Source: Crocinitomicaceae bacterium
Lineage (GTDB): Bacteria; Bacteroidota; Bacteroidia; Flavobacteriales_D; Sanyastnellaceae
NCBI GenBank assembly: GCA_002720375.1
Contig: PBIE01000009.1
Span: 32,687 to 69,340, forward strand
Reading direction: 5' to 3'
Length of the DNA: 36,654 bases
Program-made: the position numbers and the translations under genes
Part shown: one piece after another, positions 1 to 36,654 of the stretch
Position numbering within the stretch: the stretch's first letter is position 1
Layout: every line of letters begins with the position of its first letter
The notes under the pieces: generated by a model
Told to the model about the DNA's origin: nothing
Database searches by the model: none
Seen by the model: only the letters and a program-made list of their open reading frames with translations

Positions 1-587
1 AGCTTGTTCTCAACGTCCTTCATGGTGCTGTGAATCGTAAAACTCTGCTCCGGCGTGTGAACGACGACATAGTCTTTCAGCGCCTCTATGAAAAGCAGCT
101 CATCATAATCAATCTTCATCAGGCGGCTGCGATTCTTGACAAAGAGATACTCCGCGGTCTCTTTGTGCTCAGCCATATTGCGGAGAAACTCATTCTCTAA
201 GCGCGCTTCCTGCTCCTTAGAAAATTTGTGCATTGCCATCTCAATGCTCGTCTGCAAATCGACATCTTTAAAAGGCTTCAGAATGTAGCCGTGAGGCTCA
301 GCCAACTTGGCCTCTCCCAAAGTGCTCCGATCCGCATATGCAGTCAGAAAAATAATGGGCACATCTAAAGTTCGCTTGATTTCCTCTGCCGCAGCAATAC
401 CGTTCATGTCTCCTTTAAGCATGATATCCATGAGGACCACGTCTGGACGATAACGAACAGCCAAATCAATGGCGTCCTCGCCGTTGTCGGCAGTGGCCAC
501 AACGTTGTATCCTATCTTCTCGAGGGTCTGCTCGATGTCTTTGCGAACGATGCTCTCGTCCTCGGTCACCAGAATGTTGATTGACAT
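1..587 (-). CDS. LytTR-family response regulator (3' end cut by window)
   Basis: The 195 visible residues are a receiver domain followed by the start of a LytTR DNA-binding domain, so this is probably a transcription regulator controlled by phosphorylation. Receiver hallmarks are visible: the acidic pair E9/D10, phosphoacceptor D54 in VVLMDIML, T82 in IIFLTAYA, and K104 in YILKPFK. From about residue 146 the sequence YLFVKNRSRLMKI followed by LLFIEALKDYVVVHT matches the beginning of LytTR domains; the rest lies beyond base 1. The ATG at 587 follows the kinase stop by 59 bp on the same strand, and the upstream in-frame ATG at 650 runs into a stop after 14 codons, which supports this start. It is probably the partner of the adjacent multi-PAS kinase; the pairing is inferred from position. 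Confidence 0.93.
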   Translation of the reverse strand, partial: MSINILVTEDESIVRKDIEQTLEKIGYNVVATADNGEDAIDLAVRYRPDVVLMDIMLKGDMNGIAAAEEIKRTLDVPIIFLTAYADRSTLGEAKLAEPHGYILKPFKDVDLQTSIEMAMHKFSKEQEARLENEFLRNMAEHKETAEYLFVKNRSRLMKIDYDELLFIEALKDYVVVHTPEQSFTIHSTMKDVENK

Positions 588-646
588 ATTTGCGCTGGTT
601 CAGGTTCAGTGCCAACCTGTCGAATCATTCGATAGAAGCGCTCGCT

Positions 647-2896
647 TCATCCGTCAAACAGGTTTTTTGGCCGCCGAAAGCTAACTAAAAAGCGCGTTCC
701 TTCGTCACTTTCTGCCAAGAGTTCCGCATCAAGCTGCTCACTCAATGCCTGAACAAGGTATAAACCCAACGAGTCGCGCCCGCTCCAATCAAACCCCTTT
801 GGCAACCCCACACCGTCGTCACAAACCTCAATTTGAATTTCCTCCTCTTCAGGGTTGTCCTTCACGGGTCTTGAACGCAAACCAACAGAAATGGTGCCCT
901 TTTCTCTACCCTCAAACGCGTATTTCATCGCATTTGAAACCCACTCATTCAAAATAAGACCGCAAGGAATAGCCTGATCCAATGGCGCTTGAAGGTCCTC
1001 AAGCTCTGTTTCCAGTTTCACCTGAGTACTGGATTGATAACCCTGAATAATGTTGCCTGCAATCCGAGTGAGATAAGATGGAAACCCAATGTTCGACACG
1101 TCTGTGTTCTGATACAACGTCTCGTGAATGATGCTCATCGTTGAAACGCGGTTTTGGATTTCCTCCAGTCCTGTAATGGTCTTCTCGTCGTTTACAAAGT
1201 TCTTCTGGAGGTTGAGTATCGAATTGATGATTTGGAGGTTGTTCTTGACCCTGTGGTGCACCTCCTGTAGAAGGATTTCCTTCTCCTTTAAGGCCCCCCG
1301 AATGGCTTTGTCTATTCGCTTCCGCTCCGTTATATCATACGCAATAGCACTAATTTCAGGTGTTCCCTCGACCAGTTCAATGGGATTCAAGAACAACTGA
1401 AGCCACCGCCGATCGTCCCCCTTTCCCTCGGGAACAATGGCCCATTCAAATCGCTGAGGAGTTCCACTTACGGCCCGAGCAAATCGGTCTTCAAGGTCAA
1501 ACCCATTCCACTCCTGACTTTTCCGAACCGCATCAGACAAGCGATTACTTAGGTCCTCCATTGACTTACCGTCCCTTTCGTCATCGCCGCCGAGCCACTG
1601 GATGAAGTTTCGGTTGGCGCTTGTTACAATGTGTCCTGCAGTCGCTGTCCAAATCACAAAATCCTCCCCGGACTCAACGATGCTCCGCATTCGTGCGGTG
1701 GCGCTTTTCAATGCCGCTTCCGCAGCGATACGCTGTTCAATTTGTTGTGTCAACTGTTGGTTTGCCTCTTCAGCCAACTCAGCGCGTATTCGCTCCTGCA
1801 TAAGGGAATGCCGGTCTGTAACATCGGAAAGGTTGACTTGCACCGCGGGCTGGCCATCAAAAATGGTCAGCCTCCATTTCAGTGTAATCCGCTTTTTATT
1901 CGTCGGAAGCTCCAACTCCCATTCCTCCACATCCCGACCTTGACGGGCTTCCGACGAACAAAACAAAGCGAGTTGTCTATGCTCTTCTGGAAACATCGAT
2001 TCAAAGCGCATGCCCTCCAACACATTGGAATCTCCCTTAAACAGTTTCTCCGCAACAGGATTGGCATATCGAATCAAATCGTCCACAAGAATCAAGATTC
2101 CATTAGGTGAGCTCTGAACGAGCAGCCTAAACCTCTCCCTTTCTTGAATCAGGTCGTATTCAATCCGCTTGCGGTCCGAAATGTCATACATCATCCACAC
2201 TTCCGAGCCATCCTCCAAGCGTCCCTTACCGATATCCAGATTCAACACCTCTCCGTTGCGATTCTGCATCATCCAATCGCCACGATCAAACACCCCGCTT
2301 CCATCAATTGGTTCAAGATTTCCAATTCTCCGCAACCCGAGCTGACCGACGGGGTCACCAATAACTTCCTCGGCGTGATCAACGCCCAGCATGGCTAAAA
2401 AACGAGAGTTCACATCCAAAACCACCCCACCTTTAATTTGAACGATTGCCTCCTGAGCGATATCGTTTAATCTGCGGTAATGCGCTTCTCTATCCTGCAG
2501 CGCCTGCTGTCGGAAACGTGACTCACTGATGTCAGTGATTTGCACCAAGTCTGTGAATCCTGGCCCAGGAGACAGCCTCAGTTCAACGTGAAACGATTCT
2601 CCCCCTGTCCGAACAGCCATCAGCTCCAACCGAAGCAATGTTCGATCCACAACAGGAACACACTCCCATCGAACATCAAAATAGGTCCGGTCCTCAGCAC
2701 GCCAAGTCAACCAGCCTCCATCAAACCAATCGGGATCTTCCGGCAACCCAGCCTTCCAATCAAACAAGAACACCGCGTGGCGATTTGCCTTAATCACTTT
2801 TCCATCGCGAACCAAAATCACGGCTGATGGCAATTGATCCATCCAATCCCCCGGCCAATCGCCGGCGTTCTTGCCGTTTTCTCCGCCCATTGTCAT
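647..2896 (-). CDS. Cytosolic multi-PAS sensor histidine kinase, HisKA_2 type
   Basis: A 749-residue kinase that probably senses an intracellular signal and phosphorylates the adjacent response regulator. It has about four PAS-like units (roughly residues 20-125, 140-245, 255-365 and 400-525) and then a HisKA_2 dimerisation/phosphoacceptor segment EILLQEVHHRVKNNLQII, with H547/H548 as the candidate phosphorylated histidine. A HATPase follows, with N box NEWVSNAMKYAF at 650-661, G1 DDGVGLP near 693 and G2 DSLGLYLV near 708. No membrane segment or signal peptide is seen. The open frame continues to 3049, but that extension lies inside the upstream MORN gene; the ATG at 2896 overlaps that gene's TGA as ATGA, so I chose it (another ATG lies at 2890). 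The ligand is not predictable from sequence. Confidence 0.92.
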   Translation of the reverse strand: MTMGGENGKNAGDWPGDWMDQLPSAVILVRDGKVIKANRHAVFLFDWKAGLPEDPDWFDGGWLTWRAEDRTYFDVRWECVPVVDRTLLRLELMAVRTGGESFHVELRLSPGPGFTDLVQITDISESRFRQQALQDREAHYRRLNDIAQEAIVQIKGGVVLDVNSRFLAMLGVDHAEEVIGDPVGQLGLRRIGNLEPIDGSGVFDRGDWMMQNRNGEVLNLDIGKGRLEDGSEVWMMYDISDRKRIEYDLIQERERFRLLVQSSPNGILILVDDLIRYANPVAEKLFKGDSNVLEGMRFESMFPEEHRQLALFCSSEARQGRDVEEWELELPTNKKRITLKWRLTIFDGQPAVQVNLSDVTDRHSLMQERIRAELAEEANQQLTQQIEQRIAAEAALKSATARMRSIVESGEDFVIWTATAGHIVTSANRNFIQWLGGDDERDGKSMEDLSNRLSDAVRKSQEWNGFDLEDRFARAVSGTPQRFEWAIVPEGKGDDRRWLQLFLNPIELVEGTPEISAIAYDITERKRIDKAIRGALKEKEILLQEVHHRVKNNLQIINSILNLQKNFVNDEKTITGLEEIQNRVSTMSIIHETLYQNTDVSNIGFPSYLTRIAGNIIQGYQSSTQVKLETELEDLQAPLDQAIPCGLILNEWVSNAMKYAFEGREKGTISVGLRSRPVKDNPEEEEIQIEVCDDGVGLPKGFDWSGRDSLGLYLVQALSEQLDAELLAESDEGTRFLVSFRRPKNLFDG

Positions 2897-4458
2897 TGAT
2901 CGGTTTTGGCTCCATTGACTTTGACAATCCTGCCCGCGGCATACTGTCGAATCAACTTTACGTTTCCCGAACTGTCGAAATATCGCCAATTGCCGTTTCG
3001 CAACCCACCCTTGTACGACCCAATCCACTCCCGCATACCCGTAGGCCAATACCCCACATGCTCTCCTGTTGGAATGCCCGCCACAAACGCTCCCTCAAAA
3101 ACGACTTTGCCTTGAGAATCCATGTGGACCCATCGGCCGTCCAATTCACCATCCACATACTGACCTACGCGACGGTCGTCATTCACGTGCTCGATCCAAT
3201 CGCCTTGTTTCTTTCCTCGCTCATATATGCCTACAGCCAATGTATCACCCACCAAAGACCATTCCGTAAACAAGCCGTTTTCTTTTCCCTTTCGGTACCG
3301 CTCATCGCGATGCTTACTCCCGTTAATGTGGTACCAAATCCAACGGCCGTGCCACAGACCTGCTTGAAAACCGCCCTCTTGCTCAAGTCGACCATCTCGG
3401 GCAAAAAACCGCCAATCACCATCCCGTAAACCTTCCAAATACGTTCCCTCAGCTCGGGTTTCGCCTTCTGGCCAAAATTCAATCCAAGGCCCTGTTCTTC
3501 GACCGAGGCTGTCCAACATACCAGTTGCTCGCAACATCCCCTCACGAAAAACTTTCACTTCCACCAGGTACCCTGACTCATCGTAATATCGGTGGGCACC
3601 CATCGGTACGTTCTCTCGCCAAGGACCAGACCGAGAAATCTGTCCATTAGAATGGTATGATTTTCTCAAATCCAATGCCACTGCCTGAGGCGCATCTTCT
3701 GCGATTTCACCGCGATGCCAGGTTTCTGTCCCCTCTAAATCCCCTTGGCGTGAAAATCGTTTGAAAACCCCTTCCTTCAATCCCTTTTCCCATGGTCCTT
3801 CCTCTCGAATGCGACCATTTGGCCAAAACGTAAGCCACTTCCCTGTCTTCCTTTGTTTATCGTCAAATCGATTCACCTCTTCTACCCAGCGAAGCAAATC
3901 GTTTCTGTACCCCATTCTTAGAATGATCCTTCTTGGTTCATTGTCCTCTTCTGATGCGTATTCTAAGGCCACACCTTCCCTCTTCCCTTGCACCCAAGGA
4001 ACCATTTTCACAACCGCACCGCGTTCATCCAAAATGCGCTCTGGACCTTGCAAAAGGTCCGAAACCCAAATGCGGCTCCTGCGCCTTACCCCTGTAGTAT
4101 CCCAACTGACCTCCTCCCCTTCCTTCTCTCCTCCTTTATAGTGAAGGCTCGTCTCCAGTCTCCCAGCTTCATCATAAAACACCCATTCTCCCTCTAACTC
4201 ACCGTTTCGCCGGTTTCCCTCACTCTTCCGCACACCATTTTCATAAAATGAACGCCAATACCCTTCTGGAATGCCATCCAACAACACACCCTCGCTGCTA
4301 ATTGATCCGCTTTCAAATCGGTATTGAACCGTGACCGAATCTTGGCACAAAATCACCTCCGAGCTGGCAAACAGCACCGAAAGAAAGCCGAGAATTCGAA
4401 ACAAAAACACGGATGCAAGTTGCCACACTGAATCAAACGATGACACAGTCCATTTCAT
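2893..4458 (-). CDS. MORN-repeat (MORN_2/YwqK-like) exported protein
   Basis: A 521-residue protein made almost entirely of MORN-type repeats of about 20-25 residues, recognisable by units such as GYWRSFYENGVRKSEG, GKWLTFWPNGRIREEG, GPWIEFWPEGETRAEG and GNWRYFDSSGNVKL, spaced from about residue 60 to 505. Residues 15-38 are hydrophobic and end in a small-residue/Cys stretch (ASSEVILCQ), consistent with a signal peptide or signal anchor. MORN_2 proteins of this kind are common in Bacteroidota and mostly uncharacterised; no enzymatic motif is visible. The stop codon overlaps the kinase start by 4 bp (ATGA), so the three minus-strand genes form one transcription unit with this protein first. A role as an envelope sensor or as an output of the two-component system is inference only. 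Confidence 0.88.
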   Translation of the reverse strand: MKWTVSSFDSVWQLASVFLFRILGFLSVLFASSEVILCQDSVTVQYRFESGSISSEGVLLDGIPEGYWRSFYENGVRKSEGNRRNGELEGEWVFYDEAGRLETSLHYKGGEKEGEEVSWDTTGVRRRSRIWVSDLLQGPERILDERGAVVKMVPWVQGKREGVALEYASEEDNEPRRIILRMGYRNDLLRWVEEVNRFDDKQRKTGKWLTFWPNGRIREEGPWEKGLKEGVFKRFSRQGDLEGTETWHRGEIAEDAPQAVALDLRKSYHSNGQISRSGPWRENVPMGAHRYYDESGYLVEVKVFREGMLRATGMLDSLGRRTGPWIEFWPEGETRAEGTYLEGLRDGDWRFFARDGRLEQEGGFQAGLWHGRWIWYHINGSKHRDERYRKGKENGLFTEWSLVGDTLAVGIYERGKKQGDWIEHVNDDRRVGQYVDGELDGRWVHMDSQGKVVFEGAFVAGIPTGEHVGYWPTGMREWIGSYKGGLRNGNWRYFDSSGNVKLIRQYAAGRIVKVNGAKTDQ

Positions 4459-4652
4459 GATTTTCCCATCACCTCTATCTATTCTCTTCTTTTTAAAAAA
4501 AGATTAGTCATTGTCATAGGCCCGTTGAAACAGAGGATAACATTTAAGACCTTGATTTGGTACTAAACGTCATACACAGAAAAAAGCCATTCATCAACCC
4601 GTTTTGCACGAAATGAATACTCTGGCTTTCATCGATTTAAATCAGATTTCCA

Positions 4653-4665
4653 CTAAACTGTTTAG
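4653..4665. repeat. 13-bp palindrome, possible operator
   Basis: CTAAACTGTTTAG is a perfect inverted repeat with 6-bp arms and a single central base, in the AT-rich divergent intergenic region. The left arm heptamer ACTAAAC also occurs 90 bp upstream. The symmetry is seen; operator function is a guess. Confidence 0.3.
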
Positions 4666-4772
4666 CTTGTTAAATAATAAGGGTTATCGCAAGTAGTTCA
4701 AGTTTTTGCTGTGGACAGACGGTGTTTTTCGGTGAAGATGAATGGGATAAAAACGGGGCTTTTTTTGCTCGG

Positions 4773-4801
4773 TTTGTCCGGCAAATAATCAAGCCGGCAA
4801 A
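4773..4801. repeat. Bulged inverted repeat upstream of rpiB
   Basis: The arms TTTGTCCGGC and GCCGGCAAA pair with one bulged T around a 10-nt loop. There is no U-run after the stem on either strand, so it does not look like an intrinsic terminator. It starts inside the 16-codon mini-ORF at 4738-4788 and lies about 110 bp before the rpiB start, so it could sit in the 5' UTR. Confidence 0.35.
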
Positions 4802-4910
4802 AGGGTGAAACGGCCAAATTTTTTTACGCTCGGGTTACCCACACAAAATCGTGCGAATTCACAATGGAATGTGCATTGGAGAATGGAAGACTCGGGTTCA
4901 ACTTGCAGAC

Positions 4911-5339
4911 ATGAGGATTCACTTGGCCAACGACCATGCAGCGGGCGATCTAAGGGCTGCTCTCCTGCCCTGGTTACGCGAGCGCAACATCGATATTATC
5001 GACCACGGAACAACCGACGGATCAAGCGTGGACTATCCAGATCACGCACATCCCTTAGCCGAAGGCGTGTCAAAAGATGGGGTCAAAGGCATTCTCATCT
5101 GCGGCAGTGCTAATGGTGTGGCGATGACAGCAAATAAACACCCTGATATAAGGGCTGCCATTGCTTGGAGACCGGATATAGCGCGTTTGGCACGGGAGCA
5201 TAACGACGCGAATGTGTTGTGTCTGCCCGCGCGCTTTCTTGCTATACCTGATGCGCTAGATTGCGTTGCTTCTTTTTTGGACACGGCGTTTGAGGGGGGC
5301 AGACACGCTCGCCGAGTAGAGAAAATTGCCTGCTCATGA
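4911..5339 (+). CDS. rpiB: Ribose-5-phosphate isomerase B (RpiB/LacAB family)
   Basis: A 142-residue protein, close to the usual RpiB length. It should interconvert ribose 5-phosphate and ribulose 5-phosphate in the non-oxidative pentose phosphate pathway. The start MRIHLANDHAAGDLR aligns with the family N-terminus (D8/H9 binding the sugar), C64 in GILICGSANGVAMTANK is the expected catalytic cysteine, and EHNDANVLCLPAR (H97) and RHARRVEKI (H132) match the family. The open frame extends upstream to 4851, but the ATG at 4911 gives the conserved N-terminus. The second glycine of the usual GSGN/GTGIG loop is alanine here. The stop overlaps the next start as ATGA, coupling it to the M28 peptidase. 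Confidence 0.93.
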   Translation: MRIHLANDHAAGDLRAALLPWLRERNIDIIDHGTTDGSSVDYPDHAHPLAEGVSKDGVKGILICGSANGVAMTANKHPDIRAAIAWRPDIARLAREHNDANVLCLPARFLAIPDALDCVASFLDTAFEGGRHARRVEKIACS

Positions 5340-6922
5340 ATTGCCGTGTCTTTTTTGTTGTAATGGCCGCGGCATCCATAAATGCGGTCTTTGCGCAGAC
5401 GCTCAAACACGCAGAGTTCGGCGTGCCGTGGTCGGAAACCATTACGCCAGGGGAATTGTCCAATCATCTGCACATTCTGGCTGCCGACAGCATGGAGGGC
5501 CGAGAAACGGGAAAGCGAGGTCAACGCATGGCGGCAGATTACATCGCACAGCATTTTAAATCTGTCGGGCTTTTGCCTGTCAGTGGCTCGTACACGCAAG
5601 AGGTTCCCCTCAGGGTGTCTCAATTGAAGGGTGGCGTGTTGACCATTGATAGTCAACAATTTCTGTACAAAACAGATTGGGTACCCTACCCTGGAATAGA
5701 GGTCTCCGAGATAGAAGGTCAAGTGGTGTTTGTCGGGTTTGGAATTCAAGACAAAGACGCGGGGTGGGATGATTACGCTGGCATGAACGTCAAAGACAAG
5801 GTGGTCATCTTTATGGCAGGAGAGCCGGGGAACTCCAAAAAAGGATATGCCTTGACAGGCTCAAAAGAGCCAAGCTCATGGGGTTCTAGGAGAAATTCTA
5901 AGCGTGAGATTGCCGACAGTTTGGGAGCATCAGCCGTGATTGTGGTAACTGAAGAATACGCCACGTTAAAATCGCGTTTTCTTCCTTGGTTGAGTCGAGA
6001 GAGAATGCGTTTGGATGTGGACAGAAAGGGAGAGGGAACAGACGTGCCAACGCTTTTGATGAATCCGTCTTCTTTATTGGCCCTAACGGGGTGGAAATCT
6101 TTGGACCATGCGAGAAAGAAATGGCCCAAACGAAAGCTGGCCAACGTGTCATTTGGTGCGGGCAAAATTGCTTTGGCACGAAAGGATGAAAAGGTCGTGG
6201 CACACAATGTCTGGGGCATGATTCCGGGAAAAGACAGCACGCTGGCCGAAGAGATTGTGGTCTTAACAAGTCATTACGATCATGTGGGGGTAGACAAGAG
6301 TGGGGAGGTCTACAATGGGGCGGATGACGATGGCAGTGGTACCGTGAGTTTGTTGGAAAATGCGGAAGCTTGGATGGAGGCCACCAAAGCTGGTGAGGGT
6401 CCGAGCCGAAGCGTTCTGTTCATGGCCTTTGTGGGTGAGGAAAAGGGCCTTCTCGGCTCCGAGTGGTATAGCGATCACCCAGCGTTTGAATTGGAGCAGC
6501 ACGTGTGTGACCTGAACATGGACATGGTCGGCCGGTTTGACGAGGCCCACGCCGATGATGACCGATACGTTTACTTGATAGGAAGCGATAAGCTTTCTAG
6601 TGAGCTGCACGACATTAGCGAAGCGGTCAACAATGCGTACACGGGGCTTTCATTGGATTATACATTCAATGCCCCTGACGACCCAAACCGGTTCTATTAT
6701 AGAAGCGATCACTACAATTTTGCCAAGCATGGCATCCCAGTGATTTTTTATTTCAGTGGTGTACATGAGGACTACCATGGCGTTGGAGATACACCGGGCA
6801 AGATTCGCTACCCCAAAATGGCTGAAATCGGTAAGCTCGTGTTTTTGACCTCCTGGGAAATCGCCAACAGGGAGAAGAAGTTGGTAGTCGATCGGGTCAA
6901 CGATTTTCCAACGAACCGCTGA
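5336..6922 (+). CDS. Secreted M28-family metallopeptidase with PA-like domain
   Basis: A 528-residue zinc aminopeptidase-type enzyme, probably periplasmic or secreted. Residues 1-21 form a signal peptide ending in NAVFAQ. Residues about 110-260 look like a PA-type insert, and the M28 catalytic domain occupies about 285-515. All expected metal ligands of the family are present: H313 (TSHYDHVG), D331 (NGADDDGSGT), E369 (FVGEEKGLLGS), D396 (NMDMVG) and H481 (EDYHGVGDT), with E368 as the general base. The enzyme therefore looks intact. No C-terminal T9SS sorting domain is evident. It overlaps rpiB by 4 bp at the 5' end and overlaps the convergent lipoprotein gene by 26 bp at the 3' end. Substrate is unknown; family members cleave N-terminal residues from peptides. 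Confidence 0.92.
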   Translation: MNCRVFFVVMAAASINAVFAQTLKHAEFGVPWSETITPGELSNHLHILAADSMEGRETGKRGQRMAADYIAQHFKSVGLLPVSGSYTQEVPLRVSQLKGGVLTIDSQQFLYKTDWVPYPGIEVSEIEGQVVFVGFGIQDKDAGWDDYAGMNVKDKVVIFMAGEPGNSKKGYALTGSKEPSSWGSRRNSKREIADSLGASAVIVVTEEYATLKSRFLPWLSRERMRLDVDRKGEGTDVPTLLMNPSSLLALTGWKSLDHARKKWPKRKLANVSFGAGKIALARKDEKVVAHNVWGMIPGKDSTLAEEIVVLTSHYDHVGVDKSGEVYNGADDDGSGTVSLLENAEAWMEATKAGEGPSRSVLFMAFVGEEKGLLGSEWYSDHPAFELEQHVCDLNMDMVGRFDEAHADDDRYVYLIGSDKLSSELHDISEAVNNAYTGLSLDYTFNAPDDPNRFYYRSDHYNFAKHGIPVIFYFSGVHEDYHGVGDTPGKIRYPKMAEIGKLVFLTSWEIANREKKLVVDRVNDFPTNR

Positions 6923-8120
6923 CAGCAGAGGTAAACTTGGCGACCTCTATTTCGTAAGCGGGTCCCATTGCTGGTCCATTGAAACCGCTGTGAATCCAGG
7001 GAGCGTCTTGGCCTTCTCGGTGGACAACAGCTGTGGGGAAACTGACCACGCGGTTGAGAAAAGGAAGGGCCTTTTGCGCTTCGGTTTTTGATGCTGGCCC
7101 CACAAGGGTAATGCGCCAATTCGGGCGGCCGTTGTCCACCCCCATTTGTTCTGAATAGCGGGATAAACGCTGCAGCGCAGTCGCTTTGCCTTGGTCGTTA
7201 TCTGCGCCTCGCTCGAACGCCAAGGTGTGAATCGTTAGCTCAGGGTGGCGGGCGCTGAGGTTCAAAAGCAGGCGGTGTTCGTCCATGCAGTTGGGGCACC
7301 AAGAGCCCATTACGCTCAAGACGTGGACGCCTTTTGCGCTTTTAGCGGTCCAATGGACGGAGTCTCCGTCGATTGATACCCCAGAGTATGCCAAAGGAAG
7401 CCCTGTCCACTGGGCTTTTGGGGCTTCAGCCAACCCATTGTCTGATGAGGAAATGCGTGTGCCAGAAAACGGGGTGGAATAGTGGTTTCCACTGAGGAAA
7501 ACTCCGTCTACGATGTCCCCTTGGGCCGAGAGGCTTCCTTTGAAGTAGAAAAGGTGCGCTCCGTCAAAGGTTTGAAGGCGCATTGCCCCTGATTCATTGA
7601 GGTTGCCGTGGAGGTAGCGGAAATCACCGGTTGGCGTGGCAATGCTCCCTCGGCAAAGGGTCCCTGCTTGCTGCAGGTAGAGTTGACCGAACCACGGGTC
7701 TTGTTCTCCGAAAGACAGCAACCAGGACAGGGTGTCATTGGACCAGTCGGGGGCGGCTTCTTGTGTTTGCTGTGGTTTCCATTGAACGGGAACCTTGTAG
7801 TCTCCAGAGCGCAGGTTGTCTTTCCAGTGCCCCGTATCATTGATTAGTGAAATGCTACCGTCGAACACGGGCACACTCCAAGCGTTGTCTATGGTGTCGG
7901 AGGGGATCAGGGTCAGCGATTCATCCGCGTTGTTTAGAACCAACGTGTCCGCGTACCAGTAGCCGGGAATGGCAACCGAGTCGGTGTCGTTGAGTTGGAA
8001 TATGAGGCTGCCATGGACATTGGGGGCTTTGGGCGCGCCCTGTTGCAGGCAGGCGGAAAGCAAAACGACCACAGCAGCCGGGGCCGCCATGGTCATTTTG
8101 AAGCGAGTGAGGGTCAACAT
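6897..8120 (-). CDS. Thioredoxin-fold (TlpA-like) lipoprotein
   Basis: A 407-residue protein. It starts with a lipoprotein signal peptide whose lipobox LLSAC puts the lipidated cysteine at residue 24. A long N-terminal region of about 230 residues follows that I do not recognise; such extensions (DUF4369-like) are common in Bacteroidota TlpA proteins. The C-terminal thioredoxin fold has the redox motif CPNC at 275-278 (MGSWCPNCMDEH) and the cis-proline in SFPTAVV near 362. It probably acts as a membrane-anchored thiol:disulfide reductant in the periplasm. The open frame runs to 8312, but the ATG at 8120 overlaps the upstream dehydrogenase stop (TGATG), so that start is preferred; ATGs eight and ten codons further on (8096 and 8090) are alternatives. 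Confidence 0.88.
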   Translation of the reverse strand: MLTLTRFKMTMAAPAAVVVLLSACLQQGAPKAPNVHGSLIFQLNDTDSVAIPGYWYADTLVLNNADESLTLIPSDTIDNAWSVPVFDGSISLINDTGHWKDNLRSGDYKVPVQWKPQQTQEAAPDWSNDTLSWLLSFGEQDPWFGQLYLQQAGTLCRGSIATPTGDFRYLHGNLNESGAMRLQTFDGAHLFYFKGSLSAQGDIVDGVFLSGNHYSTPFSGTRISSSDNGLAEAPKAQWTGLPLAYSGVSIDGDSVHWTAKSAKGVHVLSVMGSWCPNCMDEHRLLLNLSARHPELTIHTLAFERGADNDQGKATALQRLSRYSEQMGVDNGRPNWRITLVGPASKTEAQKALPFLNRVVSFPTAVVHREGQDAPWIHSGFNGPAMGPAYEIEVAKFTSAVSGSLENR

Positions 8121-9652
8121 CAAAGGTCGAACTTGATGCCTTGCGCGAGCGGAAGCTCCGTGCTGTAGTTGATGGTGTTGGTTTGGCGACGCATGTAGGC
8201 TCTCCATGCATCGCTTCCTGATTCTCGACCACCACCGGTCTCCTTTTCTCCACCGAAGGCGCCGCCAATTTCTGCACCGCTGGTTCCAATGTTGACGTTG
8301 GCTATCCCGCAATCGCTGCCACTGGCCGACAGGAAGCGCTCAGCGCTGCGAAGGTTGCCCGTCATGATGGCAGAAGACAGGCCCTGGACCACGCCGTTTT
8401 GCATGGCAATCGCCTCGTCGAGTGTGTCGTATTTCATGACGTAAAGGATGGGGGCAAACGTCTCGTGCTGAACGATGGCCATGTCGTTAGTGGCTTCGGC
8501 AATGGCGGGTTTGACGTAGCATCCGGAGCTGTATTCGGGGCCATCGAGGACACCGCCTTCGACAAGGATGCGGCCGCCCTGAGAGACGACGTCGACCAGG
8601 GCCTTTTGGTACATCCCAACAGCGTCTTTGTCAATGAGGGGGCCGACGTGGTTGTTCTCGTCCAAAGGTGACCCAATGCTCAATTGCCCGTAGGCCTTGG
8701 TGATGGCGTCAACGACCTTGTCGTAAATGCTGCTGTGAATAATGAGCCTTCGCGTTGAGGTACAGCGTTGTCCACAGGTTCCAACAGCGCCGAAAACGGT
8801 GCCGGGCACCACCATTTTGAGGTCTGCGTCTGGTTCGACGATGATGGCGTTGTTTCCCCCGAGCTCCAAGAGGCTTTTGCCGAGGCGTGCTGCCACGGCT
8901 TGGGCGACAATTTTGCCCATTCGGATGGATCCGGTTGCAGAAATAAGGGCAACCCGCTTGTCGTGGGTCATCATCTCGCCAACGGTATAGTCACCTTGGA
9001 TAATGCACGAAAGGCCCTGTGGAACGTGGTCCATGTCTTTGGTTACCTCGTTCCAGATGTTTTGGCAGGCCACCGCAGTAAGTGGGGTCTTCTCAGAAGG
9101 CTTCCAGATGCAGGCATTTCCACAAACCCAAGCCAGGGCTGTGTTCCAGTTCCAAACCGCTACAGGAAAGTTGAAAGCGCTGATGATCCCTACCACACCA
9201 AGGGGATGCCACTGCTCATACATGCGGTGTCCGGGGCGTTCGGAATGCATGGTTAGACCATAGAGCTGCCTGGACAGACCGACGGCGAAGTCGCAGATGT
9301 CAATCATTTCTTGGACTTCACCAAGTCCCTCTTGCAGGCTTTTGCCCATTTCATAAGAGACAAGGGCACCGAGGGCGTCTTTGTGAGCGCGCAGGGCTTC
9401 TCCATAAAGACGCACAACTTCACCGCGTTGGGGTGCAGGTACGTTGCGCCAAGCTTTACCTGCTTCCGTCGCTGCGGCGATGACCTTCTCGTAGTCGTCT
9501 TTCGAGCAAACGCCAGTAGCGCCTATGGTTGCCCCGTCTACAGGGCTTATGCTGACAATTTGACTTCCAACGGATGCGTTGGTTTGACCAATTTGAACGC
9601 CAGCGTTGTCTGATGATAGGCCGAGTTGGTCGAGGTGGGGCTTCATGTTCAT
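8120..9652 (-). CDS. ALDH7-family aldehyde dehydrogenase (AASA/P6C dehydrogenase-like)
   Basis: A 510-residue NAD(P)-dependent aldehyde dehydrogenase. Catalytic residues are present: N161 in SAFNFPVAVWNWN, E263 in LLELGGNNA and the nucleophile C297 in CGQRCTSTRRL. The C-terminal segment GGEKETGGGRESGSDAW and the MRRQTNTINYS motif are characteristic of ALDH family 7 (antiquitin), whose best-known substrate is alpha-aminoadipic semialdehyde/piperideine-6-carboxylate in lysine catabolism. No other lysine-degradation gene is in the window, so the substrate is family inference. Start ATG at 9652 (another at 9646). It follows mnmG after a 184-bp gap and is coupled to the thioredoxin lipoprotein through a TGATG junction. 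Confidence 0.92.
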   Translation of the reverse strand: MNMKPHLDQLGLSSDNAGVQIGQTNASVGSQIVSISPVDGATIGATGVCSKDDYEKVIAAATEAGKAWRNVPAPQRGEVVRLYGEALRAHKDALGALVSYEMGKSLQEGLGEVQEMIDICDFAVGLSRQLYGLTMHSERPGHRMYEQWHPLGVVGIISAFNFPVAVWNWNTALAWVCGNACIWKPSEKTPLTAVACQNIWNEVTKDMDHVPQGLSCIIQGDYTVGEMMTHDKRVALISATGSIRMGKIVAQAVAARLGKSLLELGGNNAIIVEPDADLKMVVPGTVFGAVGTCGQRCTSTRRLIIHSSIYDKVVDAITKAYGQLSIGSPLDENNHVGPLIDKDAVGMYQKALVDVVSQGGRILVEGGVLDGPEYSSGCYVKPAIAEATNDMAIVQHETFAPILYVMKYDTLDEAIAMQNGVVQGLSSAIMTGNLRSAERFLSASGSDCGIANVNIGTSGAEIGGAFGGEKETGGGRESGSDAWRAYMRRQTNTINYSTELPLAQGIKFDL

Positions 9653-9799
9653 TCTTGCGGAATTGCGACGCGAAGGTACGTGGCGATTTTCCGCAGTTTT
9701 GTTTTTGTCTAAGGTGTTGGTTGTCAGGGTTTTGTGTTTTTGGGTTATCTCGGCTCAGCCGTGTAAGGCTATGCTTTGATAGAGAACGTGGCGTGATGG

Positions 9800-9813
9800 G
9801 CCTCTTTTGAGGC
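9800..9813 (-). terminator. Small hairpin downstream of mnmG
   Basis: GCCTC-TTTT-GAGGC forms a perfect 5-bp stem with a 4-nt loop, 24-37 bp past the mnmG stop. There is no following U-tract on the minus strand, so terminator function is weakly supported. Confidence 0.25.
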
Positions 9814-9820
9814 TTTGCTG

Positions 9821-9836
9821 TGTTCCACGTGGAACC
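9821..9836 (+). other. parS-like site (left of mnmG)
   Basis: TGTTCCACGTGGAACC contains the exact 14-bp palindrome GTTCCACGTGGAAC and matches the bacterial parS consensus TGTTNCACGTGNAACA at every specified base except the last. It directly abuts the mnmG stop codon (9837-9839). The reverse complement of the same 16-mer occurs at 11685-11700. parS sites are loading sites for ParB, the chromosome-segregation clamp; the assignment rests on consensus match and clustering. Confidence 0.8.
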
Positions 9837-11678
9837 TTATCGGCCGAGGTAGAGCATGAGCACGGCTGCGTCTGCGGCAGACACCCCGCTGATCTTGCTT
9901 GCTTGTCCCAGGGTCTTGGGTTGATGCTCCGCAAGCTTTTGTCTTGCCTCCATGCTGAGGGAGGTCATGCGGTGGTATTCTAAGTCTTCTGGAATGGCCA
10001 GCTTGCTCATTTGTCGCATGCGGTCAGCTTGCGCTTGTTCTTTTTCTATGTATCCGCGGTACTTGATGGTGGTTTCTACAAGCGTGTGCCAGGCGTCTGG
10101 CAGTCCCGCTGCCTCAATCGGCAGGTCATGAATGTGAACGTGAGGTCGGCTGAGCAGTTTGGACCACCTCGTTTTTTGTTTGATGGGCTGGCTTCCAATA
10201 GCGGAGAGGTGTCCGTTGACTTGGGCTGGTTCTGCAGAAGTTGTCTCCAGCTCTTTTTCAAACTGAGCTATGGCATTTTGTTTCACGTGGAACGCGTCCC
10301 AATCGCCGTCGGTGATGAGACCGAGTCCTCTTCCTTTCTCTGTTAAGCGCTGATCTGCGTTGTCTTGTCTGAGGAGTATTCTGTATTCTGCTCGGCTTGT
10401 GAACATGCGGTATGGCTCGTCAGTGCCTTTGGTGATGAGGTCGTCAATCAAAACGCCGGTGTAGGCTTCGTCGCGGGCGAGGACAAAATCCTCGCCGTTT
10501 GTTGTGGCTTGGTGGGCGTTGATGCCGGCAATGAGTCCTTGGCATGCGGCTTCTTCGTAGCCCGTGGTCCCATTTATTTGTCCCGCGAAGTACAGGCCGG
10601 ACAGGTGTTTGGTTTGTAGTGTGTGGTGAAGTTGTGTCGGCGGGAAGTAGTCGTATTCAACAGCATAACCGGGCCTGAACATTCTTGCGTTCTGAAGGCC
10701 TGGGATTTTTCGCATTGCAGCTAGCTGCGCTTCTTTTGGCAGCGAGGTAGAAAAGCCGTTTAGATATGTTTCTACTGTATGCTTGCCTTCTGGTTCAATG
10801 AAAATCTGGTGCCGGTCCTTGTCTGCAAAACGATGAATCTTGTCTTCGATGCTGGGGCAGTATCGAGGTCCCTTCCCTTGGATAGCGCCTGAGAACAGTG
10901 GACTGTCAGCCAGGCTGTCTTGCAAAATGTTGTGGACATCGGGGTTGGTGTACGTAATGTGGCAGGCGTGCTGATTTGCAAGCTGAAGTGGTTCGAAGTG
11001 GCTAAAAGCCTCAGTGGTCGACTCGCCTGGTTGTGTTTCTGTTTGGCTGTAGTCGATGCTTCTGCCGTCAATTCTTGGCGGAGTTCCCGTTTTCATCCTT
11101 CCTGTGATGAAGCCGTACTGTGCCAGTTGGTCTGTAATTCCATCAGCGGCGCGTTCTCCTGATCGTCCGCCGCTGAATTGCTGGTTGCCGAGGTGTATCC
11201 TGCCTTGTAGAAATGTGCCTGAGGTCAGTATAGTGGTTTTGGCGTGAATCTCAATCCCCAGTTGAGTGCGCACGCCGATCACGGTGTTTTTATCAATGAG
11301 GAGTGAGTTGACCATGTCTTGCCACAGATGAATTCTCGGATGGGCCTCGAGCGTTTGGCGCCATTCTTGGGCAAAGGCATGCCGGTCGTTTTGTGTCCTG
11401 GGAGACCACATCGCAGGTCCCTTTGACCTGTTGAGCATCCGGAATTGTATTGCTGTTCGGTCCGAAATGCGGCCACTCATTCCTCCAAGGGCGTCGATTT
11501 CCCGAAGTATCTGACCTTTGGCTACACCACCCATGGCCGGGTTGCAGCTCATGGCGCCGATGGTCGTTAGGTTCATCGTTACAAGGAGGACCTTGCTGCC
11601 CATTTGTGCCGCAGCGTGCGCTGCTTCGTTGCCGGCGTGGCCGCCGCCGACCACAAGCACGTCGTATTTTTCTAGCAT
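9837..11678 (-). CDS. mnmG: tRNA uridine-5-carboxymethylaminomethyl modification enzyme MnmG (GidA)
   Basis: A 613-residue FAD protein that, with MnmE, installs the 5-carboxymethylaminomethyl group on wobble U34 of certain tRNAs. The N-terminal FAD-binding motif [12 protein letters not shown], the signature [31 protein letters not shown] with its conserved cysteine, [13 protein letters not shown] and [16 protein letters not shown] are all present, and the length is typical. The ATG at 11678 is preferred over an in-frame TTG at 11684. It lies 22 bp downstream of the ybeY stop, and nearly all of that spacer is a parS-like site. A second such site abuts its stop codon and a third sits within its coding sequence. 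Its GidA name reflects a frequent location near oriC in bacteria; parA, parB and rsmG are not in this window. Confidence 0.97.
10279..10294 (+). other. parS-like site inside mnmG
   Basis: TGTTTCACGTGGAACG matches the parS consensus TGTTNCACGTGNAACA at 13 of 14 specified positions, differing only in the final base, as do the two flanking sites. On the coding strand it reads through codons for F-H-V-K-Q in a part of MnmG that I do not regard as strongly conserved. It is 458 bp from the left site and about 1.4 kb from the right one. Confidence 0.65.
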
Positions 11679-11684
11679 AGTCAA

Positions 11685-11700
11685 GGTTCCACGTGGAACA
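11685..11700 (-). other. parS-like site between ybeY and mnmG
   Basis: On the minus strand this reads TGTTCCACGTGGAACC, identical to the plus-strand site at 9821-9836, so the two form an inverted pair bracketing mnmG. It starts right after the ybeY stop codon (11701-11703) and fills 16 of the 22 bp before the mnmG ATG. ParB bound here could also affect mnmG expression, which is inference. Confidence 0.8.
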
Positions 11701-12147
11701 TTAGTGTTTTGTTAAGGGCGGTTGCCGCTTCGACAGCCATGATTCCTCGGCTTGGCGCATGCTGCTTTCTGCCTCAGGGGTGTCATCCTTAAGACCGGTG
11801 AGGTGCAATACGCCGTGTGCAATCACCCGATGAGTCTCGTCTATAGGTTTGATTCCCAGTGTTTTGGCGTTGTCCCGGACCCGGTCAATGGAGATGACGA
11901 TGTCTGCTGAGAGTCCGATCGCGGATGGCGTGGGGAACGTCAGGATATCCGTAAAGTAGTTGTGATTGAGGTGTTGCTGGTTGAAGCGAAGCATTTCTTC
12001 ATCGTTGGTGAAGAGAAAGGCCAAGTTCCCAGCGGTGTGGCCGTGCACAGCCATACAGTGCTCCAGCCAGGAGCGAACTGCGGTGCGGTGTCGGAGCCGG
12101 AAAGGCGTGTGAAGAAATTGAAACGAGATGTTTCCCGCAGCGATCAC
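11701..12147 (-). CDS. ybeY: Endoribonuclease YbeY (16S rRNA 3' maturation)
   Basis: A 148-residue metal-dependent RNase of the YbeY/UPF0054 family, involved in 16S rRNA 3'-end maturation and ribosome quality control. The signature is [20 protein letters not shown]111 and H115 are present, while the third canonical histidine (HGxLHLxGxDH) is aspartate 121. That HGxLHLxGxKD form is, to my knowledge, usual in Bacteroidota rather than a defect. Downstream, SMRQAEESW matches the family C-terminus. The start is a GTG at 12147 overlapping the upstream stop as GTGA; no ATG gives a complete N-terminus. It sits between the anti-sigma ATPase and mnmG in a co-directional cluster. Confidence 0.93.
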
Positions 12148-12572
12148 TGGGCGGTCGCAGGCTGGGGGATGGCCTGTTCGAAGCGCAAAATTGCAACCCT
12201 GCCGAGCTCTTCAAATTCACAGGTGTCAGCGAGTTGACGCATCAGGAAAACGCCTCGGCCGTTTGGTTTTTCTATGTTCTCCGGCGCTGTAGGGTCGGGG
12301 ATGTTTTCATAGTCAAAACCGGGGCCTTGGTCCGCAATGCGAAACTCCATGGTTTGGCCTTCTGTTCGGACCTCTATATCCACCATTTTGTTGGTGTCCA
12401 GTTTGTTGCCGTGAACGACCGCATTGTTCACGGCCTCGGTCATGGCGATTAGGATTTCTCCATAATGGGTCTCTTCGACGCCAAACTCTTCGCAGAGCGC
12501 GTTGATAAGCCCTTCGACTTGGGTGATGCTCTCCATCCGGGAGGCGACCTGCAATTGTCTCACTGCGGACAT
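12144..12572 (-). CDS. RsbW-like anti-sigma factor / serine kinase-type ATPase
   Basis: A 142-residue single-domain GHKL ATPase. The N box TEAVNNAVVHGN (46-57), G1 box DQGPGF (81-86) and G2 box NGRGVFLMRQLAD (104-116) are intact, as in SpoIIAB/RsbW proteins that bind a sigma factor or phosphorylate an anti-sigma antagonist. No sigma factor or STAS-domain antagonist is nearby, so its partner cannot be named. It lies 9 bp downstream of the DUF4175 gene and overlaps ybeY by 4 bp, implying co-expression with ribosome and tRNA maturation genes. Start ATG at 12572. Confidence 0.9.
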   Translation of the reverse strand: MSAVRQLQVASRMESITQVEGLINALCEEFGVEETHYGEILIAMTEAVNNAVVHGNKLDTNKMVDIEVRTEGQTMEFRIADQGPGFDYENIPDPTAPENIEKPNGRGVFLMRQLADTCEFEELGRVAILRFEQAIPQPATAQ

Positions 12573-12581
12573 GATGTGAAT

Positions 12582-15500
12582 TCACTCCCGATTCGGGACT
12601 TCCAAAGTATTGAAATAATCGTTGACCCTGAGCTTGTAATACGGAGTGAGGTCTGCTGGAACGGTTCTGAGCAGTTCGATTTCCTGTGCTTTCTTTCTTT
12701 CGTAGTCTTCCAAACTTGGGGGCAATTCGGCTGGCACCTCGCGCGCAGTGCGGGATTCGCGTTCTTCTTTCTCCCCGCGTATGCGCTCTGCATTCTCCGC
12801 TTTAAGAAGCCTTGTCAGGATGTCCCTTTGGCGGTCAAGGGTCAGTTGATCGAGCTCCCCATTGACAATGTCTTTCTCTACCTCTTCCATTTCCTTGGCA
12901 ATCTTTTCTAGGCCGTTTCCTGTGCCGGAGCCGTCTTCATTTAGCTGTTCTCCAAGCTTTTGGGTCATTTTGCGGATGGCGGACTGCTGGGCGGCCATTT
13001 GGGCCAACTCTTTGCTGAGGCTGCGCTTGCCTTCTTTTCCCTCTCCCTTGTTGAAGCCTTTCATTTTCTCCTTCATCCGCTCCAGCTGCTTAGAAAGGGA
13101 CTGTTGCATTCCCTTAATCTGCTTGGCACTTGGCGAGGGCTTGGAGCCGCTTCCTCCTGGTTTTTCGCAGTTCCCTGTCCCCGGTTTGTTGCAGCTTGAC
13201 TCGTTTTGCATTTGCTGTAGCACTTCATCGAGGAGCAGGGCGAGGTTGTTGAAGGAGGTCATCACGTACTGCTGGTTTGTGGTGATGATTCCCGTTTCCC
13301 TGTCCGTGAAGCCATCGAGTGCTTGGCCCATGTGTAGGTTCACGAGGCTTATTTCTCGGTTGACAATGCTCTGTAGTTGGGTGATGCGCTTGCTCAGGGC
13401 AAATAGGCTGTCCTTTACCATTTCTGCGTCATCCTTGAGTTTGCGCTGCAATTGGCCGTGTGACACATAGCGAGGGTCGTCTTTTTGCGTGTCTCCAACA
13501 GCAGACATGAGGTCCTCTTCGTCAAAGGACAGGGTGATGATATTCTCCAGTAGGGCGCGCAGGGCCTCCATGTCTTCTTCCACGGACTCTTGTTCCTGCT
13601 GTTCCATGGCGTTTTGCATCTGCTGGGCCATCTTCTGCATCTTGCTGGCCGCCTTTTTTTGGCTTTCAGATGCTTTCTTTTCCTTGCCGCTGTCCAGCTT
13701 TTCTCCGGCCTCACCCATGTCCTGTTCGATCTCCTCTTGGAGCTCCTCCATTTTGGGTATGCCGTTGGGGTTTTCAAGCTCTTTGTTGAGTTTTTCGGCG
13801 TCGTCCAACGCCTCTTGGATTCGGTCGAATTCTTTACCTAGCGCATCTTGCTTGTCCTTAAGCTCTTCCTCAGGCGTTTCTCCTTCTAGGGCTTCTTCTG
13901 CCAGCTTATCCTGTTTCTCTGAGAGCTTTTCGAGGTCCGAGATGGCTTCCTCCATTTTCTGCTCCCACTGCAGTTGTTTGAATTGTTCGAGCGCCCGATC
14001 CAGTTCTTGTTCCAAAGCCTCTTGGTCGAGGTCCATCTTTTCAAGCTGTTCTTCAATTTTTTCTTTGTTACCCTCCTCCAGTTCTTCCATTAGCTCTCGC
14101 AAATCGTCGAACATTTTTTGCAGTTCATCCGTCATGACCTCATCCATGAGCCGCTGCAACTCTTCTTGCTTCTGTAGCAGCTTTTCGTTTGGCTGATTGA
14201 ACTCCGCTTGCATTTCGTTTTTCTTCCGATTCTTCTCCTGCATTTGTTGCACTTCTTCCTTTAGTGCTTCCTGCTGTTTGAGAAGCGCCTCAATGGCCGC
14301 CTTCTCCTCCCAGCCTAGGTCTTCTTCCTCCATGAGTTCTCGGCGCAACTCTTGCATCTCCTCCCGAAGGCGCCTCGCCTCTTCTAGGTTGGCTTCTAAT
14401 GCTGCGGTTAATTCCGTGTCGGCGCTATCGAGTTGCTGTGCTAGGTCTTCTGCTGTTGGCGCTTGATGAAAGAAGGTTCTTGATTGGGTCATTTTTGGGC
14501 CATTGATCCCATCGTTGTCTCGTACTTCAAACCAGTATTCTACCTCGTCCCCGAGCCCAACTTCAGCCTCAGATAGGTCCCAGAGGTGTATAAAACCATC
14601 TTCCCTGCCGGATGGCGAATTGAGTGCCGCGCTCTCTTTTTTTCCGCCCTTTTTTTGATAGACGAAACGCAAGGAGCTGAAGCCATAGTCGTCTTGGACA
14701 ATGCCGTTAAAGGCAATCCTGTTTAGTGTGAGGCTGTCTTGGATCTCTGCTACCCTGATAGTGGGACGTCGGTCCTTTATGGAGCGGAGTCGATAGCGGA
14801 CAGAATCTTCTTGTGCCACCTCTGCTGAGCTGGGGTGGAATGTGTAGGTCAGGTCTTTGTTCGCTGTCCGAGAGAAGCTGAATCGATTGTCTAAATCAGG
14901 CAAAAGCCCTTCGGTTTCTTTCCCCCAACGCAGCCCGAGTTTATCCGCATGTCTTGTTGTCAACTGGAAGGAGAGGACACTGCCTTCGGGAACATCTAAA
15001 TCGCCTTCGTTGCGCTGCTCAAATGGGGGCAACCCCGTGTGCAAAGGGGGCCTCACAGAAACCTTGAGGTCTTGCAGTTCCGGTCGAGGCAAAACCGTCA
15101 ACACCAAATCCAGCGCGGGTGTTCCGGGTGCCGATACGACCAAGTCCATTGATTCCCTCACGGCGCGGAAGGTGTGCTCCCAAAAACCGTTGCCATTGCG
15201 CTCCATCCGGAATCTTCCTTCTCCTGCATGCACGTCCACCCGAGCGGGAACCACCGTCCCCACTGCGCGCACCGTCAATGTAAAGTCGGTTCTTGCGATG
15301 GTGCGCAACTCCCCGTCAACCACAAGGCGGAAGTCGGGTATGTCGAGCACCTCGGTGCGGTGGTGGATTAGGCGGTCCGTGGGGGCCTCCATCGCTTCGG
15401 GAAGAATGAGGTAAAGTCCCGCAAACAGTGCGATGGGAGGGAGGGCGTACTTGAGGTACTTCCGGTTTTCTTTAAAGTCGACGGCGGACGTAAACGGATA

Positions 15501-15929
15501 CGGTCGGAGCTGGTCGCTGCGTTGCGCAATCGAGGCAAGGATTAGTTCTTGGCTTCCCGGGTCGACGGAATTTGCATGGGCTTGAAGTTGCAGTGTGTTC
15601 AACAGCCGGTCCTCAATATCTGGAAAGTGTCGACCAATGATTTTCGCTGCTTCTGCGTGATCTATTCCGGAACGCAGTCGCAATAAGCGAAGACATGGAA
15701 GAAACAGGTAGCGGATGGCCACCATGCCCACTGAGGTAAGAAACAGGTAGAACAGGGCTGTCCGGACCTCCGTGTCGAATCGCCCGATGGCCTCAAGGCC
15801 AATCACAACGAGCCATGCCACTGGCAATGATGCGGACAGTATTAAGCTGCCCCGGAGCATTTCGTTGCGATGGTACTTCCGCACGAATGCGTCCAGCCGG
15901 TCCTTGAGTTCCTCTTTTTTTAGGGCCAT
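12582..15929 (-). CDS. DUF4175-family large membrane/coiled-coil protein
   Basis: A 1115-residue protein of the DUF4175 family, function unknown. The N-terminus has three hydrophobic segments (about 26-46, 57-80 and 160-176), with a cytosolic-looking stretch between the second and third. Residues about 180-490 form a beta-rich, probably periplasmic part. Residues about 495-800 are a very long, charged Glu/Lys/Gln-rich coiled coil, with a second helical stretch following and a short Cys/Gly/Ser-rich insert (SSCNKPGTGNCEKPGG) near 945. The C-terminal part is again highly charged. The low-complexity coiled coil produces long serine-rich open frames on the opposite strand that are not genes. The ATG at 15929 heads the minus-strand cluster; no clear promoter motif was found upstream. 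Confidence 0.88.
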   Translation of the reverse strand: MALKKEELKDRLDAFVRKYHRNEMLRGSLILSASLPVAWLVVIGLEAIGRFDTEVRTALFYLFLTSVGMVAIRYLFLPCLRLLRLRSGIDHAEAAKIIGRHFPDIEDRLLNTLQLQAHANSVDPGSQELILASIAQRSDQLRPYPFTSAVDFKENRKYLKYALPPIALFAGLYLILPEAMEAPTDRLIHHRTEVLDIPDFRLVVDGELRTIARTDFTLTVRAVGTVVPARVDVHAGEGRFRMERNGNGFWEHTFRAVRESMDLVVSAPGTPALDLVLTVLPRPELQDLKVSVRPPLHTGLPPFEQRNEGDLDVPEGSVLSFQLTTRHADKLGLRWGKETEGLLPDLDNRFSFSRTANKDLTYTFHPSSAEVAQEDSVRYRLRSIKDRRPTIRVAEIQDSLTLNRIAFNGIVQDDYGFSSLRFVYQKKGGKKESAALNSPSGREDGFIHLWDLSEAEVGLGDEVEYWFEVRDNDGINGPKMTQSRTFFHQAPTAEDLAQQLDSADTELTAALEANLEEARRLREEMQELRRELMEEEDLGWEEKAAIEALLKQQEALKEEVQQMQEKNRKKNEMQAEFNQPNEKLLQKQEELQRLMDEVMTDELQKMFDDLRELMEELEEGNKEKIEEQLEKMDLDQEALEQELDRALEQFKQLQWEQKMEEAISDLEKLSEKQDKLAEEALEGETPEEELKDKQDALGKEFDRIQEALDDAEKLNKELENPNGIPKMEELQEEIEQDMGEAGEKLDSGKEKKASESQKKAASKMQKMAQQMQNAMEQQEQESVEEDMEALRALLENIITLSFDEEDLMSAVGDTQKDDPRYVSHGQLQRKLKDDAEMVKDSLFALSKRITQLQSIVNREISLVNLHMGQALDGFTDRETGIITTNQQYVMTSFNNLALLLDEVLQQMQNESSCNKPGTGNCEKPGGSGSKPSPSAKQIKGMQQSLSKQLERMKEKMKGFNKGEGKEGKRSLSKELAQMAAQQSAIRKMTQKLGEQLNEDGSGTGNGLEKIAKEMEEVEKDIVNGELDQLTLDRQRDILTRLLKAENAERIRGEKEERESRTAREVPAELPPSLEDYERKKAQEIELLRTVPADLTPYYKLRVNDYFNTLEVPNRE

Positions 15930-16042
15930 TCCGTAAGTGTGTGGGCAGCAAGCAGCCCTTTCAGGTTGCAGTGATTGAAGATACGGAGGGAAAGCCGCCT
16001 AGGATTCATTGAATGTTAAAGTGGTCGCATTAGGACGCGTCG

Positions 16043-16050
16043 TATTTTTG
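16043..16050 (+). promoter_or_regulatory. Possible Bacteroidota -7 element
   Basis: TATTTTTG matches the Bacteroidota -7 consensus TAnnTTTG, 18 bp before the earliest start of the lamin-tail gene. No TTG lies at the usual -33 spacing (the nearest is about 31 bp upstream), so this is weak. It is the only exact match I noticed in the longer intergenic gaps. Confidence 0.25.
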
Positions 16051-16067
16051 CGGCCGATTCCAACGCA

Positions 16068-19000
16068 TTGGTTGTGCGCATTATACAGAACTTCCCTTTT
16101 CGTCTTTTCAGTGTCTTTTTGGCCGTCCTGCTCTCTTGGTCCGGCACTTGGGCACAAGGTGTTTTCCTGAATGAAGTCGACTCTGACAGCTATACCGTCC
16201 CTGATAGCCTTGAGTTTGTCGAACTTTTTGCAAACCCCAACTACCCCTTGGACGGGCACATTGTGGTGTTCTACAAAGGAGGGGGGAGTGTATTGACCTC
16301 CACGGCCTATGCGGCGTTTGATTTGGACGGGCACCAAACGGATTCTACGGGGTTCTTTTTGTTGGCTAACCCCGGAGTGGACGGGGCTGATGTTGTATTT
16401 GAGCCAGGTTTGCTTCGGGACGGAGGAGACGCCGTCGCTCTTTTTGAGGGAGACAGTGTGGACTTTCCTTTTGGGGCGTCTTTGACAACCGAAGGCCTGC
16501 TTGATGCGGTGGTTTATGGCACGGCTGACCAGACCAACCCTTTTTTGATCGACTCCTTGACTCCGGGACAACCTCAGCTTGACGAGTGGATGTTGGGCTC
16601 GGAAAATGGAGGCTCATTGTCGTGGTCACGTTTGCCAAATGGGGGTCCCGCCTTTGCTTCTAATCAGATGGTGCTCCAGCAGCCTACCCCGGGTATGACG
16701 AATGTTTTGGTCTGTGATGGGGGCCTTGTTTCTGCTCAAGGTGAGGAAGGCGGAGCGGCTTCAGTTTGTGTGGACCTGGCCGGCGGTTTTCTGCCCTTCT
16801 ATGCTTCGACCAGTGCCATTGAGAGTCAGTATGGTTTGGTGGTCACCAACCTCGATGGGGAGGTTCTTGACGTGGTGCCTGGCGGAGAGGGCAATTTGGG
16901 TTATGATTTCTCTGGTTCCCCCGCGGGGCCCTGCTTGGTATGGGGAATGAGTTATGATGGTGACTTGGACGCCGCCTCAATTGCTCTAGGGTCTCCGTTC
17001 GACAGCATCTCCGCTACGGGGTGCGTTTCTTTCAGCGTCTTGCCCGTGGAGGTGGACCGGATATATTGTTTGCCTCCAAGTTGCGACGGTGGGGCGGTAT
17101 ACACAGCGGCGGGGGATGACGGGGTCATCGGTTGCGAGGGGTTTGCGAACACTTTGGTGCATTTTGGCTACATCTCTGAAAGCCCTCAGGCCGACTACCT
17201 GTTCGTCATTGCCGATGAAGACGACAACATCATCGACTCTACCTCCATTGCCCAGTATGATTTCGAGGCGCTGGGACTGGGTAATTATGCAGTTTATGGT
17301 TTTAGCCATTTGGGAGGCATCGACACCTTGTCCTTCATACCCGGCCTCCCGGTTTCGGGCCTGTCCGCTGATTCATGTGGCTTTTTGTCTGCAACAGCGC
17401 TAGAAGTGTCCATTTTGCCATGTGACCCAAGTGGACTCTGCACCGACCTGTTCTTCTCGGAATATGTGGACGGGTCTACATTTAGCAAGGGCCTCGAGAT
17501 TTACAACCCCAGTGCGACCACGGCCGCCGATTTGAGCGAGTACTCAATCAAGACCTACAACAACGGAAGCAGCAGCCCCAACCACGAGGTGGACCTTTCT
17601 GGTTCACTCGGTCCCGGCGAGGTCTATACGATTGCCAATCCCGCTGCCGTGACAGAACTGACCCAGTTGGCGGATCTCCTCGATGACGTCACCTTGTTCA
17701 ATGGAAATGATGCGACCACATTGGAGCGAAACGGCCAAGTGGTCGATGTTTTGGGCGAGGTTGGGGTGAACCCGGGAGAGGGTTGGCCCGTCAATGATGT
17801 GACCATGCTGCACAACACGTTGGTTAGAAATCCAGACGTGACAACGGGTTCGCCTGATTGGGGTGTGGTTCAGGGTCAATGGGCTGATTTTCCTGAGAAC
17901 ACCTTTAGCTTTTTTGGTGATCACGACGCTCTGCCTTGTGGCATCGATACCAGCGCTTTGCCCACCATTGGATTCGTTGTTGACGAAGTCGTTGCTTTTG
18001 AAGGCGACATCATCCTCATAGAGCTTCCTGTTTCCTTACCCGTCGGGGAGGTTCATACCCAGATTTCAGTGGTAGAAGGGGGGACAGCCACGCCCGTGGC
18101 GGACTTTGGTACGTTGTTCCCTTTAGACATCACGTTTCCGCAAGGCTGGTTGGGGGCCCAGTCTTTCACGGTGAGCATCGTGGACGATTTTGAGCCTGAG
18201 GGAATCGAGTCGTTTACCCTGTCGTTGACTGTTATCGAAGGAGAGGCTGAAGTCACCTTGGCGTCGGTTGTGATTCAGATTGCTCCGAGCGACCTTGGTT
18301 ATCCTCATTACCCCATTGCCGATGTGAGGGGGGTTGATGTCAATGGGGTTCTTGACAGCCTGCTGATTCCTTGCGAATTGAGGGGTGTGGTCCACGGTTT
18401 CAACACCTACCCTTCCGGATTGCGCTTCACCATTATTGACCCCACCTCTGGAATCGAAGTTTACAGCCCCGTCGAGAACTTTAATTACTTGGTTGAGGAA
18501 GGGGACAGCGTCCGCATTCGGGGCGCAATTCAACAGTTTCAAGGGCGCGCCCAGATTCTCGCCGACACCCTCATTTTGGCTGCTCAAGACCAAGCCCTGC
18601 AGGAGGCTGAGCTCGTCAATGTTTTGGATGAGAGTACCGAGAGCGATTTGATTCGATTGAAATGTGTGGAGCTGGTCAACCCCAACAACTGGACAAACCT
18701 CCCACCGCAGTTTGAAGTGTATGTTTCCAATGGAGCCGCACAGTACAAAATGGTGGTCGACGCAGACACGGACTTGTTTGGTACAGAGGCACCAAATGGT
18801 GTTTTTGGTGTCACAGGCATTGGGGGTCAGCGCGATGAAGACGCGCCGTTTTTGGATGGGTACACCATTTTGCCTCGGGGTGCAGATGACCTGTCTGAAC
18901 CGGTTTCTGCCGCATTTTCTGCTCCCACGCCTTGGGCGTCTGAAGACGGCCCGGTGCCTTTTGAGAACCTATCGGAAGGGGCGGGCTCCTTTTTCTGGAG

Positions 19001-19433
19001 CTTTGGTGATGGGTCGCCATTGGACACAACAGCGTCACCTGAGCACGTCTTTCCTACAGACAGCACATATACCGTTTTCTTGACTGCGAACAGCGTGGAC
19101 GGGGTCTGCACAGATCAAGCATCTCAGGAGGTGGTTGTGGTGTTTCCCGACACTGGTGCTCTCGCTGTTTTTGAGAGCAATGTATTTAGCGGCATTCTTG
19201 AGGGCGGTCCAGTTCCGTTTGGTCAGGCCGGACCCCTCCGGCTTCGGTCCCGAGTGGATGTGGCCAACTGGTCGTTGCGAGACGCTTCTGCGCGCATTGT
19301 TGGCCGTGGAGGGCCTGTTGTGGCAGGTTCTGAGTGGCAAATTGACGCCGATGGGCTTGTTCCGGGTTGGCATGTTTTGGTTTGCACGGGGCGCGACGGT
19401 CGCCGTTGGTCCATGACCTTGTTGTTGTACTGA
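16068..19433 (+). CDS. Secreted multidomain protein: lamin-tail, Calx-beta, OB-like, PKD, T9SS-type C-terminus
   Basis: About 1121 residues. A signal peptide ends at GTWAQ near residue 29. A lamin-tail-like domain (about 31-165, starting GVFLNEVDSDSY) is followed by an unassigned region, then a second lamin-tail-like domain (about 456-600, FSEYVDGSTFSKGLEIYNPS). A Calx-beta-like unit (about 630-736, ending VDDFEPEGIESFTLSL), a DUF5689/OB-like region (about 743-930) and a PKD domain with FFWSFGDGSP (about 950-1025) come next. The last 65 residues resemble a T9SS type A sorting domain, unlike the CHU_C tails of the other exported proteins here. No ATG begins the frame: candidates are TTG at 16068 and GTG at 16074, and an in-frame stop lies at 16017. 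Lamin-tail domains often accompany secreted nucleases or calcium-linked proteins, but no catalytic domain is visible. Confidence 0.85.
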   Translation: MVVRIIQNFPFRLFSVFLAVLLSWSGTWAQGVFLNEVDSDSYTVPDSLEFVELFANPNYPLDGHIVVFYKGGGSVLTSTAYAAFDLDGHQTDSTGFFLLANPGVDGADVVFEPGLLRDGGDAVALFEGDSVDFPFGASLTTEGLLDAVVYGTADQTNPFLIDSLTPGQPQLDEWMLGSENGGSLSWSRLPNGGPAFASNQMVLQQPTPGMTNVLVCDGGLVSAQGEEGGAASVCVDLAGGFLPFYASTSAIESQYGLVVTNLDGEVLDVVPGGEGNLGYDFSGSPAGPCLVWGMSYDGDLDAASIALGSPFDSISATGCVSFSVLPVEVDRIYCLPPSCDGGAVYTAAGDDGVIGCEGFANTLVHFGYISESPQADYLFVIADEDDNIIDSTSIAQYDFEALGLGNYAVYGFSHLGGIDTLSFIPGLPVSGLSADSCGFLSATALEVSILPCDPSGLCTDLFFSEYVDGSTFSKGLEIYNPSATTAADLSEYSIKTYNNGSSSPNHEVDLSGSLGPGEVYTIANPAAVTELTQLADLLDDVTLFNGNDATTLERNGQVVDVLGEVGVNPGEGWPVNDVTMLHNTLVRNPDVTTGSPDWGVVQGQWADFPENTFSFFGDHDALPCGIDTSALPTIGFVVDEVVAFEGDIILIELPVSLPVGEVHTQISVVEGGTATPVADFGTLFPLDITFPQGWLGAQSFTVSIVDDFEPEGIESFTLSLTVIEGEAEVTLASVVIQIAPSDLGYPHYPIADVRGVDVNGVLDSLLIPCELRGVVHGFNTYPSGLRFTIIDPTSGIEVYSPVENFNYLVEEGDSVRIRGAIQQFQGRAQILADTLILAAQDQALQEAELVNVLDESTESDLIRLKCVELVNPNNWTNLPPQFEVYVSNGAAQYKMVVDADTDLFGTEAPNGVFGVTGIGGQRDEDAPFLDGYTILPRGADDLSEPVSAAFSAPTPWASEDGPVPFENLSEGAGSFFWSFGDGSPLDTTASPEHVFPTDSTYTVFLTANSVDGVCTDQASQEVVVVFPDTGALAVFESNVFSGILEGGPVPFGQAGPLRLRSRVDVANWSLRDASARIVGRGGPVVAGSEWQIDADGLVPGWHVLVCTGRDGRRWSMTLLLY

Positions 19434-19437
19434 CCGG

Positions 19438-20322
19438 ATGCGACAGCCCAGGGCCATCTTGTTGCTTCATGCTACGGTCGTGGTGTTTGGGTTCACCGGC
19501 GTTTTGGGAAAGCTGATTGTTCTTCCCGCAGTGCCGCTTGTGTTTTGGCGCACCTTGATCGGGGCACTTGGGCTCCATGCTTGGGTGGTCTTGAGGCGCA
19601 GCCAAGGGGCCATCCCCCGAACGTTGCGCGGGCCCGTTGCTCTGACGGGCGCATTGGTAGCCTTGCATTGGGTCACGTTTTTTGCAGCGATTAAGGCCTC
19701 CACGGTTTCCCTTGCTTTGGCCGTTATGGCTACGGCACCCTTTTTTGTGGCGCTGATTGAACCGGTGGTTCGGAGGCGCAAGCCCGACGGGTCAGAGATG
19801 CTCTTGGGTCTGCTTGCGTTGTTCGGACTCTGGTGGATGTATCAGGTTGACGTTGCCTATGGCAAAGGCATGGCTTTGGCCTTGTTGAGCTCCTTTTGCG
19901 CAGCTTTGTTCGGCACGCTGAACAGCGTGTGGTGTCAGCGGGCATCTTCCCTGTCAGTCTCGCGCCTGGAGTTGACTGTGGCGTGTCTGGTTTTGGGCTT
20001 CACTTTGCTTTTGACGGGAGAGTGGACGGCATCTTGGCCGAGCGCCTCTGATTGGGGTTGGCTTCTCCTTTTGGGCCTTGTGGCTACGTCTTTGGCTTTT
20101 GCCATTACTGTGGAAGTCATGCGTGTGTTGAGCCCTTTTACGGTGGCGATGGCCATCAACTTGGAGCCCGTTTATGCAATTTTTCTTGCTCTGGCCATTT
20201 TTGGTCGAGAGGAGGTGATGCCCCCGGGATTCTACGGCGGGGCGGCGGTCTTGATTCTGAGCGTTTTTTTGGATGTGATGCTCAAGCGGCGGCGCGCGGC
20301 CCGAGATCAGGGTGTCATTTGA
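19438..20322 (+). CDS. EamA/DMT-family inner-membrane transporter
   Basis: A 294-residue, strongly hydrophobic protein with about ten predicted membrane segments arranged as two repeats, typical of EamA (RhaT/YdcZ-like) drug/metabolite transporters. Segments such as ILLLHATVVVFGFTGVLGKL at the start and MAINLEPVYAIFLALAIFG near 240 fit the family, including the conserved proline-bearing NLEPVYA motif in the second repeat. The C-terminus is Arg/Lys-rich and probably cytosolic. The substrate cannot be predicted. It starts 4 bp after the stop of the lamin-tail gene, so the two may be cotranscribed, and its 3' end overlaps the convergent hemW gene by 8 bp. Confidence 0.92.
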   Translation: MRQPRAILLLHATVVVFGFTGVLGKLIVLPAVPLVFWRTLIGALGLHAWVVLRRSQGAIPRTLRGPVALTGALVALHWVTFFAAIKASTVSLALAVMATAPFFVALIEPVVRRRKPDGSEMLLGLLALFGLWWMYQVDVAYGKGMALALLSSFCAALFGTLNSVWCQRASSLSVSRLELTVACLVLGFTLLLTGEWTASWPSASDWGWLLLLGLVATSLAFAITVEVMRVLSPFTVAMAINLEPVYAIFLALAIFGREEVMPPGFYGGAAVLILSVFLDVMLKRRRAARDQGVI

Positions 20323-21436
20323 TGAGCTCAAGCGTGATGGCGTCTGCTAATGGCCAATGGGCCTCTGGAATGCGCAACCGTCCATTGACCCATTCGCACC
20401 GCCCATCTGCTAGAAGGGCGGCCAGTTTCGATTGAGATTGAATGTCCAACCCTGTATGTTTGAGCAACGCTTTGGGGTCAACGCCCTCGACCCTCCGCAG
20501 CCCGGTGATCAGGGCTTCATTGAAGCGGTCATTGGCATCAAGCAACTCAGAGTCTCGCTGCGTGGTGAAGTCTCCTTTTTCAGCGGACTTCATGTACCTC
20601 GCGTTGGACCGGGCGTTCCACCATCGACAACCATCTAGGAAGCTGTGTGCGCCAGGGCCGATCCCCAAGTAGGGTGTTCCATCCCAATAGGCGCTGTTGT
20701 GCTTGCTTCGGCCGCCTGGTTTTGCGAAACTGGATACTTCGTAGTGTTCGAAACCTGCTTTTTTGGTTTTGTCGCACAGCGTCGCATACTCATCTAGCAC
20801 GCGCTCATCTGGCGGAGCAGAAAGGGTTCCGATTCGGAGCTGGTGACCATAGGCCGTTTTGGGCTCGGCGGTGAGAATGTAGCAGCTGAGATGGTCGACG
20901 GGCAGGTTGCATGCGGTCTCCAAGTCGTCTTCCCACCGGCGATGATCGCCCACGGGTACGCCGTAGATGAGGTCCAGCGAGAGATGTTCAAAGCCTGCTT
21001 CTGCGGCCCACTCAACTGCTTGTTTCGCGTTGCAATTGCCCCGGATTCGGTTCATCCATTGCAATACTTCCGGCTGGAAGCTTTGGACCCCGATGCTCAG
21101 GCGATTGATTCCAGCTTCTTTTAAGGCCGCTAGAGTGTTTGGGTTGAGGTCCTCGGGGTTGGCCTCCACGGTCCACTCATTCAGTTCCCACTGGCCTTCC
21201 TCGTGCGCCACTTTGGCTATTTCCGCCAATTCTGAGGGCGTGAGCAGGCTGGGTGTGCCCCCTCCGAAGTATAGCGTGCGAAAGGTGTGTTCCGACCAGT
21301 TGGGCATTTGCGCCCGGAGCTCCCCAATCAAGGCCTTTACCATAGCATTCCTGTCCGATAAGCGGGTGGTAAAGTGGAAGTCGCAATAGGTGCAGGCTTG
21401 GACGCAAAAAGGGATGTGCACGTATATGCCGGACAT
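20315..21436 (-). CDS. hemW: Radical SAM protein HemW (HemN-like heme chaperone)
   Basis: A 373-residue radical SAM protein. The start MSGIYVHIPFCVQACTYCDF carries the CxxxCxxC cluster ligands C11, C15 and C18. The residue after the third cysteine pair (CDF rather than the CxC of HemN) and the shorter length point to HemW, proposed to bind and transfer heme, rather than coproporphyrinogen dehydrogenase HemN. Other family motifs seen are YFGGGTPSLL, VEANPEDL, RLSIGVQSF and the GIGPGAHSF region. The open frame extends to 21505, but upstream ATGs would overlap the divergent biotin carrier gene; the ATG at 21436 gives the conserved N-terminus. The 40-bp divergent gap leaves little room for two separate promoters. 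Confidence 0.93.
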   Translation of the reverse strand: MSGIYVHIPFCVQACTYCDFHFTTRLSDRNAMVKALIGELRAQMPNWSEHTFRTLYFGGGTPSLLTPSELAEIAKVAHEEGQWELNEWTVEANPEDLNPNTLAALKEAGINRLSIGVQSFQPEVLQWMNRIRGNCNAKQAVEWAAEAGFEHLSLDLIYGVPVGDHRRWEDDLETACNLPVDHLSCYILTAEPKTAYGHQLRIGTLSAPPDERVLDEYATLCDKTKKAGFEHYEVSSFAKPGGRSKHNSAYWDGTPYLGIGPGAHSFLDGCRWWNARSNARYMKSAEKGDFTTQRDSELLDANDRFNEALITGLRRVEGVDPKALLKHTGLDIQSQSKLAALLADGRCEWVNGRLRIPEAHWPLADAITLELIK

Positions 21437-21476
21437 GGGCTGCAATTTGGCTTTTCTTCGTGGGTAAATTGCTCCC

Positions 21477-21941
21477 ATGGTCATGTACCGAGACACTTCA
21501 GGCAACCGTGCCCCGGATGCACCCGACAGTTATACGGTTCACTGCGATGCAAGAGGGGTGTGGTGGGTTCGAATTGGACAGCGGAATCACAGGGTTTCGT
21601 TGCATTGTGGTTCGGGCGGTGTATGGGACATTCGCTTAGATGGTGTCTCGGATCGTTGGGCGCTACACGGCTTGAGAGAGCAGCTCATGGAGCGCATGGG
21701 GTTGGATGAGGCCGGGGCGTCAGCGGCGAAGGAGTTGAGAGCCCCCATGCCGGGTAAAGTTTTGGAGGTTTTGGTGAAAAAAGGCCAAGAGGTCAATGAG
21801 GGGGACCCCATGCTGGTTCTCGAGGCGATGAAGATGGAAAATGTGCTTCGCGCAGCAGGCGAAGGTTGTATCGGGTCCATTCTCGTGTCGCCGGGAGAGG
21901 CTGTCGAGAAGGACGCAGTCTTAATTTCTCTTGCAAATTGA
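21477..21941 (+). CDS. Biotin/lipoyl carrier protein of an acyl-CoA carboxylase
   Basis: A 154-residue protein whose C-terminal half (about 86-154) is a biotinyl domain: APMPGKVLEVLVKKGQEV is followed by EAMKMEN with the biotin-accepting K119, and then VSPGEAVEKD. The N-terminal 70 residues resemble the linker region found ahead of the biotinyl domain in Bacteroidota acetyl/propionyl-CoA carboxylase carrier subunits. It would carry carboxybiotin between biotin carboxylase and carboxyltransferase subunits, neither of which is in this window; such carrier genes are often next to those subunits. ATGs at 21477 and 21483 are both possible starts. Divergent from hemW. Confidence 0.88.
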   Translation: MVMYRDTSGNRAPDAPDSYTVHCDARGVWWVRIGQRNHRVSLHCGSGGVWDIRLDGVSDRWALHGLREQLMERMGLDEAGASAAKELRAPMPGKVLEVLVKKGQEVNEGDPMLVLEAMKMENVLRAAGEGCIGSILVSPGEAVEKDAVLISLAN

Positions 21942-22041
21942 CGGGGACTGGGGCAACGTCTCCTCCCCACCTGCCGTTGTGGATAAACGATGGCGGTGCG
22001 CGATGGCGGGCCGTTGACACGGCTACCTTCGATTATACTCC

Positions 22042-23040
22042 ATGTGCAGATTCTATTTACGATTTCTATTTGGCGCCTCTGCGCTCTGGATGGCCACTTT
22101 TCCGCTTTCCGCGCAGACTTGCTCGGATCCACAATTGCTCTGTCCTGAGGCACCGACATCGGTTTTTGTCCTTGACGTGGCGGATGCCCTCTTGAATTTC
22201 GAATGCATTGATGCCACCCATGTGGCTGTTCTTCGCTTCCGGTCTGATCATGATTTTGACAATCCGGGCAGTGCGCGCATCCGCATTTCCCAAGTTTCAT
22301 GTGAGGGCGCGTTGGGGCCAGATACATTGTCTGCCGTGGTTGTGAGCTCATCTGGAGACCCATGTGAACCGGCGGCTTTGACCGCCATGGGGCCGTGCGT
22401 TTCAGGCACGAATGACTTGGTGTGGGAGTCTTCGGCCCTCTTGCACAACAGTGAGTATTTCTTGCTCATAGGAACCCAGCATGACCCCGCGGACACCTTG
22501 TGTGCGATGGTGGTCGAGTTGGAGGGAAGCGGGGTCACCATGGACGTTTGTTGCAACCACACGTTGATTCCAGGCTCGTCGGCTGAACTCACTGTGGCTG
22601 GGGGCGACCCTGTGTTTGGTTATGTGTGGTCCCCAGATTTCTATCTCTCCGACCCGGATTTGGCGACGACTACAGTAACGCCGGCTGAAACCATCACTTA
22701 TCAGGTGGACGGCCAGATAGGGGATTGCCAAGTGAGCAGCGCTGTGACCGTGACAGTTGGCTCACCCATTCGCGTGCCCAACAGCTTCACGCCAAACGGA
22801 GACAACGTCAATGATTTTTGGGGGATTGATGGCATCGCCGCTTTCCCCGGGGCCAAGGTGGAGGTGTTCAACCGATGGGGACAATTGGTACACCGTTCAC
22901 TGGGTTACGCCCAAGCTTGGGACGGGCGAGGCCGATCCGGGAAGCCACTGACCCCAGGTACTTACTACTACGTTATTGAACTTAACGACGCGGATCTTCC
23001 CATTCCGCCGGAAACTGGCCACGTGGCGATCATCCGATGA
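22042..23040 (+). CDS. T9SS-exported surface protein with CHU_C sorting domain (cassette 1)
   Basis: A 332-residue exported protein. A signal peptide ends at PLSAQ near residue 24. Residues about 28-165 are Cys-bearing and unassigned, residues about 165-243 look like an Ig/PKD-like domain (SPDFYLSDPDLATTTVTP), and residues about 246-332 are the CHU_C/gliding-motility-associated C-terminal domain (VPNSFTPNGDNVND, VEVFNRWGQLVH, TPGTYYYVIEL, GHVAIIR), a type B T9SS signal. The stop overlaps the start of the following PorP/SprF gene as ATGA, so the two should be translated together. A 100-bp gap precedes it; a near-match to the -7 element (TACCTTCG) at about 22023 is not convincing. Binding partner or ligand is unknown. 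Confidence 0.87.
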   Translation: MCRFYLRFLFGASALWMATFPLSAQTCSDPQLLCPEAPTSVFVLDVADALLNFECIDATHVAVLRFRSDHDFDNPGSARIRISQVSCEGALGPDTLSAVVVSSSGDPCEPAALTAMGPCVSGTNDLVWESSALLHNSEYFLLIGTQHDPADTLCAMVVELEGSGVTMDVCCNHTLIPGSSAELTVAGGDPVFGYVWSPDFYLSDPDLATTTVTPAETITYQVDGQIGDCQVSSAVTVTVGSPIRVPNSFTPNGDNVNDFWGIDGIAAFPGAKVEVFNRWGQLVHRSLGYAQAWDGRGRSGKPLTPGTYYYVIELNDADLPIPPETGHVAIIR

Positions 23041-23990
23041 AGCGCATTCGTTCTTTCTTTCGTTTTTCGTTGGTTGCCGGCATTTTGGCGGTGTCCTTCA
23101 GCATGGCCCAAGGCCAACAATTGCCCATCAGGACCAATTGGCAGTTCAACTATTTCCAAGAAAACCCGGCGTTTGCGGGATTCTCTGATTGTCTTGAGCT
23201 CAAGGCTGGGTATCGGCAACAATGGGCGGGATTCGACGGTGCTCCGCAGACGGCTTTTGCGAACCTTCAAGGTGAAATTGCCCGTTCTGCCGGCGGAAAT
23301 ATTCACGGTTTTGGGGGGCGCGTCACTGATGACAGTGCGGGGCCTTATGGGTTCACCCAACTCGATCTGGCATACGCCTATCATATGAAAATAGATCAGG
23401 GATGGCGCCTGGCTGCTGGCGCCGCATTCGGTTTCATGCAGTATCGACTGGCGCTTGGGGACATCGTTCTACCTGATTTCCAAGCGGGAAACGACCCCGC
23501 GATTACGTCCAATGCCAACCAGCTTCTCGCGCCCACACTGGACTTTGGGGTTTGGGCGTACAACAAATACACGTTTTGGGGCCTTTCGGTCCAGAATCTG
23601 ATTGAGCCCTCGGTGGACCAATGGGGACTTGACACCCGATTTCGTCGCCACGTGGGTTTCTATGGAGGTTCGCTGATTCGACTTGATGGACCCTGGAGTT
23701 TCCACCCGGCCGGGTCGCTGCGTTTTTCTGCTGGTGCGCCCGTGGCTGTTGACGTTCAAGCCTTGTTCGATTACGATGATGTGATTCGTTTCGGTTTGGG
23801 TTATCGAAATGAAACGGCGTTGAGCGGACTGTTCACCCTTCGCATCTTGGAGAATGTGACAGTGGGCTATGCGTACGACTGGAATGTGGGCCCACTGAGT
23901 CAAGCGGCCTCCAGTACACACGAAGTCACCCTCGGCATTCTGGCCTGTCCCGTCAAGGGAAGTCATGTCCCCTGTGCAGCATTTCAATGA
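23037..23990 (+). CDS. PorP/SprF-family outer-membrane protein (cassette 1)
   Basis: A 317-residue outer-membrane beta-barrel of the PorP/SprF family. A signal peptide ends at MAQGQQ near residue 26. The mature start QLPIRTNWQFNYFQENPAFAG has the family N-terminal pattern (YxxNPAxAG), and the rest alternates aromatic/hydrophobic strands, for example AYAYHMKIDQGWRLAAGAAFG and FGLGYRNETALSGLFTLRI. PorP/SprF proteins are usually encoded beside a CHU_C-tailed substrate and, for SprF, are needed to export or attach it; the ATGA coupling to the preceding gene fits that. The C-terminal tail ends with an unusual Cys pair (ILACPVKGSHVPCAAFQ). Confidence 0.9.
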   Translation: MKRIRSFFRFSLVAGILAVSFSMAQGQQLPIRTNWQFNYFQENPAFAGFSDCLELKAGYRQQWAGFDGAPQTAFANLQGEIARSAGGNIHGFGGRVTDDSAGPYGFTQLDLAYAYHMKIDQGWRLAAGAAFGFMQYRLALGDIVLPDFQAGNDPAITSNANQLLAPTLDFGVWAYNKYTFWGLSVQNLIEPSVDQWGLDTRFRRHVGFYGGSLIRLDGPWSFHPAGSLRFSAGAPVAVDVQALFDYDDVIRFGLGYRNETALSGLFTLRILENVTVGYAYDWNVGPLSQAASSTHEVTLGILACPVKGSHVPCAAFQ

Positions 23991-24039
23991 GAAGAATGGA
24001 ACACAATTCCATCTCGTTCGTAGAGGAAACATCGCGTTG

Positions 24040-27000
24040 ATGAAGACATGTTGCAGAGCATATGGTCCCCTTCCTTCTCTGCAACGGCGGGGACTTGATT
24101 TTGGATGGGTTCTGCTTCCCTTTCTGCTTCTTGCCCTTTCTATTCAAGTGGAAGCGCAATGCCCCGATGAGATAGACGTGCTTCAGCCCATTTCATGCAG
24201 CGGTGCCGATGATGGGGTGTTGATCGTTTCATTGCCCAGTGGAATTGATGCGTCCGACGTTTACTGGCTTATTGAAAGTGACACGTTATTTGGTGCGGTC
24301 CAATCGAACCTTGGCCCGGGCAGTTATTTGGCCTTCGTGCCGGGTTGTCCGCCGCTTGGGTCCACCCTGAACGAACCCTTTCCTTTTTTTATTTCGTCTT
24401 CAGTTTCGCAGTTGCCTACTTGCGATGACCCTTGTTCCGGGGAAATCACTGTGACCCCCAATTTTGGAGCGACTCCAGTTACTTATAGCTGGTCTCACAA
24501 CCTGACTGAGACAGGGCCCTTGGGGACAGGTGTGTGTGAGCAGGTGGTGTTGGTGTCCGCCACGGACGCCAATGGCTGCACGGATGAGGACATTGTCACT
24601 GTGGAAATTCCTCCGGGAGAGGTTCTTGCGTTTGGCACCGACCCTGGGTGCAATGGTTTTGCCGATGGTTCAGTTTCTGCCGTGGCCACAGGGGGGCTCG
24701 GCGGCGAATACAGTTTTTCATGGGTTGATGCGCAGGGAAATGCCGTCGGCAGCGGTGCGGATGTTCTCGGCTTGCAGGCAGGAAGCTACACGGTGACGGC
24801 AACGGATATCGGAGGGTGCAGCTCATCAACCAGTGTGTCTCTGTTTGACCCACCTCCTGTACAAGTGAACACGGGGTCCAGCGCAGTGTCCTGCAACGGA
24901 GAGGAGGACGGCACGGCCTTCGCTGACTTCGACAGCGCCGCCTTCTTTGAATGGACGGGCCCAAATGGCTTTTCCGCTAGTGGGCCAGACCTTGACGCTT
25001 TAACGGGTCTTGCCCCGGGAACATATTCCGTTGTGGTTATTGCATCGGATGGGTGTCTGGGTTCGGGGGCCGTCACAGTAGAGGAGCCTGGTGAATTGGT
25101 GGCTGATTCTTTTGTCTCCCCACCTTCTTGTCCTGGGTTGTCGAATGGAACGGTGGGGGTCGTTCCGGTTGGGGGAACCTCTCCGTACACCGTGTCATGG
25201 GTCCTTCCCTCTGGCGATGTTGCGTTTGGGTTGTTCTTGAATGAACAGCCTGCGGGTCTTTTTGAGTACAATGTGGTTGATGCTTTGGGTTGTGAAGCGA
25301 CTGGAAGCGTTGCGTTGGTCGACCAGGACCCAGTGGAGGTGGACATTCAGTCTACACCGCTTTTGTGTGCCGACGGTCCGGGTTCCGACTCTGGGTCTAT
25401 CTCGGCCACCGTTTCAGGTGGCGTCGGACCATACAGTGCAACTTGGGTGAACCCTGCCACGCTTGATGTGGTGGGGACAGGATTGAACATTGAAGGGTTG
25501 TCTGCAGGCACATATGGCGTTGGCATTTCGGATCAATTGGGGTGCACGTTGGACACGTTGGTGGAGGTGTCCGCGCCTGACACTTTGAATGTGTCCGTTT
25601 TGGCTACGATGCCCACGTGTTTTGGAGACGGCGATGGCTCAGCGCTTGCCGTTGTAGAGGGTGGGACTCCGGATTACATCATCGTTTGGTCTGGGAGCAT
25701 CAATCCAGCGGTGGGGCTTTCGGTTTCAGGTCTTGGAACGGGGGACTATACAGCAACAGCGGTGGACGCCAACGGCTGTGTAGCAGAGGTTGGGTTTGTT
25801 CTTCAGGCACCCGAGCCCTTGGTCTTTGAGGTCAACACCATGCCCGTGGGTTGTGACGGGTCGGATGGAGCGCTTATCGCCACGGTTTCGGGGGGCATCC
25901 CGGATTATGCTGTCTTGTGGTCCGGTTCGGAGGGCAGCATTGGCGATGGGTTGGAGCTTGTTGGGATTGAAGCAGGTGAATACACAGGCATCTTAACGGA
26001 TGCCAACGGGTGTACTTCGGAGTGGTTTGGAACGGTCGAGGTGCTTCCGGAGCTGGACGTCGCTGTATCGGTCTCAGTGGTGGATTGCAGTGAAGGAACC
26101 GCAGAACTCGAGGCAACTGCAAGTGGGGGAGCGGCCCCATTGAGCTTGACCGTTAGTGGGCCTGAAGGCCCGGTTTCTGCGGTTGAATGGCCCTCGCTTT
26201 CGCCAGGTGAATACAGTGTGACGGCCATGGATTTCCGCGGGTGTACGGTAGATACGTTCTGGGTCGTCAACCCCGCGTTGATTTTCGAGACGAGCGTCGT
26301 TTCTGAGGGCTGCACGGGGCCAGGTCAAATCACTGCCAGCGCATCTGGCGGTACCGCCTCCTATACTTACAATGCGCTCCCTGTGGGTGCTCCCTCCGTG
26401 TTGGATTCTTCTGGTGCTACATGGCACGGTCTTTCTGCAGGTATTTATGCTGTGAGCGTATCCGACGGGGTGTGCACTGCTGAGAGTGAAGTGTTGCTAG
26501 AGGGGTTCTCTTTGTTTGATTGGAATTTGACCTCGCTCGACTTTGCTTGTGCGTCATCACCAGGCGCCGCTTCGGTGGCCGTGATTGGTGGTGCTGAGCC
26601 AATCAGTTTTTATGGTTCGTCACTCGACGGAGCTGTTGTTTGGGATTCACCTGAGGCTTCAGGGCTGCCAGCAGGAGAATATGTGTTGAGTGTCGTGGAT
26701 GCTGCCGGTTGTGAGCGGGACACCTCTTTTGTGCTTGCCGCGCTCCCTGAGCTCACGTTATCTGTCACAGCAACCCCAATCAGCTGCCATGCTGCGAACG
26801 ACGGACAAATACTCGTGGAAGCAGCGGGTGGAAGTGAACCATTGATTGTTGTTGCAGAAGGCCCAGAAGGCATTTTGTTGGAGCCGTTGGAAGGGTTGAC
26901 CAGTGGAACCTACCTCACTGGTGTAGTGGATATCCGAGGTTGCGCCTTGGACACCTTGGTCTCTTTGGTTGAGCCCTCACCGCTTTCAGTTGAGGCCACA

Positions 27001-29160
27001 TCGTTTCCGGAAAGTTGTGATGGAATAGCGGATGGCATGGGATTACTTGTGGCTGACGGAGGCTCGGGTCTGCTGAGTTTTCAGTGGGACGGGGGCCCAC
27101 AGGATTCAGTGTGGTCGGGGCTAAACTCGGGCACCTATTTATGGACTGTAATCGATGCGCAGGGATGCGACACGTCGGGCACAGTTGTTGTGGAATCAGG
27201 AGGTGGATTGGATGTTATGGTGACGGTTGAAATAGAGCCGTGTGAGGGGAACAGTGCACAGGCAGAAGTCAATCTGACCGTGACGGGCAATGTGGATTCG
27301 GCCGCTGTTTTGCTCGGCGGGTTGCCCGCGGATTTGTCATCCACAACAGACACTACTGGCATCTGGTCTTGGACGGGACTTCCTTCGGGAACGTATGGGT
27401 GGACAGCGGGCTTAGGCCCAGGGTGTGAAACGTCAGGACAAGCGGAGGTGTTACTCCCGGAACCACTGGCTTGGGCTGGTTCAGTATTGCAGCCACTGTG
27501 CTCTTCTGACAGTGGAATGGTCAGCCTTTTTTCTGAGGGGGGTGTTGCGCCTGTGTTGTGGTCGTGGTCTGGGGTTTCTGTCTCTGGGGATTCGCTGTCA
27601 GGTTCCGGTTCTGAAGTGGGTGCATTGCCAGAAGGCATGTACACCTTCGTGGCGTTTGATTCGCTTGGGTGTTCGCTTGTCGAAACCATTGGGGTGACCC
27701 CGATTTCCAGTGGCCTTAACGCCGCCATCTCGCTTGTTCAACCGAGTTGCGGAGGCGCTCTTGTTGGGGAAGCGACGGTGACCCCGACGGGTGGCATTCC
27801 TCCTTATGAAATTGAGGTAGAGGGAGCAGTGGACAGTCTGTTTATCCCTTTCCTTGTGCCGGGTTTGTATCCATTTTCCCTTTTGGACTCTATCGGTTGT
27901 CTGGTTGAGGACACCCTGATTATTGAGCCAGCGAGTGCGTTTGAGCTCGTCGCCACGGTGGATTCTGCAACATGCGCCAACACCGAAGACGGGTTGATTT
28001 TATTGGAGACAAACAATGGAGTGGGAGAGGCCGACTTCACCTTCGTTGGGCCTTTTGGGGCATTGCCTAGCACCGACTCCATTCCTGATTTGTCTTCAGG
28101 CATCTATGAGGTCACGGCAATCGATGAAGCGGGTTGTCCCGCAGTTTTATTCGTTTCTGTTGGGGCGCCTCCGCCGGTTGTGGTGCTCTTGGACAGCCTC
28201 GACCGGCCAAGTTGCGCGGGGGATCAAGACGGTGCGCTTTTCGTGTCTGTGAGCGGCGGCAGCGGCGCGGGGTATGACATCCAGTGGACCACAGAAGGTG
28301 TTTTGGTCGGAGGCGGTGCAGTCCTTGATGGGGTGGGCGAGGGAATCTATGCTGTGGAGGTGACTGATGGTGCAGGTTGTAGCGGGGACATCGCCTCGAT
28401 TCCTTTGGTTGCAGAAGGCGATGTGGTATTGACAGTCCCCAATGACACGGCTTTGTGTGCAGGCATTCCATTTTCGATGGGGGCCAGTGCACAGGGAGCG
28501 ACAGATTTATCGTGGTCCCTTTCTGGTGGAACTACAGGGTTGGGATTGACTGCGTCCACGGATGTTGTCGTCGAGGGAGAAAGCCATTGGGTATTTACTG
28601 CTTCTAGGTTGGGTTGCGTGCGCACTGATTCCGTGATTGTGACTGGTTGGGCTCTGCCCATCCCGGATGCGGGGGCGGACGCGGTTGTAACAGAAGGAGG
28701 CTCGGCCGCGTTGGGCGGTGCCGTCAACCCAGACTGGGTTTACAGTTGGGAGCCTGCGTTGGATGTGGTGTCACCAGAATTGGCGGCAACCGCTACACAA
28801 CCCATGTCTTATGCAACTGAATTCATCCTCACGGCGACCTCTTCGGAAGGTTGTATTGGTGTGGATACGGTATGGGTTAATGTTCTGTTGGCGCTGGACA
28901 TTCCCTCCGGGTTTACACCGAACGGGGACGGCGTAAACGACCGGTGGAACCTGGGTGGACTGGATCAGTATCCCAGCGCTGAGATTACCCTTTTCAACCG
29001 GTGGGGAGACGTTTTGATGACTTTTGGTTCGACAGACGGGCCTTGGGACGGGAGGCTCAACGGGACGGATGTTCCAGTGGGCACTTACTACTATCATGTT
29101 CGGGTCGATGAGCCGGCGATGCAGGCGGAATGGACCGGGCCGATAACCTTGATGCGATGA
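24040..29160 (+). CDS. Giant SprB-like repeat adhesin with CHU_C sorting domain (cassette 2)
   Basis: About 1706 residues from the ATG at 24040, which gives a positive N-region and hydrophobic core (FGWVLLPFLLLALS) ending at VEAQ; an ATG at 23965 would overlap the previous gene by 26 bp. Eighteen or so tandem SprB-like units of about 80 residues follow, each with a cysteine near the start (SCxGxxDG), then VxGGxxPYxxxW, LxxGxYxVxVxD and a GC ending. An Ig/PKD-like region precedes the CHU_C domain at about 1621-1706 (IPSGFTPNGDGVND, ITLFNRWGD, VPVGTYYYHV). SprB-type proteins are T9SS-exported surface adhesins that drive gliding in Flavobacterium; here function is inferred. The 3' end overlaps the next PorP/SprF gene by 4 bp (ATGA). 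Confidence 0.88.
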   Translation: MKTCCRAYGPLPSLQRRGLDFGWVLLPFLLLALSIQVEAQCPDEIDVLQPISCSGADDGVLIVSLPSGIDASDVYWLIESDTLFGAVQSNLGPGSYLAFVPGCPPLGSTLNEPFPFFISSSVSQLPTCDDPCSGEITVTPNFGATPVTYSWSHNLTETGPLGTGVCEQVVLVSATDANGCTDEDIVTVEIPPGEVLAFGTDPGCNGFADGSVSAVATGGLGGEYSFSWVDAQGNAVGSGADVLGLQAGSYTVTATDIGGCSSSTSVSLFDPPPVQVNTGSSAVSCNGEEDGTAFADFDSAAFFEWTGPNGFSASGPDLDALTGLAPGTYSVVVIASDGCLGSGAVTVEEPGELVADSFVSPPSCPGLSNGTVGVVPVGGTSPYTVSWVLPSGDVAFGLFLNEQPAGLFEYNVVDALGCEATGSVALVDQDPVEVDIQSTPLLCADGPGSDSGSISATVSGGVGPYSATWVNPATLDVVGTGLNIEGLSAGTYGVGISDQLGCTLDTLVEVSAPDTLNVSVLATMPTCFGDGDGSALAVVEGGTPDYIIVWSGSINPAVGLSVSGLGTGDYTATAVDANGCVAEVGFVLQAPEPLVFEVNTMPVGCDGSDGALIATVSGGIPDYAVLWSGSEGSIGDGLELVGIEAGEYTGILTDANGCTSEWFGTVEVLPELDVAVSVSVVDCSEGTAELEATASGGAAPLSLTVSGPEGPVSAVEWPSLSPGEYSVTAMDFRGCTVDTFWVVNPALIFETSVVSEGCTGPGQITASASGGTASYTYNALPVGAPSVLDSSGATWHGLSAGIYAVSVSDGVCTAESEVLLEGFSLFDWNLTSLDFACASSPGAASVAVIGGAEPISFYGSSLDGAVVWDSPEASGLPAGEYVLSVVDAAGCERDTSFVLAALPELTLSVTATPISCHAANDGQILVEAAGGSEPLIVVAEGPEGILLEPLEGLTSGTYLTGVVDIRGCALDTLVSLVEPSPLSVEATSFPESCDGIADGMGLLVADGGSGLLSFQWDGGPQDSVWSGLNSGTYLWTVIDAQGCDTSGTVVVESGGGLDVMVTVEIEPCEGNSAQAEVNLTVTGNVDSAAVLLGGLPADLSSTTDTTGIWSWTGLPSGTYGWTAGLGPGCETSGQAEVLLPEPLAWAGSVLQPLCSSDSGMVSLFSEGGVAPVLWSWSGVSVSGDSLSGSGSEVGALPEGMYTFVAFDSLGCSLVETIGVTPISSGLNAAISLVQPSCGGALVGEATVTPTGGIPPYEIEVEGAVDSLFIPFLVPGLYPFSLLDSIGCLVEDTLIIEPASAFELVATVDSATCANTEDGLILLETNNGVGEADFTFVGPFGALPSTDSIPDLSSGIYEVTAIDEAGCPAVLFVSVGAPPPVVVLLDSLDRPSCAGDQDGALFVSVSGGSGAGYDIQWTTEGVLVGGGAVLDGVGEGIYAVEVTDGAGCSGDIASIPLVAEGDVVLTVPNDTALCAGIPFSMGASAQGATDLSWSLSGGTTGLGLTASTDVVVEGESHWVFTASRLGCVRTDSVIVTGWALPIPDAGADAVVTEGGSAALGGAVNPDWVYSWEPALDVVSPELAATATQPMSYATEFILTATSSEGCIGVDTVWVNVLLALDIPSGFTPNGDGVNDRWNLGGLDQYPSAEITLFNRWGDVLMTFGSTDGPWDGRLNGTDVPVGTYYYHVRVDEPAMQAEWTGPITLMR

Positions 29161-30056
29161 GTCCAAAACAGCGTTTTCTTCGTCCGGTTTTCGCGGTTCT
29201 CTTTTTACCCCTCTTGGTTGGGCAAGGGTGGGCTCAGCAGTTGCCTGTGACCACGTTGCCTCTGGAACACCCTTTTGATGCCCACCCGGGTGCTGCTTCG
29301 GACACGGCGATTCACGTTAGTATATGGCAGCGAAGTCCATGGACAGGGATCGCTTCGGCACCGCGCACTACAGCACTTGCGCTGACTTCTCCTACAGGGT
29401 CCAAGTCCATTGGTTGGGGCGCAAGGGTTTGGAGTGATGTGGCGGGTCCCACTCGCATGGCGGGTGCCCATGCGGGACTGGCGTATACCACCAAATGGAC
29501 GAAGTCTCTTCGCCTGTCTTTTGGGCTTGGCCTCGGGTGGACACAGTTTTCTATTGATGGGAACCGGATTGAGTTCGAGCAGGAGGGTGATCCTGCGTTG
29601 GGTGACACCTACCAAAGTGTTGGCGTCCCTGATGCCACAGCGGGAATTTGGATTTCTGGAGAGCGGTTTCGAGCGGGTTTCTCAGCGGGGCAAATTTTGG
29701 GCGGTAATCTTCCTGTTTATGATGGGACAGGCGTCGAGTCTCAGCTGGAGTCCCATTTGCGGGGTTTGCTGGCGTATCGCTTTGGTTCGGGCATGTTTGG
29801 CTGGACACCGCTGGTTCAGTTCCAGCATCTTCGTCCAATTCCGGCTGAGGCTTCTTTGTCATTGAGGGTCGATCGTAACCAGGAGCACTGGGTTATGGCG
29901 GGATATCGTACTGCTGGTGCGGCTCATTTTGGTGCCGGAATCCGAATCAACAACCAACTCATATTCAGTTACAACCGGAATTGGGCAATGGGTGCGTTGG
30001 CCCGAGTTTTGGGTGGTGGACACGAGGTTGTTTTGGCATTCACGGTGCCGCGTTGA
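29157..30056 (+). CDS. PorP/SprF-family outer-membrane protein (cassette 2)
   Basis: A 299-residue PorP/SprF-like beta-barrel with a signal peptide ending at GQGWAQ near residue 26. The mature part starts QLPVTTLPLEHPFDAHPGAA, a divergent version of the family N-terminus in which the usual YxxNPAxxG is HPFDAHPGA. Repeated amphipathic strands follow, for example GWGARVWSDVAGPTRMAGAH and LRLSFGLGLGWTQFS, and it ends with a strand EVVLAFTVPR. The open frame extends to 29130, but the ATG at 29157 forms an ATGA overlap with the SprB-like gene. It is presumably the dedicated partner for export or anchoring of the giant protein; that is inference from the conserved gene pair. Confidence 0.86.
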   Translation: MSPKQRFLRPVFAVLFLPLLVGQGWAQQLPVTTLPLEHPFDAHPGAASDTAIHVSIWQRSPWTGIASAPRTTALALTSPTGSKSIGWGARVWSDVAGPTRMAGAHAGLAYTTKWTKSLRLSFGLGLGWTQFSIDGNRIEFEQEGDPALGDTYQSVGVPDATAGIWISGERFRAGFSAGQILGGNLPVYDGTGVESQLESHLRGLLAYRFGSGMFGWTPLVQFQHLRPIPAEASLSLRVDRNQEHWVMAGYRTAGAAHFGAGIRINNQLIFSYNRNWAMGALARVLGGGHEVVLAFTVPR

Positions 30057-30072
30057 TGACCCTTCGGAGCAG

Positions 30073-30098
30073 CCGCAGGTGGAGCCCCCCCCGCAGGT
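30073..30098 (+). repeat. Direct repeat flanking a C8 run
   Basis: The octamer CCGCAGGT occurs at 30073-30080 and again at 30091-30098, with a run of eight cytosines (30085-30092) running into the second copy. It lies in the 74-bp gap before the 30131 gene. Homopolymers of this length can slip, but eight bases is short and a role is unproven. Confidence 0.35.
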
Positions 30099-30130
30099 AG
30101 TTTCGGCATGAAACTGCAAAAAGCTTTACG

Positions 30131-31042
30131 ATGGCGGGATTCAAGAATTTGGAGGATTTGGTGGGGGACCTGGGTGCAGGGCTTGTGAAGCTTCGCGACG
30201 GTGAACTCGAACCAGAAGAGCTTACGCCCCTGGTGGATGATGCCCGGGAGCTCTGTGATCGGCTCGTATTGCTGAGGTTTAAGGCGCACGAGGTTGCTTA
30301 TGAAGTGCGGAAGAAAGCTCCTGAAGGTGCTGTAGATGAAGGTGTTGTGGACCGACAGCCTTTGCGCCCATTCAGAATTGGAGCTGCGTATCAGACGTCA
30401 CTCATTGACGCTATCGAGGAGGTCAGCCGGGAACAGGTAGAGCAGGCTGCTGAGGCCCGTCGAAACGCGGGCACCCCAGGGCTGTTTGACGGGGTGGATG
30501 AGCCATACAATTCAAAGGTGGAAGGCGCCCCGGAGGAGGCGCCCGCTCTAACGGAATCAAAAGAGCAGCAGGCTACAGATGAACCTGCTTTGGATGGCCC
30601 CTCTAATGCGCGGGATGTGGAGGGTGTTGAGCAGGTAGATGAAGTTGAAAAAGAACCTGAAACGGCTGAACCTATCGAGGAAGAGATTGCGGAAGGGGCA
30701 GATGATTTTTCGATTGTGTTGAATGCAGAGTCGGAGGACAAGAAGGCGGAAAACGCTGGGCCAACAGAGTCCGCTCCCAGTTTGGCGGAGCAGATGGAGC
30801 AACAAGCCATCGGAGACCTGAGGACAGCCTTTAGTTTGGTCGAGAAGTATGAGTGCATCAAGGCGCTGTTTCAAGATGATGCTGTCTTGTTTGATCGTGT
30901 TCTCGAGGCGTTGGACGGTGCCGGGGATGTTCAGGTGGCGTTGCTTTGGCTACACCAACACGTTCCGGATTCAGCGGCATGGGATGAAGAAGACCCCACC
31001 GTGGCCCGTTTCTTTGACAAACTTCAAAGGCGATACAGCTAA
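30131..31042 (+). CDS. Uncharacterised acidic protein with conserved-looking C-terminus
   Basis: A 303-residue soluble protein with no signal peptide or membrane segment. Residues 1-100 are helical (LEDLVGDLGAGLVKLRDGEL). Residues about 105-215 are a long acidic, Pro/Glu-rich, probably disordered linker. The C-terminal about 85 residues (SLAEQMEQQAIGDLRTAFSL, KYECIKALFQDDAVLFDRV) resemble the terminal domain of a hypothetical protein family widespread in Bacteroidota, where a similar pattern of DLKxAIGINEKF and ELFxGD motifs is common. I recognise that pattern from memory, not from a search. The stop overlaps the rsmI start as TAATG, so it is probably cotranslated with rsmI. No catalytic motif is visible and I cannot assign a function. 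Confidence 0.82.
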   Translation: MAGFKNLEDLVGDLGAGLVKLRDGELEPEELTPLVDDARELCDRLVLLRFKAHEVAYEVRKKAPEGAVDEGVVDRQPLRPFRIGAAYQTSLIDAIEEVSREQVEQAAEARRNAGTPGLFDGVDEPYNSKVEGAPEEAPALTESKEQQATDEPALDGPSNARDVEGVEQVDEVEKEPETAEPIEEEIAEGADDFSIVLNAESEDKKAENAGPTESAPSLAEQMEQQAIGDLRTAFSLVEKYECIKALFQDDAVLFDRVLEALDGAGDVQVALLWLHQHVPDSAAWDEEDPTVARFFDKLQRRYS

Positions 31043-31710
31043 TGTTGACCGTCGTTCCCACCCCAATTGGCAATCTCGGTGATTTTACACCAAGGGCAAT
31101 TGAGGCGATTGAGAACGCTGATTTTGTGTTGGCGGAGGACACGCGGACAACCGGGTCCTTGTTGCGCTTAAAAGGCATTGAGGCGCGCCTGAAGGCCTTT
31201 CACGCCCACAACGAGCACAAGGTTTTGGACGAGGTCATTGCCACCATGGGAACAGGAGCGTCGGCTTGCCTGTGCAGCGATGCTGGTACCCCAGGAATCA
31301 GCGACCCGGGATTCCTACTTGTTCGAGCTTGTATTGCTGCGGGCGTGGAGGTGGTTTGCTTGCCTGGCCCCACGGCGTTTGTTCCTGCCCTTGTTGTCAG
31401 CGGCCTTCCATGCGACCGGTTTGTCTTTGAGGGGTTTTTGCCGCACAAAAAGGGGCGACAGACTCGGCTTATTGCTCTGGCTCAAGAGCGTCGCACCACA
31501 GTGCTTTATGAATCGCCTCACCGCATGTTAAGGTTACTGGGGGAGTTGGTGGCGCACTGTGGTCCCAATCGCCGGGTCAGTGTCAGCCGGGAGATCAGCA
31601 AGAAGTTTGAAGAGACCCAACGCGATTCTGCAGAAGCGCTGTTGTCGTATTTCGAGGCCCACCCACCTAAGGGAGAATTCGTCGTCGTTGTTGAGGGCAT
31701 TCAGGACTGA
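31042..31710 (+). CDS. rsmI: 16S rRNA (cytidine(1402)-2'-O)-methyltransferase RsmI
   Basis: A 222-residue methyltransferase of the tetrapyrrole-methylase fold that 2'-O-methylates C1402 in the decoding centre of 16S rRNA. Family motifs are visible: VVPTPIGNLGD at the N-terminus, EDTRTTGSLL, CSDAGTPGISDPG for SAM binding, LPGPTAFVPAL, VLYESPHRM and SREISKKFEET. It is shorter than the E. coli enzyme (about 286 residues) and lacks its C-terminal extension, as is usual in Bacteroidota. The start is coupled to the preceding gene by TAATG. It converges on radA with a 15-bp gap. Confidence 0.95.
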   Translation: MLTVVPTPIGNLGDFTPRAIEAIENADFVLAEDTRTTGSLLRLKGIEARLKAFHAHNEHKVLDEVIATMGTGASACLCSDAGTPGISDPGFLLVRACIAAGVEVVCLPGPTAFVPALVVSGLPCDRFVFEGFLPHKKGRQTRLIALAQERRTTVLYESPHRMLRLLGELVAHCGPNRRVSVSREISKKFEETQRDSAEALLSYFEAHPPKGEFVVVVEGIQD

Positions 31711-31725
31711 GTCTGCCCAAGGGGG

Positions 31726-33078
31726 TTAGAAAAGCACCTTTTGCAATTCTCCCACCCGGTTGACCTTGACTAAGGTGAGCCCATCAGGGGGCAAGGGTTC
31801 ATTTTGTCCCAGTCCACTGATTACAATTCGCTTCATTCCCATTTTGGCGGCCTCTGCCATCCTCTGCTCCAAGCGTGCGACGGGCCGCACTTCACCTGTC
31901 AGGCCAACTTCTCCGCAAAGGGCGGTTCGCGGGTTGAGGGTCAGGTCGAGGGTACTGCTGAGAATGGCACCGACCACAGCGAGGTCGACACCGGGGTCTT
32001 CGAGGCGGATGCCTCCGGCCAGGTTTAAGAAGACATCGGATGCGCCCAACTTGAACCCACAGCGTTTTTCCAGAACAGCGAGGAGCATGTTGAGCCTGCG
32101 CAGGTTGTAACCCGTGGCCGAACGTTGCGGGGTGCCGTATACCGCGCTGCTGACAAGGGCCTGAATCTCTACGGTGAGGGGTCGGGCGCCTTCGATGGTA
32201 ACGGCAAGGGCCGTGCCGCTTAACCGAGATTCGCCGTTTCCAATAAGGGCCCCAGAGGGGTCTGAGACAGGGTGGAGCCCGTCTCCGCGCATTTCAAAGA
32301 TGCCGATTTCCTGAGTGGAGCCAAACCGGTTCTTCACGGCGCGGAGAATCCGATAGGCATGGTGACGGTCTCCCTCGAACGTGAGCACAACATCCACCAT
32401 GTGTTCGAGCACTTTCGGGCCTGCGATTGCCCCTTCTTTGGTGATGTGCCCAATGAGGACGACAGGCAACTGCAGGGGCTTGGCGGCGAGGATCAGCTCG
32501 GCGGTGGACTCTCTCACCTGGGCCACGCTTCCAGGCGCACTCTCAACCCTGGGGGTGTGCAAGGTTTGGATGGAATCCACGAAGAGCAAGTCTGGCTCGT
32601 TCTCTTTGACGGCCTTGACGATGCCTTCTGTTGAAGTTTCTGGCAACACAAGCAGGTCGTCGCCCAGTATGCCGAGGCGGTCGGCCCGCAGACGGACTTG
32701 TTCAGGGCTCTCCTCTCCAGAAACGTATAGGATTTTCCCCTCGGCTTTCATGGCCGTTTGAAGGCTCAATGTGGACTTTCCAATGCCTGGTTCTCCCCCC
32801 AGCAAAACCAATGCTCCTGGGACCAAACCTCCGCCCAAAACGCGGTCAAACTCTGGCTCGCTGGTTCCGACACGGACGCTTTTTTGCTCGGTGTAGTCTT
32901 TAAGAGGCCGTGCTTCGGCAACGCCAGCAGCCACAGCGGCGCGTTCCATTCTGGGGTTGGCCGACTCCTTGAATTCGGTAACGGTATTCCACGCCTTGCA
33001 ACTCGGACACTGGCCGACCCATTGGCCGGTCACATGCCCACAGTCGCTGCATACAAAGCGTGTGCGGGTCTTGGCCAC
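31726..33078 (-). CDS. radA: DNA repair protein RadA (Sms)
   Basis: A 450-residue ATPase that processes recombination branch intermediates. The order of domains is standard: a four-cysteine zinc finger at the N-terminus (CSDCGHVTGQWVGQCPSCKAW spans it), a RecA-like ATPase with Walker A GGEPGIGKSTL, the RadA-specific KNRFGSTQEIGIFEM motif, and the C-terminal Lon-like domain (GGIRLEDPGVDLAV, SGLGQNEP). Length matches the family. The start is GTG at 33078 (MAKTRTRFVC); it lies 9 bp downstream of the nidogen-like gene stop, on the same strand, so it may be cotranscribed with that surface-protein gene. Confidence 0.96.
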   Translation of the reverse strand: MAKTRTRFVCSDCGHVTGQWVGQCPSCKAWNTVTEFKESANPRMERAAVAAGVAEARPLKDYTEQKSVRVGTSEPEFDRVLGGGLVPGALVLLGGEPGIGKSTLSLQTAMKAEGKILYVSGEESPEQVRLRADRLGILGDDLLVLPETSTEGIVKAVKENEPDLLFVDSIQTLHTPRVESAPGSVAQVRESTAELILAAKPLQLPVVLIGHITKEGAIAGPKVLEHMVDVVLTFEGDRHHAYRILRAVKNRFGSTQEIGIFEMRGDGLHPVSDPSGALIGNGESRLSGTALAVTIEGARPLTVEIQALVSSAVYGTPQRSATGYNLRRLNMLLAVLEKRCGFKLGASDVFLNLAGGIRLEDPGVDLAVVGAILSSTLDLTLNPRTALCGEVGLTGEVRPVARLEQRMAEAAKMGMKRIVISGLGQNEPLPPDGLTLVKVNRVGELQKVLF

Positions 33079-33087
33079 CGTTTGCGA

Positions 33088-36000
33088 TCAGCGAAGAATC
33101 ATGACTGTACCGCTGTAGTCCCGCCCGTTGGGCAAAGTCAGCATGTAATAGTGTGTGCCGGATGATACATCTCTGGCATTCCACAGGTTGTCATAGTTCT
33201 CAGAGTAAAAGACTTGGTTTCCCCACCGGTCGTAGATGGCGAGAATTGACCCATCGTATTTGAGGAGACCATCGATTTCGAACGTATCGTTTTTGCCAAT
33301 TGACCCTTCTGCGGTTCCAGGGGTGAAGATGTTGGGAATGGTAATGTCACAGTTGTACCACTCGACTTGCCACTCGTATTCCTCTCCGCCTGTTGTGCAG
33401 GGGTTGTAGCCCGTCCCGGTCAGCACCAATGGGTTGTTGTAGTAGGTGGAATCCAAAAGATTGTCGAACATGGCTGTCGTGAAGGTGACCGCATCTGTGG
33501 TCAAGCCGGGTATGATGACGGCCGTTCCCGACGATCCTTGTTGTTCGATGGTCCAATTCCAGTTGACAGCGTTGTTGGCTGCCAACTCGAAGGTGTTCGA
33601 GATTTCTGGGCAAAGGAAGAGCGGTGTTTCTGATGGAAGAAGGACCGGCGAGGATGGACCCAAGTTCACGGGATACCCCATCCAAACGTATGTACTGTCT
33701 TCTAACGTGGTGCACCCCAAAGGGTCTTCGAAAACAGCAGAAATCCAGGTTTCATGGTGGGGGTTGAAGGTTGCGTTGAACGTGTTGCCGACACTTCCAT
33801 CCTCCCAAGTGACGGTCCAATCATTGGACGTCAGCGGATCAATGGTCAGCTGGGTTTCGCCGTCGCAACCGAGGGAGTATTCTGCAAGCGGGTTGGGTAC
33901 AGGTTCGAAAATGATGACCTCCACGCAGGACTCTGCTGTTCCGCACTCGTTTGTGGCTTCGAGGCAATATTCACCCGCATCATCGGCGTTCAGCGTTGGA
34001 TCATCGGCGCCAGGGATGTCGTTGTTTTGATATGACCACTGTAACTCGATTTCATCCGAAGCTTCCAACCCACCATCTAAGGTGACCTCTATACCTTCAT
34101 CGCAGACAATAATGTTCTCTCCCAGGTCTGGGTTGCCTTGTTCCGATGTGACGATGGTGAAGGGGAGCTCGATGGTGCCGCAGAGGTTACTCAACGTAAC
34201 GGACAGGTCGTATTGGTTGAAGCCATCAAATTGGTAGTCGGCAAACAAGCCTGTTACACTATTGGCTTCTGGCCACTCAATGGGGTCGAGGGTGCCTTGG
34301 AAGGCCGTGTCTACTGAGAAGTTGGCTGTTTCGCCGTCGCACAGGAGGTAGGTTCCGTCAGCCTGTAGGCTGTTTTCAGGCCCAACCAACGACCCAACAG
34401 GGGTCGTGCTTGTCTCCATGGGATAGCATGCGCTGTAGCCACAGTTGTCGTCCGTGAAACAAACTTCATACAACCCCAATCCGCTGGTCGGGGTGAAGAA
34501 GGTATTGAATTCGGTGGGGTCTGAAAAGAATCCAGTACCCTGGCTCACGCTCCAAGACCCGCCAACCGGGTCGACCTCACAGTTGGCTGTTGCAGAGTAA
34601 ACCAAACCTCCTCCAGCGGGGAGGTCCTCAACTTGTTGGGGGTTGGTCGTGGTGCAGTTGTAAACGGTAAACCCGAAGTCGTCTACGGGCGCATTCTCTC
34701 CTGTAACCAGTACGATGTCTACTTGGTTACCGAGCGAAACTTCAATGTCGGTGTGGGCCGTAAAGACATCAAACGATGTCAGGATGTAATTGGATTCAAC
34801 CCCGTCGGCGTCGGTGATGGTGACAGCCAAATAATTGTCACCTCCCCAACCAGTAGGGTCGGAGGCCGTCATGTAGATAAGCAAGGGGCCAGCGTCCGGC
34901 GTGGTGTATCCACCAGCGAATTGAACCGAGTATAGGCTGTCACATACAGGTGGGATGGTCACCTCGGGAATCACCTGGGTCACCTGCTCAATGTTGAAGA
35001 CCCGCTGACCTTGGCAGCCGTCATCGTTGGTCACGAGGATTCTGTATGAACCGGGCGTGACGCCAATGGCTGTGTCACCGAGCATTTCTGCTGGAATGAC
35101 AATTTCTCCGCCGGCGTCATTCCAGTTCGCATCCCACGTGTACTCTACAAACGAGTCCATGTCGGGGTCACATATTGAAACGGTGGCAGTGTCGTCGCCG
35201 CAAATGGGGTTTGGCTCGACACAGACATCAGGAAGAAAGTACAGGCTTTGGTCGATGAAGAACTCGGCTGTAGCGGAACACCCCACATCGATGGAAGCCG
35301 TAACTGCAAACGCGCCGCCAAAAGCATATGTGCACTCTGGCCCAGTACACCCCAGTGACCAACTGTAGTTGTCAAAATCGTCGTTGCAAGTGATGGTGGT
35401 CTCCTGACCAGAACAGATGCTGAAGTCGCCATCTACAGTGAGCGCGGGAAGTTCTATATCAAGGACTTCTACATAATAGCTAAGGACGGTTTCACCGGCT
35501 GGTGTTCCGTCATCCACGGCAGTAATTTCAAGAAAGTAGGTGCCTACATTTTCGGGTGTTCCCGCGAGGAAGGCGTCAATGAAAGTGATGCCATTCTCTA
35601 CATACGTCCCATTCTGATTTACCGCAGCGATGTCAGACATCGTCACGCTTACCGTTTGCCCTTCCTCGGGAGAAAGAAAGCCGATGTTGAGGTCAAGCGT
35701 GTCGTTTAGGCAGACAAACAGTGTGTCATCGCATCCGCCTCCAGGTGTTTGCGTTGGGACGGGGGCTTGGTTGGGGTCAGAGCCAGATACATTAATGCAA
35801 AAGTCCTGTCCATTCAACCAAAAACAACCGTCTTGTTCTTCTGGCGAGGCGCCATATGGTCCATTGTACAGGTTGGAGGGTAGGTTGAATCTGCCGAATT
35901 GAACGAAGTCGTCGCCACCTTGGTTTTCTTCATCCACGCCAACAGTAGCAGGGTCAGGCCCACAGCAACCACCTGAACCACCTACGTCTCCGTGTGACCA

Positions 36001-36654
36001 CTCCATGTTTTGGTAGCAGAGTTGAACGTTGTTGCCCTCTCCAATCGAAACAGAACCATCTGCACTAAAGGCAATTTGGTAACTCACTGTTCTGTCGTCG
36101 TGGTTGTTGTAATATCCGACATCCACCCAATTGACATATACAACCTCAGGCGTGATGCGGTAATAGATGTCACCTGTCAACCGGTAGTCACCGTCTGCCC
36201 AATATCCAGCAATGACGCTGTAGTTGGCGTCTGGAAACTCTTCTGGTGTCCAGTCGATTACTGGTTCACTAAAGGAAATCAGGCCCTTGGAGTTGATGTA
36301 GAATTCATTGTATGTCGCTCCAAACAAGTTGAACGTAAACGGCAAGGAAAGCGGTCCATGAGAGTAGTCCACATCAATTCCGGCACCACCCGTGAATTGT
36401 TGCATTTCAGGTGTGATTTCGATGTACGTCTCATCGGGTTCTATCCAGCAATCGCACTCTCCAGCACGACTTAATCTTTCGGCTTTTCTGGCTTCTTTTC
36501 TCGCCAGGTATTCCGGCGTGCTTTGGTGTCTTTTAATGACGTCGATGACATCTTGCTCATTGTAGCCCTCCCAGTTTCGGTAGGTTTCCCACTCATCTCG
36601 GTCCATCATCATAACGGCAAATTCAAAGCCGCCATATTTTCCGTAAAGCGCAGC
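33088..36654 (-). CDS. Nidogen-like CHU_C-tailed secreted protein (5' end outside window)
   Basis: At least 1188 residues; the frame is open to the window edge, so the start and any signal peptide lie beyond base 36654. The ATGs at 36612, 36609 and 36606 are internal: the upstream codons read LYGKYGGFEFAV. After a charged stretch comes a nidogen-like domain (about residues 80-265 of the visible part) with YNEFYINSKGLISFSEP, IAGYWADGD and VVYVNWVDVGYYN. Several Cys-bearing Ig/PKD-like modules follow without an obvious catalytic motif. The last about 86 residues are a CHU_C domain (IPNIFTPG, AIYDRWGNQVFYSENYDN, GTHYYMLTL, GTVMILR), a T9SS type B signal. Unlike the two cassettes at 22-30 kb, no PorP/SprF gene follows; radA does. 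Confidence 0.85.
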   Translation of the reverse strand, partial: AALYGKYGGFEFAVMMMDRDEWETYRNWEGYNEQDVIDVIKRHQSTPEYLARKEARKAERLSRAGECDCWIEPDETYIEITPEMQQFTGGAGIDVDYSHGPLSLPFTFNLFGATYNEFYINSKGLISFSEPVIDWTPEEFPDANYSVIAGYWADGDYRLTGDIYYRITPEVVYVNWVDVGYYNNHDDRTVSYQIAFSADGSVSIGEGNNVQLCYQNMEWSHGDVGGSGGCCGPDPATVGVDEENQGGDDFVQFGRFNLPSNLYNGPYGASPEEQDGCFWLNGQDFCINVSGSDPNQAPVPTQTPGGGCDDTLFVCLNDTLDLNIGFLSPEEGQTVSVTMSDIAAVNQNGTYVENGITFIDAFLAGTPENVGTYFLEITAVDDGTPAGETVLSYYVEVLDIELPALTVDGDFSICSGQETTITCNDDFDNYSWSLGCTGPECTYAFGGAFAVTASIDVGCSATAEFFIDQSLYFLPDVCVEPNPICGDDTATVSICDPDMDSFVEYTWDANWNDAGGEIVIPAEMLGDTAIGVTPGSYRILVTNDDGCQGQRVFNIEQVTQVIPEVTIPPVCDSLYSVQFAGGYTTPDAGPLLIYMTASDPTGWGGDNYLAVTITDADGVESNYILTSFDVFTAHTDIEVSLGNQVDIVLVTGENAPVDDFGFTVYNCTTTNPQQVEDLPAGGGLVYSATANCEVDPVGGSWSVSQGTGFFSDPTEFNTFFTPTSGLGLYEVCFTDDNCGYSACYPMETSTTPVGSLVGPENSLQADGTYLLCDGETANFSVDTAFQGTLDPIEWPEANSVTGLFADYQFDGFNQYDLSVTLSNLCGTIELPFTIVTSEQGNPDLGENIIVCDEGIEVTLDGGLEASDEIELQWSYQNNDIPGADDPTLNADDAGEYCLEATNECGTAESCVEVIIFEPVPNPLAEYSLGCDGETQLTIDPLTSNDWTVTWEDGSVGNTFNATFNPHHETWISAVFEDPLGCTTLEDSTYVWMGYPVNLGPSSPVLLPSETPLFLCPEISNTFELAANNAVNWNWTIEQQGSSGTAVIIPGLTTDAVTFTTAMFDNLLDSTYYNNPLVLTGTGYNPCTTGGEEYEWQVEWYNCDITIPNIFTPGTAEGSIGKNDTFEIDGLLKYDGSILAIYDRWGNQVFYSENYDNLWNARDVSSGTHYYMLTLPNGRDYSGTVMILR

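Follow-up and report, generated by a model that had tools for sequence, protein, structure and literature searches.

In the SprB-SprF system of Flavobacterium johnsoniae, the gene for a type B T9SS substrate is followed by the gene for a PorP/SprF carrier. SprB is bound to SprF (PMC9143113), and the Cys-Xaa-Cys tail of SprF is disulfide-bonded to the track protein GldK, this tail being needed for sustained SprB movement and not for export (PMC12635249). The mobile type B substrates of F. johnsoniae have no porE-like gene in their operon and a static one has it (PMC12618676). In the PorP-PorE-PG1035 system of Porphyromonas gingivalis, a PorP family barrel holds a type B protein on the surface, as one carrier with one substrate in a complex with PorE (PMC9143113). 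Such systems touch on how bacteria choose which surface proteins glide and which stay, a matter on which the experiments considered here concern a few F. johnsoniae pairs.

The window (the whole stretch of 36,654 nucleotides that was analysed) has two cassettes of a type B T9SS substrate and a PorP/SprF carrier at 22042-30056. The first-pass annotation had proposed this arrangement, and profile matches bear it out: all four genes are on the plus strand in the order s1-P1-s2-P2, and both substrate-carrier joints are ATGA overlaps. The first gene, s1 (22042..23040), encodes a small type B substrate of 332 amino acids (aa) with an N-terminal domain and a CHU_C domain (2.6e-24; TIGR04131, 67.1 bits), the type B sorting domain spanning residues 244-332 (22771..23037). 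Its stop overlaps the start of P1 at 23037..23040. P1 (23037..23990) is a carrier of 317 aa (TIGR03519, 193.6 bits) with an NPAFAG motif (23163..23180) and a C-terminal tail (23946..23987) that contains twin cysteines, Cys304 and Cys313, spaced C-x8-C. The second substrate, s2 (24040..29160), is a large protein of 1706 aa with 10 SprB stretches, a CHU_C domain (1.4e-18) and a type B sorting domain at residues 1620-1706 (28897..29157; TIGR04131, 70.9 bits). Its stop overlaps at 29157..29160 the start of P2 (29157..30056), a carrier of 299 aa without a cysteine tail (TIGR03519, 129.6 bits). These scores exceed the cut-offs of TIGR03519 (90.55 bits, curated) and TIGR04131 (35 bits); both carriers also exceed the Pfam cut-off (PF11751), and the type B domain is recognized by PF13585 as well. 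The annotation was also right that the substrates are fivefold apart in size (ratio of s2 to s1, 5.1) and that the carriers are divergent (25% identity over P2 residues 15-295). For s2 and P2, the mechanical ORF calls begin at 23965 and 29130, ahead of the likely start codons at 24040 and 29157. The s2 start is placed at 24040 because of a comparison within the genus: it lies 49 nt past the P1 stop in 9 of the 11 members whose P1 and P2 share a locus.

The tandem resembles SprB-SprF in having a substrate gene and then a carrier gene, in the SprB repeats of s2 and, apart from the wider spacing of its cysteines, in the cysteine tail of P1. It differs in how these are combined: the giant adhesin SprB belongs to a cysteine-tailed carrier, whereas here the large s2 belongs to the tail-less P2 and the small s1 to P1. 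As a natural pair, with a small cargo on a track-type tail and a large cargo without one, the tandem is the reverse of SprB-SprF. Each cassette also resembles the static Fjoh_3952-Fjoh_3951-Fjoh_3950 set of F. johnsoniae, in which a type B substrate has a carrier downstream, but that set includes a PorE-like gene and none follows P1 or P2. The substrate-carrier pair itself is ordinary; what is new is a conserved locus of two carriers with opposite tails. In the accessible text of the literature searched, we found no description of a tandem locus of this kind or of the split between tail types and PorE described below.

The host genome, a metagenome assembly that is 64.7% complete, yielded 4 PorP/SprF genes and 14 CHU_C domains; 3 of the 4 carriers have a CHU_C gene directly upstream and the remaining one is at a contig edge. 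The 15 close relatives (identity at least 50%) are uncultivated genomes of Flavobacteriales, one of them labelled Crocinitomicaceae. When P2 was searched against 40 relatives, carrier pairs several kb apart on one strand were also found in other families, and carrier loci were then taken from 31 genomes and mapped. An order-wide sample of 150 genomes contains a P2 orthologue in 53, by a threshold that was set after the gap between 352 bits and the next match, at 288 bits, was seen. P1 is on the same contig in 37 of these 53 genomes, on a different contig in 10 and not clearly present in 6. In 36 of the 37, P1 precedes P2 on the same strand at a distance of 5-14 kb; the 36 represent seven families, with 14 in the family of the window and 3, 3, 5, 2, 1 and 8 in the six others. 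The sole exception is G037, with P1 and P2 on opposite strands and 328 kb between them. The s1-P1-s2-P2 order was read complete in 27 loci (11 from the genus, 9 from other genera and 7 from family f9). In the distant loci read, s1 is again small and s2 large, so their difference in size is not a recent one. The N-terminal domain of s1 is present in the substrate before every P1 examined (30/30 and a further 20/20 loci), and its profile has weak matches (17 to 36 bits) in 7/27 P2 partners and 6/81 other substrates. The SprB repeats of s2 are also found in L070, L073 and L216, from the three other genera scanned (three families), and in the gene after P1 of G026. The region is a single ancient two-cassette locus, probably for surface adhesins, that has been kept in several families. 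Two loci of one family (L073 of G027 and L077 of G038) have a third cassette after the tandem, with substrate frames of 1247 and 1230 aa and a carrier ending in SPRYF or NPRYF.

Within the genus, the ATGA overlap is present at 16/17 P1 joints and 16/16 P2 joints; outside it, the counts are 6/13 and 2/11. Because the overlap is kept at the P1 and P2 joints of the genus and is rarer at other substrate-carrier pairs (4/11 in the genus and 8/70 outside), its occurrence in the tandem is non-trivial. The loss of the N-terminal NPAxAG motif from P2, pointed out in the first-pass annotation, is real for the pair in the window (NPAFAG in P1, HPGAAS in P2) but is a feature of this genus. Among the carriers listed as matches, the motif is present in 29/30 P1, 9/27 P2 and 94/119 others. 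None of the 16 P2 proteins of the genus has it, reading HPA or HPG at this place, compared with 9/11 P2 proteins outside the genus, and we therefore attribute the difference to erosion inside the genus and not to loss at the split between P1 and P2.

The predicted structure of P1 (14 strands, mean pLDDT 79.5) fits an outer-membrane barrel of the PorV/FadL type. Among PDB entries, the model is closest to chain F of the T9SS complex 8gl6, with a TM of 0.62 normalised by query length, and its matches include an entry whose title names a FadL mutant lacking NPA; the NPA of P1 may be a FadL-type hatch motif. A search of solved structures with the P1 sequence gave no match. In the model, which covers 301 residues, the last strand extends to residue 287 and confidence is low for residues 291-301, which suits a flexible end in the periplasm. 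The model of s1 is beta-rich (mean pLDDT 84.6), and a fold search of the PDB with it returned generic Ig-like chains only (TM about 0.2), with no specific assignment.

The two carriers end in opposite ways. The last 18 residues of P1 contain exactly two cysteines in 50/50 genes: 30/30 tips of a clade assembled from 29 genes chosen by tail pattern plus one member added by the tree (its tail also has two cysteines), and 20/20 further genes found with a profile that includes the tail. The last 18 residues of P2 contain no cysteine in 27/27 clade members and 7/7 further genes (34/34). The spacing of the P1 cysteines is C-x8 to x12-C in all 50 genes, unlike the C-x-C of SprF. A GldK match is present in 12/12 genomes searched. 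In the GldK alignment, for which 10 of the 12 loci gave a frame, three cysteine columns (lipobox included) are present in 9 of 10 rows, these columns not being equated with Cys343; the row without them (L211) looks misframed. GldJ was found in 148 of the 150 genomes of the order, a frequency that makes its presence uninformative as a test of a link between P1 and the track, and was not found in the host genome at its 64.7% completeness.

Tail type is also related to the presence of PorE. No PorE-like gene lies directly downstream of P1 (0/30) or P2 (0/26) in the loci with enough downstream sequence; as the gene after P1 in the tandem is s2, a PorE gene right behind P1 is hardly to be expected. 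Outside the genus and among the matches listed, PorE is downstream of 0/38 terminal-cysteine carriers and 44/87 others, one further carrier being left out for lack of downstream sequence. For carriers with an upstream substrate in the same set, PorE follows 36/38 PRxF ends and 8/56 of all other ends. The relationship is less sharp across all 176 carriers listed, with genus and substrate-less carriers included (PRxF ends with PorE, 39/54). The PorE profile derives from 11 neighbours, all of them after PRxF-type carriers, and could favour PorE finds there; the OmpA motif scan behind this profile, which is blind to tails, gave none beside the terminal-cysteine carriers among the matches listed. 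Pfam identifies PD40 and OmpA in both of two PorE-like neighbours and TPR in one. Clade-level tests of tail against PorE give p values from 4e-6 to 0.03 depending on the cut chosen, again among the matches listed. Simple parsimony on this set has the cysteine tail changing about 4 times and PorE presence 7 times; because the tail changed so seldom, the pattern has few independent origins. In three further genomes (G076, G121 and G104; 59 matches, 30 loci read), a cysteine motif closes the tail of 8/30 carriers read, and a C-x-C end is seen at none of the 30 loci. One of these 8 carriers (L294 of G076), whose tail is RVCPDFI, lies near a PorE-like gene (143 bits) and is the clear exception to the pattern, and a P1 (L293) has a weak 25-bit PorE match.

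Other carriers are found beside track genes. By coordinates, one precedes the gldJ match by 91-184 nt in 22 genomes, which were picked where both places were seen and are not a census; its tail, read in 15 of these 22, has a terminal cysteine motif in every case, mostly CPSF. This carrier has no adjacent type B substrate, for example at C76:33930-36068 of G017. A further carrier is directly upstream of gldK in 12/12 genomes searched (also by coordinates) and ends in NPRFL in several, with NPRIW and TPIFL as variants. In G000, the NPRFL-ended carrier directly upstream of gldK (C38:60-950, L003) resembles what would be the core PorP in an operon of the porPKLMN type. Given the position of porP before porK, we take this carrier, and not P1 or P2, to be the counterpart of P. 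gingivalis PorP.

Building on the genes, joints, conservation, tails and PorE pattern observed here, and on analogy with F. johnsoniae for carriage, anchoring and the disulfide link, we favour a reading of the region as a two-cassette adhesin locus in which P1 carries s1 and is linked to the gliding track, and P2 carries s2 and is not tied by known routes (probability roughly 0.55). Each cassette would yield a type B T9SS substrate and its outer-membrane carrier by coupled translation, and the carrier would take the substrate from the translocon and hold it on the surface. P1 would carry the small s1, and P2 the large SprB-repeat protein s2. We read P1 and not P2 as track-linked because the cysteine tail of SprF is disulfide-linked to GldK (PMC12635249). 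By this analogy, the periplasmic twin-cysteine tail of P1 most likely forms a disulfide with GldK of the gliding track, and s1 would thereby be moved along the cell; the cysteine spacing, which is other than the C-x-C of SprF, argues against this link. Also weighing against it are that the genus is not known to glide, that GldJ was not found in the host genome and that the giant adhesin of F. johnsoniae, SprB, rides on the cysteine-tailed carrier. P2 would be tied to neither track nor cell wall by known routes, because it has no cysteine tail and no PorE partner gene. The opposite ends of P1 and P2 suggest a rule, open to testing, on which surface proteins move; should the tail of a carrier act as a label, a dozen residues could be enough to tell the fate of many adhesins.

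The first-pass annotation had instead read the tandem as an ancient duplication with co-diversification of partner pairs. Simple duplication is not supported by a tree of 176 carriers from the matches listed (1 of 177 was left out as too short): P1 and P2 are not sister clades, and their common ancestor spans 76 of the 176. With midpoint rooting, they form separate clades with support of 0.999 and 0.977, respectively. In this set, genus loci beyond the tandem come from G000, G001, G005 and G006, with one locus from G019 and only the tandem from G031 and G039; G020 and G023 are outside it. Among the same matches, P2 ranks first to third of the carriers by closeness to P1 in each of nine genomes. 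The trees of the CHU_C domains (CTDs) and of the carriers did not give matching topologies: the CTD tree leaves the classes without resolution (supports of 0.39 and 0.0) because the alignment of 86 columns is too short, and distance correlation and nearest-class tests were used instead. Within genomes, carrier and CTD distances correlate (Stouffer Z of 7.4 from trees and 7.6 from raw distances) in the 10 of 31 genomes that have six or more pairs; in 7 of these 10, the observed rank correlation was reached by at most 38 of 2001 permutations. The correlation persists with raw distances and after removal of the cysteine-tailed carriers. With strong carriers only (over 250 bits or at least the median of the genome), it is weaker and is lost in 3 of 8 genomes (G027, G033 and G038). 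The nearest CTD in another family belongs to the same class for 13/15 P1 and 13/13 P2 substrates, the genus subjects being G000 and G005 only. Co-diversification is thus partly supported, but inside genomes the nearest carrier and the nearest CTD point to one and the same pair in only 29/87 cases, which speaks against tight one-to-one mirroring. The correlation supports stable pairing and not recognition, because linked, co-inherited genes give the same signal. Recognition by the carrier rests on published experiments (PMC12618676, PMC9143113) and not on the distances here: carriers are shown to set substrate specificity in F. johnsoniae, with cognate pairs and some cross-talk (PMC12618676). 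The pairs could still be used to test carrier specificity, as had been suggested, but that question is largely answered in print for this species (PMC12618676). A tandem duplication followed by partner co-diversification, with cargo specificity as its main meaning, would account for the correlated distances, the closeness of P2 to P1 and the faithfulness of the nearest CTD to class. We nevertheless consider it improbable, as the two carriers are not sisters, co-inheritance would yield the correlation without any recognition, and the split between the P1 and P2 tails is left unexplained.

A more serious alternative, although still an unlikely one, is that two independent adhesin cassettes stand side by side by inherited order, with the P1 cysteines forming an internal disulfide or bonding another periplasmic partner unrelated to the track. 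Their separability is evident from G018 and G024, which have P1 without a P2-level match, from the distant carriers of G037, from the six genomes with P2 and no clear P1, and from the many with P1 and no P2; the unusual cysteine spacing points the same way. Against independence, P1 and P2 keep their order and strand in 36 of 37 genomes across seven families; against a role unrelated to the track, terminal-cysteine carriers are mostly without PorE and, among the matches listed, another such carrier adjoins gldJ. PorG is also disulfide-bonded to GldK (PMC12635249), and P1 is more widespread than P2 in the order sample, as would suit a PorG-like energiser or core T9SS part whose GldK disulfide serves secretion, s1 being a structural subunit. 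This is highly improbable, as two profiles place P1 in the PorP/SprF family and its gene is coupled with that of a type B substrate, the carrier adjoining gldK is a different gene, and several genera have no clear P1. The favoured reading of a track-linked P1 beside an untied P2 could also be extended, quite speculatively, to a two-carrier gliding unit: s1-P1 would be a covalent tug on the moving track, and s2, on the tail-less P2, would be moved by binding s1 or P1. More generally, carrier ends would serve as an address label, with a cysteine tail directing to the gliding track, PRxF to PorE and the cell wall, and the lack of a tail to a partner carrier. We think it doubtful that the locus works in this way.

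Two other genes of the window lie beyond the tandem. The gene after P2 (30131-31042, plus strand) encodes a protein of 303 aa with an acidic middle part and no Pfam match at 0.001. On the minus strand at 33088-36612 is a third CHU_C protein, of 1174 aa, with a Nidogen-like match and no adjoining carrier gene found; it is probably an orphan type B substrate whose carrier is encoded elsewhere.
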